From contig NZ_SOBR01000003.1 of assembly GCF_004364315.1 (NCBI RefSeq), positions 310,001-374,000 of the forward strand: a stretch of DNA of 64,000 nt, written 5' to 3'. Below, piece after piece: positions 1-64,000 of the stretch (positions within the stretch are counted from its first letter, which is position 1; every line of letters starts with the position of its first letter). The position numbers and the translations under genes were made by a program. The stretch is from Chromohalobacter marismortui. Its GTDB lineage: Bacteria; Pseudomonadota; Gammaproteobacteria; Pseudomonadales; Halomonadaceae. Under the pieces are notes generated by a model, which saw only the letters and a program-made list of their open reading frames with translations, was not told where the DNA came from and made no database searches.

Positions 1-1126
1 CATCGTCCTCGAAGGTGGCGATGGAAGCATCGAACAGTGACTCCGCGGACTTGCGCCCGACCACGGTGGCACTGCCCTTGTACAGTTTCATGCGCACCAC
101 GCCGTTGACGTTCCCCTGGGTTTCGTCGATGGCCGCCTGCAGCATCTTGCGTTCCGGGCTCCACCAGTAGCCGTTGTAGATCACCTCGGCGTACTTGGGC
201 ATCAGCTCGTCCTTGAGGTGCGCCGCTTCACGGTCAAGCGTCAGCGACTCGATCGCGCGATGGGCACGTAGCATGATGGTGCCGCCCGGTGTTTCGTAGC
301 AGCCGCGCGATTTCATGCCTACATAGCGGTTCTCGACGATATCCAGACGCCCGACACCGTTGTCGCCACCCAGTTTGTTGAGCTTGGAAAGCACCTCATG
401 AGGCTTGAGCGACTCGCCATCGATGGCGACGATATCGCCTTGTTCGAAGGTCAGCTCGATATAGGTCGGCGTCTCCGGCGCAGCCTCCGGTGACACGCTC
501 CAGCGCCACATGTCCTCTTCGGCTTCCGCCCAGGGATCCTCGAGAATGCCGCCTTCGTATGAAATATGCAGCAAGTTGGCATCCATGGAGTATGGCGATT
601 TCTTCTTGCTCTTGGAGAAGTCGACCGGAATATCGTGCTGCTCGCAATAATCCATCAACTTCTCGCGGGAGTTGAGGTCCCACTCACGCCACGGGGCAAT
701 CACCTGGACGCCGGGCTTCAATGCATAGGCGCCGAGTTCGAAGCGTACCTGGTCATTGCCCTTGCCGGTGGCGCCGTGAGAAATGGCATCGGCGCCGGTT
801 TCGTTGGCGATCTCGATCAGCCGCTTGGCGATCAACGGCCGCGCAATGGAGGTCCCTAGCAGGTATTCACCTTCGTAGATCGTGTTGGCGCGGAACATCG
901 GGTAGACATAATCACGCACGAACTCTTCGCGCAGGTCCTCGATGTAAATTTCCTTGACGCCCAAGGCCTGTGCCTTGGCGCGTGCCGGCTCGACCTCTTC
1001 GCCCTGACCGATGTCGGCGGTGAAGGTCACCACCTCGCAATCGTAGGTTTCCTGCAACCACTTGACGATGACGGACGTATCCAAGCCGCCGGAATAGGCG
1101 AGGACGACCTTGTTCACATCGGACAT
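1..1126 (-). CDS. argG: argininosuccinate synthase (C-terminus cut by window edge)
   Basis: ATP-dependent joining of citrulline and aspartate to give argininosuccinate, the next-to-last step of arginine synthesis, in the cytoplasm. The reverse-strand translation starts [18 protein letters not shown], with the N-type ATP pyrophosphatase P-loop SGGLDTS at about residues 12-18. Further family blocks follow: [24 protein letters not shown], and [14 protein letters not shown]. About 375 codons are present; family members run to roughly 400-450, so the last tens of residues lie outside the window. The ATG at 1126 is preceded by AGGAGTCCCGC, a good ribosome-binding site. It is divergent from rnt, and argF lies 1.6 kb away on the other strand. 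Identification is secure. Confidence 0.97.
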
Positions 1127-1334
1127 GCGGGACTCCTGAAAAGATGGATATGGATCGAATGGTTCGACTGCGCGAACACAGCAAAAACGTCACCCGATTA
1201 TAGCGCCGAGCAAGGCCGACGAACACCGAGCGACGGGACGTCGAAGGGCGAAAATGCTACACTCGACGCCACTTTGTCGCCTCCAGCAGGGTATGGCGAC
1301 GCAATCGAGACTGCATCGGGATGGGAGCAAAAGC

Positions 1335-2000
1335 ATGGGCGACGGCCAGGCACGCGATTTAATGGCTCAACGTTTTCGAGGCTTTCTCCCTGTCGTCGTC
1401 GATCTGGAAACCGGCGGCTTCAATGCTCAACGAGACGCCCTGCTCGAGGTCGCGGCGGTGACGCTCACCATGGACGAGCTGGGCAACCTGATGCCCGATG
1501 CCACGCACGCCTTCCATATCAAGCCCTTCGAAGGGGCCAATATCGAGCAGGCCGCGCTGGATTTCACCGGCATCGATCTCGACAGCCCACTACGCCAGCA
1601 GGTGGCGCTGGATGAGCACGACGCCCTGGGTGAAATATTCAAACCGGTGCGCAAGGCCATCAAGGCCAACCAATGCACCCGTGCCGTTCTGGTCGGCCAT
1701 AACGCCGCTTTCGATCAAGGCTTCCTGAATGCCGCCGTCGAGCGCAATGGCATCAAGCGCAACCCTTTTCATCCGTTTTCGTGTTTCGATACCGCCACGC
1801 TCGGCGGTTTGATCTACGGTCAGACCGTACTGGCACGCGCTTGTCGCGCGGCGGGCATCGAGTTCGACAACGCCTCGGCGCATTCGGCCCGTTACGATAC
1901 CGAACGCACCGCCGAACTGTTCTGTGCCATGGTCAACCGCTACAAGGATCTCGGCGGCTGGGCACTGGCCCAGAAGGAACAAGGCATGGACGAGAACTGA
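1335..2000 (+). CDS. rnt: ribonuclease T
   Basis: A DEDDh 3'-5' exoribonuclease that trims the CCA end of tRNAs and matures 5S/23S rRNA 3' ends; acts as a homodimer. The 221-residue product matches the usual length of about 215. ExoI DFVVDLET-type motif I appears as [10 protein letters not shown], motif II as [12 protein letters not shown], and motif III as [14 protein letters not shown]. An upstream in-frame start at 1254 exists, but ATG 1335 is preferred because GGGAG sits 7 bases upstream and the family begins close to this point. It is convergent with grxD. Confidence 0.95.
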
Positions 2001-2038
2001 CGCGGTACGCCATCACCCCGACGCCCTGCAAACGCAAA

Positions 2039-2064
2039 GCCCCGGCGATCTTCATCGACGGGGC
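2039..2064. terminator. possible hairpin between convergent rnt and grxD
   Basis: An inverted repeat GCCCCG..CGGGGC extended by a CGAT/ATCG inner stem after one mismatch, lying between two converging genes. There is no clear T-tract on either strand, so a terminator role is inference from position. Confidence 0.35.
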
Positions 2065-2114
2065 CGTGCGATGCACCCTGCGCGCTTTCAGGGAAAGCAC
2101 GTCTGGCTAACGCC

Positions 2115-2453
2115 TCACTGCTGTTCGGTTTCGGCGTTGGCTGCGGCTTCCTTGATCAGTTTCTCCAACTCACCGCTTTCATGCATTTCGACGATGATGT
2201 CGCAGCCACCGACCAGCTCGCCGTTGACCCAAAGCTGCGGGAACGTCGGCCAGTTGGCGTATTTGGGCAATTCGGCGCGGATGTCCGGATTGTCGAGAAT
2301 GTTGACGAAGGCGAAGCGCTCACCGCACGCCATCACCGCCTGTACTGCCTGAGCGGAAAAGCCGCACTGCGGCAGTTGGGGCGTGCCTTTCATGTAGAGC
2401 AGAATCGTGTTTTCGCCGATTTGCTGCTGGATGTTCTCGAGAGTCGTGCTCAT
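2115..2453 (-). CDS. grxD: monothiol glutaredoxin, CGFS type
   Basis: A 112-residue Grx4-type glutaredoxin that carries and transfers [2Fe-2S] clusters, usually as a glutathione-bridged dimer or with BolA proteins. The single active-site cysteine lies in QCGFS. Other glutathione-binding family features are present: YMKGTPQLPQ before it, WPTFPQLW (the TVP-like cis-proline loop) and GGCDI. ATG 2453 is chosen over an in-frame start 30 bases upstream because GAGGA lies 7 bases before it and the family N-terminus matches. It is transcribed away from argF and converges on rnt. Confidence 0.95.
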   Translation of the reverse strand: MSTTLENIQQQIGENTILLYMKGTPQLPQCGFSAQAVQAVMACGERFAFVNILDNPDIRAELPKYANWPTFPQLWVNGELVGGCDIIVEMHESGELEKLIKEAAANAETEQQ

Positions 2454-2754
2454 CTCAGTGTCCTCACGCGGGCGGCTTGCCATTGGCGGTCACCGCCGCA
2501 ATACGTCGGGTGAATGTAGGTCCATTCTACTGATGGCGGGCGCCGAAAACAGCCCTCTTGACGCCGACATTGCGCCTTCTTGGCAGCCTGGCTAGGATGG
2601 ACGGCTTTCCGCACGGCCCTATGTCGCCCTTGCAAGGCCAAGCGTTGCACAAAGCCGCGCCTCGGAGCGCGTCTTGATGTCACGCTCATGCGCTTTCGTC
2701 GGTGGGCGTCGTTGCCCTGATATGCCGTGAAACATATATGAAAGGAGCGTCGCC
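2454..2754. other. intergenic region between divergent grxD and argF
   Basis: About 300 bases without a convincing gene. It should hold divergent promoters for grxD and argF. Near the argF end there is an AT-richer segment around 2725-2742 (GTGAAACATATATGAAAG) that faintly resembles half of an ArgR box, followed by the strong argF ribosome-binding site AAGGAG. I do not call an operator because the match is poor. Confidence 0.5.
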
Positions 2755-3675
2755 ATGGCCACACGCCACTTCTTGACCTTGCTGGATCTGTCACCCGAGG
2801 AGCTTAGTCACCTCATTCAGCGCGCGATCACGATCAAGAACCGTCTCAATGCGCAAGGGCCGACCTACACGCCCTTCACTAATCGCACGCTGGCGATGTT
2901 CTTCGAGAAATCGTCGACGCGCACGCGCGTCTCCTTCGAAACCGCCATGGCGCATTTCGGCGGCCACGCGCTCTTCCTCTCGCCGCGCGATACGCAACTC
3001 GGACGCGGCGAACCGATCGGCGATACCGCCCGCGTACTCGCCGAGATGGTGGATATCGTCATGATCCGCACCTTCTCGCATGCCGGACTCGAAGAATATG
3101 CCGCCGCCAGCCGGGTCCCGGTGATCAACGCGCTGACCGACGACTATCACCCTTGCCAACTACTGGCCGATGTCATGACCTGGACTGAATGCCGCGGGTC
3201 GGTGAAGGGCAAGACGGCGGTCTGGATCGGTGACGGCAACAACATGTGTCATTCGTGGATCAATGCCGCGCGGCAATTCGATTTCCGACTACGCGTATGC
3301 TGCCCGCCCGGGTACGAGCCGGATGGCGACCTGGTGGCCGCCGCCGGCGACCGGGTGGAAATCCTTCACGACCCGCAGCAAGCCGTACAAGGCGCAGAGC
3401 TGGTCACCACGGACGTCTGGGCCTCGATGGGCCAGGAAGAGGAGCAGGCCAAGCGCGAACGGGATTTCACCGGCTTTCAGGTCACCGAGGCATTGCTCGA
3501 TTGCGCCGCCGATAGCGCGTTGTTTCTACATTGCCTACCCGCACATCGCGGCGAAGAAATCAGCACGACACTGCTCGACGACCCGCGCGCCGTGGTATGG
3601 CAAGAAGCCGGTAATCGCCTGCATGCCCAGAAGGCGTTGATCGAGTTCCTGCTGCTCGGCAAGGTCGATGAATAA
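2755..3675 (+). CDS. argF: ornithine carbamoyltransferase
   Basis: Transfers carbamoyl from carbamoyl phosphate to ornithine to make citrulline, the substrate of the nearby argG product. The 306-residue protein shows the carbamoyl-phosphate site [14 protein letters not shown] at about residues 46-60, HPCQLLAD at about 132-139, and the ornithine/carbamoyl loop [10 protein letters not shown] near residue 262. The start at 2755 has AAGGAG 8 bases upstream. The neighbouring argG and the distant argJ (53.9-55.1 kb) complete part of the pathway, although these genes do not form one operon. Confidence 0.97.
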
Positions 3676-4043
3676 CTGACCGATATCCACGTCCACCGCA
3701 AGAAACGATGCCGCCCAGGCGGCATCATCGTCCTTGTCTAGCAAACGAATAAAGCGCGCTTGCTGCGCCACACACCGGTAGCCCCCTTTCCTGTAACGTC
3801 ACTACCTCGGCCTCGGCCTGCCCGAGGTCCCGCTTGACGACGGTGTCTTTCGCCAAAGCATGTCCAAGATCCTGCGAACGTTGATTTTTTACTACCCGGG
3901 CGTCGCCAAGGTCTACGTTGACGCAGCGCTGCCAAACACCGACGTTTCTCTTTACGAGCCCCGTGCTCACAGGCTTCGAGCCTGGCCGTCAGCGGACGGC
4001 AGATATGCCTTTCATAGCCTCGAGACTACGGCAGGAGAACGAC
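3676..4043. other. intergenic region downstream of argF
   Basis: A 368-base stretch. It begins with an argF-distal hairpin at 3707-3726, then holds no gene I can support. Short open frames here lack ribosome-binding sites and family character. The end carries the ribosome-binding site of the small zinc-ribbon gene. Confidence 0.5.
3707..3726 (+). terminator. probable argF terminator hairpin
   Basis: A perfect 8-bp stem GATGCCGC/GCGGCATC with a 4-base loop, 32 bases after the argF stop. It is followed by ATCGTCCTTGTC, only moderately T-rich. Confidence 0.5.
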
Positions 4044-4217
4044 ATGTTTCTCATCGAACAACGCGACAACGAACGTACCATCGAATGTCCGGCATGCAGT
4101 ATCAGCGAGACGATCGTCGGCGATGAGCGTCTTCAAGCCTTCGAAGAGCGCCGTGCCGAGGACGGTTTGCTATACCGGTGTCTGGAATGCGGCGCTAGCG
4201 GTCCCGCCAGCCCTTGA
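4044..4217 (+). CDS. small zinc-ribbon protein
   Basis: A 57-residue protein with two CxxC knuckles: CPAC near residue 15 and CLEC near residue 49, a spacing typical of a one-zinc ribbon. The ATG at 4044 follows CAGGAG with 6 bases between, so translation is plausible, whereas the longer open frame upstream has no such signal. The rest is acidic and arginine-rich with no recognisable catalytic domain. It stands alone between argF and a tRNA gene. The function is unknown; small zinc ribbons often bind nucleic acid or proteins, but nothing here decides it. Confidence 0.7.
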   Translation: MFLIEQRDNERTIECPACSISETIVGDERLQAFEERRAEDGLLYRCLECGASGPASP

Positions 4218-4261
4218 GAGACGCCACCTTCGGCCGATAGGGACAGGGAGCATGGCACACA

Positions 4262-4289
4262 CAAAACCGCCGACGGAGAACGTCGGCGG
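4262..4289 (-). terminator. terminator of tRNA-Ala
   Basis: An 8-bp stem CCGCCGAC/GTCGGCGG with a 7-base loop, followed on the minus strand by TTTTGTGTG, 20 bases beyond the tRNA 3' end. Confidence 0.85.
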
Positions 4290-4308
4290 TTGAATATTCG
4301 TGCGGAAT

Positions 4309-4384
4309 TGGTGGAGCCTAGCGGGTTCGAACCGCTGACCTCAACACTGCCAGTGTTGCGCTCTCCCAACTGAGCTAAGGCCCC
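4309..4384 (-). tRNA. tRNA-Ala (anticodon GGC)
   Basis: A 76-base cloverleaf read on the minus strand, with encoded CCA. The acceptor stem GGGGCCU/AGGCUCC contains the G3:U70 pair that is the alanine identity element. The D-arm is GCUC..GAGC, the anticodon loop CUGGCAG gives GGC, and the T-loop is GGTTCGAACC-like. It has its own promoter and terminator. Confidence 0.97.
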
Positions 4385-4706
4385 ACGTCGATACCTTGTT
4401 TTTGCTTCAGGTGTCGATATTCCAGGGGCAGACATCCGCGCCATTGCCCTAGAACGCTGCGTATATTACGGCCACGGTGCCGGCATGTCAAGGTGCGCAT
4501 CTTGCCACCCAGCGGTGACGCGTCGCGACTGGATAACGCACGAAAGTGCAAAACCGACGGCAGCATAATGCCATGATTACTGTTAGGTTGATCATGAACG
4601 TCGCACAGTCGACATATGGCGCATTGCGCTGACGCGCTACATAATGGCCTTGCCACAGACCATGATGAACACTACCGTTAACCGGCGATTGATTGCAGGA
4701 GTTCCC
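4385..4706. other. intergenic region between divergent tRNA-Ala and the gacA-type gene
   Basis: A 322-base region containing the tRNA-Ala promoter (4463-4491, minus) and, near its end, the CAGGAG ribosome-binding site of the response regulator at 4696-4701. I see no further gene. Confidence 0.6.
4463..4491 (-). promoter_or_regulatory. sigma-70 promoter of tRNA-Ala
   Basis: Minus-strand TTGACA, 17-base spacer, TAATAT, which is near consensus. The predicted start lies about 70 bases upstream of the mature tRNA, so a 5' leader must be removed by RNase P. Confidence 0.8.
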
Positions 4707-5350
4707 TTGATCAAGGTTCTTGTCGCTGATGATCACCATCTAGTTCGTACAGCATTGCCCGAATGCTCGATTCCGAGGACGGTTTGCAGGTTATCGCCGA
4801 GGCCGTCGATGGCGAAGAAGCCGTCAACATGGCACGCGAGCTGCGCCCCGATATTGTCTTGATGGACATACGCATGCCCGGTATCGGCGGGCTTGAAGCC
4901 ACGCGCAAGATCATGCGCGGCATGTCGGACATCAAGATCGTGATCGTGACGGCATTCCTCGAAGAAGCGTTTGCCCAGCGCCTCATGGACGCCGGCGCCG
5001 CCGGATTCATCAGCAAGGGCACGGAACTCGATGAAATGGTGCGCGCCATCCGCGCCATCTTCGGCGGGCAGCGCTACATCAGCCCGGATATCGCCCAGAA
5101 GGTGGTACTTTCCAAGATGGGGACGCAGGGCAACCCTTTCGATCAGCTCTCGCATCGTGAATTGCAAGTGGCGATGATGATCGTCAACTGTCAGAAGGTC
5201 AGCGATATTTCCGATCGACTTTTTCTGAGTCCCAAGACCGTCAATACATACCGCTACCGCATTTTCGAGAAGCTCAACGTACAGTCGGATGTCGAGCTGA
5301 CGCACTTGGGATTGCGTTTCGGCCTGATCGATGGCTATGAGGCCTCCTGA
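4707..5350 (+). pseudogene. gacA: GacA/UvrY-type response regulator with an apparent frameshift
   Basis: NarL/LuxR-family response regulator, the expected partner of a GacS/BarA-type kinase. Translation from TTG 4707 (CAGGAG 5 bases upstream) reads LIKVLVADDHHLVRTA, the normal GacA N-terminus with the paired acidic residues of the phosphorylation pocket. It then leaves the family frame near 4752. From 4751 the neighbouring frame continues with IARMLDSEDG, the phospho-aspartate block DIVLMDIRMPG, ISKGTELDE, and a LuxR-type HTH (LSHRELQVA..LSPKTVNTYRYR) to the stop at 5350. Restoring one G near 4752 (ACAGCATT to ACAGGCATT) would give an uninterrupted protein of about 214 residues. The gene precedes uvrC as in many gammaproteobacteria. 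A sequencing error is possible; if real, the downstream frame alone (from 4763) lacks the acidic pair. Confidence 0.8.
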
Positions 5351-5446
5351 CAAGCGGTATCACCGATGCCTCGAATGCAGGTCCTCGCCCCCCTCGCCCT
5401 TTGATACACTAGCGAGCATGATCGATTCAACGAATGCCCCGCGCCC

Positions 5447-7261
5447 ATGAGCTTCGATGCCAAGCATTTCCTCAAGACCGTTTCCGAGTCACCCGGGGTC
5501 TACCGGATGCTGGATACGAACGGCGACGTCTTGTACGTGGGCAAGGCCAAGCGTCTCAAGACGCGCCTTGCCAGCTATTTCCGAGGCGCACTCAACGCCA
5601 AGACCCAGGCCCTGGTCGGCCGCATCGATGACATCCAAGTCACCATCACACGCACCGAAACCGAAGCCTTGTTGCTCGAGCAGACGCTCATCAAGGAGCA
5701 GCGCCCGCCGTACAACATTCTTCTGCGTGATGATAAATCATACCCCTTCATCTTCGTCTCGGATCGGCACCCCTATCCCGCACTCGAATTCAAGCGGGCG
5801 CGGCAGAAACGCAGTGATGGCCGCTACCTCGGCCCCTTCCCCAGCTCGACCGCCGTCCGCGAGAGCCTTTCGCTGGTGCAGAAGATATTTCGCATCCGCA
5901 ATTGTGAAGATAGTGTCTTCGCTCATCGTACCCGGCCGTGTCTTCAGTATCAGATCCAGCGCTGCAGCGCGCCCTGTGTCGACTACATCGGCCGCGAGGA
6001 ATACCAGCGCGATATCGAGCACGCCATCATGGCCCTGGAGGGGCGCAGTGAGCAGGTGACCGCACAGCTCACGCAGGACATGGAAGCCGCCAGCCAGGCC
6101 CTGGACTTCGAGGAAGCAGGGCGTCTTCGCGATCAGATTCAGCAGTTGCGCCGCCTGCAGGAGCGTCAGATCGTCGATACGGGCGACGGCGATGCCGATA
6201 TCTTCGCGCTCGCCGAACGTCCAGGCGGCGTCTGTATCAGCACGTTGAGCGTACGCGGTGGACGCATGCTCGGGGCACGCCACCATATGCCGCAAAATGG
6301 CCTGGATCTCACGGCAGAAGAACTGCTCGGCGCCTTCATCAGCCATTATTATCTGGGCCACGATCGCGACATTCCCAGCGAGATCATCACGTCCCTGCCG
6401 CTGCATGATGCCAACGTCATCCAGGCCGCGCTCTCCGAGCGCAGCGGCAAGCGTATCCGCGTGGCACATCAGGTACGCAGCCACCGCGCCCAATGGCTGC
6501 GTCTGGCCAGCACCAACGCCGAACAGCACCTCACCAGCCAATTGGCCAATCGTTCGCAGCTGGCCAAACGCTTCGACGCCTTGCGCGAAGCGCTCGACAT
6601 GCAGGAAACACCGACACGCCTGGAGTGCTTCGATATCAGTCATAGCCATGGTGAAGCGACTGTCGCCTCGTGCGTGGTGTTCGATCAGGACGGACCGGTC
6701 AAGTCCGATTACCGACGTTTCAATATCGACGGCGTCGCGGCGGGCGACGATTACGCGGCCATGCGACAAGCGCTGACACGTCGCTATAAACGTCTAATGC
6801 AAGACGCCAGCAAGCTGCCCGACGTGCTTATCGTCGATGGCGGCAAGGGGCAGCTCAATATGGCACGCGAGGTGCTCGAGGACGTCGGCATCGTGAGCAC
6901 TCGTTTGCTCGGCGTCGCCAAAGGCACGACCCGCAAGCCCGGCCTCGAGACATTGTTCCTGGAGACCGTCGACAATGCCCTGTCGCTCGACAGTGCCTCC
7001 CCCGGGCTGCACCTGATCCAGCATATCCGCGACGAAGCACATCGTTTCGCCATTACCGGACATCGCCAGCAACGCGACAAACAGCGCCGCACCTCGACCT
7101 TGCAGGACATCCCGGGTGTCGGCCCCAAACGTCGCCGAGAGCTGTTACGCTTCTTCGGCGGACTCCAGGGCGTGCGTCAGGCCAGCCGCGATGAACTGGC
7201 ACGTGTGCCTGGCATCAGCGCCCAGATGGCCACGACCATTCATCAGGCCTTGCATGGATGA
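5447..7261 (+). CDS. uvrC: excinuclease ABC subunit C
   Basis: Makes both incisions around bulky DNA lesions in nucleotide excision repair with UvrA and UvrB. The 604-residue protein has an N-terminal GIY-YIG nuclease domain (GVYRMLDTNGDVLYVGKAK near residue 17-35), a Cys-rich segment CLQYQIQRCSAPC around residue 165-177, a UVR helix pair around 205-240 for UvrB contact, the RNase H-like C-terminal nuclease domain (ECFDISHSHGE, VDGGKGQL), and terminal helix-hairpin-helix motifs (IPGVGPKRRRELL, VPGISAQMA). It lies between gacA and pgsA in the usual gammaproteobacterial order. Confidence 0.97.
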   Translation: MSFDAKHFLKTVSESPGVYRMLDTNGDVLYVGKAKRLKTRLASYFRGALNAKTQALVGRIDDIQVTITRTETEALLLEQTLIKEQRPPYNILLRDDKSYPFIFVSDRHPYPALEFKRARQKRSDGRYLGPFPSSTAVRESLSLVQKIFRIRNCEDSVFAHRTRPCLQYQIQRCSAPCVDYIGREEYQRDIEHAIMALEGRSEQVTAQLTQDMEAASQALDFEEAGRLRDQIQQLRRLQERQIVDTGDGDADIFALAERPGGVCISTLSVRGGRMLGARHHMPQNGLDLTAEELLGAFISHYYLGHDRDIPSEIITSLPLHDANVIQAALSERSGKRIRVAHQVRSHRAQWLRLASTNAEQHLTSQLANRSQLAKRFDALREALDMQETPTRLECFDISHSHGEATVASCVVFDQDGPVKSDYRRFNIDGVAAGDDYAAMRQALTRRYKRLMQDASKLPDVLIVDGGKGQLNMAREVLEDVGIVSTRLLGVAKGTTRKPGLETLFLETVDNALSLDSASPGLHLIQHIRDEAHRFAITGHRQQRDKQRRTSTLQDIPGVGPKRRRELLRFFGGLQGVRQASRDELARVPGISAQMATTIHQALHG

Positions 7262-7325
7262 GTCATGAGCGGAAAGATAGAATGGCAAGACGATCTCATT
7301 CACCAGTCAGGACCTACGTCGCTCG

Positions 7326-7874
7326 ATGAACATCCCCAATCTATTGACGCTTGCTCGCATCGTGTTCATTCCCTTGCTGGTGATTGCCTTCTACCTCCCC
7401 TACGCATGGAGTCTTCTCCTGTGTGCGGGGTTGTTCGGCTTCGCCGCCGTGACCGACTGGCTCGACGGTTACCTGGCTCGCCGCTGGGATCAGAGTACGC
7501 CTTTCGGTGCCTTTCTCGACCCGGTAGCAGACAAACTCATGGTCGTTGTCGCGCTGGCGCTATTGATCGAGCGCTTCGACGCCGTGTGGCTGACGCTGCC
7601 GGCGCTGGTCATCATCGGCCGCGAAATTGTCATCTCGGCGTTGCGCGAGTGGATGGCGGAACTCGGCAAGCGCGGCAGCGTCGCCGTCTCCTGGATCGGG
7701 AAGCTCAAGACCACCTTGCAGATGGTGTCACTTTTGCTGTTGCTCGGCTTCGCGCCTGGCACGATGATTGCCAATCTGGGCGTCGTCCTGCTTTATGTCG
7801 CCGCCGCGTTGACGCTGTGGTCGATGTTTCAGTACCTGCGAGCAGCCTGGCCTGAATTGACGCGTTCCATGTAA
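7326..7874 (+). CDS. pgsA: CDP-diacylglycerol--glycerol-3-phosphate 3-phosphatidyltransferase
   Basis: An inner-membrane enzyme making phosphatidylglycerophosphate, the first committed step to phosphatidylglycerol and cardiolipin. The 182-residue protein has the CDP-alcohol phosphotransferase signature with its conserved spacing: DG..AR, then G...D...D, in [14 protein letters not shown] followed by [11 protein letters not shown] (about residues 40-65). About five hydrophobic segments follow. The start [12 protein letters not shown] is the usual family N-terminus, although the nearest AGGACC is about 12 bases upstream. It follows uvrC and precedes the tRNA cluster. Confidence 0.95.
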
Positions 7875-7908
7875 GCGTTATTGTTACGTGGCCGAGGCAC
7901 ATAAACGT

Positions 7909-7936
7909 TTGACATTCACAGACTTATCTCTATAAT
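7909..7936 (+). promoter_or_regulatory. sigma-70 promoter of the tRNA-Gly-Cys-Leu cluster
   Basis: Consensus TTGACA, 16-base spacer, consensus TATAAT, ending 15 bases before tRNA-Gly. Confidence 0.88.
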
Positions 7937-7951
7937 ACGTCCTCGAGTTCA

Positions 7952-8026
7952 GCGGGAATAGCTCAGTGGTAGAGCATCGCCTTGCCAAGGCGAGGGTCGC
8001 GAGTTCGAATCTCGTTTCCCGCTCCA
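7952..8026 (+). tRNA. tRNA-Gly (anticodon GCC)
   Basis: A 75-base cloverleaf including CCA. The acceptor GCGGGAA pairs with TTCCCGC, the D-arm is GCTC..GAGC, the anticodon loop TTGCCAA gives GCC, and the T-arm contains GTTCGAATC. First gene of a three-tRNA cluster downstream of pgsA. Confidence 0.97.
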
Positions 8027-8052
8027 GAACTTGATAGCATTGGAACGGCCAA

Positions 8053-8104
8053 CGAGGGTCGCGAGCTGGAACGCCAGCCCGGTCAAATCTCGTTTCCCGC
8101 TTCA
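8053..8104 (+). pseudogene. degenerate tRNA-Gly 3' half
   Basis: Two blocks identical to the upstream tRNA-Gly recur here. CGAGGGTCGCGAG at 8053-8065 matches 7991-8003, and AATCTCGTTTCCCGCTTCA at 8086-8104 matches the tRNA 3' end apart from one base. They are separated by about 20 unrelated bases that replace the start of the T-loop. The 5' half is missing, so no functional tRNA can form. Best explained as a decayed duplication within the cluster. Confidence 0.75.
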
Positions 8105-8141
8105 AGCTCGAACGTTGACCGCTTTTAAGTGCGTTCAACAA

Positions 8142-8215
8142 GGCTGGATGGCAGAGTGGTTATGCAGCGGACTGCAACTCCGTGTACGCCGGTTCGATTC
8201 CGACTCCAGCCTCCA
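8142..8215 (+). tRNA. tRNA-Cys (anticodon GCA)
   Basis: A 74-base cloverleaf with encoded CCA. The acceptor GGCTGGA pairs with TCCAGCC, and the anticodon loop CTGCAAC gives GCA. Second functional tRNA of the cluster. Confidence 0.95.
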
Positions 8216-8249
8216 TTTCTTCTGCGGTGTTCCCCTTCCGTATCCGTTA

Positions 8250-8336
8250 GCCCGGATGGCGAAATTGGTAGACGCAAGAGACTTAAAATCTCTCGGTGGT
8301 AACACCGTGCCGGTTCAAGTCCGGCTCCGGGCACCA
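8250..8336 (+). tRNA. tRNA-Leu (anticodon TAA)
   Basis: An 87-base type II tRNA with encoded CCA. The acceptor GCCCGGA pairs with TCCGGGC, the anticodon loop CTTAAAA gives TAA, and there is a long variable arm (CGGTGG..CACCG) typical of tRNA-Leu. Confidence 0.95.
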
Positions 8337-8426
8337 GTCAACATAGAATACTCGGCGCCCTCCCCGCCTCGCAGTTCAACCGATCACGCCTAGAACGCCA
8401 ACATCGTGTCGCCCATGGGCGTTGTC

Positions 8427-9242
8427 TCAATGTGCCGGCATACCGGCGAGACGACATGAACTCGGGGGGACGATGCCGGCATGCCAGATAGATTGGCGCG
8501 CGCGCCCATCCGCCAACGCCATGAGCCCGTCCAGGTCGTCGACCCTGATTTCTCGTCCCTTGGCGGTCAGCAGTCCCAAGTCCTGAAAACGTCCCAACAG
8601 CCGACTCACCGTTTCGACCGCCAACCCCAGATAATTGCCTATATCGCTTCGCGACATGGACAGACGAAAGCAGAACGGTGAGTATCCTTGTTGCCTGAAC
8701 CGCGTCGACAAGGCAAGCAGGAAGCTTGCCAGGCGCACATCCGAGGTTCGGTTGAGCAACAAGCGTACCATCATGCGCTCTTGATGCAGCGCACGGCTCA
8801 TCACGCGTAGAAAGCACCCATTACCGCCCTTCTCAGCCGCCTCTTTGCGAGAAAACTCTTCGAGGGCTTCAGGCAAAATTTCGCAGACGGATGTCGTTTC
8901 CAACGCCTGTGTCGTCCCCGGATGAAAACCGGTACTGATAGCATCAAGGCCCACCACCTCACCCGGTAAATAAAACTGGGTAATGTGCGCTTCATCGGTG
9001 ATGTCGCGATAAACTTGCTTCAAGCTTCCACAGCGTACGATATACAGACTTTTCAACGCTTCGCCTTGCGCAAACAGCGTTTGGCGCTTTCTCAACGGTG
9101 ATATCTGTCGGCTGATGGCACTGAACGTTTCCAGCTCCCCCACCGACAAAGGTGCCGGCAAGCACATGCCGCTCAAGCGATAGGCTGGCGTCGGACGCTC
9201 AGGTAGTGCCATGAATCGAGAGGCTTTGTATTGTGATGTCAT
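8427..9242 (-). CDS. FNR/CRP-family regulator with an incomplete Fe-S cysteine set
   Basis: A 271-residue transcription regulator. The cyclic-nucleotide-like domain (TLFAQGEALKSLYIVRCG, YLPGEVVGLDAI, ALETTSVCEI) and the C-terminal winged helix are both close to E. coli FNR. The recognition segment DIGNYLGLAVETVSRLLGRF keeps the E..SR residues that read FNR boxes (TTGAT-N4-ATCAA). The N-terminus is unusual: FNR uses C20, C23, C29 and C122 to hold [4Fe-4S], but only the equivalents of C29 (residue 27, GMCLP) and C122 (residue 120, SVCEI) are present. ATG 9242 is chosen for GGGAAG 6 bases upstream. It may sense oxygen differently, or not at all. It could also be read as an ANR-like protein. Confidence 0.85.
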   Translation of the reverse strand: MTSQYKASRFMALPERPTPAYRLSGMCLPAPLSVGELETFSAISRQISPLRKRQTLFAQGEALKSLYIVRCGSLKQVYRDITDEAHITQFYLPGEVVGLDAISTGFHPGTTQALETTSVCEILPEALEEFSRKEAAEKGGNGCFLRVMSRALHQERMMVRLLLNRTSDVRLASFLLALSTRFRQQGYSPFCFRLSMSRSDIGNYLGLAVETVSRLLGRFQDLGLLTAKGREIRVDDLDGLMALADGRARQSIWHAGIVPPSSCRLAGMPAH

Positions 9243-9404
9243 TGTAGACTTCCCACGTCTGAATCGAGGTTTCAGTATGCGTGAGAGTCTTTTTGAGCAC
9301 AGTTTGATATTCGTCTTTACGTGTCTGGTTTTTCTCATGCCAAACGCGAATTGCCTCGTAGCATGACACTCATCAAAGTCATGTGAGGCAATTCGCACTA
9401 TGCG

Positions 9405-9875
9405 TCAGCCATCCGAAACCTGCATGTCGGCAAGACGCTCACCATCATACACCCCAGACATGCGCACCAGTGCCAGTGCTTGCTCTCGAGAAGCGACCCG
9501 CTCGACGCGCACCAATTCATCGTTCAGGCTCACCGGCATCCTGGTACGTTCAGCAAGCATTGATTCGAGCCTTTGCGTATCCAATTCGTCCTCGAAATGC
9601 AGCGTATCTACCTGGGCATTATCGCGACTCGGCAGGTAGATCGTGCCATTGGAAAAGTCGATGGCATACGCAATGACGCCGGGGATGATATAAAAAAGCA
9701 GGCCCACACCATCGGCGATGGCCACGGCAGGATCGATACGCCCGCTGGGCTGCCCCTTGCGCTCGGGATAGAACACGGTCCCGCATCCCGCCAGCATAGT
9801 GGTGGTGACGGCGATGATCAGACCGACTATCCAGCGGCGAACCTGGAGAACTCTACGGTCGTGCATGGCACTCAT
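9405..9875 (-). CDS. predicted lipoprotein
   Basis: A 156-residue protein with a charged N-terminus, a hydrophobic segment (WIVGLIIAVTTTM) and the lipobox LAGC, with the modified cysteine at about residue 31, so it should be an envelope lipoprotein. After the cysteine comes GTVFYPERKGQ, then a second hydrophobic stretch GLLFYIIPGVIAYAIDF and GTIYLP. This pattern is shared with conserved gammaproteobacterial lipoproteins whose function I do not know. ATG 9875 is preceded by GAGG 8 bases upstream; a GTG at 9878 is equally possible. It lies upstream of, and on the same strand as, the FNR-like gene. Confidence 0.75.
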   Translation of the reverse strand: MSAMHDRRVLQVRRWIVGLIIAVTTTMLAGCGTVFYPERKGQPSGRIDPAVAIADGVGLLFYIIPGVIAYAIDFSNGTIYLPSRDNAQVDTLHFEDELDTQRLESMLAERTRMPVSLNDELVRVERVASREQALALVRMSGVYDGERLADMQVSDG

Positions 9876-10049
9876 CACGTATTCCTCTTACTCTGTTGAC
9901 ATACATTATTCAAGATCAACGCTACGTTACTCATCATGCCGGGCATGACGCACGTAAGCATATCGCATGCATCACGGCAATGGGATCCTGCTCTCCCACG
10001 AGGCGTTCCTTCGCCCCCTCGCGCCAGGACGTCCCCGCATGCATCGCTT

Positions 10050-10078
10050 TTGCCGCGTCAACGCCTTGACCGTACAAT
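10050..10078 (+). promoter_or_regulatory. probable sigma-70 promoter of proS
   Basis: TTGCCG, 17-base spacer, TACAAT, about 65 bases before the proS start. Confidence 0.55.
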
Positions 10079-10146
10079 AGCCTCATTTGCTGCGCCGCTT
10101 TTGAGCGACGCGATGTTAGGCCTCGACTCCAAGGAACCGCTTGTCC

Positions 10147-11868
10147 ATGCGTGCCAGTCAATTGTTGCTCTCCACCCTCAAGGAAACCCCCGCCGACGCT
10201 GACATCGTCAGCCATCAGTTGATGCTGCGTGCGGGCATGATTCGTCGCCTGAGTTCGGGACTCTATACTTGGCTACCCTTGGGGCTGCGCACGCTTCGCA
10301 AGGTCGAGAACATCGTGCGCGAGGAAATGAACCGCGCCGGCGCCCAAGAAGTGCTGATGCCCGCCATTCAACCGGCGGAGCTGTGGCAGGAGTCCGGTCG
10401 CTGGGATCAATACGGCAATCTGCTGTTGCGCATTCGCGATCGCCACGACCGCGACTTCTGCTATGGCCCGACGCACGAGGAAGTGATCACTGACCTGGTG
10501 CGTAACGAAATACGCTCGTACAAGCAGTTGCCCGCCAACTTCTACCAGATCCAGACCAAATTCCGCGACGAAACGCGCCCGCGTTTCGGGGTCATGCGCG
10601 CCCGCGAGTTCATCATGAAGGATGCCTACTCCTTCGATATCGACCAGGCTGGCCTGCAACGCTCCTACGATGCCATGTACGACGCCTACATGCGCATCTT
10701 CACGCGCCTGGGGCTGGATTTCCGCGCCGTCGAGGCCGACAACGGCGACATCGGCGGCACCGGCTCCCACGAGTTTCAGGTGCTGGCCGATTCCGGCGAG
10801 GACGCGGTGATCTTCTCCACGTCGTCCGACTACGCGGCCAACATGGAAAAAGCCGAGGCACTTCCGGCGCCACTGGGCGAGACTCCCGAGCGCCCCGCCC
10901 CCCAGGAGACGTTGCGCCTGGTCGACACGCCGAATGCGCGTACCATCGCCACCTTGGTCGAACAGCACGGCCTGCCCATCGAGAAGACCATCAAGACGCT
11001 GATGGTGCATGCCGCCGAGGGCGGCCTGATCGCGCTGCTGGTGCGCGGCGATCACGAGCTCAACGAGGTCAAGGCCGAGAACCTGCCCGAAGTCGCCGCC
11101 CCCCTGACCATGGCCAGTGAAGCGGAAATTCGCCAGGCGGTGGGCGCCGGCCCCGGCTCGCTGGGCCCCGTCAACCTGGAGATGCCGCTGATCATCGATC
11201 GCAGCGTGGCGCTGATGAGCGATTTCGGCGCCGGTGCCAACATCGACGGCCAACACTATTTCGGGATCAACTGGGAGCGCGATGTCGCCCTGCCCAAGAT
11301 AGCCGACCTGCGCAACGTGGTCGAAGGCGATCCCTCGCCGGACGGCCAGGGCACGCTGTCCATCGCCCGCGGCATCGAGGTCGGCCATGTCTTCCAGCTG
11401 GGGACCAAGTATTCCACGGCGATGAACGCCACCGTGCTCGACGACAATGGCCAGGCAATGCCGTTGCTGATGGGCTGCTACGGCATCGGCGTGACACGCG
11501 TGGTCGCCGCCGCCATCGAACAGAATCACGACGCCGGCGGCATCATCTGGCCGAATGCCATCGCCCCCTTCGAAGTCACACTGATCCCCATGAACGCCCA
11601 CAAGTCCGAGCGCGTTCGCGAATATGCCGACACGCTCTATCAGCAGTTGAGCGACGCCGGGATCGACGTTCTGATCGATGATCGTGACTTGCGCCCGGGC
11701 GTCAAATTCGCCGATCAAGAACTCACCGGGATTCCGCACCGTATCGTGATCGGTGAGCGCAGCCTCGATAACGGTGAGCTGGAATACAAGGGGCGCCGCG
11801 ATAGCGAGGTGACCATGGTGCCCGTCGACACGATCCTGACCTTCCTGCGTCAACACCTGACGACCTGA
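10147..11868 (+). CDS. proS: prolyl-tRNA synthetase
   Basis: Charges tRNA-Pro. The 573-residue length and the insertion between class II motifs 2 and 3 (about residues 220-400) identify the bacterial type with an Ala-Pro-tRNA editing domain. Motif 1 lies around [26 protein letters not shown], motif 2 around [19 protein letters not shown], and motif 3 in [13 protein letters not shown]. The anticodon-binding domain is at the C-terminus ([12 protein letters not shown] onward). ATG 10147 fits the family start [23 protein letters not shown] is 11 bases upstream of it and only 5 from a TTG at 10141, so the TTG cannot be excluded. Confidence 0.97.
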
Positions 11869-11876
11869 ACCACGCT

Positions 11877-11902
11877 GGGGCATGGCTTTTACAGCATGCC
11901 CC
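11877..11902 (+). terminator. proS terminator
   Basis: An 8-bp stem GGGGCATG/CATGCCCC with a 10-base loop, followed by GCTCTTTCCC, 8 bases after the proS stop. Confidence 0.7.
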
Positions 11903-12115
11903 GCTCTTTCCCGCGCTCGCATTCACTGCCACTATTGACCAGAGATCCGCCGCAACGTGGCTCGGCAAGCGCGTGAGCGTGACCATGCGCACCCCATAAC
12001 GAGGATCGCCCAATTCCATACGACGTCTGAACACCAACACGTCGGGGTACTTTCGACATGGCGCAGGATGGCGCATGACGACTCATCTTTGTTTCGACGA
12101 TCTTCGGTGTACCGA

Positions 12116-14149
12116 ATGACGCTCGATACTGCCAACCAATTGCAGCGTTTGCGTCACCAACAGCGCCGCAACAACGTGCTTTTCCGTCTTTTCGCGATAG
12201 GCAGCGGGAGCGCACTCATGGGGTCGCTGCTTCTGGAGCAACGCCTGTCCTGGCCGCTAGCGATCACCATGATGGTGATGTTGCTGGGCGCGCTATTGCT
12301 GCGACATACGGTACGGCAAACCCGCTACAACATCGCACAATGGGAAATCATGCTGCAGGCACAACGACGCCAGACCGATCAGCAGGAAGCCTGGCGCCGG
12401 ATGCGTGAACTGCTGCAACGCGACCTCGATGAAGACACCTTCTTGCAAACCTTGCTCGATACCAGCGCCGAAATTCTGAACACGGAGCGTGTCAGTCTAT
12501 GGTTTCTCGACGAGGATCGCGCCCTGATCTGCCGCATGTCGCGCATCGACGCACTCAACGGCGTCAGATTGGCACCCAATGGCCTGGATGACTATATCGC
12601 GTCGCTGTCGCAGCATCCTTGCCTGGTCACGCCCGACGCCCAACATGACGAACGCCTCAGCGGCCTGCTGCCTTATCTGCGCGACAATCATATCCACGCC
12701 ATGCTGGACGTGGGTATCTTCATCGGCGGCGAACTGCGGGGCGCCATCTGTTGTGAGGCGACGTCGCCACGCGAATGGCATGGCGACGAGATCACCACCC
12801 TGATGGGGCTGGCGGGATTGCTCTCCCAATTTTCAGAATCCCTGCGGCGTCGCGAAGTGGAGCATGTCCTGCATCGCCAGCTCCACTACGACGAAGTCTC
12901 GGGACTGGCAACCCTGAGAGGCCTCCTCGAGCGCTTGACGGCGCTGACCCAAAGCGACGCCCCATTCCACCTGCTGGTGCTACGGCTGGGCGGCCTCGGC
13001 CATATCAACGAGACGCACGGTCAGCAAGCCGGCGATGAAGCGATTCGCCAGGTGGCCGAGACGCTCAAGGAACGCCTGACCGAGTTGCACGGCAGCATTC
13101 ATATCGGACGTCTTCCGGCCAATCGCCTGCTGATCGCCATTCCGGAGCAAACGGATGAGTCGCTGCGCCGCTTCTGCCTGGAGCGACTTCTCTCGTTGGG
13201 CGACAATAACTGGCGCATCTTCGGCACGCCCCGCCCGTTGCGATTCAATATCGGCGTGGCACGCCACCCGTTCGATGCCCAGGATATCGAGTCGCTATTG
13301 CAGCGCGCCGAGGTCGCGGTGCAACATGCCCGCGAGGCGCCACCGCCCCACCTGACGTTCTACACCAGTCAGTTGAGCGACTGGGAGCAGCGCCTCAATC
13401 GCCTGGAACAGGAATTGCGCACGGCGCTCGACGAGCACCAGTTTCGCCTTTACCTCCAGGGACAGTTCGATCCTGCCGGCCATCTGGCCGGCGCCGAGGT
13501 GCTGCTGCGTTGGCAGCACCCACGTGACGGGCTACTGGCACCCGGCGATTTCATTGCCGAAGCCGAACACAGTGGCTTGATCCGCCCCATGGGACAGTGG
13601 GTGCTCGACCAGGCCTGTGCCTTGCTCAGCGGCGCGCTGCACGACAGTGGGCTGTCGCTCTCGGTCAACGTCTCGGTACAGCAGCTTCATGACGACGCTT
13701 TCATGACGCATCTGACGCAATTGCTCGAGCACCACGACTTCGCCCCCCGACGCCTGATCCTGGAAGTCGTCGAGTCGCTACTCGTGACCCCGGGGATCGC
13801 CGCTCGGCTCGATGCACTCCGTGAACTCGGCGTACGCCTCGCGCTCGATGACTTCGGGACAGGTTACTCATCACTGCGTTATCTGCAGGATTTCCGCGTT
13901 GACGAAATCAAGATCGACAAGGTCTTCGTCGATGCCATCACTTCCCGCCGCGATGCCCCCTTGGTGCGCTCGATCATCGCCCTTGGCAAGGCGCTGGAAC
14001 TCCGAGTGGTCGCTGAAGGCGTAGAAAATGCGATGCAGCAAGACTATCTACGTGCCCGCGGCATCGATTTCTTGCAAGGCTACTATCTGGCACGCCCCGA
14101 ACCCATCGATGTCTTCCTGCGCCGACTGGAACGGCTCCCACCGGCGTAA
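12116..14149 (+). CDS. membrane GAF-GGDEF-EAL protein, probable c-di-GMP phosphodiesterase
   Basis: A 677-residue protein. Two hydrophobic segments lie at about residues 22-62, followed by a short coiled linker, a GAF domain (about 95-250), a degenerate GGDEF domain (about 265-425) and an EAL domain (about 440-670). In the GGDEF position the sequence reads GRLPANRLLIAI, so cyclase activity is not expected. The EAL domain keeps the metal and substrate residues: EVLLRWQ in place of EALxR, NVSVQQ, EVVES, DDFGTGYSSL, KIDKVFV, AEGVEN and QGYYLARP. Hydrolysis of c-di-GMP is therefore likely. The start is uncertain: ATG 12116 or GTG 12107; neither has a strong ribosome-binding site. Confidence 0.85.
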   Translation: MTLDTANQLQRLRHQQRRNNVLFRLFAIGSGSALMGSLLLEQRLSWPLAITMMVMLLGALLLRHTVRQTRYNIAQWEIMLQAQRRQTDQQEAWRRMRELLQRDLDEDTFLQTLLDTSAEILNTERVSLWFLDEDRALICRMSRIDALNGVRLAPNGLDDYIASLSQHPCLVTPDAQHDERLSGLLPYLRDNHIHAMLDVGIFIGGELRGAICCEATSPREWHGDEITTLMGLAGLLSQFSESLRRREVEHVLHRQLHYDEVSGLATLRGLLERLTALTQSDAPFHLLVLRLGGLGHINETHGQQAGDEAIRQVAETLKERLTELHGSIHIGRLPANRLLIAIPEQTDESLRRFCLERLLSLGDNNWRIFGTPRPLRFNIGVARHPFDAQDIESLLQRAEVAVQHAREAPPPHLTFYTSQLSDWEQRLNRLEQELRTALDEHQFRLYLQGQFDPAGHLAGAEVLLRWQHPRDGLLAPGDFIAEAEHSGLIRPMGQWVLDQACALLSGALHDSGLSLSVNVSVQQLHDDAFMTHLTQLLEHHDFAPRRLILEVVESLLVTPGIAARLDALRELGVRLALDDFGTGYSSLRYLQDFRVDEIKIDKVFVDAITSRRDAPLVRSIIALGKALELRVVAEGVENAMQQDYLRARGIDFLQGYYLARPEPIDVFLRRLERLPPA

Positions 14150-14169
14150 CATGCGGCCGACATTCCCCC

Positions 14170-14676
14170 TTATTGCTTGCGGTCTTCGACCTCGGAGGCC
14201 TCTACGTCCGCCGCCAATGGATGCCCCTTGGCAAGTTCCGCGCGCCTCGCCGGGCGGACATCGAGAATGTCGACACGAAACACCAGAGACTGCCCTGCCA
14301 GCGGATGATTGGCATCCACCGTCACCTGGGTATCATCCGCCTCGACCAAGGTCACCGTCCGCGGCCCATCAGGCCCCTGGGCCTGAAAACGCATGCCCGG
14401 TGATAACGTTTCAACGCCGGGAAAGGCCGTACGCGCCACTGTCTGCACGAGATCGGGCTCATGCGCCCCATAAGCCTCCTCGGGCGCCAGATGGATGTCG
14501 CGTGTATCGCCGCCGCAAAGCCCCGCCAATGCCGCTTCCAGGCCGGGCAGGATATTGGCGTGGCCATGCAGGTATTCCAGCGGCGCCTCACGACGCCGCG
14601 AGTCGTCGAGCACCTGTTCGGCCGAATCGCACAACACATAATGCAGGCGAACGACATGTTGCGGCGAGATGGTCAT
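14170..14676 (-). CDS. SlyD-like FKBP-type peptidyl-prolyl isomerase
   Basis: A 168-residue FKBP with an inserted flap domain, as in SlyD: LEYLHGHANILPGLEAALAGL, then APEEAYG, then the insert-in-flap region and VDANHPLAGQSLVFRVDILDVR near the end. It catalyses prolyl cis-trans isomerisation and has chaperone activity. The His/Cys-rich nickel-binding tail of E. coli SlyD is absent; the C-terminus is short and charged instead. It sits 34 bases downstream of rfaH on the same strand, so co-transcription is likely. The TTTCATGACC start is preceded by AGGAGG. Confidence 0.9.
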   Translation of the reverse strand: MTISPQHVVRLHYVLCDSAEQVLDDSRRREAPLEYLHGHANILPGLEAALAGLCGGDTRDIHLAPEEAYGAHEPDLVQTVARTAFPGVETLSPGMRFQAQGPDGPRTVTLVEADDTQVTVDANHPLAGQSLVFRVDILDVRPARRAELAKGHPLAADVEASEVEDRKQ

Positions 14677-14710
14677 GAAACCTCCTGGTGTTACAGCATT
14701 GAGCGACGTG

Positions 14711-15259
14711 TCATGTCATGCGGCGCAGATTGCCCACTGGCAATTCGAGACGCTGCTGCTGATGCAGCATGTTGAGCAGAACGATAGCGCGCTCTTCGCC
14801 CTTCTGAGTCTCGAACACCGCTTTGAGCGCCTGAAAAGGCCCGTCGGTTATTTCGACGATTTCCCCTGGGCGAAAGTAGACGTTGCCCGCTTCGCGCATC
14901 GTCTCGTCGCGCTGGGCATGGGCAACCAGCATCCCGACCAGGGCATCCGGCACGGGCAGTGGCTCGTCGCCGAACGCGACCAGCTTCAATACCCCCCGCG
15001 TGGAGCGGATGGGCCGCCAATTACTGGCCACCCGGTCGAGACGAATGAACAAGTAATGAGGAAACAAAGGCTCGGCGATCCAGACCAGCTTATTGCGGCG
15101 CTTCTTCTGCACCTCGAGCACCGGATGAAAGACGCGATAGCCTTGATTGGTCAGGTGTTCGCTGGCACGAAAGGACTCCCCGCCCTTGCACTGCACCACG
15201 TACCAGCGAGGGCAGGCGGCCGCGTCGTCGGACGCGTTTGGATCGAGCTGATCGGTCAT
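14711..15259 (-). CDS. rfaH: transcription antitermination factor RfaH
   Basis: A NusG paralogue that travels with RNA polymerase on ops-containing operons (LPS, capsule, pili) and couples them to translation. The 182-residue protein opens its NGN domain with PRWYVVQCKGGESFRASEHL, contains LFPHYLFIRLD and RSTRGVLKLVAFGDEP, and ends in a KOW domain (FRPGEIVEITDGPFQALKAVF). RfaH rather than NusG is indicated by length, by the QCKGG..A-HL N-terminus and by the absence of neighbouring secE or rplK. It precedes the SlyD-like gene and is divergent from ampG. Confidence 0.9.
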   Translation of the reverse strand: MTDQLDPNASDDAAACPRWYVVQCKGGESFRASEHLTNQGYRVFHPVLEVQKKRRNKLVWIAEPLFPHYLFIRLDRVASNWRPIRSTRGVLKLVAFGDEPLPVPDALVGMLVAHAQRDETMREAGNVYFRPGEIVEITDGPFQALKAVFETQKGEERAIVLLNMLHQQQRLELPVGNLRRMT

Positions 15260-15407
15260 GTCCTCTAGCCTTCATCGTCGGGGTATGCCACGGTACGCAA
15301 CCTGCGCGCCTGATGGCGCCGGACGTCACCGTGCAAACGCAACAGTCTAGCATTGTGCCGGATTCATGTCCGAGCCGCACCGGGTGGCTCGCTCACGGGA
15401 GGAACCG

Positions 15408-16745
15408 ATGACTCACGATGTCGCACATCGCCGCTGGCGCGACGCCTTGGCGGTCTACCTGCAGGCACCGGTCATCACCATGCTATTTCTCGGCTTCGCC
15501 GCCGGTCTCCCCTTCCTGCTGGTATTCTCGACGCTCACCGCTTGGCTGCGCGACACCGGGGTGGACATCGCCGCCATCGGGTTCTTTTCCTGGATCGGCA
15601 TCCTCTATTCGATCAAGATCATCTGGGCACCGGTCGTCGACCGTTTCGCGTTGCCCGGCCTGGGGCGACGGCTCGGTCAACGCCGCAGCTGGATGCTCTG
15701 TGCACAGTTGACGATCGCCGCAGGGTTGCTGGGCCTTGCCACGCTTTCGCCCCCCGGACATCTTCTCCCCATCGCCGGTCTGGCCCTGTTGGTCGCGTTC
15801 GGGTCGGCGACGCAGGATATCGTCATCGATGCCTATCGCATCGAGTCCGCCGAGGAAAACGTGCAGGCCGCCATGGCCTCTACCTACATCATCGGCTATC
15901 GCGGCGGACTGCTCGCCGCCGGCGCAGGGGCGCTTTATGTCGCCGATGCGGTCTCCTGGCATGCCGCCTACGCGTGCATGGCCGCGCTCGTCGGCGTCGG
16001 CGTGATCACCACCCTGGTGAGGCCGGAACCTCAGCGTTCGACGCTTGGCATCCAACTCGCCCATGAGCCACGCGTGCGCGCCTTCCTACACCGGTATCGG
16101 CATGCATCCCGGCCACGGCGACGCGTTGGCGCCTGGGTCATCGGGGCCATCGTCTGCCCCTTCACGGACTTTTTTACCCGGCATGGGCGCACGGCCTTGT
16201 GGTTCCTGGTGCTCATAGGCCTCTACCGCATCAGCGATCTGGCCATGGCCGCAATGGCCAACCCGCTCTATATCGACCTGGGGTTCAGCCTTTCCCAGAT
16301 AGCCAATGTGACCAAGGTATTCGGTATCGCCATGAGTATCCTCGGTGGCGTGGCCGGCGGACTACTCGTGGTGCGTTTTGGATTGGGCAGGATGTTGGTG
16401 GCAGGCGCCCTGGCGGCTGCCGTCACCAACCTGATGTTCGTGGCCTTGGCGAACGCCGGGCACAGCTTTCCCATGCTGGTGTTGACCATCATGAGCGACA
16501 ACTTGGCCAATGGGTTGGCCAGCACGGTCTTCATCGCCTTTCTCTCGAGCCTGACCTCACGTGCCTACACGGCGACGCAGTACGCCTTGTTCTCGTCGCT
16601 GATGACGCTACCCGGAAAGTTTCTCGGTGGCTTCTCGGGGCTGGTGGTGGATGGCTTCGGGTATACGGGCTTCTTTACCGTCAGCGCAGCCTTGGGCATC
16701 CCCGCCGTCCTGCTCGCGCTCTGGCTCACGCGCCCCCAGCGCTGA
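15408..16745 (+). CDS. ampG: AmpG-type muropeptide permease (MFS)
   Basis: A 445-residue inner-membrane transporter with about 12-14 hydrophobic segments. AmpG features include FLGFAAGLPFLLVFSTLTAWL near the N-terminus, GSATQDIVIDAYRIE around residue 130-145 and KFLGGFSGLVVDGFGY near the C-terminus. It imports GlcNAc-anhydroMurNAc peptides for wall recycling and influences AmpC induction where that system exists. ATG 15408 has GGGAGGA 5 bases upstream and is preferred to an in-frame ATG at 15366. It is convergent with the SEC-C protein gene. Confidence 0.92.
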   Translation: MTHDVAHRRWRDALAVYLQAPVITMLFLGFAAGLPFLLVFSTLTAWLRDTGVDIAAIGFFSWIGILYSIKIIWAPVVDRFALPGLGRRLGQRRSWMLCAQLTIAAGLLGLATLSPPGHLLPIAGLALLVAFGSATQDIVIDAYRIESAEENVQAAMASTYIIGYRGGLLAAGAGALYVADAVSWHAAYACMAALVGVGVITTLVRPEPQRSTLGIQLAHEPRVRAFLHRYRHASRPRRRVGAWVIGAIVCPFTDFFTRHGRTALWFLVLIGLYRISDLAMAAMANPLYIDLGFSLSQIANVTKVFGIAMSILGGVAGGLLVVRFGLGRMLVAGALAAAVTNLMFVALANAGHSFPMLVLTIMSDNLANGLASTVFIAFLSSLTSRAYTATQYALFSSLMTLPGKFLGGFSGLVVDGFGYTGFFTVSAALGIPAVLLALWLTRPQR

Positions 16746-16757
16746 CATCGTGATGGA

Positions 16758-18566
16758 TCATCGGCGGTGGATATCCAGCCACGCCATGGCCCCTGGTGTC
16801 GCCATCCACTGATCGCGCATGAGCTGGCGATACTGCCACGCCTCGGCGCGCGTCCCCGGCGCCGGCGCATCGACCGCCAGCGCCACCGGCGTCGGTTTCT
16901 CGTCGCACAGCATCGGTACCAGGTAGGGATTGGCCTGCTGAGCAACGGCCAACACGGCGTCGGCCTCGTCACGACGTGACAGGCGATACAAGGCCAGCAC
17001 ACGGGCCATGGTCACGCCGATCATTTCCTCCTCATCGGTGCTACCGCTGAGCTCGGCCGCTTCCTCGTCACGCCCTTCACGCAGCAATTGATCGAGCACC
17101 AGCTCACGCAACCCCAGGTCGTCTTCTTCATCGAGCTTGAGCACCCGCTCGGCGAGATGACGCGAACGCGTACGCGCACCGCGCTCCATCCCCACGATCA
17201 ACGCCAGGGCACAGCGCAGCAGGATGGCATTGTCGGCGTCATCCCACACGAAGGTGCCTTGCTGTGCCTCGAGTTGCGAAAGCCACCCCTCGAACCTATC
17301 CGCCAGCGGGGCAAAAAAGCTCTCCGCCATCCAGGGCAGGCTCCCGAAGCGGCTGGTCAATGCCAGGCACAGCGACTGCATCACCGCCGGCGCACCCAGC
17401 CACTCGGGATACGCGCACAAGGCAGGCAACCATTCTCCGGCGTTTTCCCAAGGATCCGCCTCGAAGCTCAGCGCCGCGTCTGCGTCGATGGCCACTTTGA
17501 AATGCTCGAACCATGCCGCGAAGGCGGTATCCTCGCGAGCGGTGGCATGATATTCCAGGCGCCCTTCCGAGGACCATGCCAACTGCAGCGGCGGCGGGTC
17601 TTCCAGGGTGTCGAGCAAGGTGGCAAGCGCCGCCAGCGGCTCGGCCAGATCGTCTTCGGAGTGGATCATCTGCTCGGCCAGGGTCGCTTCGGGATTGGCG
17701 GCCAAATCGGCCAAAAACTGTAGTTGATCGGCGTCGAGGTCGGCGCGTTTGGAGAGACGGCGCCACCAGAAATGTGCGCGGGCACGGGCTTCTTCGGCAT
17801 GCCCCTCATGCAACAGCAGCATGGCCTCGATATAGGCCAGCGTGGGTGAGTCGGGCAACGTTTGCTGAGCGCGGACGAAGGCTTCCCGGGCACTGGCCAA
17901 GTCGTCACTGTCGAGGTGCATCAGGCACAGACGCTCGAGCGCCACACCACGCAGGAAGGTCGGGCCACGCTCCAGCACCGCATCGAGCAACGTCGCCCGT
18001 TTGCGGTGAAAACCGCGTGCCTGATAGAGGTCGACGAGGATTTCAAATGCCGGCTCGGCCTGCTCAGGAAGGCGCAACCAGTCACGTTCACTGGAAAAAA
18101 GGCTTTCGAGTATCTGCTGGGCGCGCCCACGCTGACCGCTTTCCGCCGCGATCAGGCCGGCCTCGAGCAACGCCTGGTCCGGTGCCTTGCCGCTTTTCAA
18201 GGCGGCCTTGAGCGTCTCGCCCGTCCATTCCTTGAGTGACAGCATCCACATCAGATGCGGCGGAATCGCGCCCGGCAACGTCACCGCGCCACAACATTGC
18301 TTTGTCTTGCGCCCGGAATCGCACCAGCAAGGCTCGTTGCGCCCCGGCCAGGCCAGAGGCTCGGGCTCGAAATCGAGTCGCACCAGCGGTGTCTGATTCC
18401 ACAGCTGGGGCGCCAGGGCCTGCGCCATGCTCAAATCACCACCGACGCGTACCGCGCCTTCATCACGCGCCCACGTCATCAGCGCCGGATAATGCTCATT
18501 GTCGCGTATTGCCTTCAACGCGCCGCTGGCGTACCCCAGCAATTGTTCCACCCATGCGGCCAGCAT
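16758..18566 (-). CDS. SEC-C motif, TPR-like protein of unknown function
   Basis: A 602-residue cytoplasmic protein. A SEC-C zinc motif lies at about residues 79-93 (CWCDSGRKTKQCC), the same type of knuckle as the SecA tail. The rest is almost entirely alpha-helical by appearance, rich in Ala/Leu/Glu with TPR-like periodicity (for example LAAWVEQ at the start and repeated LxxLxxARExFxxAQ segments around 225-275). I recognise no catalytic domain. It stands alone between convergent ampG and the divergent 639-residue membrane protein gene. Its function is unknown; SEC-C motifs occur in proteins that bind partners or nucleic acids. Confidence 0.8.
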   Translation of the reverse strand: MLAAWVEQLLGYASGALKAIRDNEHYPALMTWARDEGAVRVGGDLSMAQALAPQLWNQTPLVRLDFEPEPLAWPGRNEPCWCDSGRKTKQCCGAVTLPGAIPPHLMWMLSLKEWTGETLKAALKSGKAPDQALLEAGLIAAESGQRGRAQQILESLFSSERDWLRLPEQAEPAFEILVDLYQARGFHRKRATLLDAVLERGPTFLRGVALERLCLMHLDSDDLASAREAFVRAQQTLPDSPTLAYIEAMLLLHEGHAEEARARAHFWWRRLSKRADLDADQLQFLADLAANPEATLAEQMIHSEDDLAEPLAALATLLDTLEDPPPLQLAWSSEGRLEYHATAREDTAFAAWFEHFKVAIDADAALSFEADPWENAGEWLPALCAYPEWLGAPAVMQSLCLALTSRFGSLPWMAESFFAPLADRFEGWLSQLEAQQGTFVWDDADNAILLRCALALIVGMERGARTRSRHLAERVLKLDEEDDLGLRELVLDQLLREGRDEEAAELSGSTDEEEMIGVTMARVLALYRLSRRDEADAVLAVAQQANPYLVPMLCDEKPTPVALAVDAPAPGTRAEAWQYRQLMRDQWMATPGAMAWLDIHRR

Positions 18567-18705
18567 CGCGACCCTCCTGAAAAATCGCCTTATTCTAGCA
18601 TGCCCGATAAGCCACCCTCATCCATTGCACCACTGGGTGCACCAGCGGCGCTTTTCGGGTATTGTCGCCGACTGTCCGAACCCCGCCATATCAAGGGATG
18701 TCATC

Positions 18706-20625
18706 GTGCTCCTGCCGTTGCCGTTTCAGCGCAAGTCCTCGCCCTCTCAAGAAACCTCGCAGGTACGCCTCGAGCGCGAAGGGCGCAATGAAATTCGGCG
18801 CATCACCGCAGCCGTCGACAAGGTTCCCTGGTCGGTGAGTCTGATGCAGATCCTATGGACGGCCGGCCCCGTCACTCTGCTCGGCGCCTGGGGCGGCTAT
18901 CTACTCGGATACGGCAAAGCGCCGACCACTGAAAACTACGTTTTCTTCATTTCCTACACGGTCATTACTGGCGCCGCGGGCATCCTGGCCAACCTCGGCT
19001 ATCATCTCACGCAAGGCCGCAAGGCCGAGAAGACTTCCGGGCAGATCGAGCAGGTCATCAAGACATTGCCCGAGCTGCTGCTGGTCACCCGCGACCTGAT
19101 CGTCGAAAGCCTCGAGGGAGATGCCCGACGCCGCGAGGCCGCCGCCATGCTGCTGCGCAAGCACGACCTCTCGCCGGAGGGCGTCGAGCTGGCCGCCATC
19201 GAACTGCTCGACGACCGCGATAGCGCGCGCCTCATCGGTCAGATCGACGTCTATCGTCGGGTCGGCTTGCATGCCCGCATCCGTGACCTCGTCACGCAAT
19301 ATCGCGATACCCTGGAGCCTCAGTTCAACGCTCTCTACGATATCGCGCCCATCGCCACGCACCTGTTGCGTGAGCGCTTCGAGGGGCGTGCTCCCGACCT
19401 TCACCAAGGCGTACCACGCGACGAAAACTTCATCGAGCGCGTCATGGCGGCCATCGAGCAGGACAATGACCTGCTGATGACCCTCCAGGACGTCGAGGAA
19501 ATGGTGATTCTGGCATTCGAGTTGATCAGCGGGCGCAAGATTCCAGTGCTGTCGTTCGAATACCGTGGCCGCTGGCGTCTCGCCCAGGCGTTCGACAATC
19601 TGGAAGAAGCACGCGCACGCCAGCGCATCGCTCAGGCGACCGGCCTGTCGCGCCTGAAGGCACTCAACGTCTATCTCGCCGAACAATCCGGCACCCTGGT
19701 CGAGGATAGCGCCTCGGGGCTGCGCGCCGAACTGTTGCTGGAACGCTCGGTGCAAGCGATGGACGCACTGGCCGAGCAGATCGTGCACCTCGCCCAGGCG
19801 GTGGAAGCGGGTCAGGAAGATCGCAAGCGCGCATTGCGCACCAAGTCGGATATCCTGGCCAACGCCATCCAGCTGTACAAGAGTGTCTCCAGCGCCTACG
19901 AGCAAGTGGGCCGCAGTCATGCCCAGTTGCTCAAGTCGGTGGAACGCTGGGAGCGCATTACCGCCAGCCTGTCAGACGACACGACACGCTTGCGGCTGGG
20001 CCCCGGGCGACGCGGGCTGCGCATCCGCGAACGCGCCATCGCGCTGGATGATGAAGCCAAGGCGCGGGTCTGCAAGCATCTCGCCCGCTACCTGAACCAG
20101 ACGGGTATCACGTCACGCCATCATGACGTGTGGCGTGGCGCGCATCGCGAGACCCAACTGGGCGTCGGCGTGGATGCCGCCAAGCGCCTGGCGATCGAGA
20201 TCTTCCTCGCGCTCGAACCTCACGTGGGACTCTCGCAACCCGCCACGCAGCGCGCCATCAACAGCTCCAATGCCGCCGACTTCGGCCAGATCGAACCCAA
20301 CCTCTCGGCGGCCGCCAAGGCCGCACTAGGGGCGTCCATGGTGCGCGAAGTGGATACCGAGTTATCGCGCGCGGCCGAGTCGCTGGCGTTGGCGCTGGTG
20401 CGTCACTACCGCGTCGAGCTCGAACCGGCGGCCATCGAGTTCCTCAAGCGCCAGTACGGCGCCCGCGACAGCACGTTGCAGATGCTTTCCAACCTCAATC
20501 TGGCAGGGCGCAGCGACGCGCGTAATGTCAGCTTCCTCAGCCATCGGCCGCCTGCCGTGGGCACCCCCCATCGTACTTGGTATCGTGCCTTGGTGCGTGC
20601 ACGACGTCTCTTCGGACGCCGCTAG
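18706..20625 (+). CDS. large membrane-anchored protein of unknown function
   Basis: A 639-residue protein. After about 45 polar residues there are two hydrophobic segments (about 47-68, SLMQILWTAGPVTLLGAWGG, and about 79-100, FFISYTVITGAAGILANLG). Then comes a long cytoplasmic-looking region that is mostly charged helix with coiled-coil character around residues 340-430. I do not recognise the family. GTG 18706 is chosen because AAGGGATG lies about 8 bases upstream and the sequence before it is low-quality coding (Pro/His/Ser-rich). It lies between the divergent SEC-C gene and topB, 84 bases upstream of topB. Confidence 0.75.
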   Translation: MLLPLPFQRKSSPSQETSQVRLEREGRNEIRRITAAVDKVPWSVSLMQILWTAGPVTLLGAWGGYLLGYGKAPTTENYVFFISYTVITGAAGILANLGYHLTQGRKAEKTSGQIEQVIKTLPELLLVTRDLIVESLEGDARRREAAAMLLRKHDLSPEGVELAAIELLDDRDSARLIGQIDVYRRVGLHARIRDLVTQYRDTLEPQFNALYDIAPIATHLLRERFEGRAPDLHQGVPRDENFIERVMAAIEQDNDLLMTLQDVEEMVILAFELISGRKIPVLSFEYRGRWRLAQAFDNLEEARARQRIAQATGLSRLKALNVYLAEQSGTLVEDSASGLRAELLLERSVQAMDALAEQIVHLAQAVEAGQEDRKRALRTKSDILANAIQLYKSVSSAYEQVGRSHAQLLKSVERWERITASLSDDTTRLRLGPGRRGLRIRERAIALDDEAKARVCKHLARYLNQTGITSRHHDVWRGAHRETQLGVGVDAAKRLAIEIFLALEPHVGLSQPATQRAINSSNAADFGQIEPNLSAAAKAALGASMVREVDTELSRAAESLALALVRHYRVELEPAAIEFLKRQYGARDSTLQMLSNLNLAGRSDARNVSFLSHRPPAVGTPHRTWYRALVRARRLFGRR

Positions 20626-20709
20626 TCCAGGTTCAGCCCCAATTCGCCCCACGCCCCAGCGTGAACGTGGCAGAATAAGCGCCATGTTCATGCTGGATCA
20701 CCTAACGTC

Positions 20710-22641
20710 ATGCGCTTGATCGTCGCCGAAAAGCCCAGTCTGGCACGCGCCATCGCCGACGCATTGCCCGCCAAGACGCAACGCCAGGACGGGTATCTCG
20801 AATGCGAAGAGACCTGTATCAGCTGGTGCGTCGGGCACCTCCTCGAACAGGCGCCACCCGACGCCTACGATGCCCGCTATCAGCAATGGCGCCTCGACGA
20901 TCTGCCCATCGTGCCCCAGCAATGGCAGCTCATACCGCGCGCCAAGGCGCGGGCGCAGTTGGCCGTGATTCGCAAGCTGCTCAAGCGCGCCGACAGTGTC
21001 GTGCACGCCGGTGATCCGGACCGCGAAGGCCAACTGCTGGTGCAACGCGTCATCGAACGACTCGGCTGGCGCGGCCCGATGTCGCGCTTGTTGATCAGCG
21101 ACCTCAACCGCCCCGCCGTGCAACGGGCACTGCGCCACATGGAGGACAACGCGCGCTATCAATCGCTTTTCGAAGCCGCCGAGACACGTTCGCGCGCCGA
21201 TTGGCTGTATGGCATCAACCTGTCACGCGCCTGGACCTTGACCGGCCGCCACGCCGGCTACTCCGACGTGCTCTCGGTGGGCCGCGTGCAGACGCCCGTA
21301 TTGGGGCTCATCGTGCGCCGTGACCTTGAGATCGAGCGTTTCGTTCCGCGTCCCTTCTATACCCTGTGGGCGGACCTGGGCGTCGAGCACGGCATGCTAC
21401 GCGCCTGGTGGCAGCCGCAAGCGCCGCATCCGCTCGATGACCAGGGGCGGCTGTTGACGCGCGAGCCGGCCGAGGCATTGGCAGCCCGTCTGCCCGGTGC
21501 CGAGGGGCACTTGAGCGCTCTGCAAAGCAAGAAAAAGTCCCAGACGGCGCCGCTGCCGTATTCGCTATCGGCATTGCAGGTCGATGCCGCGCGCCGCTAC
21601 AAGCTATCGGCCAAGCGGGTGCTGGATATCTGCCAGGCGCTCTACGAACGCCATCAGCTCATCACCTACCCACGCTCGGATTGTCGGTACCTGCCCGAGG
21701 GCCATTTCGCCGCCGCGAAAAAGCTACTCTCTGCGGCCTGTGCCACTGACGAAACACTCGCTGAATGGCTAAGCGGCGCCGACTTCAGTCGCCGCTCACG
21801 CGCCTGGAACGACAAGCAGGTCGGCGCTCACCACGCGCTGGCGCCCACCGGGCGCCCGTTCGACGCCGCCCGCCTGTCCCATGACGAGGCCAACGTCTTC
21901 CGGCTGATCGCGCGCAATGTCCTGGCGCAATTCTACCCACCGCTGGAAACGCGTGACGTCAAGGCCGAGTTTTCGATCCTCGGCGAGTGCTTTCGCGCCC
22001 AAGGCCGCGAGATACTCGTGCCCGGGTGGAAGCCGCTCTTCACAACACGTGATGAAGCACCGGCACTGCCCGCGTTGCGCGAAGGCGAGGCCGGCAAGGT
22101 CCGGGAGTGCGCCGTGGAAGACCGTCAGACACGCCCGCCGGAACCGTTCTCCGACGCCAGCCTGATCAAGGCGATGATGAACATCGCTCGCTACGTCGAC
22201 GATGAAGCAGTACGCCGGACCCTGCGGGATACCGATGGTCTAGGCACCGAGGCGACACGCGCCGGGATTCTGGAGACGCTCATCACGCGCGGTTACGTGA
22301 TTCGCCAACAGGGCGCGCTGCGTGCCACGCGGCCTGGACGCGCACTTGTTCAAGCCTTGCCGGACACCGCCACACGCCCCGAGCGTACGGCGCTCTGGGA
22401 GCAGCGCCTGGCCGAGATCGCCGAGGGCAATGCCGACGCCACGGCGTTCCTGGACACGCTGGTCGGCGACGTCCGACAACTACTGAGTCAGGCGGATGCC
22501 GAGCGCATGCGTCAGGCGTTGGCCACCCACGGGGGCCCCGAACCCTCACGCTCGACACACGCCAAGCCCAAAAACGCGCGGCGACGCACTGCAAAACGTT
22601 CTCAACGCACCACCACGCGCAAAAAAGGGCCTGACCGATGA
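20710..22641 (+). CDS. topB: DNA topoisomerase III
   Basis: A type IA topoisomerase that resolves single-stranded catenanes and recombination intermediates, often with RecQ. The 643-residue length fits the family. The Toprim domain starts MRLIVAEKPSLARAIAD and contains HAGDPDREGQLL (about residues 98-109). The active-site tyrosine lies in QLITYPRSDCRYLP (about residue 320). IA-family blocks SVGRVQTPVLGL and DTDGLGTEATRA are present. The C-terminus is lysine/arginine-rich, as expected for DNA contact. Confidence 0.95.
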   Translation: MRLIVAEKPSLARAIADALPAKTQRQDGYLECEETCISWCVGHLLEQAPPDAYDARYQQWRLDDLPIVPQQWQLIPRAKARAQLAVIRKLLKRADSVVHAGDPDREGQLLVQRVIERLGWRGPMSRLLISDLNRPAVQRALRHMEDNARYQSLFEAAETRSRADWLYGINLSRAWTLTGRHAGYSDVLSVGRVQTPVLGLIVRRDLEIERFVPRPFYTLWADLGVEHGMLRAWWQPQAPHPLDDQGRLLTREPAEALAARLPGAEGHLSALQSKKKSQTAPLPYSLSALQVDAARRYKLSAKRVLDICQALYERHQLITYPRSDCRYLPEGHFAAAKKLLSAACATDETLAEWLSGADFSRRSRAWNDKQVGAHHALAPTGRPFDAARLSHDEANVFRLIARNVLAQFYPPLETRDVKAEFSILGECFRAQGREILVPGWKPLFTTRDEAPALPALREGEAGKVRECAVEDRQTRPPEPFSDASLIKAMMNIARYVDDEAVRRTLRDTDGLGTEATRAGILETLITRGYVIRQQGALRATRPGRALVQALPDTATRPERTALWEQRLAEIAEGNADATAFLDTLVGDVRQLLSQADAERMRQALATHGGPEPSRSTHAKPKNARRRTAKRSQRTTTRKKGPDR

Positions 22642-22728
22642 GCCAGGCCAACAGAGCATGCCGGCACTCGCGACGCTGTATCTCAACACACCACCATGAA
22701 TACTCGGATCACGACAAAGGGAAACGCC

Positions 22729-22995
22729 ATGCGCCATCGCCTCTTCATCACATTGCTGCTGGCCTTTCTGCTGCCGGGCCTGGGTCATCTATTCCTACGC
22801 CAATGGAGCTGGGCCGCGCTATGGATGATCGGCTTCATCGCGTTGCTCGCGCTGATGATGATCCCTGTTCGCTGGCTGGGCTTCATCTGGTTACTGCTGC
22901 TATTGGCCTTGTGGACGGCAAGCATGGTGCATGCGGCCACATTGGCACGCGCTCAAGCTAACGCGTCGACCGGACGCCGGCACGGAGCCTCATGA
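22729..22995 (+). CDS. small membrane protein
   Basis: An 88-residue protein that is nearly all hydrophobic: three likely membrane segments (about 4-22, 28-48 and 50-72) with LLPGLGHLFLRQW between the first two, reminiscent of TM2-like small membrane proteins. ATG 22729 follows AAGGGA with about 7 bases between, preferred over an in-frame ATG at 22696. Its stop overlaps the start of the FUSC gene by 4 bases (ATGA), so the two are translationally coupled. Function unknown. Confidence 0.7.
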   Translation: MRHRLFITLLLAFLLPGLGHLFLRQWSWAALWMIGFIALLALMMIPVRWLGFIWLLLLLALWTASMVHAATLARAQANASTGRRHGAS

Positions 22996-24173
22996 GAGCG
23001 ATGGCGCCCACTCGTCTACGTGATCCGTACTTCATCTACCGCTACCGCCATCGACTGCATGTCCTGCGTACCTCGTTAGCGCTGGCCATTACCTTCATCG
23101 TCATTCTCACCCTGCAAATACCCCATGGCAGTTGGGCACTGGTCAGCACCATGATGGTGATGGGCAATCTGCCGCATATCGGCGGTGTCATCGACAAAGG
23201 GGGACAACGTCTGCTGGGCACGGTGCTCGGGGCCATCTGGGGCATCTTGCTGATGCTGATTCCCGCACCAGCGCCGTGGGTGGTACCCGCCTGGACCCTG
23301 ATCGGCATCGCGGTCGCCACGCACACCACGTTCGCCACGCGCTATGGCTACAGTGCGCTGATGTTCGGCGTGACATTGTTGATGGTAGTGGGTGACGGCC
23401 ACCAGGATTTGGGGATCGCGCTGTGGCGCGCCTTCGATGTGCTGATCGGGACGAGCATCGGCATCCTCGCCACCCTGTTCATCCTGCCTCAGAAAGCCAC
23501 CGATCTATTGCGTTTCCTGCTCGCCGACAACCTCGACAAACTGGCACGCTTGTACCATGCGCATACCAATGCGACACAGCACGATGACGTCGACACACGC
23601 CGGTTACTCAAGCGCACCACGGACCAACTGGTCAAGCAGCGTGGCCTGGTGGATGCCATTCACAGCGAGCGCCGCCTGCATCGCGACGACCTGGAACGCA
23701 TTCTGTCACTGGAGCGACGCATGCTGTCGACGACCGAACTGCTCCTGGAAACACACTGGGCCACACGCGCCGGTCACGACATCATCGCCGAACTGGATGG
23801 CTTGCGCGATGAACAGCACCGCCTGGCACGTGCACTAGGCAGCCTGGCCTTCCAGGTGCGCACGGGGCAGTCCATCGACATCACGGTGGCCGCTTTCGAC
23901 CTGCAGCGTCATGCACAGCCCACGCTGGGGGCGCGCGGCGAAAACGACCGCGCCTTGTTCAGCCCGAGCGGCTACCTGTGGCTCAATCGTGAGCTGGCTC
24001 GGCTCACGCAGGCGCTCATCGACACCTTGCAGACGCTCGACCGACTGCCCAGCGCACGCTTGCGGCGCCGCGCCTCACGCCATACCTTGATTCGCGACCG
24101 TCTGGCCATGCCGCTGGATGCATCGCGGGGCGACGATGCACCACGCAGCGAGGAAGATACCCGCTCGCACTAA
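22992..24173 (+). CDS. FUSC-family inner-membrane protein
   Basis: A 393-residue protein. The N-terminal half has about six membrane segments with fusaric-acid-resistance/YccS-like features: TSLALAITFIVILTLQIPHGSWALVSTMMVM in pieces, then GGVIDKGGQRLLGTVLGAIWGILL, and YGYSALMFGVTLLMVV. The C-terminal half is a soluble helical domain (about 170-370). Family members are linked to export of aromatic acids, but the substrate here cannot be deduced. It starts within the stop of the upstream small membrane protein gene and converges with ygfX. Confidence 0.82.
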   Translation: MRAMAPTRLRDPYFIYRYRHRLHVLRTSLALAITFIVILTLQIPHGSWALVSTMMVMGNLPHIGGVIDKGGQRLLGTVLGAIWGILLMLIPAPAPWVVPAWTLIGIAVATHTTFATRYGYSALMFGVTLLMVVGDGHQDLGIALWRAFDVLIGTSIGILATLFILPQKATDLLRFLLADNLDKLARLYHAHTNATQHDDVDTRRLLKRTTDQLVKQRGLVDAIHSERRLHRDDLERILSLERRMLSTTELLLETHWATRAGHDIIAELDGLRDEQHRLARALGSLAFQVRTGQSIDITVAAFDLQRHAQPTLGARGENDRALFSPSGYLWLNRELARLTQALIDTLQTLDRLPSARLRRRASRHTLIRDRLAMPLDASRGDDAPRSEEDTRSH

Positions 24174-24199
24174 CCGACGCGGCGCGCGGACGAAGCGCG

Positions 24200-24607
24200 T
24201 CAGCGCCGCTCCAGTGGCATCGTCGCCAGCAGCCGTACTCGAAACAGCCGACGCGAAACGCGATCTGCGCTGTCCGGCCACAGCCAGATGACGCGACGCC
24301 CGAGTCGCAGCCCGATCAACCACGCCCCAATACGCAGAGGTCTCGGCACGACGTTCTGCCACTGCCCCGAGACCTTGCGCCATTGCCATGTCGTCTGTTC
24401 TCCGTCGACGCGCTCCCGCAATTCCCAGTGCTGTTGGCCACGCCACCAGTAGCCCAGCAGCACGGCACCGCTCAGCGATACCGCCAACTTCAGCCAAGCG
24501 GGCCCCAGGGCAAGCACCACACCGCTCACGCCTCCCCACAGCAGCACATGCGCGGCCAGTGCCAGTCTAGAGGGTCCGAAACTGATCGTTGGAAGTGGTT
24601 TCAGCAT
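24200..24607 (-). CDS. ygfX: YgfX-like membrane protein downstream of sdhE
   Basis: A 135-residue protein: PSRLALAAHVLL, a second hydrophobic stretch (WLKLAVSLSGAVLLGYWW), then a soluble region with W-rich strands and RLGRRVIWLWPDSADRVSRRLFRVRLL, matching the layout of E. coli YgfX (CptA). In E. coli this gene follows sdhE (ygfY), and it does here too, overlapping sdhE by about 40 bases. Its role, in cell-shape inhibition or sdhE-related biology, is not settled. Placement is from position and overall layout rather than strong identity. Confidence 0.75.
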   Translation of the reverse strand: MLKPLPTISFGPSRLALAAHVLLWGGVSGVVLALGPAWLKLAVSLSGAVLLGYWWRGQQHWELRERVDGEQTTWQWRKVSGQWQNVVPRPLRIGAWLIGLRLGRRVIWLWPDSADRVSRRLFRVRLLATMPLERR

Positions 24608-24845
24608 AATCGACGATCATTTGCACGATACGCCGCAACTCGGCGTCGGCAGGCCATTCACGGCGCATCAACCAGATGAAGAGGTCCTGGTCCTCTTGAT
24701 CGATCAACGCCTGATAGCGGACCTTGTCCGCCTCATCGAGCTGCGGATAACGATGCTCTAGAAACGGGATCAGGAGTAGATCCAGCTCCCACATGCCACG
24801 CCGCGAGTGCCAATAAAGCCGTTTGATGGTTGCATCGTCCTGCAT
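24567..24845 (-). CDS. sdhE: FAD assembly factor SdhE
   Basis: A 92-residue helical protein that helps attach FAD covalently to SdhA and FrdA. The family RGxxE motif appears as RRGMWELD at about residues 14-21, with LLIPFLEHRYPQL and LFIWLMRREWP downstream. ATG 24845 has GGGAG 5 bases upstream and is preferred to an ATG 12 bases further up. It forms an operon with ygfX and is divergent from ihfB. Confidence 0.92.
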   Translation of the reverse strand: MQDDATIKRLYWHSRRGMWELDLLLIPFLEHRYPQLDEADKVRYQALIDQEDQDLFIWLMRREWPADAELRRIVQMIVDYAETTSNDQFRTL

Positions 24846-24968
24846 GGAGACTCCCAAGCGCTGTCATGACATGAATAGACGACGAGTATACCCGAGGACT
24901 TGGTTACACACATCGTTTACCCACGTGCTTCAAAACCGGACAAGGTTGACTTGCAATGTGCTAGTGCG

Positions 24969-24997
24969 TTGTTTTATCGAGGTTTGGGCAGTATGCT
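24969..24997 (+). promoter_or_regulatory. probable sigma-70 promoter of ihfB
   Basis: TTGTTT, 17-base spacer, TATGCT, about 70 bases before the ihfB start. A second TTGACT lies upstream at about 24946. Confidence 0.5.
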
Positions 24998-25069
24998 GAA
25001 AGCACAACAATACCGTGGTCGCTTTACTGCCATGAGCAAAGAAGCGGCAAAGTCGCTTGGAGACATTCA

Positions 25070-25366
25070 ATGACCAAATCCGAGTTGATTGAACAGATTG
25101 CCATTCGGCAGCCCGAGCTATCGGCCAAGGAGGTCGAGGCAGCAGTCAAGCTCATCCTCGAAGACATCACCCACTCACTTTCCAGTGGCGGGCGTGTCGA
25201 AATTCGCGGGTTCGGTAGCTTCTCCCTACACTTTCGAGAGCCCCGGACCGGACGCAACCCCAAAACCGGCGACCCCGTCGACCTCCAGGGCAAATTCGTA
25301 CCGCATTTCAAGCCCGGCAAGGAATTGCGCGAACAGGTCAATGCCAGTCGCGCACTCGGCTACTGA
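25070..25366 (+). CDS. ihfB: integration host factor subunit beta
   Basis: A 98-residue HU/IHF-family protein. With IhfA it forms the DNA-bending heterodimer used in recombination, sigma-54 promoters and nucleoid structure. IhfB is indicated by [11 protein letters not shown] at the N-terminus, [16 protein letters not shown], and the intercalating-arm sequence [10 protein letters not shown]. In many gammaproteobacteria ihfB directly follows rpsA. Here rpsA is about 7.5 kb away on the opposite strand, while the usual downstream genes lapA and lapB remain attached. Confidence 0.95.
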
Positions 25367-25406
25367 AGCTCGGGGCGTCATACTTCCATGCAAAAGGAAC
25401 CTGTCC

Positions 25407-25712
25407 ATGCGTTGGTTTAAAGGTGTCGTGCTGGCCATCATCTTGCTGGTCGTTCTATTACTCGGCATCCTGTTTGCCGTCAATAACCAACAAGCCATCC
25501 CGCTTGATTTGATATGGATCGAGTTGCCGTCCGCCTCGTTGGCACTGTGGCTATTGCTGTCACTGGCCTGTGGCATGCTGCTCGGCATGCTGGCCATGAC
25601 CGGTATCTATTTACGGCTGCGCACGCTCCTGACGCGCGCCCAACGTCATAATCAACAACAGCGCAAGGAACTGGATCGGCTACGTACCCAGGAGTTCAAG
25701 GAAGCGCCCTGA
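25407..25712 (+). CDS. lapA: lipopolysaccharide assembly protein A (LapA)
   Basis: A 101-residue DUF1049 inner-membrane protein. Two membrane helices (about 5-23 and 43-63) surround the family motif FAVNNQQAIPLDL at about residues 24-36, and a basic cytoplasmic coiled tail follows. LapA works with LapB in controlling LPS assembly and LpxC turnover. ATG 25407 has AAGGA 8 bases upstream. The stop codon is immediately followed by the lapB start. Confidence 0.92.
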   Translation: MRWFKGVVLAIILLVVLLLGILFAVNNQQAIPLDLIWIELPSASLALWLLLSLACGMLLGMLAMTGIYLRLRTLLTRAQRHNQQQRKELDRLRTQEFKEAP

Positions 25713-26897
25713 ATGCTTGATCCACTGCTGCTTGGCCTATTGGTCGCGGCGATCGCCATCGGCTGGTGGCTCGGGCGTCGCGAGCGACGTCGCGCTCGTG
25801 AACACCTCTCCCCTGAGGTCTCATTGCCCAGAGACTACTTCATCGGGCTCAATCACCTGCTGAACGAGCAGCCGGATCAGGCCATCGAGACCTTCGTGCA
25901 AGCGCTCGAGGTCAACAGCGACACCATCGAAACGCACATTGCCCTGGGCAACCTTTTCCGTTCACGTGGCGAAGCCGATCGTGCCGTCAAGATCCATCAG
26001 AATCTTCTGGCACGCCCGACGCTAACCCCTTATCAAGGGGGGCTCGTGCAACTGGAATTGTCGCGGGACTTTCTTAATCTGGGGTTGCTCGACCGCGCCG
26101 AACGCCTGCTGCAAGCCTTGGTGAAGGAGTCTCCCGACGACGCGCTTCGCAACGCCGCCAAGCGATTGCTCGTCGATCTACTGCAGCGAGAGAAGGAATG
26201 GCAACAGGCACTGGATGTCGCCACGCCACAGCTCATTCGCCAAGACGCCGACATCAAGCGCGCGGCCGCCCACTGGCTCTGCGAGCTTGCCTCACAGGAT
26301 CGACACAATGCGAGTCCCAGCGTGGCTCGCAAGCATCTGCGTCAAGCGCTGTCCATCGATGAGCGTTGTGTTCGAGCCACTTGGCTACTCGCCGAACTCG
26401 AACGCGATACGGGGCATTACAAGGCGGTCATTCGTCATCTCACCCGTATCCCCGAGCAGGATCCCGGCTTTCTACCCATCATACTCGAGCCCCTGCACGA
26501 GGCGTATCGACGGCTCGAGGACGAAGCAGGATGGTCTGCGTTCCTGGAAGCGAAGCTGCAAGAAACACACTACACCAGCGTGGTCATCATGCTGGCAGCG
26601 TCTCGGCTGCGTACTGACAGTCAGGAAACGGCCATCGAACTCATCAGTGAACAGCTACAAGCGCACCCCAGCTTGCGCGGCGTCGACTACCTCATGGATC
26701 TCTATCTGATCGGTGAGGACCATGGCGACCGCGAGCGCCTTCTATTGCTCAAGCAGCACACCCAAAAGCTACTCGCAGCACGCCCTCGCCACCGTTGCCA
26801 TCGCTGCGGTTTCGGTAGCACCCACCTGCATTGGCAGTGCCCTCGCTGTCATTGCTGGGGCACCACGAAACCCATCATTGGGCTGGAAGGTGAATAG
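25713..26897 (+). CDS. lapB: lipopolysaccharide assembly protein B (LapB)
   Basis: A 394-residue membrane-anchored TPR protein (formerly YciM) that bridges FtsH and LpxC, tuning lipid A synthesis. An N-terminal membrane helix (about 4-22) is followed by RERRRAREHLS, then TPR repeats from about residue 45 to 340 (FIGLNHLLNEQPDQAIETF and similar). A rubredoxin-type zinc knuckle closes the protein: CHRCGF and CPRCHCWG around residues 362-382. The start abuts the lapA stop. It is convergent with pyrF. The target gene lpxC lies 32 kb away in this window. Confidence 0.95.
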   Translation: MLDPLLLGLLVAAIAIGWWLGRRERRRAREHLSPEVSLPRDYFIGLNHLLNEQPDQAIETFVQALEVNSDTIETHIALGNLFRSRGEADRAVKIHQNLLARPTLTPYQGGLVQLELSRDFLNLGLLDRAERLLQALVKESPDDALRNAAKRLLVDLLQREKEWQQALDVATPQLIRQDADIKRAAAHWLCELASQDRHNASPSVARKHLRQALSIDERCVRATWLLAELERDTGHYKAVIRHLTRIPEQDPGFLPIILEPLHEAYRRLEDEAGWSAFLEAKLQETHYTSVVIMLAASRLRTDSQETAIELISEQLQAHPSLRGVDYLMDLYLIGEDHGDRERLLLLKQHTQKLLAARPRHRCHRCGFGSTHLHWQCPRCHCWGTTKPIIGLEGE

Positions 26898-26900
26898 CCG

Positions 26901-27602
26901 CTAAAGGTACATTTCTTGCTCGATAGCGGCCAAAGCACTCATCGGCTCCGACGCTTGCGTCACTGGCCGCCCGATCACCAGGTGCGTACTTCCCGCCTCC
27001 CGCGCGCGTGCCGGTGTCTGAGTACGACGCTGGTCATCGTCATTCGAGACACTCGGCCGTATGCCCGGCGTGACTTTCATGAACGTATCGCCACAAAGCG
27101 CGCGTAACGCCGCCGTTTCCTGCGCGGAACACACCACCCCACTCATGCCACTGCGTTGCGCAAGCGCGGCCAGACGCTCGACCTGAGGCAACGGCTCGGC
27201 ATCGACACCGACTTCGACGAGATCCTCATGCGCCATGCTGGTGAGCACCGTGACCGCGATCAGATGCGTGGTGAGTTGGCGCTTCTCTAGTCGCTCCCTG
27301 GCCGCCTCCATCATGCGTCGGCCCCCACTGGCGTGGACGTTGACCATCCACACGCCATGGTCCGCCGCCGCCTCGACGGCGCCCGCCACCGTATTGGGAA
27401 TATCGTGAAACTTGAGGTCCAGAAACACCTCGAAGCCACGCGCATGCAAGGCCTCCAACACCTGCGGGCCGGTGCGTGTAAATAATTCCTTGCCGACCTT
27501 GACCCTGCAACGCCTGGGGTCCAACCGATCGGCCATGGCAAGCGCCTGATCAAGATGCGGGTAGTCGAGCGCGATGATCAACGGCGTATCAAGACGCGGC
27601 AT
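26901..27602 (-). CDS. pyrF: orotidine 5'-phosphate decarboxylase
   Basis: Converts OMP to UMP, the final step of pyrimidine synthesis. The 233-residue TIM barrel shows IIALDYP near the start, [12 protein letters not shown], the catalytic Lys/Asp block [10 protein letters not shown] (about residues 60-69), and the phosphate-binding VIGRPVT near the C-terminus. ATG 27602 has AGGAGA a few bases upstream, preferred to an upstream in-frame start at 27647. It faces lapB; elsewhere pyrF commonly follows lapB on the same strand, so its orientation here is a local rearrangement. Confidence 0.96.
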
Positions 27603-27749
27603 GATGTCTCCTGCAAGCAATATGATGGGCGGCGGCATTATACCCACCCCCTCTTTCCTACACCATCTGACGCCACCTTGCCGGGAGGGCTTTCCAATGC
27701 CGACGCCAAGTTAATTGATGCTAATTTTGTCGTTTTTAACTTACAAACG

Positions 27750-27769
27750 ATGTCATGAATGGATGACAT
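27750..27769. promoter_or_regulatory. inverted repeat upstream of the ComEA-like gene
   Basis: A perfect 7-bp inverted repeat ATGTCAT-N6-ATGACAT in an AT-rich region between divergent pyrF and the ComEA-like gene. The size suits a dimeric regulator's operator, but I cannot name the protein. Confidence 0.4.
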
Positions 27770-27832
27770 TTCAATCATGCGATTCTGGGTATGGTAAAAC
27801 ACTCAATAAGATGTATCTAAAGGAGTGATTCC

Positions 27833-28105
27833 ATGAAGAAACTGCTGAGCTATGCCCTCCTGGCCATCGCCCTGAGCGTCACCACCGCCGCGGTCGCCCA
27901 GGAAGATGTCACGACGCCCGTCGATATCAATCAGGCCCCGGCGGAGGTACTGGCCACGCTACCGGGCATCGGCGACGTCAAGGCGCAGGCCATCGTCGAA
28001 GATCGCAACGCGAATGGGCCTTACGCATCACTCGAGGACTTGACCCGCGTCAAGGGAATCGGAGAAGGAACGGTGCAGGATCTGGACGAGAAAGTCACGT
28101 TCTGA
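27833..28105 (+). CDS. ComEA-like helix-hairpin-helix protein
   Basis: A 90-residue secreted protein with a signal peptide (MKKLLSYALLAIALSVTTAAVAQ, shown only in type: KK n-region, hydrophobic core, AVA|Q cleavage). Two helix-hairpin-helix motifs follow: ATLPGIGDVKAQAIVEDR and LEDLTRVKGIGEGTVQDL. VDINQAP just after the signal region is the ComEA hallmark. The periplasmic location and DNA-binding fold suit a DNA-uptake or envelope DNA-binding role, consistent with type IV pilus genes elsewhere in the window. AAGGAG lies 8 bases before the start. Confidence 0.88.
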   Translation: MKKLLSYALLAIALSVTTAAVAQEDVTTPVDINQAPAEVLATLPGIGDVKAQAIVEDRNANGPYASLEDLTRVKGIGEGTVQDLDEKVTF

Positions 28106-28120
28106 TGCCACCCACGCCAC

Positions 28121-28155
28121 GACGCTCGCCGGGTCGCTGCCCAGCGGGCGTCTTT
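28121..28155 (+). terminator. terminator of the ComEA-like gene
   Basis: A long imperfect hairpin GACGCTCGC..GCGGGCGTC with an inner GGG/CCC stem, followed by TTT, 15 bases after the stop. Confidence 0.65.
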
Positions 28156-28165
28156 CCGACGATGC

Positions 28166-28927
28166 TTAGATCCTCAACCCGCCATCGCATTCCAGCACCC
28201 GCCCCGTGAAGTAATCGTTTTCCACGATATAACGAACGCTCTCGGCGATATGCGCCGGCTTTCCCAAATGTCCAAGGGGAATGCCCTTGCTGATTTTCTC
28301 GAGCACTTCGGCACGCATGGAGGCCGTCATCTCGGTCTCGATGAACCCCGGTGCCACCGCCGCCACCCGGATCCCCTGGCGTGCCAGCTCCTTCGCCCAC
28401 GTCACCGTCAAGGCGGCGACGCCGGCTTTGGAGGCACTGTAATTGCCTTGCCCCATGTTGCCCGCCCGCGAGATACTCGAGACATTGATGATGACACCTC
28501 CCCGTTGCGCCTCGACCATCTGCGTTGCACCTTCTCTGCCACACAGAAACACCCCGGTCAGGTTGACGTCGATCACCTGACGCCACTGTCGCAATGTCAT
28601 GCGCTTCTCGACACGGCCTGCGCTGCCTTTAACCAGTAGCCCATCGTCAGTGACGCCCGCATTGTTGACCAACACCCCCAGCGGACCCAGCGATGCGTAT
28701 TGCTGCGCGAAGGCTTGAGCCACGGCCTCTTCATCGGTCACGTCCATTAGAAAGGCGTGCACTTCAACATGACAGTGCTTCAACGAGGCGAGTGCCTCAT
28801 TCAGGGGCTCCGCCTGGTGGTCGAACAATGCTATACGCGCACCCCGTGCGCCGAGTTCGGCCGCCATCGCCAGCCCCAGTCCCCGGGCGCCGCCCGTTAT
28901 GCCCACCACTGTCCCTTCGAGCTGCAT
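28166..28927 (-). CDS. short-chain dehydrogenase/reductase, FabG-like
   Basis: A 253-residue NAD(P)-dependent SDR enzyme. The Rossmann glycine motif is TGGARGLGLA (about residues 11-20), NNAGVT follows at about 96, and the catalytic Ser/Tyr/Lys set appears as SSISRAG and YSASK around 150-168. The closest family is 3-oxoacyl-ACP reductase-like SDRs; the true substrate is unknown. ATG 28927 is preceded by GGAGGT, preferred to in-frame starts up to 29038. It has no pathway neighbours and is divergent from fxsA. Confidence 0.88.
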   Translation of the reverse strand: MQLEGTVVGITGGARGLGLAMAAELGARGARIALFDHQAEPLNEALASLKHCHVEVHAFLMDVTDEEAVAQAFAQQYASLGPLGVLVNNAGVTDDGLLVKGSAGRVEKRMTLRQWRQVIDVNLTGVFLCGREGATQMVEAQRGGVIINVSSISRAGNMGQGNYSASKAGVAALTVTWAKELARQGIRVAAVAPGFIETEMTASMRAEVLEKISKGIPLGHLGKPAHIAESVRYIVENDYFTGRVLECDGGLRI

Positions 28928-29122
28928 GGCGATACCTCCCACGTTCAAGAAACGAGCCAGATAGCTCATGGCCACTTTTGTGCACCGCAACATGAAGAGC
29001 TTAGCATGCGCTGCATGACGGCTCCATTCACCATGCACGACACGCTTGCATCACCGCGTCGCATCCCTTGCAATTCACACTCATGCCACCATCTATCAAG
29101 TAGTCGATCATACGGAGCCGCC

Positions 29123-29638
29123 ATGCCACTGTTACTTCTCATTACGCTGTTCGGGCTACTCGATTTCGTGGTGCTATTCGCGATCGGTGGGCAGATCGGT
29201 CTGCTCCCGACCTTGGCACTCGTCCTGCTGTCCGGAGCACTGGGCCTTCACCTGATTCGACGCGAGGGCGTACAAACCCTGCAGCGCGCCCAGGCCCGGT
29301 TCGCTCAGGGCGAGATTCCGTCGGATGAGTTGATCACCGGTGCCGCGCTCATCTTCGGCGGCGCATTGTTGGTCGCCCCGGGGTTCCTGTCGGATGGGGT
29401 AGGACTTCTTTGCCTGATCCCGAGCAGCCGTCGTCTGTTGGGGCGTGGTCTACAACGTGGTGGCTGGCGCGGTCGCATTTTCACGATGGGCCCCGATGGA
29501 AGAACACGGGAAGGCACCACGGACAGTGACTGGCACGAGCATGCACCACGTGATGACAAGGCCTCACACGGCGACCAGGCGAGTAACGAACAACCAATTG
29601 AAGGCGACTACATAGGGAAGGACGATTCCCGGCATTGA
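29123..29638 (+). CDS. fxsA: FxsA-family membrane protein
   Basis: A 171-residue inner-membrane protein. Helices lie at about 2-40 with LPTLALVLLSGALGLHLIRREG, then a conserved block GALLVAPGFLSDGVGLLCLIPSSRR, then a hydrophilic acidic tail. The E. coli homologue, when overproduced, suppresses F-plasmid exclusion of phage T7. As in E. coli it lies just upstream of groESL. ATG 29123 follows CGGAG. Confidence 0.9.
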   Translation: MPLLLLITLFGLLDFVVLFAIGGQIGLLPTLALVLLSGALGLHLIRREGVQTLQRAQARFAQGEIPSDELITGAALIFGGALLVAPGFLSDGVGLLCLIPSSRRLLGRGLQRGGWRGRIFTMGPDGRTREGTTDSDWHEHAPRDDKASHGDQASNEQPIEGDYIGKDDSRH

Positions 29639-29656
29639 AAAATTTCATCAAGGGCC

Positions 29657-29684
29657 CTTGAAAGTGAATACGTCGACCCAATCA
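29657..29684 (+). promoter_or_regulatory. sigma-32 heat-shock promoter of groESL
   Basis: CTTGAAA, 13-base spacer, CCCAATCA, close to the sigma-32 consensus CTTGAAA-N13..15-CCCCATNT, about 135 bases upstream of groES. Confidence 0.85.
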
Positions 29685-29817
29685 AGCCCTTAACAAACGA
29701 TTCGGCCGTAACGCCTTGATGCGTCGGCCTTATAAACAGAAGGCTCCGCCTTCACCCTTGAGCTTGGCTCAACGGGGTTATCCTATGATCCATGTAACCA
29801 TCAGGAGAACGTGAGCA

Positions 29818-30108
29818 ATGAAAATCCGTCCTTTGCACGATCGCGTCGTCGTCCGTCGCGTGGAAGAAGAGCAGAAGACCGCTGGCGGCATCGTGCTTCC
29901 GGGTAACGCTCAAGAGAAGCCGACCCGCGGTGAAGTGCTGGCTGTCGGCAACGGTCGCATTCTCGAGAGTGGTGAAGTGCGCCCGCTGGACGTCAAGGTG
30001 GGGGACACCGTGATTTTCAAGGATGGCTTTGGCGTCGAGAAGCAAAAGATCGACGGTGAAGAAGTCTTGATCATGAGCGAAAGCGATATTCTGGCCGTTG
30101 CCGAGTAA
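29818..30108 (+). CDS. groES: co-chaperonin GroES
   Basis: A 96-residue lid of the GroEL folding chamber. The family start [14 protein letters not shown], the mobile loop [19 protein letters not shown] around residues 17-35, and [10 protein letters not shown] are all present. AGGAGA lies about 9 bases upstream. First gene of the groES-groEL operon, 76 bases before groEL, with a sigma-32 promoter upstream. Confidence 0.98.
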
Positions 30109-30169
30109 CGCATACCGCTCATTAGGCACATTTTCGTTTCACGTTTGCGCGACTCGATCGCGCCATTAA

Positions 30170-31828
<1,659 letters not shown>

Positions 31829-31869
31829 TCGCCGCCTGACGACTCCCGGGCCCTGTCCCGTGACTCGAA

Positions 31870-31898
31870 CCCCTACCGGTTGCCCGGTAGGGGTTTTT
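31870..31898 (+). terminator. groESL terminator
   Basis: A perfect 10-bp stem CCCCTACCGG/CCGGTAGGGG with a 4-base loop followed by TTTTT. Confidence 0.95.
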
Positions 31899-31909
31899 CA
31901 TGCGCGGTC

Positions 31910-31951
31910 GTAGCCCGTAGCCCGTAGCCCGTAGCCCGTAGCCCGTAGCCC
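31910..31951. repeat. heptanucleotide tandem repeat (GTAGCCC)6
   Basis: Six perfect copies of the 7-base unit GTAGCCC between the groESL terminator and trmJ, about 43 bases before the trmJ start. Non-coding; copy number may vary by slippage. Confidence 0.97.
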
Positions 31952-31993
31952 AAGTACACTATCGCCCTGCCCTAGACTGCCTCGCGATGTTCT

Positions 31994-32740
31994 ATGCTTT
32001 CCAATATTCGTATCGTACTCGTTCAAACGTTCCACCCTGGCAATATCGGCCAGGCGGCGCGCGCCATGAAAACCATGGGCCTGGGTGACCTGGTATTGGT
32101 CAATCCTCGTCGCTTCCCCGATGCCGAAGCGACTCGACTGGCCGCCGGTGCCACGGACGTCGTCGATAATGCACGCGTCGTCGACAACATGGCGCAAGCC
32201 GTAGACGACTGCGTCCAGGTAGTGGGCGCCAGCGCACGCCTACGCAGCCTTCCCTTGCCGCATTTCGACGATCCCGAGCCCATGGCCGCCGAATTGATCG
32301 CGCATGCACAGGACGCCCCGGTGGCCCTGGTATTCGGCCGCGAGCGCTCCGGGCTCACGAATGATGAAATTCGCCATTGCACGCATCAGGTCAGCATCCC
32401 CGCCAACCCGGATTACGGCGTGCTCAACCTCGCCCAGGCAGTGCAAATCCTGGCCTACGAAGCGCGCCGAGCCTGGCGTCATCACCAGGCCAGCCCGGCG
32501 AGCCCGCAAACGCCGCCTTCACTCCCGACCCGCGACCAGATGGCCCATTTCGAGACACATTTGCATGAGGCCTTGGTGACATCGGGATTTCTGACTCAGC
32601 CCCACGCGCGTACCGAAGATCATCTGCGCGCCCTCTTCGCGCGTGCACAGCCCTCCCGCAAGGAACTGTCCATTCTACGCGGCGTATTATCGACACTCGA
32701 GCAGGCTGGCAGCCCGGGGCATGGGAAGGAATCACGCTAG
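31994..32740 (+). CDS. trmJ: tRNA (cytidine/uridine-2'-O-)-methyltransferase TrmJ
   Basis: A 248-residue SPOUT-fold enzyme methylating the 2'-O of nucleotide 32 in the anticodon loop of several tRNAs. Motif blocks are HPGNIGQAARAMKTMGL (about residues 14-30), VFGRERSGLTNDEI (about 115-128) and LNLAQAVQILAYE (about 143-155), which form the SAM-binding trefoil knot. The C-terminal extension (about 180-240) is typical of TrmJ. In many bacteria it precedes cysE or iscR; here it stands between groESL and convergent rpsA. Confidence 0.93.
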   Translation: MLSNIRIVLVQTFHPGNIGQAARAMKTMGLGDLVLVNPRRFPDAEATRLAAGATDVVDNARVVDNMAQAVDDCVQVVGASARLRSLPLPHFDDPEPMAAELIAHAQDAPVALVFGRERSGLTNDEIRHCTHQVSIPANPDYGVLNLAQAVQILAYEARRAWRHHQASPASPQTPPSLPTRDQMAHFETHLHEALVTSGFLTQPHARTEDHLRALFARAQPSRKELSILRGVLSTLEQAGSPGHGKESR

Positions 32741-32757
32741 AGTCCCGACGCCTAGAC

Positions 32758-32796
32758 ATAAAAAAACCGCGCCTCAAAAGAGGCGCGGTTTTTTTT
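32758..32796. terminator. bidirectional terminator between trmJ and rpsA
   Basis: A perfect 9-bp stem CCGCGCCTC/GAGGCGCGG (32767-32788), loop AAAA, flanked by an A-tract on the left and eight Ts on the right, so it can act on both strands. Confidence 0.93.
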
Positions 32797-32814
32797 CGGC
32801 CAGAGAAAAACCTC

Positions 32815-32841
32815 CGCTACCGCGTACAAGACGCGGTAGCG
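32815..32841 (-). terminator. rpsA-proximal hairpin, probable terminator
   Basis: A perfect 11-bp stem CGCTACCGCGT/ACGCGGTAGCG with a 5-base loop, 7 bases after the rpsA stop. On the minus strand it is followed by GAGGTTTTTC. Confidence 0.8.
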
Positions 32842-32848
32842 ATATAGC

Positions 32849-34531
32849 TTATTCGCCGCCCATCTGCTGCTTGATCAGATCACCGATGGTGGTCGGGCCT
32901 GATGGCTCCGGCTCAGCTTCCTGATCCCGCAGTTTACCCATCGCCCGGCGCGTATCGGCCTGATCCTTCGCCTTGATCGACAGATTGATGGCGCGGTTCT
33001 TGCGATCGACACCAACGATCTTGGCTTCGACGCTATCGCCTTCGTTGAGCACGTTGCGCGCGTCTTCGACACGATCAGGGCTGATCTCGGACGCTTTCAG
33101 CACGGCCACGACATCGGTCGCCAGCTCGACGTGGGCTTCCTTGGCATCGACTTCAACGACGCGACCGGTGACGATGGCCCCCTTGTCGTTGACGGCCAGA
33201 TACTCGGAGACCGGATCGGTTTCGAGCTGCTTGATACCCAGCGAGATACGCTCACGTTCCGGATCGATCGAGAGGATGACCGCTTCGGCTTCGTCGCCCT
33301 TCTTGAACTTGCGCACGGCTTCTTCGCCGGGCTCGCTCCAGGAAATGTCGGACAGGTGAACCAGGCCGTCGATGCCGCCTTCCAGACCAATGAAGATACC
33401 GAAATCGGTGATCGACTTGATGGTGCCGGAGACACGGTCGCCCTTGTTATAACGCGCGCTGAAGTCTTCCCACGGATTCGTGGTGCACTGCTTGATGCCC
33501 AAGGAAATACGACGACGTTCCTCGTCGATATCCAGCACCATGACTTCGACGTCATCACCGACCTGAACCACCTTGGAGGGATGGATGTTCTTGTTGGTCC
33601 AGTCCATTTCGGAAACGTGAACCAAGCCTTCGACACCCTCTTCGAGTTCGGCGAAGCAGCCATAGTCGGTCAGGTTGGTGACGCGGGCGTTGACGCGGGT
33701 GTTTTCCGGATAACGATCCTTGATGTTGACCCACGGATCTTCGCCCAGCTGTTTCAAGCCGAGAGACACACGATTGCGCTCGCGATCGAACTTGAGCACC
33801 TTGACGTTGATCTCGTCGCCCACGGCCACGATCTCGCTGGGATGCTTGATACGCTTCCACGCCATGTCGGTGATGTGCAGCAAGCCATCGACGCCGCCCA
33901 GATCGACGAACGCGCCATAGTCGGTCAGATTCTTGACGATACCGTCGATCTGCTGACCTTCCTGAAGCGTCGACAGCAGCGCTTCACGCTCGGCACTGTT
34001 CTCGGCTTCGAGAACGGCGCGGCGAGAGACCACGACGTTATTGCGCTTGGGATCGAGCTTGATGACCTTGAAGTCCAGCTCTTTATGCTCGAGGTGAGCC
34101 GTATCGCGAACCGGGCGCACGTCGACGAGAGAACCCGGCAGGAAGGCACGGATGGAAGAGACGTCGACCGTGAAGCCACCCTTTACCTTGCCGTTGATCA
34201 CGCCCTTGACGATTTCTTCCTTTTCGAAGGCCGCTTCCAGCTCTTTCCAGGCCTCGGCACGCTTGGCCTTTTCGCGAGACAGACGCGTCTCACCGAAGCC
34301 ATCTTCGACGGCTTCAAGGGCAACCTTGACTTCATCGCCCACGGCGATGGTCAATTCGCCGTTGTCATCACGGAACTGCGCCACGGGGATTTGCCCCTCT
34401 GACTTCAGACCCGCATTGACGGTAATCCAGTCACCTTCGATATCGACCACGGTGGCCATGACGATGGCACCGGGTTCCATGTTGATGTCTTGGAGAGACT
34501 GTTCGAACAGTTCAGCAAAGCTTTCGCTCAT
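32849..34531 (-). CDS. rpsA: 30S ribosomal protein S1
   Basis: A 560-residue protein with six S1 RNA-binding repeats, which holds mRNA at the 30S subunit. [13 protein letters not shown] at the start is typical. Repeats carry [24 protein letters not shown] and [12 protein letters not shown] signatures at about 87-residue spacing. Downstream of cmk, the usual order. The 190-base leader contains a perfect 12-bp palindrome (34671-34682) and another at 34558-34572; S1 is known to regulate its own translation, but I cannot show that here. Confidence 0.98.
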
Positions 34532-34721
34532 GTTGTTCCTACGTGATCAACGTTAATAGCGGCCGGGCCGCTCATTCTCCGCACCACCAGCAAGCGCGGG
34601 CCTTTCCTACATATCCCTGGGGACGTTGGCGCTGGTTCGACCTGCGAAGGCTCTCGGTTGTCGCCCGCACACGTCATGACGTCTGGCCAGGGTCTCCGGA
34701 TGGGTGCCCGTTTCACCCCAG

Positions 34722-35426
34722 CTACTCAGTTCGGGAGGCGCCGAGCCCACGTGCACTGAGCAGCCTTTCGATACACTCCACCACGTCCGGTATCGCAAGA
34801 CTCGTGCTATCCAACAAGACAGCATCGTCTGCCGGCTTGAGTGGCGCTACCGCGCGCTGCATGTCGCGCGTGTCACGAGCCTTAATTTCCTCTAGAAGAC
34901 TCGTTAGATTAGCATCCCGACCGGCATTCAGCAACTGTTCATGGCGACGCCGCGCCCGCTCTTCCGCCGAAGCCGTCAGGTAGATTTTCAGCGACGCCCG
35001 GGGAAAGACCACCGTCCCCATGTCACGCCCATCCGCGACCAGCCCCGGCCAGTCGCGAAAATCGCGTTGACGCATCAGCAGCGCCTCTCGCACCCGCGGC
35101 AGCGACGCTACTTGAGAGGCCGCGTCACCCACTTGCTCGGTGCGAATGTCGCCGCTCACGTCGCGACCTTCCAGCTCGATACGCGTTTCGCCAGCACATG
35201 CCACGAAGCGGACATCCAGGGTTGCGGCGCAGGACGCAAGCGCTGCTTCATCGTCCAGTGCCAGGCCATGCTTGAGCGCCGCCAATGCCGTGAGGCGATA
35301 CAATGCCCCGGAATCCAGCAAATGCCATCCCAGACGCTCGGCGATCAAGCGACTGACCGTCCCTTTACCCGCCCCACCCGGACCATCGACGGTCAGTACA
35401 GGGATTTCGTCAGGCGACGGGGTCAT
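34722..35426 (-). CDS. cmk: cytidylate kinase
   Basis: Phosphorylates CMP and dCMP to the diphosphates. The 234-residue protein has a P-loop GPGGAGKGT at about residues 15-23, the substrate-binding LLDSGALYR, and [12 protein letters not shown]. It starts inside the stop codon of the tyrA/aroA fusion (4-base overlap ATGA), so translational coupling is likely. Upstream of rpsA as in most gammaproteobacteria. Confidence 0.96.
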
Positions 35427-37675
35427 GACGCCTCCTGCTCTTCAAGGGACAGCCCCACGCGACGCGCCAGATCGACGAATCCCGGGAACGACGTCGCGAC
35501 GTTGGCACAGTCCTCGATGACGATGTCGTCAGCGGCACGCAGCGCAGCGATGACGAAAGCCATGGCGATGCGATGATCGCCCAGGCTCTCGACATGCCCG
35601 CCGCGATAATGCGCGCCGTGCGTATCGCTGACGTCGGCACGACCGACGATGTCGATGCCATCGGGATACACGGTATTGTCCACGCCCAGTGCGGTCAGGC
35701 CATCGGCCATCGCCTGGATGCGATCGGATTCCTTGACGCGCAACTCTTCCGCACCACGCAGCCGGGTCACGCCTTCGGCATTGGCAGCGGCCACGAACAA
35801 CACGGGAAATTCATCGATGGCCAGCGGCACTTGATCCACGGGGATATCGATTCCTTTGAGCGGCGCATGCCGCACTCGGATGTCGGCGACCGGCTCACCG
35901 CCGACTTCCCGAGGATCGAGCAACTCAAGATCGGCGCCCATGGCCTTGAGGATGTTGATCACTCCGATACGCGTCGGATTGGTACCCACATGCTCGAGGA
36001 GCAGATCCGAGCCAGGCGTAATGGCCGCCGCCACCAGATAGAACGCCGCTGAGGAGATATCCGACGGCACGTCGATAGGCGCCGCCGTCAAGCGGCCACC
36101 GCCTTGCAACCAGGCCTCGTCGCCGTCGCGCTGCACCGCGTAACCGAAGCCATTGAGCATGCGCTCGGTGTGATCGCGCGTCGGTGCCGGTTCCCGCACC
36201 CGGGTTTCACCCTGAGCATAGAGTCCCGCCAACAAGAGACAGGACTTCACCTGGGCACTCGCCATGGGCATGTCATAGCGAATGCCGCGAAGTGCCTGGC
36301 CACCGCGAATGGTCAGCGGCGGCCGGCCACCCTCAGCGGTTTCGATCACCGCCCCCATCTCGCGCAGGGGATCGGCGACACGTCCCATCGGCCGTTTGTT
36401 GAGGGACACATCGCCGGTCAGTTCGGTATCGAAGGCCTGTCCGGCGAGCAAGCCGGCGAACAAACGCATGGCGGTGCCCGAATTGCCCACATAAAGGGGA
36501 CCGGCAGGCGCCGTCAGGCCGTGCAGGCCGACGCCATGGATGGTCACGCGTCCCTGATGCGGTCCCTCTATGGCCACGCCCATTTCACGAAACGCCTGCA
36601 GGGTCGCCAGGCTGTCCTCGCCTTCGAGAAAACCATGCACCTCGGTCACGCCATCGGCGAGTGCACCGAGCATGATCGAGCGGTGCGAGATCGATTTGTC
36701 CCCGGGCACGCGGATCCGGCCGCGCACATCGCCACCGGGAGTCACGCGGTAACGGATATTGCGTTGTTCCATCGCTTGATAACTCGTCTGGTTCAAAAGC
36801 GTATCGAAATACTGCCGCGCATGACTGGCACGATCGAAGATCGCCAGCATGGCATCGCCATCATCATCGATCACGGCACGGCGCAAACGGGCGACACCCG
36901 CCTCGAATTCATCCAGTGCACCAAGCACCGCCTCGCGGTTGGCACTGAAGATATCGCGCCACATGACCGGGTCGCTACCGGCGATGCGCGTAAAATCGCG
37001 AAAGCCCCCCGCCGCATAGCGAAAGATGTCCAGGCGCTCATCCTGACGCGCCAGGGTATCGACCAACGAAAACGCCAACAAATGCGGGAGATGGCTGGTA
37101 CGCGCCAAGACCTGATCGTGGCGCGCCACGTCCATTTCCAGCAGCTGCGCGCCGCATGCCGCCCATAATGCCCTCACGCGGGCCAGAGCGTCGGGATCGG
37201 TATCGGCGCGTGGGGTCAGTATGACCTTATGCTGTCGATAAAGCCCGGGGTCGGACGCCGCCACGCCGCTCTTCTCGGAGCCCGCGATCGGATGTCCGGG
37301 CACGAAACGCGGCGGCATGCTGCCAAAAACGCGCTCGACCGCCGCCTCGATGGCGCCCTTGGTGCTGCCGACATCAGTGATCGCCTGATCGGCGAGGTGC
37401 GGGGCCAGCGTTCGCAGCACACCTTCCATCGCCAATACCGGCACCGCCAGCACGATCAGGCTGCTTTCGGCGACCCAAGGGGCCAGCTCGGGGCTACCGG
37501 CATCGATCAGGCCCATATCGATCCCGCGCGCCACCTCGTCAGCGTCACGGTCACAGGCCAGTATCCGACCTGCAAACCCCGCTTCTTTCAAGGCTGCCGC
37601 CAGGGAACCGCCGATCAGCCCCAATCCAATGATGAGGATAGCGCGCTCAGTCGGCACACAAGACCGCACCGACAT
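35423..37675 (-). CDS. tyrA-aroA: fused cyclohexadienyl/prephenate dehydrogenase (TyrA) and EPSP synthase (AroA)
   Basis: A 750-residue two-enzyme protein. Residues about 1-300 are TyrA: Rossmann [12 protein letters not shown] (about 14-25), TDVGSTKG and [12 protein letters not shown]. Residues about 310-750 are AroA, which joins shikimate-3-phosphate to [31 protein letters not shown], and [13 protein letters not shown]. The join is through a short linker ([11 protein letters not shown]). This fusion is known from Pseudomonas and relatives, where hisC often sits upstream; here pheA abuts it directly, since the pheA TAA is followed immediately by this ATG. Confidence 0.96.
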
Positions 37676-38797
37676 TTACAGCACACCCACTGGATAGGAA
37701 CCCAACACCTTGAGCTCGGCGGCCCGTAACGTGATTTCCTCCAGCACCGCCGCGACCTGCGGGTCGTCGCGATGCCCCTTGAAGTCGATGAAGAACACAT
37801 AGTTCCAGACGCCCGTGCGTGACGGCCGTGTCTCGACGCGTGTCAGATCGATCTTGTGGCGGTGGAACGGCTCGAGCAAGTCGTGCAGCGCCCCGGGCTG
37901 GTTGCGCATGGCGACGACAATGGACGTCTTGTCATCATCGGAAATCGGCGTGTCCTGATGCCCGATGATCAAAAAGCGTGTTGAGTTATCGGGACGATCC
38001 TCGATCTTCTCGGCGACCTTCTCGAGTTCGTAGCGCTTGGCGGCCATATCCCCGGCGATCGCCGCGCTGTGCCATTCGCTCTTGATCAGGCGCGCCGCCT
38101 CGGCGTTGGACGATACCGGGACCCGCTCGGCATTGGGAAAGTGCGCATCCAGCCACTTGCGACACTGCGCCAGGGACTGGGGATGCGAATAGATGCGCGA
38201 CACCTTGTCACGGCGCGTGTTACTGGAGACCAGCAAGTGATGGTGAATGCGCAACACCACCTCGCCACAGATGCGCAGGCTGGCATCCATGAAGGTATCC
38301 AGGGTGCTATTGACGATCCCCTCGGTGGAGTTTTCCACCGGAACGACGCCGAAATGCGCCGCCCCTGCTTCCACCTCTCGAAAGACCTCATCGATGGCCG
38401 CCATCGGCAGGCTCACCGCGCTATCGCCGAAATGCTTGAGCGCCGCCTGCTGAGTGAACGTGCCTTCGGGGCCTAGATAGGCCACCTTGACCGGTCGCTC
38501 CAGCGCCAGGCACGCCGACATGATCTCGCGAAACAGACGTGCCATTTCCTCGTCGTCGAGGGGGCCTTTGTTGAGCGCCATGATGCGCCGCAGCACCTGG
38601 GCCTCGCGCTCAGGACGATAGAACGTCGCCTGCGAGTCGGTGTCGGTTTTCACCTGGGCCACCTGTTGCGCGCAATGCGCTCGTTCGCTGATCAGCTCGA
38701 GAATCTCGCTGTCCAGCGTATCGATCCGCTCGCGCAGTGCCGGCAAGTCTGCCGACGTGGCTGGCGTTTTCTTATCGGACATATCGTGATCAGCCAT
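37676..38797 (-). CDS. pheA: bifunctional chorismate mutase/prephenate dehydratase
   Basis: A 373-residue protein making phenylpyruvate from chorismate. Residues about 15-105 are an AroQ-type chorismate mutase (LRERIDTLDSEILELISERA, YRPEREAQVLRRI). Residues about 105-285 are the dehydratase (VAYLGPEGTFTQQAA, VPVENSTEGIVN, TRFLIIG). The C-terminal ACT domain carries GALHDLLEPF and VETRPSRTGVWNYVFFID, the phenylalanine feedback site. ATG 38797 overlaps the serC stop by 8 bases; ATG 38782 is an alternative. Confidence 0.95.
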   Translation of the reverse strand: MADHDMSDKKTPATSADLPALRERIDTLDSEILELISERAHCAQQVAQVKTDTDSQATFYRPEREAQVLRRIMALNKGPLDDEEMARLFREIMSACLALERPVKVAYLGPEGTFTQQAALKHFGDSAVSLPMAAIDEVFREVEAGAAHFGVVPVENSTEGIVNSTLDTFMDASLRICGEVVLRIHHHLLVSSNTRRDKVSRIYSHPQSLAQCRKWLDAHFPNAERVPVSSNAEAARLIKSEWHSAAIAGDMAAKRYELEKVAEKIEDRPDNSTRFLIIGHQDTPISDDDKTSIVVAMRNQPGALHDLLEPFHRHKIDLTRVETRPSRTGVWNYVFFIDFKGHRDDPQVAAVLEEITLRAAELKVLGSYPVGVL

Positions 38798-39875
38798 GGC
38801 GTCGTTCGAACTCCCGCATGAAATCGACCAAAGCATCCACCGCCGCTTCCGGCACGGCATTGTAAAGGCTGGCACGCATGCCGCCCACGCTACGGTGCCC
38901 CTTGAGATTCAACAGCCCCGCCGCCTCGGCATCGCTGAGAAACGCGTCATTGAGCGCTTCGTCCGCCAGCACGAAGGGGACGTTCATGCGTGAACGATTC
39001 GCCTTGGCGATGGGGTTGGAATAAAAATCGCTGGCGTCGATGGCCGCATAGAGCTTCTCGGACTTGCGCGCGTTGAGCCGATCCATCGCCTCGAGACCAC
39101 CGACGTCATGTCGCAGCCAGTCGAATACCAGCCCCGACAGATACCAGGCGTAGGTCGGCGGCGTATTCAGCATCGAGCCGTTCTCGGCCATGACCCGGTA
39201 GTTGAGCATGGTCGGGGTTTTCGGCAAGGCACGCTCGAGCAGGTCCTCGCGCACGATGACCAGGGTCAACCCCGCCGGACCGATGTTCTTCTGAGCGCCT
39301 GCGTAGATGATCCCGAAACGCGATACATCCAACGGGCCCGAGAGAATCGAGGACGACATGTCGCACACCAGCGGCACGTCGCCAACCTCGGGAATGTAGT
39401 CGAATGCCAGGCCGCCGATGGTTTCGTTGGCCGTGTAATGCAGGTAGGCAGCGTCCGACGACAAGGCCATGTCCTCGGGACGCGGTACCGCCGTCAAGCC
39501 ATTGGCTTCGCTCGAGGCCGCCACATGGGCGCCCGCGAGATGACGCGCCTCGTTGATCGCCTTCTTGCCCCAGATGCCGGTGTACAGATAGTTCGGCGTG
39601 CCCCCCGTACCCAGCAGGTTATAGGGCACCATCGCGAACTGGCTGGAGGCACCGCCCTGCATGAACAGCACTCGGTAATTGTCGGGTACGGCCAGCAAAG
39701 CACGCAGATCGCGCTCGGCCCGCAGGGCGATCTGCGTAAAGGTATCGCTACGGTGGCTCATTTCCATGACCGACAGGCCATGCCCCTGATAGTCGAGCAA
39801 CTCGTCGCGGGCGCGCTCGAGCACGGGGTCGGGGAGTGCCGCTGGACCGGCACAGAAATTGAATTTGCGTGTCAT
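38790..39875 (-). CDS. serC: phosphoserine aminotransferase
   Basis: A 361-residue PLP enzyme of serine synthesis that also acts in pyridoxine synthesis. FNFCAGPAALPDPVLERA is the family start, MQGGASSQFAMVPYNLL binds the cofactor phosphate, and the PLP lysine lies in YAGAQKNIGPAG at about residue 197. ATG 39875 is chosen by family start; the ribosome-binding site is weak (GGAAAC). Lies between gyrA and pheA in the usual order. Confidence 0.96.
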   Translation of the reverse strand: MTRKFNFCAGPAALPDPVLERARDELLDYQGHGLSVMEMSHRSDTFTQIALRAERDLRALLAVPDNYRVLFMQGGASSQFAMVPYNLLGTGGTPNYLYTGIWGKKAINEARHLAGAHVAASSEANGLTAVPRPEDMALSSDAAYLHYTANETIGGLAFDYIPEVGDVPLVCDMSSSILSGPLDVSRFGIIYAGAQKNIGPAGLTLVIVREDLLERALPKTPTMLNYRVMAENGSMLNTPPTYAWYLSGLVFDWLRHDVGGLEAMDRLNARKSEKLYAAIDASDFYSNPIAKANRSRMNVPFVLADEALNDAFLSDAEAAGLLNLKGHRSVGGMRASLYNAVPEAAVDALVDFMREFERRHG

Positions 39876-39930
39876 CAGCGTGTTTCCAAACGTAAAGCGA
39901 CCACTCCCGAAGAAGCGGCCGCATTGAGAC

Positions 39931-42627
39931 TCAATCGCCTTGTGGCGCCTCGCCATCCTCCGGCGTGGGCGTCGCCTCGTCGACCGCTACCCCTTCTTCA
40001 TCGGGGGCTTGCTCCTCTACCGGCTCATCGACCCGTACCGTGGCCACCAGATGTTCGTTGTCGCCGGTACGGATCAGGGTAACGCCTTGCGTATTGCGCG
40101 AGCTGACCGAGACTTCACCGACCCGCGTGCGCACCAGGGTGCCCTTGTCGGTGATCAGCATCATTTCATCGCTGTCGCGTACCTGAATGGCCGCCACCAG
40201 GGCGCCATTGCGCTGCGAGGTCTGCATCGCGATCACCCCTTGACCACCACGTCCACGCAGCGGGAACTCATCGAGGCGCGTGCGCTTGCCATAGCCGTTC
40301 TCGGAGGCGGTGAGGATATAGACCTGATCGTCACTGACTGTCTGGGGCGCGATCTCCTCGGCGTCATCACCCGTAGCGTCGGCTTCGGCATCGATGGTCA
40401 ACGACTGCGGAATGATCAAGCTGATCACCTCGGCCTCGCCCTGCAAGCGCATGCCACGCACACCGCGTGCGGTACGTCCCATGGCGCGGACCTTGCTTTC
40501 CTCGAAGCGGATGGCCTTGCCATTGGACGAGAACAGCATGGCGTGATCGTCGCCGGAGGTAATGGCAGCGCCGACCAGACGGTCATCCTCTTCGAGATCG
40601 ATGGCGATCAAGCCCACGCTGCGCGGCCGCGAGAATTGCTCCAGCGAGGTCCGCTTGACGGTTCCCTTGGCGGTGGCAAAGAAGATGTAGCAATCGTCAC
40701 GGTATTCGCGCACCGGCAAGATGGCGTTGATCGACTCGCCATCATCGAGCGGCAACATGTTGACCAGGGGCTTGCCACGCGAACCACGGCTGGCATTCGG
40801 CATCTCGTAGACCTTGAGCCAATAGACCTTGCCGCGGTTGGAGAACAGCAACACGGTATCGTGCGTCGAGGCCACCAGCAGGTGTTCGATGATGTCTTCG
40901 TCTTTCATGCTCGTCGCCGACTTGCCTCGACCGCCCCGCCGCTGGGCCTGGTAGTCGGAAAGCGGCTGTGTCTTGGCGTAGCCGCTGCGCGAGATGGTGA
41001 CCACCATGTCTTCTTCGTTGATCAGATCCTCGATGGTCAAATCCAGATGGCTGGCCTGCACTTCGGTCTGGCGCGCGTCACCGTACTGCGCACGGATGGC
41101 CTCGAGTTCCTCACGGATGACCTCGAGCAGACGTTCCGGCGAGGCCAGAATCTCGTTGAGCTCGGCGATGCGCTTGAGAATCGACAAGTATTCGTCGAGC
41201 AGTTTCTCGGTTTCGAGTCCGGTCAGACGATGCAGACGCAATTCCAGAATCGCTTGGGCCTGGGCCGGCGATAGACGATATTCACGCTCGTTGTCGGCGA
41301 GTCCATAGCCTTCGTCGAGATCCTCCGGCTTGCAGGACGTCGCCCCGGCCCGTTCGAGCATGCCGGTCACCTGCCCCGGCTGCCAGGCGCGCGCGATCAG
41401 TTTTTCCTTGGCCTCGGCCGCCGAGGGCGAGGCCTTGATGAGCTCGATCACATCGTCGATGTTGGAGATCGCCACCGCCAGGCCTTCGAGAATATGGCCA
41501 CGATCGCGTGCCTTCTTGAGCTCGAACAGGGTGCGCCGCGTCACCACCTCGCGACGGTGGCGAACGAAGGCTTCGAGGATTTCCTTGAGGTTGAGGATCT
41601 TCGGTTGACCGCCATCCAGCGCGACCATGTTGATGCCGAAAACGGTCTGCAATTGCGTATGCGCGAACAGGTTGTTGACGACCACTTCGCCGGATTCGCC
41701 GCGCTTGACCTCGATCACCACGCGCAGGCCTTCCTTGTCGGACTCGTCGCGCAACTCGGCGATCCCCTCGACACGCTTGTCCTTGACCAATTCGGCGATT
41801 TTCTCGATCAAGCGCGCCTTGTTCACCTGATACGGCAGCTCGGTGACGATGATGTGGTCGCGCCCGGTCTTGTCGTCATGCTCGATGGTATGCTTGGCGC
41901 GTACGTAGATGCGCCCACGCCCAGTGCGATAGGCATCGAGAATCCCGGCACGCCCGTTGATGATGCCACCGGTGGGGAAGTCCGGGGCCGGGATATATGC
42001 CATGAGATCGTCGATGCTGAGCGTATAGTCATCGATCAACGCCAGACAGCCGTCGATCACTTCGCCCATGTTGTGCGGTGGGATGTTGGTCGCCATCCCC
42101 ACGGCAATGCCCGAAGCACCGTTGACCAGCAGGTTGGGCACCTTGGTCGGCAATACTTCGGGAATCCGCTCGGTGCCGTCGTAGTTGTCGACCCAGTCGA
42201 CGGTGTCCTTTTCCAGGTCGGCCAGCAGCTCATGGGCAAGCCGCGCCATGCGCACTTCGGTGTAGCGCATGGCCGCCGCGCTGTCGCCGTCGATGGAACC
42301 GAAGTTGCCCTGGCCATCGACCAGCACATAGCGCATCGAGAATGTCTGCGCCATGCGCACGATGGTGTCGTAGACCGCGCTATCCCCGTGCGGGTGATAT
42401 TTACCGATCACGTCACCCACGACACGCGCCGACTTCTTGTAGGCCTTGTTCCAATCATTGCCAAGTTCGTGCATGGCGTACAAAACGCGCCGATGCACGG
42501 GCTTGAGGCCATCTCGTACATCCGGCAACGCACGGCCGATGATCACGCTCATGGCGTAATCGAGATACGACTGCTTGAGTTCGTCCTCGATATTGACTGG
42601 CAGAATTTCTCTGGCGATCTCACCCAT
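39931..42627 (-). CDS. gyrA: DNA gyrase subunit A
   Basis: An 898-residue subunit that cuts and rejoins DNA in the gyrase A2B2 enzyme. The catalytic Tyr lies in [10 protein letters not shown] (about residue 124). The quinolone-resistance region reads [11 protein letters not shown], with the susceptible-type Ser and Asp. The GyrA box QRRGGRG near residue 560 starts the DNA-wrapping C-terminal domain. An acidic tail closes the protein. ATG 42627 fits the family start [17 protein letters not shown]; an open frame extends 39 codons upstream without support. First gene of the gyrA-to-rpsA series. Confidence 0.97.
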
Positions 42628-42932
42628 GGGTCGTTCAATCCTTTGCACCGCGCCATACCATCGGTCATGGCACTGAATGAAACGAACAGTGGCTGGACGC
42701 GTCGCGAGACGCGTCACAGACCACTCTTCAGCGCTCGACGCCAATGGCCGTCACAGCAATCATTAAGCTTCGATGGCGGGCCCACCGCGAAGCGGACCCG
42801 AATCGCGCCATCATACCATTTCACGAGACAATGCGGCAGGCTTGGCAATGAGTTCTAAGCGTGTCGGACGTGGGGAGTGGCACCCGCCCTGGCGTTTCGC
42901 CATAATGAGCCCCTTTGTGACGGAACAGGCTC
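42628..42932. other. intergenic region between divergent gyrA and rdgC
   Basis: A 305-base region holding the gyrA leader and the rdgC ribosome-binding site (GGAACAGG). It contains the inverted repeat 42696-42715 (GACGCGT/ACGCGTC, 6-base loop). I see no gene. Confidence 0.5.
42696..42715. repeat. inverted repeat in the gyrA leader
   Basis: A perfect 7-bp stem GACGCGT/ACGCGTC with 6-base spacer, about 70 bases upstream of the gyrA start. It could be an operator or a leader hairpin. Confidence 0.45.
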
Positions 42933-43862
42933 ATGTGGTTCAAGCACTTGCATCTCTATCGTCTGCACGACACGACACCCATCGCGCTCGAGGCACTCGA
43001 AACGGCACTCGAAGCCTTCGCCTTTCGTCCGGTGTCGCCTAGTGAAGGCAAGCGCCTCGGCTGGCAACGCCCCGCGGGTCGGCACGGTCAACAGCTCGCC
43101 CATGAGATTCAGGGCCACCGCCTGCTGTCCTTGCTGCGCCAGGAGCGCCTGCTACCGGCCTCGGTGGTACGCGAGGAAGTCGAGGAGCGTGCCGCCGAGC
43201 GCGAGGCCGCCGAAGGCCGCCCCTTGCCGCGCCGCGAGCGCCAGGCACTCAAGGAACAAGTCGTGGAGGAATTCTTGCCGCAGGCCTTCACGCGTAGCCA
43301 GCGCATCGATATATGGTGGGATACCCGTCGCCACCTCATCGCCGTCAACTGCGCCAGCCGCGCCCGAGCCGAGGACGCCCTCGACCTGCTGCGTCAGTCA
43401 CTGGGCTCACTGAAGGTCACGCCACTGGCCGTGCGCCAGCTGCCGTCGCGCAGCATGACGACCTGGCTCGAAGATGCCGCCTCACGCCCCGAAGCCCTGC
43501 GTCTAGGCGATCAGGTCGAACTCAAGGACGCCAACGGCGACGAGGGTGTCTGGCGCGCACGTGGTATCGACCTCGACGGCGACGAAGTGCAGAGTGTCCT
43601 CGCCAGTGGACGTCAGGCCAGTCGTCTGGCACTGGATGTCGAGGATCAACTGTCGCTGGTCCTGCACGACGACCTGACGCTCAAATCGCTGCGCTTCGCC
43701 GATGCCTTGCTCGACGAAGCCGCGCAGCAAGAAGACGATGACGACCCCACGCTACGCCTGGAAACGGACTTCGCTCTCATGGCCCAAGTGCTCTCTGGAT
43801 TCATCGAACAACTCATCGACTGGCTGGGCGGCGAAGCCGATCCGGCAGCACCGACATCATGA
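42933..43862 (+). CDS. rdgC: recombination-associated protein RdgC
   Basis: A 309-residue ring-forming DNA-binding protein that limits RecA loading. The family start MWFKHLHLYRL, the EIQGHRLLSLLRQERLLP region near residue 55-75 and EEVEERAAEREAAEGRPLPRRE are typical RdgC features. It is divergent from gyrA, and its last codon overlaps the start of the next gene (ATGA). Confidence 0.95.
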   Translation: MWFKHLHLYRLHDTTPIALEALETALEAFAFRPVSPSEGKRLGWQRPAGRHGQQLAHEIQGHRLLSLLRQERLLPASVVREEVEERAAEREAAEGRPLPRRERQALKEQVVEEFLPQAFTRSQRIDIWWDTRRHLIAVNCASRARAEDALDLLRQSLGSLKVTPLAVRQLPSRSMTTWLEDAASRPEALRLGDQVELKDANGDEGVWRARGIDLDGDEVQSVLASGRQASRLALDVEDQLSLVLHDDLTLKSLRFADALLDEAAQQEDDDDPTLRLETDFALMAQVLSGFIEQLIDWLGGEADPAAPTS

Positions 43863-45037
43863 CGCACGCATCGACTCCTCAATCCGCTCTCCACGATTTC
43901 GACGCCATTCGTCCTTATCAGGACGATGAGGTGGCCGCCGTACTCGATCGCCTGGCGCATTGCGACGAACTGCTCGACGCCATCACGCATTTTCGCCTGC
44001 CACGGCTGGCGCGCTACGCGCCCCCCGTGGCGCGCTTCATCGCGCGCCTGGGGCTGCAACATGAAATGCGCAACATCGACAGCGTCGCCGCCTTTCAGCA
44101 GCGCATCGCGCGCTACATGGCCCGGATGATCGCCACCACCACGGATGGCTTCGAGATCGAAGGCCTCGAGCACCTCGACGCCGACAAGGCCTACCTGTTC
44201 ATCGGCAATCATCGCGACATCGCCATGGACCCGGCGTTCGTCAACTACGCGCTCTACCAGGAAGGCCGCAATACCGTGCGCATCGCGATTGGCGACAACC
44301 TGCTGCAAAAGCCGTTCGTCAATGACCTGATGCGTCTCAACAAGAGTTTCATCGTGCCGCGCTCGGCCAAAGGCAAGCGCGCGATGCTGCAGGCCTATCA
44401 AACGTTATCGCGCTATATCCGCCATTCGATCACCGCCGATAACCACTCGATCTGGATCGCCGAGCGCGAAGGACGCGCCAAGGACGGCATCGATCGCGCC
44501 GATACCGCCATCGTCAAGATGCTGGGCATGGCCCAACGCATGGATGACGGCGATGCCGATATCGGTGCCGCCGTCTCCGAGCTACGCCTGGTGCCGGTGT
44601 CCATCAGCTACGAATACGACCCCTGCGATCTGCAGAAGGCACGTGAACTGTATGCGCGTCATACGGAAGGCCGCTACGACAAGGTCGAATTCGAGGATAT
44701 TCAATCCATCGTCGCCGGCATCACGGGCCACAAGGGCCGTATCCGCCTGACCTTCGGCACCCCCCTGGGCAGCGCGTTCACGACCCCGGAAGCCGTCACC
44801 GAGGAAATCGATCGCCAGGTATTGATGAACTACCACATGTTTCCCAGCCATCAACTCGCGCTGGAAGCGACCGGGCTGGCACCGGAACTGGTCGACCTCA
44901 GCGACGTCACCGATGCCGACCGTTCACGCTTCGAGGCACGCCTGGCCACGGTGCCCGATCACCTGCGCCATTGGTGGTTGCGCCAATACGCCAACCCCAT
45001 CCTCAACCGCGCCGGCCATATCGAGGAAGACGTCTGA
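43859..45037 (+). CDS. PlsC-like glycerolipid acyltransferase family protein
   Basis: A 392-residue protein with an acyltransferase core. The catalytic H(X4)D motif is NHRDIAMDP at about residues 116-124, and FIVPRSAKGKRAMLQ and the substrate block WIAEREGRAKDG (in place of the classic FPEGTRS) follow. No clear membrane helix, so it may be a peripheral enzyme. Related large 1-acylglycerol-3-phosphate acyltransferase-like proteins are common in gammaproteobacteria; the exact substrate is unknown. Translationally coupled to rdgC by a 4-base overlap. Confidence 0.82.
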   Translation: MTHASTPQSALHDFDAIRPYQDDEVAAVLDRLAHCDELLDAITHFRLPRLARYAPPVARFIARLGLQHEMRNIDSVAAFQQRIARYMARMIATTTDGFEIEGLEHLDADKAYLFIGNHRDIAMDPAFVNYALYQEGRNTVRIAIGDNLLQKPFVNDLMRLNKSFIVPRSAKGKRAMLQAYQTLSRYIRHSITADNHSIWIAEREGRAKDGIDRADTAIVKMLGMAQRMDDGDADIGAAVSELRLVPVSISYEYDPCDLQKARELYARHTEGRYDKVEFEDIQSIVAGITGHKGRIRLTFGTPLGSAFTTPEAVTEEIDRQVLMNYHMFPSHQLALEATGLAPELVDLSDVTDADRSRFEARLATVPDHLRHWWLRQYANPILNRAGHIEEDV

Positions 45038-45041
45038 CGCG

Positions 45042-46523
45042 TCACTTCCGCCAGAACGTGGGCGTCAGCAGCACCAGCACGGTGAGAATCTCCAGGCGCC
45101 CCATCAGCATGCCCAGACTCAAGAGCCACTTGGCCGCATCGGGTAGCGAAGAGAAATTCCCCGCCGGCCCGATGATCGGCCCCAACCCGGGGCCGACGTT
45201 GGCCACGGCGGTGGCCGCGCCTGACAATGCGGTGACCAGATCCAGCCCCAGCATCGCCAGCCCCAGCGCCAGCCCCGCAATCGTCAGGAAGAAGAAGAAC
45301 GAAAACGCAATGACTCCACGCACGACCTCATCGCTCAGCGGCTGCCCGTTATAACGTTGCGCGAAGACCCCTTGGGCATGCACGAGATGGCGCAATTGGG
45401 TGAATAGCATGATGGCACCGATCTGAAAACGGAATATCTTCATGCCGCCACTGGTGGAGCCACTGCAACCGCCGACGAAGGTCAGATAAAAGAACGCCGC
45501 GACGACCAACGGCCCCCACTGGGTATAGTCAGCGGACGCATAGCCGGTGGTGGTCACCACCGAGATCACGTTGAAGGCGACCTGGGTCAGCGCCGCGAAG
45601 ATAGGCACCCCGGCGGCAACGCGATACGCGGTCAACCCCAGGATCACGACCACCAGCACCCCTATCAACCCTCGTACCTGCTGGTCTCGCCACAAGACAT
45701 ACGGCGTCTCACGCAGCGCACGAATGAACAGCACGAACGGCAGTGCGCCGCACAGCATGAAGAACGACGCCAGCCACAGAATCAGTGGGCGATCGTGATA
45801 AACCCCGAAAGAGGCATCCGAGTTCGCGAAGCCCCCGGTGGACATCGAGCTCATGGCATGCACGACGGCATCCAGCGGCGTCATGCCTGCCAGGTAGTAC
45901 GCCACCATCGCCATCAGGGTACCGCCCAGGTAGATCGCACCGCTGGCCTTGGCGATGCCACCGGCACGCGGCAGCACCTTGTCGGACCAGTCCGACGACT
46001 CGGTCTGGAACAGGCGCATGCCGCCGACCTTGAGAAACGGCAGGATGGCGATCGCCATGACGATGATGCCGATGCCGCCCAGCCACTGCATCAGGCCACG
46101 CCAAAGCTTGAGGCCGTCGGACAAGTCATCGATGCCCACCAATACGGTCGACCCGGTGGTCGTGATCGCCGAGATGGATTCGAAGACGGCATCCGTGAAG
46201 GACAACTGCGGCGCCCCCAGGATCAACGGCAAGCTCGCGCCGGCACTCACCAGCACCCAGCTCAGGGTGGTGAGGATGAACATCTGGCGCGGCCGCAGCA
46301 GAATCTCGACGCCATGCGTCACACACCACATGACGCACGCCGTCCCCGCCACGATGGCGATCGACAGCGCAAAGGCCAGACGATCTGGGTCGCCTTCAAG
46401 GGTCAAGATGCCCAGCGGCGCGATCATCAAGGTCGCCAGCACGCCCAGCAGCACCGCCAAGATCCTGACCACCGGCGCAGACACCACCAGACTGCGTTTG
46501 ATACGCGGATGAATCACCGCCAC
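45042..46523 (-). CDS. TrkH/TrkI-type potassium uptake transmembrane protein
   Basis: A 493-residue membrane protein with about 10-12 hydrophobic segments. Four pore loops of the TrkH/KtrB superfamily are visible: SAITTTGSTVLVG, SSMSTGGFANSD, SVVTTTGYASAD, and the last in AVANVGPGLGPIIGPAGN. These form a K+ filter. It would work with the cytoplasmic TrkA NAD-binding subunit, which is not in this window. GTG 46523 follows GAGGAGG with 7 bases between and is preferred to ATG 46544. TrkH and TrkI of Halomonas are near relatives; I cannot decide which from here. Confidence 0.92.
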   Translation of the reverse strand: MAVIHPRIKRSLVVSAPVVRILAVLLGVLATLMIAPLGILTLEGDPDRLAFALSIAIVAGTACVMWCVTHGVEILLRPRQMFILTTLSWVLVSAGASLPLILGAPQLSFTDAVFESISAITTTGSTVLVGIDDLSDGLKLWRGLMQWLGGIGIIVMAIAILPFLKVGGMRLFQTESSDWSDKVLPRAGGIAKASGAIYLGGTLMAMVAYYLAGMTPLDAVVHAMSSMSTGGFANSDASFGVYHDRPLILWLASFFMLCGALPFVLFIRALRETPYVLWRDQQVRGLIGVLVVVILGLTAYRVAAGVPIFAALTQVAFNVISVVTTTGYASADYTQWGPLVVAAFFYLTFVGGCSGSTSGGMKIFRFQIGAIMLFTQLRHLVHAQGVFAQRYNGQPLSDEVVRGVIAFSFFFFLTIAGLALGLAMLGLDLVTALSGAATAVANVGPGLGPIIGPAGNFSSLPDAAKWLLSLGMLMGRLEILTVLVLLTPTFWRK

Positions 46524-46766
46524 CTGACCACCTCCTCGCCCCATGCGCGCGGCCACCGCCGGCGCCGCGTCATCATCATGGGGCGCTACTATAAAGAGCG
46601 CGCGGGACTTTCTCCACCCGCATGGCGGCGCCTGCATTCACCTTGGCGGCCCACTGCCGTCCGCGGCGACGATGTGCTATCGTCCGCGTCATCATCCTGC
46701 GAGCCGATGGGCGACGCCGTGGCCGCACGGCACGCCATCCCGCATGAACCACACGGAGAGAGCCCC

Positions 46767-47054
46767 ATGAGTTCCGCGTCCGAAATGCAGAAAGTCCGGA
46801 TCATCAACGAGCTGCGTGAATTCATCAAGAAGCTGTTGCAGGATCCGGCGATTCTCGAGCAGTCCCTCGCCATCGCCCGCGCCCATTACACCGACGACGG
46901 CGACAGCCGCCAGATGTGGGCCACCATTGCCAACGAAATCTCGGGCAATACCAGCGTGCACATCCCCGAGGACCCTAGCGAGCACTCGGAAGCCGACCGG
47001 CTGTTTCTGGAAGTGTTGAAAGAAGTCGTCGACGAAGGGAAGGCGTTGTACTGA
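46767..47054 (+). CDS. small conserved-looking protein of unknown function
   Basis: A 95-residue soluble, acidic, mostly helical protein. ATG 46767 follows GGAGAG with 6 bases between. It contains ELREFIKKLLQDPAILEQSL and EADRLFLEVLKEVVDEGKALY, amphipathic helices with no motif I know. A GC-rich open frame runs upstream of it but has no start signal, and is probably accidental. It is divergent from the Trk gene. Confidence 0.65.
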   Translation: MSSASEMQKVRIINELREFIKKLLQDPAILEQSLAIARAHYTDDGDSRQMWATIANEISGNTSVHIPEDPSEHSEADRLFLEVLKEVVDEGKALY

Positions 47055-47135
47055 AGCGGGAAGCTGGAAGGTTTAAGAGATAAGAGAGAAGGAACAAGAA
47101 CGAAGGGCCTCAGAGACAATCCGAAATCGAGAGAC

Positions 47136-47160
47136 TAAAAAGGCCGGCGAATGCCGGCCT
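47136..47160 (-). terminator. pilA terminator
   Basis: A perfect 8-bp stem AGGCCGGC/GCCGGCCT with a 4-base loop, followed on the minus strand by TTTTTAGTC, 14 bases after the pilA stop. Confidence 0.85.
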
Positions 47161-47174
47161 CCGAATCTGCGATT

Positions 47175-47651
47175 TTATGTATCACCTGCTGTGGATGTGC
47201 AATTAGATACATATTGCTCAGGGACGGTAGTCGTACAGCTCCATGAACGGAAATTATCGCCCTGTGCCTGGGCATACGTGTAAGTGACCGTGTTGGCGTT
47301 TGCTGCCGTCAAGCTAGAACTAGCCGATGTAGTACCCGAACCGAAAGTATACGTCACGCTGGCAGGACCATTGGCGTTACCTCCCTCACTCACGCCAACG
47401 ACGTCAGTTATAGCACCGTACTCACCCTCAGTCCTGATGCCAAGATCATCCGCACTGGTAAAGGTGGCGCCCTGATCGACACGTTCCTGAATGGAAATCT
47501 TGGCGCCGCCCAGCAGTGAATGCGCTTCGGCGAATTGTGAGCGCGCCACATAATTCTGGTACTGCGGTATGGCGATGGCGGCGAGGATGCCGATGATCGC
47601 GACGACGATCATCAGTTCGATGAGCGTGAAACCGCGTTGCTGACGTTCCAT
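47175..47651 (-). CDS. pilA: type IV major pilin (prepilin)
   Basis: A 158-residue type IVa pilin. The short prepilin leader MERQQRG is cut before the N-methylated phenylalanine in [19 protein letters not shown], with Glu5 (E in TLIE) present. The C-terminus carries a disulphide-loop pair, [10 protein letters not shown]. The central region is Ser/Thr/Gly-rich, as in variable pilin heads. ATG 47651 follows CAGGAG with 6 bases between. It is divergent from pilB-pilC-pilD, whose peptidase would process it. Confidence 0.96.
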
Positions 47652-47995
47652 GAAATTCTCCTGTAACCCCTTGTTGAATACCCTGCTGTTCGCCTTTTGG
47701 CGAGCCCGGCGTGGATGGATGATAACGCGTTGCGGGCACTCCAGCGAGGCGTGGATCACCTGCCGGCTCTCGGCCAGGCAGCCATCTAGGATGTTACGTT
47801 AAATTACACTTCCCATGCTGGCAAGATGATCGAGGTTAAAGTTTACTGAAAACCCGCCGATCCTATACCCATATGCTTATTGACGAGATAGCTCATGCCA
47901 AGGGTCTCCAAAGCGGGCATGCATGGGGTAGGATGCAAGAAGTCATGGGGTAGAGGCCGCCCCGCCTGGTCACTCCTTTTGGTGTCGGAACGCCT
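47652..47995. other. intergenic region between divergent pilA and pilB
   Basis: A 344-base AT-richer region that should hold the pilA and pilB promoters. I looked for a sigma-54 site (TGGCAC-N5-TTGCA type) on the minus strand, since many pilA genes use one, and found none convincing. I see no gene. Confidence 0.5.
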
Positions 47996-49738
47996 ATGCA
48001 TTCGTCTTCATCGTCGTCTCCCCCCACATCCGGCGCACCTTTTTTGACCGGGCTCGCCGCTCGTTTGGTCACGGAAGGCCTGATCGAGACGTCCCAGGCG
48101 CAGCAGGCTCTGGAAACCGTGCGCGACACGCATCAGTCGCTGCTCGAGCATGTCATCGAGCAGGGCTGGGTCTCGGCGCGCGAGGCCACCCAAAGCGCCG
48201 CGTGGGAATATGGCCTGCCCTTCGTCGACCTGGAGGCCGTCAGCCACGAGCGCCTGCCCATCGGCGAGGGGGTGTCCGATACCCTGATCCGCCGCCTCGG
48301 GATCTTGCCGCTGGCGCGTGGCGAGCGCCACATCAGCGTGGCGATTCCCTACCCCTCGACGCTGGCCCAGCTCGATGAACTGCAGTTCACCACCGGACTC
48401 ACCGCCGAAGGCGTGCTGGTGGCCAGCGATCAGTTGAAGCCGGCCATCGAACGTTATCTGACGCACCGCGAGACCCACGGCATGCTCGAAGCCCTCGACG
48501 ATGCCAGCGAAGCGCTCGAGACGCTGGATCTCGATGATGTCGATCCTCTCGACGACGGGCTCGACACCGATGACGACGACGCCCCGGTGGTCCGCTTCGT
48601 GCACAAGATGATGCTCGATGCCGCACGCCGCGGTGCCTCGGATATCCACTTCGAGCCTTATGAGTCGGCCTTCCGCATCCGCTTTCGTATCGATGGCATC
48701 CTGGTCGAGGTCGCACGGCCGCCGTACAATCTGCGTGCGCGTCTGTCGGCACGTCTCAAGGTGATGTCGCGTCTGGATATCTCCGAGCGCCGCTTACCGC
48801 AAGATGGCGCCATCAAACTGCGTGTCTCGGCCTCGCGCACCATCGACTTCCGTGTCAGCACGCTGCCCACGGTGCACGGCGAGAAAATCGTCCTGCGCTT
48901 GCTGGACGCCGGCGCCACTCGCCTGGGCATCGATGCCCTGGGCTTCACGGAAGAGCAGAAGGCGCTCTTCGAGCATGCCCTGGCGCAGCCACAGGGGATG
49001 ATACTCGCCACCGGGCCCACCGGCAGCGGCAAGACCGTGACCCTGTATACCGGGCTCAATATTCTCAATACCGATGCGCGCAACATCGCCACCGCCGAGG
49101 ATCCCGTCGAGCTCAAGCTGGACGGCATCAACCAGGTCAATGTACAGCCCAAGATCGGGCTGGATTTCGCCAGCGCACTGCGCGCCTTCCTGCGCCAGGA
49201 TCCCGATGTGGTGATGGTCGGCGAGGTCCGCGACCTGGAGACCGCGGAGATCTCCGTCAAGGCCGCGCAGACCGGCCACCTGGTGCTCTCGACGCTGCAC
49301 ACCAACTCGGCGGCGGAAACCCTGACACGGCTACGCAATATGGGGGTGGCGGCCTACAACATTGCCAGTTCGGTGACCCTGATCGTCGCCCAGCGCCTGG
49401 TACGTCACTTGTGTCCCCACTGCAAGTCACCCGTCGAGCTGCCTCGGGAACTCTTCCTCGATGCAGGCTTCACGGCAGAAGAAGTCGAGACCGCGACCTG
49501 CTATCGCGCCACGGGCTGCACGCAATGCACCCACGGCTACAAAGGACGCGTCGGTCTCTATGAGGTACTCCCCGTCAGCGAAGCCATGAGCAAACTGATC
49601 ATGGCCGACGGCAATTCATTGGAACTCGGCGAACTGGCCCGTCAAGAAGGCCATCCCGATCTTCGGCGCAGCGGGCTGAGCAAAGTACTCGCAGGCATTA
49701 CCAGCCTCGAGGAAATCAACCGCGTAGTGCTCGAATGA
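47996..49738 (+). CDS. pilB: type IV pilus assembly ATPase PilB
   Basis: A 580-residue secretion-type hexameric ATPase that drives pilus extension. N-terminal GSPII_E domain (about 60-170), Walker A ATGPTGSGKT at about 337-346, the Asp box and Walker B (DPDVVMVGEVRD), the His box (TGHLVLSTLHTN), and a tetracysteine zinc site (CPHC..CTQC, about residues 470-512). The start ATG has only GGAA upstream. Gene order pilB-pilC-pilD-coaE-yacG is standard. Confidence 0.97.
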   Translation: MHSSSSSSPPTSGAPFLTGLAARLVTEGLIETSQAQQALETVRDTHQSLLEHVIEQGWVSAREATQSAAWEYGLPFVDLEAVSHERLPIGEGVSDTLIRRLGILPLARGERHISVAIPYPSTLAQLDELQFTTGLTAEGVLVASDQLKPAIERYLTHRETHGMLEALDDASEALETLDLDDVDPLDDGLDTDDDDAPVVRFVHKMMLDAARRGASDIHFEPYESAFRIRFRIDGILVEVARPPYNLRARLSARLKVMSRLDISERRLPQDGAIKLRVSASRTIDFRVSTLPTVHGEKIVLRLLDAGATRLGIDALGFTEEQKALFEHALAQPQGMILATGPTGSGKTVTLYTGLNILNTDARNIATAEDPVELKLDGINQVNVQPKIGLDFASALRAFLRQDPDVVMVGEVRDLETAEISVKAAQTGHLVLSTLHTNSAAETLTRLRNMGVAAYNIASSVTLIVAQRLVRHLCPHCKSPVELPRELFLDAGFTAEEVETATCYRATGCTQCTHGYKGRVGLYEVLPVSEAMSKLIMADGNSLELGELARQEGHPDLRRSGLSKVLAGITSLEEINRVVLE

Positions 49739-49770
49739 GCGACCAGGGCAAGTGACATGAGGGTAACGAC

Positions 49771-51003
49771 ATGGCGGTAGCGACACGCAGCAAGACGCCT
49801 CGGCGCGTCGTCCTGCACCGCTGGCGGTGGAAGGGCAAGAACGCCCGCGGTGAAAGCATTCAAGGCGAACTGGTCGCTGCGGATGAAATGGGCGTGCGTC
49901 AAGAGCTAGGACGCCAGAGCATCCTCGTCAAGCGCATCCAGCGCGTGCGCAGCCCCTTCGGCATCGGTCGCATACGCCCCCAGGACATCACCCTGTTCGC
50001 GCGCCAGATGGCAACCATGATCCGTGCCGGCATCCCCTTGCTGCAAGCCTTCAGCGTGGTGTCGGAAAGCCTCAAGCGTCCCGCCATGCATCACCTCATC
50101 GAGACGCTGATGAATGAAGTCTCGGCCGGTGCCAGCTTCTCCGAAGCATTGGCGCAACATCCCCAACACTTCGACCGCATGTTCGTCAACATGGTCGAAG
50201 CCGGTGAGCAATCCGGGTCACTGGAGCGCATGCTCGAACGTGTCGCCAGCTACAAGGAAAAGATCGACTCGCTGCGAGCCCGCGTGCGCAAGGCGCTTTA
50301 TTATCCCGCCGCCGTGGTGCTGGTGGGCATGGGGGTAACGGCCCTGCTGCTGATCAAGGTCGTACCGCAATTCGAGAGCCTGTTTCGCGGCTTCGGCGCC
50401 GACCTCCCCGCTTTTACGCAATTGACCATCTCTCTCTCGGAGTGGGTCCAGGCGTATTGGCTACACTTGCTGGGCGCCTTGATCGCATCCGGCCTGCTGG
50501 TCCGCCTCGGCATACGCCGCTCGCCGCGCTTCGCCTATCGCGTCGATGGGCTGATGCTGCGCCTGCCGGTGATCGGCGATATCCTCGACAAGTCGTCGGT
50601 GGCACGTTTCTCGCGGACCCTGGCGACGACCTTCAGTGCCGGCGTTCCGCTGGTCGAATCCCTGCATACCGCCGCGGGATCGACCGGTAACCGTGTCTAC
50701 CAGCACGCCATCGAGGAAGTGCGTGAACACGTCGCCAGTGGCCAGCAACTCAACTTCGCGATGCGTGCCACCGGACGCTTCCCCAACCTGGCCGTGCAGA
50801 TGATCGGCGTAGGCGAAGAATCCGGCGCGCTGGACGCCATGCTCAACAAGGTGGCAGATTTCTACGAGGAGGATGTCGACACCAAGGTCGACGCCCTGAC
50901 ATCGTTGCTCGAACCCTTCATCATCGTGGTGTTGGGTGTGCTGGTCGGCGGCCTCGTGGTGTCGATGTACCTGCCAATCTTCGAAATGGGCTCGGCCATC
51001 TAG
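49771..51003 (+). CDS. pilC: type IV pilus inner-membrane platform protein PilC
   Basis: A 410-residue polytopic protein that anchors PilB and PilT and the growing pilus. Two GSPII_F domains: about 70-190 (FARQMATMIRAGIPLLQAFSV) and about 275-395 (FSRTLATTFSAGVPLVESLHTAA), separated by membrane helices, with a last helix VVLGVLVGGLVVSMYLPIF. GAGGG lies 8 bases upstream of the start. Second gene of the pil operon. Confidence 0.97.
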   Translation: MAVATRSKTPRRVVLHRWRWKGKNARGESIQGELVAADEMGVRQELGRQSILVKRIQRVRSPFGIGRIRPQDITLFARQMATMIRAGIPLLQAFSVVSESLKRPAMHHLIETLMNEVSAGASFSEALAQHPQHFDRMFVNMVEAGEQSGSLERMLERVASYKEKIDSLRARVRKALYYPAAVVLVGMGVTALLLIKVVPQFESLFRGFGADLPAFTQLTISLSEWVQAYWLHLLGALIASGLLVRLGIRRSPRFAYRVDGLMLRLPVIGDILDKSSVARFSRTLATTFSAGVPLVESLHTAAGSTGNRVYQHAIEEVREHVASGQQLNFAMRATGRFPNLAVQMIGVGEESGALDAMLNKVADFYEEDVDTKVDALTSLLEPFIIVVLGVLVGGLVVSMYLPIFEMGSAI

Positions 51004-51030
51004 GACGCTATCGCGTTTACCAATTTATCC

Positions 51031-51052
51031 GCCCCCGGCCTTCGCCGGGGGC
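51031..51052 (+). terminator. hairpin between pilC and pilD
   Basis: A perfect 9-bp stem GCCCCCGGC/GCCGGGGGC with a 4-base loop, followed by GTTCGTTG. Weak T-tract, so probably an attenuator or processing site rather than a strong terminator, since pilD follows 21 bases later. Confidence 0.5.
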
Positions 51053-51073
51053 GTTCGTTGCAGGAGTGACACG

Positions 51074-51916
51074 TTGCTCGCCGATATCCCTTTACCGTGG
51101 CTGGCCGCAATGGCATTCGTTCTCGGTACCTTGCTGGGCAGTTTTCTCAATGTCGTCATCGTGCGTCTGCCGGTGATGCTGATGCAGCAATGGCGCCAGG
51201 AAGCACGCGATGCACTGGCGCTTCCGGAGGAAGAGGTGGCGCGCTACAACCTGTGCACGCCGCGTTCGCAATGTCCGAGCTGTCGCCAGCCTATCGCCTG
51301 GCACGACAACCTGCCCCTCATCGGGTGGTTCAAACGTCGTGGTCGCTGCGCGCATTGCCAGGCGCGCATCAGCGTGCAATATCCGCTCATCGAACTGATG
51401 GCGGGCCTCTTGGTGGCGAGCGTCATCATCGTACAGGGCGCCACCTGGGCGGCGCTGGCCTGGAGCGGGCTGTGCCTGGCACTGCTGGTACTGGCGGTCA
51501 TCGATCTGCGCACCCAGTTGCTCCCCGATATCATCACCTTGCCCTTGCTGTGGGCGGGCCTGCTCTATCAGCTCCTCTTTCAGCCCTACATGCTCGGGAA
51601 CGCCGTGGTCGGTGCCATGGCCGGCTACGTGCTGCTGTGGAGCTTCTACTGGCTGTTCAAATGGCTGACCAGGAAGGAAGGCATGGGCTATGGTGATTTC
51701 AAGCTGCTGGCAGCGCTGGGCGCCTGGCTCGGCTGGACGATGCTGCCGTTATTACTGATGCTTTCCGCCGGGCTGGGCGCCATCATCGGCATACTGCTAC
51801 AGTTCTCGCTGCCGCGCCTGCGGGGCATGCCGCTGCCGTTCGGCCCCTTTCTCGCCCTCGCCGGCTGGATCACGATACTCTTGGGTACACCATTACGCGC
51901 CTGGACCGGCTTATGA
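51074..51916 (+). CDS. pilD: prepilin peptidase / N-methyltransferase PilD
   Basis: A 280-residue inner-membrane aspartic protease that cleaves and N-methylates prepilins. N-terminal domain with the two CxxC pairs of the zinc-binding insert (CPSC and CAHC, about residues 73-100). The A24 active-site motif GMGYGDFKLLAALGAWLG (about residues 203-220) is clear, and the other catalytic Asp lies in AVIDLRTQLLPD. TTG 51074 is chosen: CAGGAG is 8 bases upstream and the family starts with a short hydrophobic N-terminus here. It would process PilA in this window. Confidence 0.96.
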   Translation: MLADIPLPWLAAMAFVLGTLLGSFLNVVIVRLPVMLMQQWRQEARDALALPEEEVARYNLCTPRSQCPSCRQPIAWHDNLPLIGWFKRRGRCAHCQARISVQYPLIELMAGLLVASVIIVQGATWAALAWSGLCLALLVLAVIDLRTQLLPDIITLPLLWAGLLYQLLFQPYMLGNAVVGAMAGYVLLWSFYWLFKWLTRKEGMGYGDFKLLAALGAWLGWTMLPLLLMLSAGLGAIIGILLQFSLPRLRGMPLPFGPFLALAGWITILLGTPLRAWTGL

Positions 51917-51926
51917 GCACTGTGCA

Positions 51927-52565
51927 ATGACATCCACCGCCGCCATCATCGGTGTAACCGGCGGTATCGCGTCGGGCAAGTCCACCGTCGCCGACATGTT
52001 TGCCGAACGGGGCATTCCCTGGGTCGATGCCGACCTCGTGGCACGCGATATCGTCGCCCCGGGCGAGCCCGCACTTGACGCTATCGTCGCACGTTACGGC
52101 AAGGCGGTGCTCGACGCGCACGGCGAGTTGCATCGCCGTGCCTTGCGCGACATCGTGTTCGCCGATGACGACGAGCGCCAATGGCTGGAAAGCATCACGC
52201 ATCCACGCATCCGCCAGCGCTTGTGCGAGCGTCTCGAGGCGTTACGTGAGGGCGACGCCCCTTATGCGCTACTCGTCTCACCGCTGCTGTTCGAGACGGA
52301 CCAAGTGTCGTTGGTCGACCGTCGTCTGGTCATCGATGTTCCCGAAACGCTTCAAGTGGCGCGCACCCAAGCACGCGATGACGTGAGCGAAGCCCAGGCC
52401 CATGCTATCCTCGCCGCCCAGATGCCCCGCCAAGAGCGGTTGGCCCTTGCCGACGACATCATCGAAAATCATGGTGACATGACCGCACTGAAGGCGCAGG
52501 TCGCCTTGCTCGATGCGCGTTACCGGCAATTATTCGATGGCACCCATCAGGAGCACTCGCCTTAG
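51927..52565 (+). CDS. coaE: dephospho-CoA kinase
   Basis: Last step of coenzyme A synthesis, phosphorylating the ribose 3'-OH. A 212-residue P-loop kinase, with GVTGGIASGKSTVADMF at about residues 8-24, IPWVDADLVARDIV, and LVSPLLFET. Standard position after pilD and before yacG. Confidence 0.96.
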   Translation: MTSTAAIIGVTGGIASGKSTVADMFAERGIPWVDADLVARDIVAPGEPALDAIVARYGKAVLDAHGELHRRALRDIVFADDDERQWLESITHPRIRQRLCERLEALREGDAPYALLVSPLLFETDQVSLVDRRLVIDVPETLQVARTQARDDVSEAQAHAILAAQMPRQERLALADDIIENHGDMTALKAQVALLDARYRQLFDGTHQEHSP

Positions 52566-52566
52566 C

Positions 52567-52800
52567 ATGACGGAGACATCCCAAGACCGCCCCCTTGAAG
52601 TCGCTTGCCCCCAGTGTCGCACCAAGGTCGCCTGGACAACCGACAACCCGTATCGCCCCTTCTGCTCGAAGCGCTGTCGCTTGCTCGATCTTGGCGCCTG
52701 GGCCGATGAATCCCACCGTATCGCGGGAGAGCCTGCCATGGACGAGGCCGACCTCGACCGCCTGATCGATGACCTGGAACGCGGCGAACCGCGTCAATGA
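52567..52800 (+). CDS. yacG: DNA gyrase inhibitor YacG
   Basis: A 77-residue zinc protein whose E. coli homologue binds GyrB and blocks DNA binding. The zinc site is CPQC near residue 13 and CSKRC near residue 32, with CRLLDLGAWADESHRIAGE downstream, the family block. ATG 52567 follows the coaE stop by one base, so it is likely coupled. Confidence 0.94.
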   Translation: MTETSQDRPLEVACPQCRTKVAWTTDNPYRPFCSKRCRLLDLGAWADESHRIAGEPAMDEADLDRLIDDLERGEPRQ

Positions 52801-52814
52801 CGCATTACACACCA

Positions 52815-52839
52815 ACGGCCCGCCAAGAAGGCGAGCCGT
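52815..52839. terminator. weak hairpin between convergent yacG and mutT
   Basis: A 5-bp plus 4-bp stem (ACGGC-CGCC/GGCG-GCCGT, one mismatch) with a 5-base loop. No T-tract, so the terminator role is tentative. Confidence 0.35.
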
Positions 52840-52873
52840 CGATACGCGGCGCATGAAAAGTGCGTCGAGCGCG

Positions 52874-53827
52874 TTATTTCCAGAGGTCGCGAATCGTTGC
52901 GATCCCTTGGGCCCCCACTGCTCGAGCCTGATCGACATCGCCCCGCGTTACTCCGCCCAGGGCATAAACCGGCATGGCCGCCGTCTCCACCAGTTGCTGG
53001 AAATCGTGCCAGCCGACCGGGGCGGTGTCAGGATGGCTAGGCGTCACGCGTACCGGTGAAAAGGTCACGAAATCGCAGCCAATCTCAGCAGCCTGTTCAA
53101 GCTGTTGAGGATCGTGCGTCGAGGCCCCCAGCCATTTGTCATGCGCAATGGGGCGATGCTTGAGCGCCATCAGGGAACGACTGGGTAGATGGATGCCATC
53201 GGCCTCGATATCGTCGAGCAGTGCGGGGTCGCCATTGAGGATCAAGCGTGCCTGGTAACGCCGACAGAGCGCCAGGGCTTGTTCGGCACGCTGCAGGTAG
53301 GCGTTGTCATCCAGCGTCTTGGCACGCAGTTGTACCAGCCGCACATGATCGTCGCGCAGTGCTCGCTCGAGCTTGCCGAGAAAAACCGTGTCATCGGATT
53401 CCTCATCACTGATCAGATACTCGTGCGGCAGACACACCGCACGCAAGATCGGATGGTTGGCTTCCGGGAACGGATAATTATGCAGCTCATGCTGCGGTAC
53501 CCAGCGCACCGCCTGGCCTTCGCGCCCATAGGGCTCACCCTGGAATTCATGCACCTGCCAGACATCGAGTAAAATGCGCTTGTCGGCATATTCATGGTGA
53601 ACGCGAATGAGCGGCTGCGCGCGCAGAATATCCACGCCCAGTTCCTCGCGTAGTTCACGCTTGAGCGCTTCAAAACCGGTTTCGTAGGGTGCCAGCTTGC
53701 CCCCTGGGAATTCCCATAGGCCGCCCTGATCGACGATCGAAGGACGGCGTGCCAGCAGCACGTGGCCATCCTCACGAATAATGGCAGCCGCCGCTACGTG
53801 TACCCTTCTTTTCACCATGTTGGTCAT
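52874..53827 (-). CDS. mutT: MutT-type Nudix hydrolase fused to a ThiE/TenI-like domain
   Basis: A 317-residue two-domain protein. Residues about 1-130 are MutT: the Nudix box is GGKLAPYETGFEALKRELRE with EELGVD following, and it hydrolyses 8-oxo-dGTP. Residues about 140-317 are a thiamine-phosphate-synthase-like TIM barrel: VRLVQLRAKTLDD, LILNGDPALLDDIEADGIHLP, LGASTHD, FVTFSPV and YALGGVT. The fusion is common in Pseudomonas-type gammaproteobacteria, but whether the second domain is catalytic is unclear. The start is uncertain between 53827 and 53818. Downstream of argJ on the same strand. Confidence 0.92.
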   Translation of the reverse strand: MTNMVKRRVHVAAAAIIREDGHVLLARRPSIVDQGGLWEFPGGKLAPYETGFEALKRELREELGVDILRAQPLIRVHHEYADKRILLDVWQVHEFQGEPYGREGQAVRWVPQHELHNYPFPEANHPILRAVCLPHEYLISDEESDDTVFLGKLERALRDDHVRLVQLRAKTLDDNAYLQRAEQALALCRRYQARLILNGDPALLDDIEADGIHLPSRSLMALKHRPIAHDKWLGASTHDPQQLEQAAEIGCDFVTFSPVRVTPSHPDTAPVGWHDFQQLVETAAMPVYALGGVTRGDVDQARAVGAQGIATIRDLWK

Positions 53828-53854
53828 TTCACCTTGACTGACTGTTCATGATCC

Positions 53855-53874
53855 GCGGGCCCAAGAGGGCCCGC
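53855..53874 (-). terminator. hairpin between argJ and mutT
   Basis: A perfect 8-bp stem GCGGGCCC/GGGCCCGC with a 4-base loop, lacking a T-tract. It could reduce read-through from argJ into mutT or stabilise RNA. Confidence 0.4.
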
Positions 53875-53924
53875 TTATCGCTGCTGCCATCCGCACTCGA
53901 CGAGCCGTGCTTCACGACTCGCCT

Positions 53925-55133
53925 TCAACTACGGTAGTCGGCATTGATGGAGACATAGTCGTGCGACAGATCCGACGTCCAGACCGTCGCCGCCACGTCG
54001 CCGCGCCCAAGCCGGATACGAATCGTGATCTCGGACTCGGCCATGACCGCGCTGCCCGCGGCCTCGGTGTACGACGCCGCACGGCCGCCGGATTCCACGA
54101 GCGCGACATCACCGAGATCGATGGCGACACGTGACACATCCAGATCGGGTATCGGCGCGCGTCCGACCGCCGCCAAGATGCGCCCCCAATTGGCATCACT
54201 GGCATAGAGCGCGGTTTTCACCAATGGCGAATGCGCTACGGTGAACGCCACATCCAAGGCTTCCTGCCGCGCCTTTGCCCCTTCGACCTTGAGCGTCACG
54301 AACTTGGTCGCGCCCTCGGCATCACGAATGATGGCCTGCGCCAATTCTACCAGTACCTCGGTCAACGCCGCAGCAAAGCGCGCCTCATGTTCGTCGCTAT
54401 CGATGCGCGCGCCGCGCCCGGTGGCAGCCAATGTACAAGCATCATTGGTGGAGGTATCCGAATCCACGGTAATGCAGTTGAAGGAGTCATCGACGGCACG
54501 CCGCAATAATCGCTGCAGGCGCGCGTTGTCGATGGCGGCATCGGTGAAGACGAAACTCAGCATGGTGGCCATATCGGGCTTGATCATGCCCGAGCCTTTG
54601 GCGATCCCGTTGATCGTCACCGGTTGACCGCCGATCTCGATACGCCTGGTAGCGCCCTTGGTCCGCGTATCCGTGGTCAGAATACCCTCGGCCGCCGTCT
54701 GCCAGCCATCCGACGCTAACGCGGCAAGCGCCTCCGGCAAGGCATCGCAGAGCCGTTTTACCGGCAGGGGCTCGCCGATCACTCCGGTCGAAAATGGCAA
54801 GACGGACTGCGCGGCGACACCCGCCAGCTCGCCTAACGCCTGGCAACTCTGCTCGGCATCGCGCATGCCCTGCTCACCCGTACCGGCGTTGGCGTTACCG
54901 GTATTGACCAGCAGGTAACGCGGTCTGTCCGCCTCGAGATGACGTCGTGCCACATGAACCGGCGCCGCGCAAAACGCATTGCGCGTGAACGTCGCTGCCA
55001 ACGCCGTCGACGCGGGCAACTCGATGACCACCAGATCGCGGCGCCCCGATGCCTTGATACTCGCCATCGCAGTCCCCAGGCGAATGCCTTCGATGGCCGG
55101 CATCGCCGGAAAACGTGCTTCCCCCACCGCCAT
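53925..55133 (-). CDS. argJ: bifunctional glutamate N-acetyltransferase/ornithine acetyltransferase
   Basis: A 402-residue Ntn-type enzyme that recycles the acetyl group in arginine synthesis; the bifunctional form also makes N-acetylglutamate. The self-cleavage and nucleophile site KGSGMIKPDMATML is present, with the new N-terminal Thr at about residue 190. NTGNANAGTGEQG and TVDSDTSTNDACTL are family blocks. ATG 55133 follows AGGAGAG with 5 bases between, chosen over a start 15 bases upstream. Between secA and mutT, as in Pseudomonas. Confidence 0.96.
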   Translation of the reverse strand: MAVGEARFPAMPAIEGIRLGTAMASIKASGRRDLVVIELPASTALAATFTRNAFCAAPVHVARRHLEADRPRYLLVNTGNANAGTGEQGMRDAEQSCQALGELAGVAAQSVLPFSTGVIGEPLPVKRLCDALPEALAALASDGWQTAAEGILTTDTRTKGATRRIEIGGQPVTINGIAKGSGMIKPDMATMLSFVFTDAAIDNARLQRLLRRAVDDSFNCITVDSDTSTNDACTLAATGRGARIDSDEHEARFAAALTEVLVELAQAIIRDAEGATKFVTLKVEGAKARQEALDVAFTVAHSPLVKTALYASDANWGRILAAVGRAPIPDLDVSRVAIDLGDVALVESGGRAASYTEAAGSAVMAESEITIRIRLGRGDVAATVWTSDLSHDYVSINADYRS

Positions 55134-55166
55134 GTCGTCTCTCCTCACGCCACGTTCACCACGGCC

Positions 55167-57902
55167 TCAGCTCAATTTGCCGTGGCAATGCTTGTATTTC
55201 TTGCCTGAGCCACAAGGGCACGGATCGTTGCGCCCCACTTTGGGGCCTTCGCGACGTACCGGCTGACCGTCGTCTCCCTCCGCGGGTGCTTCTTCGCCTT
55301 CGGCCACTGACTCGGCCGAGGCCACGGCATCATCGTGGACCGGCTGACTGACCGCTCGCTCGCGCTCCAGTGTGGCGCGCCGCTCATGCTCGAGCTCATC
55401 GACTTCTTCCTGGCGCCGAACCTGCACATGACTCAGGATGCGAACGACATCGTGCTTGATGTTGCCCAATAGCGCCTGGAAGAGCTCGAAGGCTTCACGC
55501 TTGTATTCCTGCTTGGGATTCTTCTGTGCGTATCCACGTAGATGGATACCGCGACGCAGGTGGTCCATGTGTTGCAGGTGTTCCTTCCAGCGCGTGTCGA
55601 GCACCTGCAGCATGACCTGCTTTTCGAAACGCCGCATCAGCTCCGGACCGACCGCTTCCGTCTTGCTGGCGAAGAGTCCCCGGTGCTGATCGTGCAGGCG
55701 TTCACGCAGCAATTCTTCATGGAAGTGTTCGTCCTCTTCCGCCCATTGCACGACCGGCACATCGAGGTTGAACTCTTGCTTGAGGTAATCCTGTAGCCCC
55801 GGCAGGTCCCATTGCTCGGCCAAGCTCTGTGGCGGCACGTAACTGCTGATGGCCTCGGACAAGACCTGCTCGCGGATCTCCGCGATATTCGAGGAGAGAT
55901 CATCGGTGGCGAGCACCTCATCGCGCTGCTGATAGACGACGCGCCGCTGATCGTTGGAGACATCGTCGTATTCCAGCAACTGCTTGCGGATATCGAAGTT
56001 GCGACCTTCCACCTTTTTCTGGGCACGCTCGACGGCGTTGGAAACCATCTTGTGTTCGATCGCCTCACCGTGTTCCAGCCCCAAGGCGCTCATCAGCCGC
56101 TGCACGCGGTCGGAGCCGAACAAGCGCATGAGATTGTCTTCCAGCGAAAGGAAGAAACGCGTCGAGCCGGGATCGCCCTGACGGCCGGAACGCCCACGCA
56201 ACTGATTGTCGATGCGCCGTGATTCGTGGCGCTCGGAACCGATCACATGAAGCCCGCCCGCGGCGAGCACGGCATCGTGACGTTCCTGCCATGCCGCCTT
56301 GAGTTCCGCGACTTGCTCGTCGGTGGGATTATCGAGGGCTGCCGCTTCGGCCTCCCAGTTCCCGCCCAGCACGATATCGGTACCGCGCCCGGCCATGTTG
56401 GTGGCGATGGTCACGGCCCCCGGACGCCCGGCCTGGGAGATGATCTCGGCCTCACTCTGGTGCTGCTTGGCATTGAGCACGTTGTGCGGTATCTGATAGT
56501 GCTGCATCAGCTTGGCGAGATACTCGGAGGTTTCGATCGATGCCGTCCCCACCAGCACGGGCCGGCCGGCCTCGCGTTGCGTCTTGACGTCGTCGATGAT
56601 GGCTTCGAATTTTTCCTCGCCGCTCATGTAGACCAAGTCATTATGGTCCACACGCACCAACGGGCGGTTGGTGGGAATCACCATGACGTCCAGCCCATAG
56701 ATCTGACGGAACTCGAAGGCCTCGGTGTCGGCGGTCCCTGTCATCCCCGCCAATTTCTCGTAGAGACGGAAGTAGTTCTGGAACGTGGTGGAAGCCAGCG
56801 TCTGGCTCTCTTTCTGTATCGTGACCCCTTCCTTGGCCTCGACGGCCTGATGCAACCCTTCCGACCAACGACGCCCCGGCATGCTGCGTCCGGTATGCTC
56901 GTCGACGATCACCACTTCGCCATCGTTGACGATGTAATCGACATCGCGGTGGTAGAGGTGGCGCGCGCGTAATGCCGAATGCACGTGTTGCAAGAGCCCC
57001 AGGTTCTGGGCCGAGTACAGCGAGTCGTCCTGCCCCAGCATGTCAGCGTCACGCAGCAAGCCTTCCAGCTTCTGGTGACCGGCTTCCGTGAGCTCCACCT
57101 GTTTTTGCTTCTCATCGAGGGTGAAGTCCCCGCTGGTGGGATCCTCTTCGTCGCTGCACTCCTCGAGCCCCTGAGAAAGCTGATTGATACGCCGATAGAG
57201 CTCGACGTTCTCTTCGACCGGGCCGGAAATGATCAACGGCGTACGCGCTTCGTCGATGAGAATCGAGTCGACCTCATCGATGATCGCGTAATGCAAGGCA
57301 CGCTGGACTTTGTCATCCAGCGAAAACGCCATGTTGTCGCGCAGATAGTCGAAGCCGAATTCGTTGTTGGTACCGTAGGTAATATCGCATGCATAGGCTT
57401 CGCGCTTCTCGGACGATGGCTGGCCGGAGAAGATCGTCCCTACGCTCAGGTCGAGAAACTCATAGAGAGGGCGCATCCATTCGGCATCGCGACTCGCCAA
57501 GTAGTCGTTGACCGTCACCACGTGCACGCCCTTGCCGGTCAAGGCATTGAGGTAGACCGCCAGGGTGCCGACCAGGGTCTTGCCCTCGCCGGTCTTCATC
57601 TCGGCGATGCGCCCTTCGTGCAGCGTCATCCCGCCGACCATCTGCACGTCGAAGTGGCGCATTCCCATCACGCGCTTACTCGCCTCGCGCACTACGGCAA
57701 AGGCATCGGGAAGGAGTTTGTCGAGGGATTCGCCCGCCTCCAGGCGCTGGCGAAATTCGCCGGTCTTGGCCGTCAGCGCAGCATCGTCGAGGGCTTCGAA
57801 CGTCGGCTCCAGCGCGTTGATGGCCTCGGTGGCCTTGCGCATGCGTTTGACTTCGCGGTCGTTCTTCGAGCCGACCAGCTTGCGTACGATCGTATTGAGC
57901 AT
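55167..57902 (-). CDS. secA: preprotein translocase ATPase SecA
   Basis: A 911-residue motor of Sec export. Walker A MKTGEGKT at about residues 103-110, Walker B region [11 protein letters not shown], the helicase blocks [17 protein letters not shown] and [18 protein letters not shown], and the C-terminal zinc tail [14 protein letters not shown]. The start has AGGAA 6 bases upstream. A 125-codon frame with a signal peptide and RGPP motif ends 73 bases upstream on the same strand, with a predicted RNA helix adjoining the secA ribosome-binding site; see the separate entries. Confidence 0.98.
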
Positions 57903-57917
57903 GTGAGTTCCTGAGTT

Positions 57918-58020
57918 CCAAAAGTGCCGAAAACGTCATGACGATCACCGCTCTGACGCGGTGTCGATGTCGATATCAGGCGATTTTCCGCCCAACATCA
58001 GAAAACCAGGCACTCTTTGG
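57918..58020 (-). promoter_or_regulatory. long-range RNA helix beside the secA ribosome-binding site
   Basis: On the minus strand, CCAAAGAGTGCC (58020-58009, codons for P112-A115 of the upstream frame) is complementary to GGCACTTTTGG (57928-57918), 11 pairs with one bulged base. The second arm ends 5 bases before the AGGAA of secA. A further CCT/AGG pairing could include that site. A ribosome halted at the upstream RGPP would cover the first arm and free the secA site. The pairing is seen; the function is inference. Confidence 0.5.
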
Positions 58021-58353
58021 AGGGCCGCGACGCGAGACGGCATCCAATCCGACGCTCAAGACATGACAACAACGCTGCGGCAAGCGCCACAGGCGCGATG
58101 ATGACGGCCGACGTCGGGCACTCGCCAATAGCCGCGTGCGTCGTGCCACTCGACGCGACTGGGCGCGGATGGCTTCCGGCGCCATCAGGCAGATCTGCGT
58201 CAAGCGCTCGGCGATGCGCAACGCATCGGCGCTCACCAACCCCGCCGGCAATAAACACCCTACCAACAGGCCGGCAAGCCAGCATTGCGCACGGTGACGT
58301 GCGCGAACACGGCGACGTGGCCACGTTGAGCTGTGGTGCGTGGTGCTGCTCAT
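57976..58353 (-). CDS. candidate SecM-type secretion monitor with an RGPP arrest motif
   Basis: A 125-codon frame directly upstream of secA, same strand, where E. coli has secM. The product looks secreted: basic n-region (PRRRVRARHRAQ, residues 12-23), hydrophobic core (WLAGLLVGCLLPAGLV, 25-40) and likely cleavage after VSA at residue 42. The rest is Arg-rich and ends RRGPPKSAWFSDVGRKIA. RGPP (109-112) resembles the RAPP/RAGP motifs of ApdA, ApdP and SecM arrest peptides, and as in those it lies close to the C-terminus. The codons for the two prolines overlap an RNA helix with the secA leader. The ATG has GGAG 12 bases upstream, weaker than usual. Codon use is not strongly biased, as in other monitors. 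Without comparison to relatives the coding status is not certain. Confidence 0.5.
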   Translation of the reverse strand: MSSTTHHSSTWPRRRVRARHRAQCWLAGLLVGCLLPAGLVSADALRIAERLTQICLMAPEAIRAQSRRVARRTRLLASARRRPSSSRLWRLPQRCCHVLSVGLDAVSRRGPPKSAWFSDVGRKIA

Positions 58354-58421
58354 GCTATCGACGAGCTCCGGCTCATGGTAGATTGCGCAGACATTCTGCT
58401 TTCCTTCGCGCGGGCAAGCCC

Positions 58422-58883
58422 ATGAGTATAAAGGCTAAGCGTTTCCGAGCCCAGTCCATGCATCACCTTATCGACGGTTCCGGAGAACTGGGATCGGTGG
58501 TACGCATGGCCAAACTGCTGGAACACGCCCAACAGCACCTGCGTGCCGAGCTTCCCACCGAAGTCGCCGAACACGTCTATGTCGGCGGCTATCGAGACGG
58601 CGCCTTGACCCTGATTACCGATGGGGCCGTCTGGCTGACGTGGCTTCGTTACGAGCGACAGCGATTGCTGATGTTGCTGCGCCAGCTGCCCGAGTTCAAC
58701 GCCGTGCTCTCGCTCAACTTCAAGGTTCGCCCCGTGCGTCCACTCAAGGCCCCGGTTCATCAGGCGCGCACGCTGTCCCCGGACGCCGCGCACCATCTCA
58801 TGGTATGCGCCGACGATACCACGGATCCGAAGCTGAAAAAGGCATTGGCGCGCCTGGCGTCGCATGCCCCCGGGGATGCCTAG
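58422..58883 (+). CDS. dciA: DUF721 protein, DciA-like
   Basis: A 153-residue DUF721 protein. It contains LPTEVAEHVYVGGYRDGALTLI and TWLRYERQRLLMLL..., the conserved nucleic-acid-binding region of the family. DciA is thought to load or assist the replicative helicase DnaB in bacteria lacking DnaC/DnaI. ATG 58422 is chosen by family start. A GC-rich open frame upstream of it (58017-58421) is most likely the antisense shadow of the secM-like frame. DUF721 genes are often near secA and lpxC; here it lies on the opposite strand between them. Confidence 0.88.
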   Translation: MSIKAKRFRAQSMHHLIDGSGELGSVVRMAKLLEHAQQHLRAELPTEVAEHVYVGGYRDGALTLITDGAVWLTWLRYERQRLLMLLRQLPEFNAVLSLNFKVRPVRPLKAPVHQARTLSPDAAHHLMVCADDTTDPKLKKALARLASHAPGDA

Positions 58884-58908
58884 AGACTGTCTGACAGCGG
58901 TCCCCATG

Positions 58909-58935
58909 AAAAACGCCGACCTGAGCGGTCGGCGT
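58909..58935 (-). terminator. lpxC terminator
   Basis: A perfect 9-bp stem ACGCCGACC/GGTCGGCGT with a 5-base loop, followed on the minus strand by TTTTCATGG, between convergent lpxC and dciA. Confidence 0.85.
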
Positions 58936-58969
58936 CAATAAAAGCTTGGTCTTACTCTTGGCCTGACGA

Positions 58970-59881
58970 TCAGGCCAGCGCGGGTGCCGCGTACGAGATG
59001 GGCGCCGCCTGAGTTTCGTCTTCGAAAGTCACGATCTCCCAGGCATCCTGCTGAGCCATCAAGGCACGGCATAGCTTGTTGTTCAAGCCATGGCCGGATT
59101 TGACGCCGCGAAACTCACCGATGAGGCTGTGTCCCAGTTGATACAAATCGCCAATGGCATCGAGCACCTTGTGCTTGACGAACTCATCCTCGTAACGCAG
59201 TCCGCCTTCGTTCACGATGCGATAATCATCGACGACGATGGCGTTGTCCAGGCTCCCGCCGAGCGCCAGGTTCTGGGCACGCAAGAATTCCAGGTCACGC
59301 ATGAAGCCAAAGGTACGGGCGCGCGACACTTCCTTGACGAAAGAAGTGGTCGAAAAATCGACACTCGCGGTCTGTTTCTGATGCGCGAAGACCGGATGAT
59401 CGAAGTCGATGGCGAACGCCACCTTGAAGCCATTGTGCGGTAGAAAGCGCGCTTCCTTGTCTTCTTCTGCCACCACGATCTCGCGTTTGATGCGAATGAA
59501 CTTCTTGGGGGCGCCCTGCTCGGCGATACCGGCCGACTGAATCAGGAACACGAAAGGACCGGCACTGCCATCCATGATGGGCACTTCCGGCGCACTGAGC
59601 TCGACGAAGACATTGTCGATTCCCAAGCCGGCAAATGCCGACATCAAGTGTTCAACCGTCGCCACCTTGACGCCATCACGCGAAAGTGCCGTACACAGCG
59701 TGGTGTCGGTCACATGTTCGGCATTGGCGGCAATCTGCACTACGGGATCGAGATCGGTACGCACGAAGACGATGCCAGTATTGACCGGCGCGGGGCGCAG
59801 TGTCAGGTATACTTTTTCACCTGAATGCAAGCCCACACCAGTGGCACGGATGGTATTCTTTAATGTACGTTGTCTAATCAT
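58970..59881 (-). CDS. lpxC: UDP-3-O-acyl-N-acetylglucosamine deacetylase
   Basis: A 303-residue zinc amidase, the committed step of lipid A synthesis. [24 protein letters not shown] is the family start (here given in its leading residues only: [15 protein letters not shown]). Zinc ligands lie in VEHLMSAF and [10 protein letters not shown], and the catalytic His in [10 protein letters not shown]. Downstream of ftsZ in the division cluster. LapB (25.7 kb) is its known proteolytic regulator. Confidence 0.97.
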
Positions 59882-59998
59882 GGGCGTAAGCCAAGCTTGG
59901 AAATCGTTATGAAACGGCGTTCACTATAACACCGAACAAGCGTTTCAACAAAAAAATGTCGCCTGGCCACGCCTATGCGCCCAGCATATGTCGCTCGA

Positions 59999-61183
59999 TC
60001 AATCGGCCTGACGACGCAAGAACGCCGGAATATCCAGGTAATCATCGAGCTCTTGCGACTTGCGCCGCGACTCCTGCCGAGACTTCGCCGACTCGTCCTG
60101 CTCCTTGGCCGCCTGCTGACGCATGACGGTGGGCTGCTGAAGCTTGCGATAATCGGGCGATTCGGCGCTGCGTGCCGCCGCGACCGTTTCACGCTGTGGG
60201 GTAGCGACTGCCGCCTTGTCCTTGAGCCCCTCGAGCCCTGCCGCCACGACGGTGACGCGCAACTCGTCGGACAACTCCATGTCGATGGACGTCCCCACCA
60301 CGATCGTCGCGTCCTGAGACGCGAACTCCTGCACGGTGGCCCCGACATCGTTGAACTCCCCGATGGAAAGGTCCGGCCCCGCCGTGATGTTGACCAGGAT
60401 ACCGCGCGCGCCGTGCAAGTCGATGTCTTCCAGCAAGGGGCTGCGAATAGCCTTCTCCGCCGCTTCGCGCGCGCGATTCTCGCCAGTGGCCGCGCCGGTG
60501 CCCATCATCGCCATGCCCATCTCGGACATCACCGTGCGCACATCGGCAAAGTCGACGTTGATGATCCCCGGGCTGGTGATCAGCTCGGCGATACCCTGCA
60601 CCGCACCGAGCAATACGTCGTTGGCGGCACTGAACGCAGACAACAGGCTGGCATTCTTGCCGAGTACCGCGAGCAGCTTTTCGTTGGGGATGGTGATCAA
60701 CGAATCGACATACTCGGAGAGCGCTTCCATGCCTTCCTCGGCAGCTCGCATCCGCTTGGGCCCCTCGAAGGGGAACGGACGCGTCACCACCGCCACGGTC
60801 AGGATGCCCAACTCCTTGGCGACCTGTGCCACGATCGGTGCACCGCCGGTGCCGGTTCCCCCGCCCATGCCGGCGGTAATGAAGACCATGTCGGCGCCTT
60901 GCAGCAATTCCGCGATCCGCTCGCGGTCTTCCATCGCCGCTTGACGACCAACATCGGGACTGGCACCAGCGCCTAGCCCCTTGGTGATCTCGCTGCCGAG
61001 CTGAAGAACGGTCTTGGCGGCAACACGTTTGAGTGCCTGAGCGTCGGTATTGGCACAGATGAATTCGACGCCCTCGATATTGCTCTCGACCATGTGGTTG
61101 ACGGCATTGCCACCGCCGCCACCGACGCCAATCACCTTGATAACCGCGCTGCTAGAAGGTGCGTTATCTACCAGTTCGAACAT
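59999..61183 (-). CDS. ftsZ: cell division protein FtsZ
   Basis: A 394-residue tubulin-like GTPase forming the Z ring. Signature [12 protein letters not shown] near residue 104-115, [15 protein letters not shown] near the start, and the catalytic T7 loop [11 protein letters not shown]. The C-terminal conserved peptide [14 protein letters not shown], which binds FtsA and ZipA, closes the protein after a variable linker rich in Ser/Lys/Gln (about 330-378). Between ftsA and lpxC. Confidence 0.98.
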
Positions 61184-61221
61184 AAGCCCCGTCTCCTGTG
61201 ACCGCTACCAGTGCGGCCCTC

Positions 61222-62493
61222 TCAGAAATTTCCTTTAAACCAACTTTTGATCCTTTCCAACCCCGAGCGCTCCTGCCTTTGTCCACGTCGGGTATGAGCC
61301 TCTTCTCTACGGGGCTGAGCCGACACGACGGCATTACGTTTGGCATCATTCATACCGTAGAGTAGCAAACCCACTCCCGTCGAATAAATCGGGTTGCGCA
61401 CGACATCGACGAGACCGCGAACGTTGTGTGGATAAGCAATGCGCACGGGCATGTGAAAGATTTCTTCAGCCAGCTCGACGACACCCTCCATACGCGACGT
61501 ACCGCCGGTGAGTACCACACCGGCCGCCACGAGATCTTCGTAGCCGCTACGCCGCAATTCTTCGCGCACCAATGTGAACAATTCCTCGTAACGAGGTTCG
61601 ACCACCTCGGCCAACGCCTGACGAGAAAGATCTCGCGCCGGTCTGTCCCCCACGCTGGGAACTTTGATCATTTCATCGCTGCTTGCCAGCTGGGTCAGTG
61701 CACAGGCGTATTTGACCTTGATGTCTTCCGCATACTGTGTCGGCGTGCGCAAGGCCATGGCGATATCATTGGTCACCTGATCGCCCGCGATGGGGATCAC
61801 CGCCGTATGGCGTATGGCCCCTTCGGTAAATACGGCGATATCGGTGGTCCCGCCACCAATATCGACCATGCAAACGCCCAACTCGCGTTCGTCTTCCGTC
61901 AATACCGCGTAACTCGACGCCAATTGCTCCAGAATGATGTCATCGACTTCCAAACCGCAGCGACGTACGCATTTTTCGATGTTTTGCACGGCATTCAAGG
62001 CAGCCGTGACCAGGTGAACGCGTGCCTCGAGTCGGACACCGGACATCCCCAAGGGTTCGCGGATACCCTCCTGGTTATCGATGGCAAACTCCTGGGGCAA
62101 TACGTGAAGGATACGCTGCCCTTCGGAAATGGCTCGCGCCCGGGCCGAGTCGATGACGCGGTCGATATCCGAAGGAGTGACTTCGCGCTCCTTGATGGCC
62201 ACGACACCGTCGGAATTCATCGAGCTGATGTGACTACCGGCAACGCCAACATACACCGAGTGAATATCGCAACCCGCCATCAACTCCGCTTCCTCGACGG
62301 CGCGCTGTATCGACTGCACGGTCGACTCGATATTGATGACGACCCCTTTTTTCATGCCGCGCGAGGGGTGCGAACCAATGCCTGCGATCTCGATGCTTCC
62401 ATCATCGGACGGCTGACCAACGATAGCGACTACCTTGGACGTTCCGATATCCAGCCCAACCACCATGTTGGAAGCATTGGATTGTCCTGCCAT
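61222..62493 (-). CDS. ftsA: cell division protein FtsA
   Basis: A 423-residue actin-like membrane anchor of the Z ring. VVGLDIGTSKVVAIVG (about residues 12-27) and VDIGGGTTDIAVF (about residues 203-215) are the actin-fold phosphate loops, and VLTGGTSRMEGV the adenosine motif. The C-terminus ends with an amphipathic helix (RSGLERIKSWFKGNF) that binds the membrane. It follows ftsQ by 203 bases, which contain a good promoter. Confidence 0.97.
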   Translation of the reverse strand: MAGQSNASNMVVGLDIGTSKVVAIVGQPSDDGSIEIAGIGSHPSRGMKKGVVINIESTVQSIQRAVEEAELMAGCDIHSVYVGVAGSHISSMNSDGVVAIKEREVTPSDIDRVIDSARARAISEGQRILHVLPQEFAIDNQEGIREPLGMSGVRLEARVHLVTAALNAVQNIEKCVRRCGLEVDDIILEQLASSYAVLTEDERELGVCMVDIGGGTTDIAVFTEGAIRHTAVIPIAGDQVTNDIAMALRTPTQYAEDIKVKYACALTQLASSDEMIKVPSVGDRPARDLSRQALAEVVEPRYEELFTLVREELRRSGYEDLVAAGVVLTGGTSRMEGVVELAEEIFHMPVRIAYPHNVRGLVDVVRNPIYSTGVGLLLYGMNDAKRNAVVSAQPRREEAHTRRGQRQERSGLERIKSWFKGNF

Positions 62494-62563
62494 AGGTCGG
62501 GGTCACTCCTCGAACTGCACTGGGTTTAAAAGCCATTGAGACACAAAAAAACGTGTTGAGCCA

Positions 62564-62591
62564 ATTATAGGAACAGGAAACTTAAAGTCAC
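62564..62591 (-). promoter_or_regulatory. sigma-70 promoter of ftsA(Z)
   Basis: Minus-strand GTGACT, 16-base spacer, consensus TATAAT, about 70 bases upstream of the ftsA start, in the ftsQ-ftsA gap. Confidence 0.6.
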
Positions 62592-62696
62592 CACCCAACA
62601 GGTTAAAACGGCCTCAGAATACGGTGATTTTTGCAAAAAGGGAAACCCGAGTCGCCCGGATTTCGTGGCCTGGCGCCGAAAAAGGCAATTGTGACG

Positions 62697-63419
62697 TTAC
62701 TCAATCGCCTCGGTTTCGGTTTCTCCATGCCAGGCCACCGCAACCCCATTGGGATAGCGTAAATCAATGTAGCGGATTTGCGACGCCTGCGCTCCCAACT
62801 GGCGTTGCCAGGCCGCGGTAAAACGCGCCAGGCGAGACGCTAGGTCGGCGCGTCCCAGCATCACCCAGACACTATCATTGACCTGGAAACGCCACGCCCC
62901 ACGATCCTCCAACCGCAACTGCGTGACTTTTAAATCCAGCACGTCCAAGCGGCGACGCAGCGAGTCGAGATACGCCAACACCTCAGGCCCGCTCCCCTTG
63001 GGCCCTGCCAGATCCGGCAAGGACTTATCCAAATCCTCGACCGGGCCTGGCGAGAAAGGCTCACCCTGCGTATTGAGAAGCTTGTCATCGTTCCAGTGCG
63101 CCACCGGCACTTGTTCGAAAAGCTCGAAGCGCAAGGCATTGGGCCACTCACGCGAGACTTTCACTTCCGAGAGCCAGTCGATTTCGCGCGCCTCATCGCG
63201 CACCTGATCGAGATCGATGGATAGCCACGTCTCACCGCTGACCAAGGGGGCCAGATTGTGCTGCAAATAGGCCGCCGAGACATAGTGCAGATCGCCGCCG
63301 ATGGAAACCCGTTCTATGGGCCGGTCGAGCCAGATCCACAACGTACGCCCGCCAGCACCGAGCAAAACAACGAACAGAATCAAACCTAGCAAGGCACCGC
63401 GCAAACCGGCCTCCTTCAT
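62697..63419 (-). CDS. ftsQ: cell division protein FtsQ
   Basis: A 240-residue single-pass membrane protein of the FtsQLB divisome complex. Short cytoplasmic N-terminus, membrane helix (about 6-28, LLGLILFVVLLGAGG), then the POTRA domain (RPIERVSIGGDLHYVSAAYLQ) and the beta domain ending QIRYIDLRYPNGVAVAW. ATG 63419 follows AGGAGG with good spacing, preferred to an upstream start at 63488 that lies inside ddl. 7 bases after ddl. Confidence 0.95.
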   Translation of the reverse strand: MKEAGLRGALLGLILFVVLLGAGGRTLWIWLDRPIERVSIGGDLHYVSAAYLQHNLAPLVSGETWLSIDLDQVRDEAREIDWLSEVKVSREWPNALRFELFEQVPVAHWNDDKLLNTQGEPFSPGPVEDLDKSLPDLAGPKGSGPEVLAYLDSLRRRLDVLDLKVTQLRLEDRGAWRFQVNDSVWVMLGRADLASRLARFTAAWQRQLGAQASQIRYIDLRYPNGVAVAWHGETETEAIE

Positions 63420-63426
63420 TGCCGCA

Positions 63427-64000
63427 TCACTCGTCGCTCGTGGTGTCGAGAATCCGCAACACCAAGGCATCGAAGTCGAGCCCGGCATGCGCCGCTGCTT
63501 GCGGAACCAGGCTGTGGTCGGTCATGCCCGGCACCGTGTTGACTTCAAGCAACCAGAAGCGGCCTTGCGCATCGCGCATCACATCCACACGCCCCCAGCC
63601 CCGGCCGCCGATCACCTCGAATGCACGGCGGCATAGCTCGCCCAGCGCCCGCTCATCGGCGGCCTCGAGACCACATGGCAAGAGATAGCGCGTGGTGTCG
63701 GAATGATACTTGGCCTGGTAATCGTAAAAGCCGCTGGGCACCTCGACACGAATCGCCGGCAACACCTCGTCGCCGAGCAGCGACACGGTATACTCCTCGC
63801 CCTGCACGAACCTTTCGGCCATGATGGCATTGTCGAAACGCGCCGCCTCGGTATGGGCGGCGATCAACGCATCCCGCGTATCGACGATGCTGATCCCGAT
63901 GGTCGAGCCTTCATGCACCGGCTTGACGATCATGGGCAGTCCGAGGGTCGCGATGACCGCATCCCAATCCACCGCACCTTCCAGCATGACGCTCTCCGGC
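63427..64000 (-). CDS. ddl: D-alanine--D-alanine ligase (N-terminus cut by window edge)
   Basis: ATP-grasp ligase that makes the D-Ala-D-Ala stem of peptidoglycan. Only the C-terminal 191 codons are present. VKPVHEGSTIGI, AERFVQGEEYTVSLL, GFYDYQAKYHSD and the metal/phosphate-binding EVNTVPGMTDHSLVP are clear family blocks. Its position directly before ftsQ is that of DdlB. Confidence 0.95.
   Translation of the reverse strand, partial: PESVMLEGAVDWDAVIATLGLPMIVKPVHEGSTIGISIVDTRDALIAAHTEAARFDNAIMAERFVQGEEYTVSLLGDEVLPAIRVEVPSGFYDYQAKYHSDTTRYLLPCGLEAADERALGELCRRAFEVIGGRGWGRVDVMRDAQGRFWLLEVNTVPGMTDHSLVPQAAAHAGLDFDALVLRILDTTSDE

Follow-up and report, generated by a model that had tools for sequence, protein, structure and literature searches.

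How is secA controlled in Chromohalobacter marismortui, and what does the small open reading frame in front of it do? The question arises in a 64,000-nt stretch of contig NZ_SOBR01000003.1 (hereafter the window), for which it had been predicted that a 125-codon frame immediately upstream of secA, with a signal-peptide-like N-terminus and an RGPP motif 13 residues before its stop, encodes a SecM-type arrest peptide. The sequence agrees with this description: the candidate frame (uORF; Table 1) starts with ATG, encodes 125 aa, does not overlap secA, and ends 73 nt ahead of the secA ATG (57902), with RGPP at residues 109–112 followed by 13 residues and the stop. The answer that we favor, with a probability of roughly 0.83, is that the uORF protein is a Sec monitor of the RQH class, in which a stall at RGPP would free the secA ribosome-binding site and release from the stall would depend on export.

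The order of genes read along the minus strand is lpxC, dciA (encoded on the opposite strand), the uORF and secA, where lpxC, dciA and secA were identified by their Pfam matches and the genes ahead of lpxC are presumably ftsQ-ftsA-ftsZ. dciA diverges from the uORF across a gap of 68 bp (58354–58421; the dciA start was taken to be the ATG at 58422), and this gap contains a conserved CTANCATG-like box. A scan of 57880–58480 found no sigma-70-type promoter; the same region contains four terminator-like sites (mean of 0.5 in shuffles), two of which (58075–58092 and 58259–58278, minus strand) lie inside the uORF on its own strand. Because of the missing sigma-70-type site and the terminator-like sites, co-transcription of the uORF and secA is not established, which we counted against the main model. 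Searches of Pfam and NCBIfam gave no match for the window protein at E ≤ 1, and searches of the same type with 24 uORF members gave one-member matches only (best E 0.0082 and 0.029). With no family match and no PDB match, a known domain or solved structure for the uORF protein was rejected.

Table 1. Coordinates (positions in the window) of the features discussed in the text
Feature	Position	Strand	Evidence or remark
uORF, candidate secretion monitor for secA (putative RQH-type arrest peptide)	57976..58353	-	frame, relatives, R[GA]PP conservation, dN/dS
Signal-peptide hydrophobic core LAGLLVGCLLPAGLV, residues 26–40	58234..58278	-	24 aligned members all share L30, C33, L34 and P36
Arrest motif codons R109 G110 P111 P112	58018..58029	-	motif conservation
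Helix A, 5' strand, RGPP codons opposite the Shine-Dalgarno region of secA	58022..58028	-	genus consensus fold
Originally predicted helix joined with genus-consensus helix B, 5' strand	58008..58020	-	within the expected stalled-ribosome footprint
Originally predicted helix joined with helix B, 3' strand	57918..57929	-	just upstream of the secA Shine-Dalgarno
Helix A, 3' strand, overlapping the secA Shine-Dalgarno AGGA (57909–57912)	57905..57911	-	genus consensus fold
secA, putative regulated gene	55167..57902	-	Pfam SecA domains

Of 58 relatives searched with the protein sequence, 32 matched at E ≤ 0.01, among them 31 of the 37 Halomonadaceae genomes in the set; the sole match outside the family was weak and carried an internal stop. 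The DNA upstream of secA was taken from 120 Halomonadaceae genomes, including the 30 loci of this first search (SecA itself is present in 121 out of 121 sampled genomes of the family), and R[GA]PP was found in 105 of them (97 RGPP and 8 RAPP), in secA orientation and 66–237 nt ahead of the secA ATG. A general lack of conservation of the frame and its motif in relatives, which the original prediction had named as grounds for giving it up, was thus not seen. The motif occurs in 20 out of 24 genera, all sampled genomes of these 20 genera being positive, and the 15 genomes that do not have it make up four genera: g2 (seven genomes), g4 (six), g22 and g24 (one each). Two further matches to the motif pattern were left uncounted, one about 680 nt upstream of secA (L039) and one on the opposite strand (L041). 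Among named loci, 80/80 carry the motif (79 RGPP and 1 RAPP); these represent 80 of 185 relatives, overlap with the 120-genome set, and come from Chromohalobacter, Salinicola, Litchfieldella, Modicisalibacter, Halomonas, Onishia, Billgrantia, Vreelandella and one gammaproteobacterium record, with Chromohalobacter providing the nearest relatives within these 80. RAPP takes the place of RGPP in L029, L122–L126, L159 and L160, so that one arrest core has been exchanged for another in nature.

For eight congeners (the window species is not one of the eight), dN/dS of the uORF ranges from 0.06 to 0.24 in 28 pairs. Judged from these comparisons, the uORF is a real protein-coding gene under purifying selection. 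We had also considered that the frame is spurious and its motif a product of chance, as could be thought from the many long open shadow frames in the uORF region; this is set against the low dN/dS values, the presence of the motif in most of the 120 genomes and the four signal-core residues that do not vary, and we attach practically no weight to it, a chance frame being refuted by conservation.

For the genera without the peptide, frames are listed for 4 out of 15 genomes. In three of them (L031, L038 and L045) a larger gene lies directly upstream of secA, and its product reads like an M23-type peptidase; the fourth (L044) has neither an R[GA]PP peptide nor an M23-type-like gene in this place. 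Given the M23-like gene ahead of secA in peptide-less genera, the peptide may have replaced such a gene at the base of the core family.

The uORF protein starts with a basic n-region (net charge +6), followed by the hydrophobic core LAGLLVGCLLPAGLV, and its KD15 hydropathy reaches a maximum of 2.30 at residue 26; we judged the signal peptide from hydropathy together with conservation. M1, L30, C33, L34, P36, R109, P111 and P112 are invariant in the 24 aligned members, and G110 is almost invariant. The invariant Cys (codon 33, 58255–58257) is found inside the signal core LVGCLLP in 24/24 members, in a context that we take to resemble a lipobox, though hydrophobic residues come next. The usual context of the motif is D-V-L-(S/T)-R-R-G-P-P (D-A-V-S-R-R-G-P-P in the window species), and the residue preceding the motif is R in 84 out of 105 genomes, P in 12, Q in 7 and C in 2. 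The spacing from CLLP of the signal core to the Arg of the motif is 75–82 residues in 30 out of 30 loci, and likewise in all 78 measured of the 80 named loci, and the tail that follows PP has 1–14 residues in 104 of the 105 genomes. Between signal and motif, the middle of the protein is Arg-rich in the window species and variable across members. A second conserved segment (about 58144–58218, residues 46–70; consensus RxxERxxQICLxAPxxIRAxSRR) comes after the signal peptide. The spacer of E. coli SecM is said to contain a regulatory element that acts in export-coupled release (PMC10987492), and this segment may serve such release likewise.

Peptides of this kind are known. In a screen of more than 30,000 genomes, the RQH family of RAPP-like arrest peptides was named (Fujiwara et al. 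2024, PMC10987492), and one of its groups, uA_RQH_Pseudomonadales, is located upstream of secA, with a representative that carries R109GPP and arrests translation in both the E. coli and the B. subtilis PURE systems (fAP >0.9). In the toeprints of RQH members the P site is occupied by the third residue of the motif, and downstream control was tested for another group, uDF_RQH_Enterobacterales (PMC10987492). RGPP was reported as the most robust arrest core in several contexts (PMC12992588). The peptide half of the original prediction, a signal sequence plus a RAPP-like arrest motif ahead of secA, is strongly supported: it is conserved, and motif and residue number are both those of a published group that was tested experimentally.

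RQH members are described as small proteins (<300 aa) that lack a functional annotation and whose genes immediately precede a sec gene in the same orientation, with an N-terminal secretion signal or TM segment and a conserved C-terminal RAPP-like motif separated by a spacer of more than 30 residues. The uORF protein is such a small protein in such a position, its hydropathy and conserved core indicate a secretion signal, its motif is conserved in the 120-genome set and in the overlapping named loci at the frequencies given above, and its spacer is 75–82 residues long. With high probability the uORF protein belongs to the RQH arrest peptides, and very probably it stalls its own ribosome to report failing secretion. 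The kind of system is already known: this is a conserved halophile example of a recently described class, not a new type of switch. It agrees with the idea, already in print, of a repeated origin of RAPP-like arrest peptides ahead of sec genes, and it places a putative secA secretion monitor in 20 out of 24 sampled genera of a halophile family used in biotechnology.

In the order, SecA is present in 155/155 sampled genomes (149 of them outside Halomonadaceae). The secA upstream DNA of 70 non-family genomes from 42 families (one locus having only 215 nt) was scanned for the R[GA]PP pattern only. The pattern matches 7 out of 70 loci; by coordinates, four of the matches (L071, L085, L104 and L183) are opposite to the secA strand, and the frames of the other three (L093, L096 and L103) include no signal-peptide frame with a terminal R[GA]PP. 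A profile search of the 155 genomes found 10 with a match at E ≤ 0.01, six of them Halomonadaceae; the matches in the four others (G143, G168, G220 and G228) are weak (best E 1.7e-4), and strong matches are confined to the family.

The order names in PMC10987492 follow GTDB release 202, GTDB moved most Oceanospirillales into Pseudomonadales (PMC7498684), and LPSN puts Halomonadaceae in Oceanospirillales (PMC10690426). Since no R[GA]PP uORF was found in the 70 non-family loci and the order was reshuffled in this way, we infer that uA_RQH_Pseudomonadales is likely the Halomonadaceae uORF family. The two have in common a uORF of secA, an N-terminal localization signal, a C-terminal RGPP, R109GPP and, as far as can be told, the same GTDB order; they differ in that the published parts show arrest, whereas the genus distribution and the RNA analysis come from the present study. 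The numbering R109 is also found in other members (L012, L013, L021 and nine named loci), so the residue number alone cannot identify the species of the published representative. A literature search with the group name plus Halomonas matched PMC10987492 alone, and broader ones included no Halomonadaceae secA arrest peptide among the matches listed.

Like E. coli SecM, the uORF product is a (here predicted) exported peptide with a C-terminal arrest motif, encoded between lpxC and secA, and in the SecM mechanism as given in PMC10987492 the RNA masks the secA Shine-Dalgarno. SecM, however, has FxxxxWIxxxxGIRAGP where the Halomonadaceae uORF has RGPP, and in E. coli secM comes directly after lpxC, whereas in the window the opposite-strand dciA lies between lpxC and the uORF. 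A comparison of the uORF with E. coli SecM gave a probability of 0.1 and an E-value of 0.66 by hhalign, and BLASTP gave no hit at E ≤ 100. Homology to SecM was rejected, there being no sequence similarity and the SecM motif being absent. The label 'SecM-type' thus holds as a way of working but not as a statement of descent, and the remark in the original prediction that nothing beyond the motif resembles SecM is borne out by both programs. ApdA and ApdP, which we compared by core motif only, share the RAPP-like core (eight Halomonadaceae members carry RAPP itself) but lie upstream of secDF, not secA; their hosts are Actinobacteriota and Alphaproteobacteria (PMC10987492).

We propose the following mechanism. 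A Sec-exported monitor peptide would be made from the uORF, and RGPP at the peptidyl-transferase centre would stall the ribosome while P111 occupies the P site. The stalled ribosome would cover the RGPP codons and, presumably, about 10 following bases. Left uncovered, this stretch would pair with the ribosome-binding site of secA; with this masking strand covered, secA would be translated. When Sec is active, it would pull the signal peptide, the stall would presumably be released, the RNA would refold, and secA expression would be expected to fall.

When pairing under the footprint of the stalled ribosome is forbidden, the secA site becomes easier to open, by a mean of 1.63 kcal/mol across the 105 genomes compared with 0.10 for the mean control block. 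The effect is larger than that of the mean control block in 81/105 genomes and, by genus means, in 14/20 genera; the six genera in which it is not are g5, g7, g8, g9, g18 and g21. It reaches 2 kcal/mol in 36/105 genomes only, and if the best control block is taken in each genome, the mean is 1.49 kcal/mol, near the value for the footprint, which we counted against the main model. In a synonymous-codon control (run without fixed random seeds), 15 of the 20 genera are more masked than expected (Wilcoxon p 6e-4). A duplex test over the 20 genera gave -15.45 kcal/mol for native, -13.15 for shuffled and -13.24 for swapped partners: native pairs are better than shuffles in 13 genera (p 0.011, Wilcoxon) and no better than chance in 7, and better than genus swaps in 16 (p 0.018), where these genus-level p values, as well as that of the codon control, are optimistic because genera are not independent. 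At the level of single genomes, 37 out of 105 reach ≤0.05 against shuffles and 26 out of 105 against swaps. When a single genome stands for each genus, none of 1000 permutations of genus-swapped partners reaches the cognate value; an earlier test on a narrower stretch was weaker (9/300 permuted means at or below native; mean genus rank 0.43). At the level of the family, these comparisons support a cognate pairing between the arrest-codon region and the secA ribosome-binding site, and unmasking of the site would be the best explanation of secA control at this level. Whether, beyond that, the arrest-motif codons double as the masking RNA strand for the secA Shine-Dalgarno, so that the RGPP-stalled ribosome would sit exactly on the RNA lock, with peptide and RNA having co-evolved and the pairing register being mobile, is for us evenly balanced. 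The more than 100 sequences form a natural series in which peptide and RNA constraints on the same codons are separable.

Within the genus, pairing of the arrest-codon region with the site beats shuffles in the other nine members (fractions 0.000–0.022). The consensus fold has two helices: helix A pairs GAGGUCC (part of the Arg-Gly-Pro codons) with GGAUCUC over the secA Shine-Dalgarno, and helix B pairs AGUGUCU with AGGCACU just upstream of it. In the genus alignment 96.4% of 140 cells of the two helices pair, with no two-sided compensatory changes; the high pairing therefore reflects conservation, not covariation. Of what the original prediction proposed to look for in the secA upstream region of Halomonadaceae, conservation of the signal peptide and RGPP was found, but two-sided compensatory changes were not, within the genus.

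In the window species itself, CCAAAGAGTGCC (58009–58020) is complementary to GGCACTTTTGG (57918–57928), ending 5 bases ahead of AGGA. This is the helix drawn in the original prediction; it forms in both the MFE and the centroid folds (duplex -17.7 kcal/mol), but by three measures the pairing does not rise beyond chance: the duplex energy is equalled by a fraction of 0.118 when sites are shuffled and of 0.144 when arms are shuffled, a fraction of 0.575 of the synonymous variants masks the site to the same degree, and the stretch folds with z = -0.78. In helix A, which is intact in 9 out of 10 genus members, 3 of the 7 pairs are broken. With the stalled footprint blocked, the secA site of the window species opens more easily by 1.23 kcal/mol (control blocks: mean -0.49, best 0.35). 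The predicted freeing of the secA site by a stalled ribosome, the weaker half of the original prediction, is thus supported at the family level and by this opening in the window, although the pairing itself is at chance level there. From these folds, the RNA element of the window species looks weaker or placed in another register.

What remains to be weighed is whether secA is reached through this RNA at all. The peptide could arrest and monitor Sec and affect secA otherwise, through mRNA stability, transcription termination or membrane retention of the mRNA. The terminator-like sites within the uORF would suit such a route, as would the weak RNA pairing in several genera and the window species while the arrest motif is kept in 105/105 frame-bearing genomes; on the other hand, cognate pairing exceeded shuffled partners in 1000/1000 permutations with one representative per genus, and codon choice favors masking of the site in 15/20 genera. 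We regard such a route as unlikely, though it is the strongest of the alternatives. Alternatively, the uORF could encode a normal exported protein that serves some other function and in which RGPP is structural and causes a brief proline pause at most; this would account for purifying selection on the whole uORF and for conservation of the second segment after the signal peptide (QICLxAPxxIRAxSRR). Such a protein would hardly keep its motif and its place before secA while its middle and its tail (1–14 residues in 104/105) vary, and RGPP is strongly under-represented, that is avoided, in bacterial proteomes (PMC12992588); we consider this very improbable, only less so than a chance frame.

One locus has an unusual arrangement. 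In L147 (230–799; G096, genus g12), the uORF has no stop after RGPP and is continuous in frame with secA, and the SecA of this genome could, from its reading frame, bear the arrest peptide as an N-terminal extension. The secA open frame of L147 is also given as 919 aa, which conflicts with the continuous uORF-secA frame.
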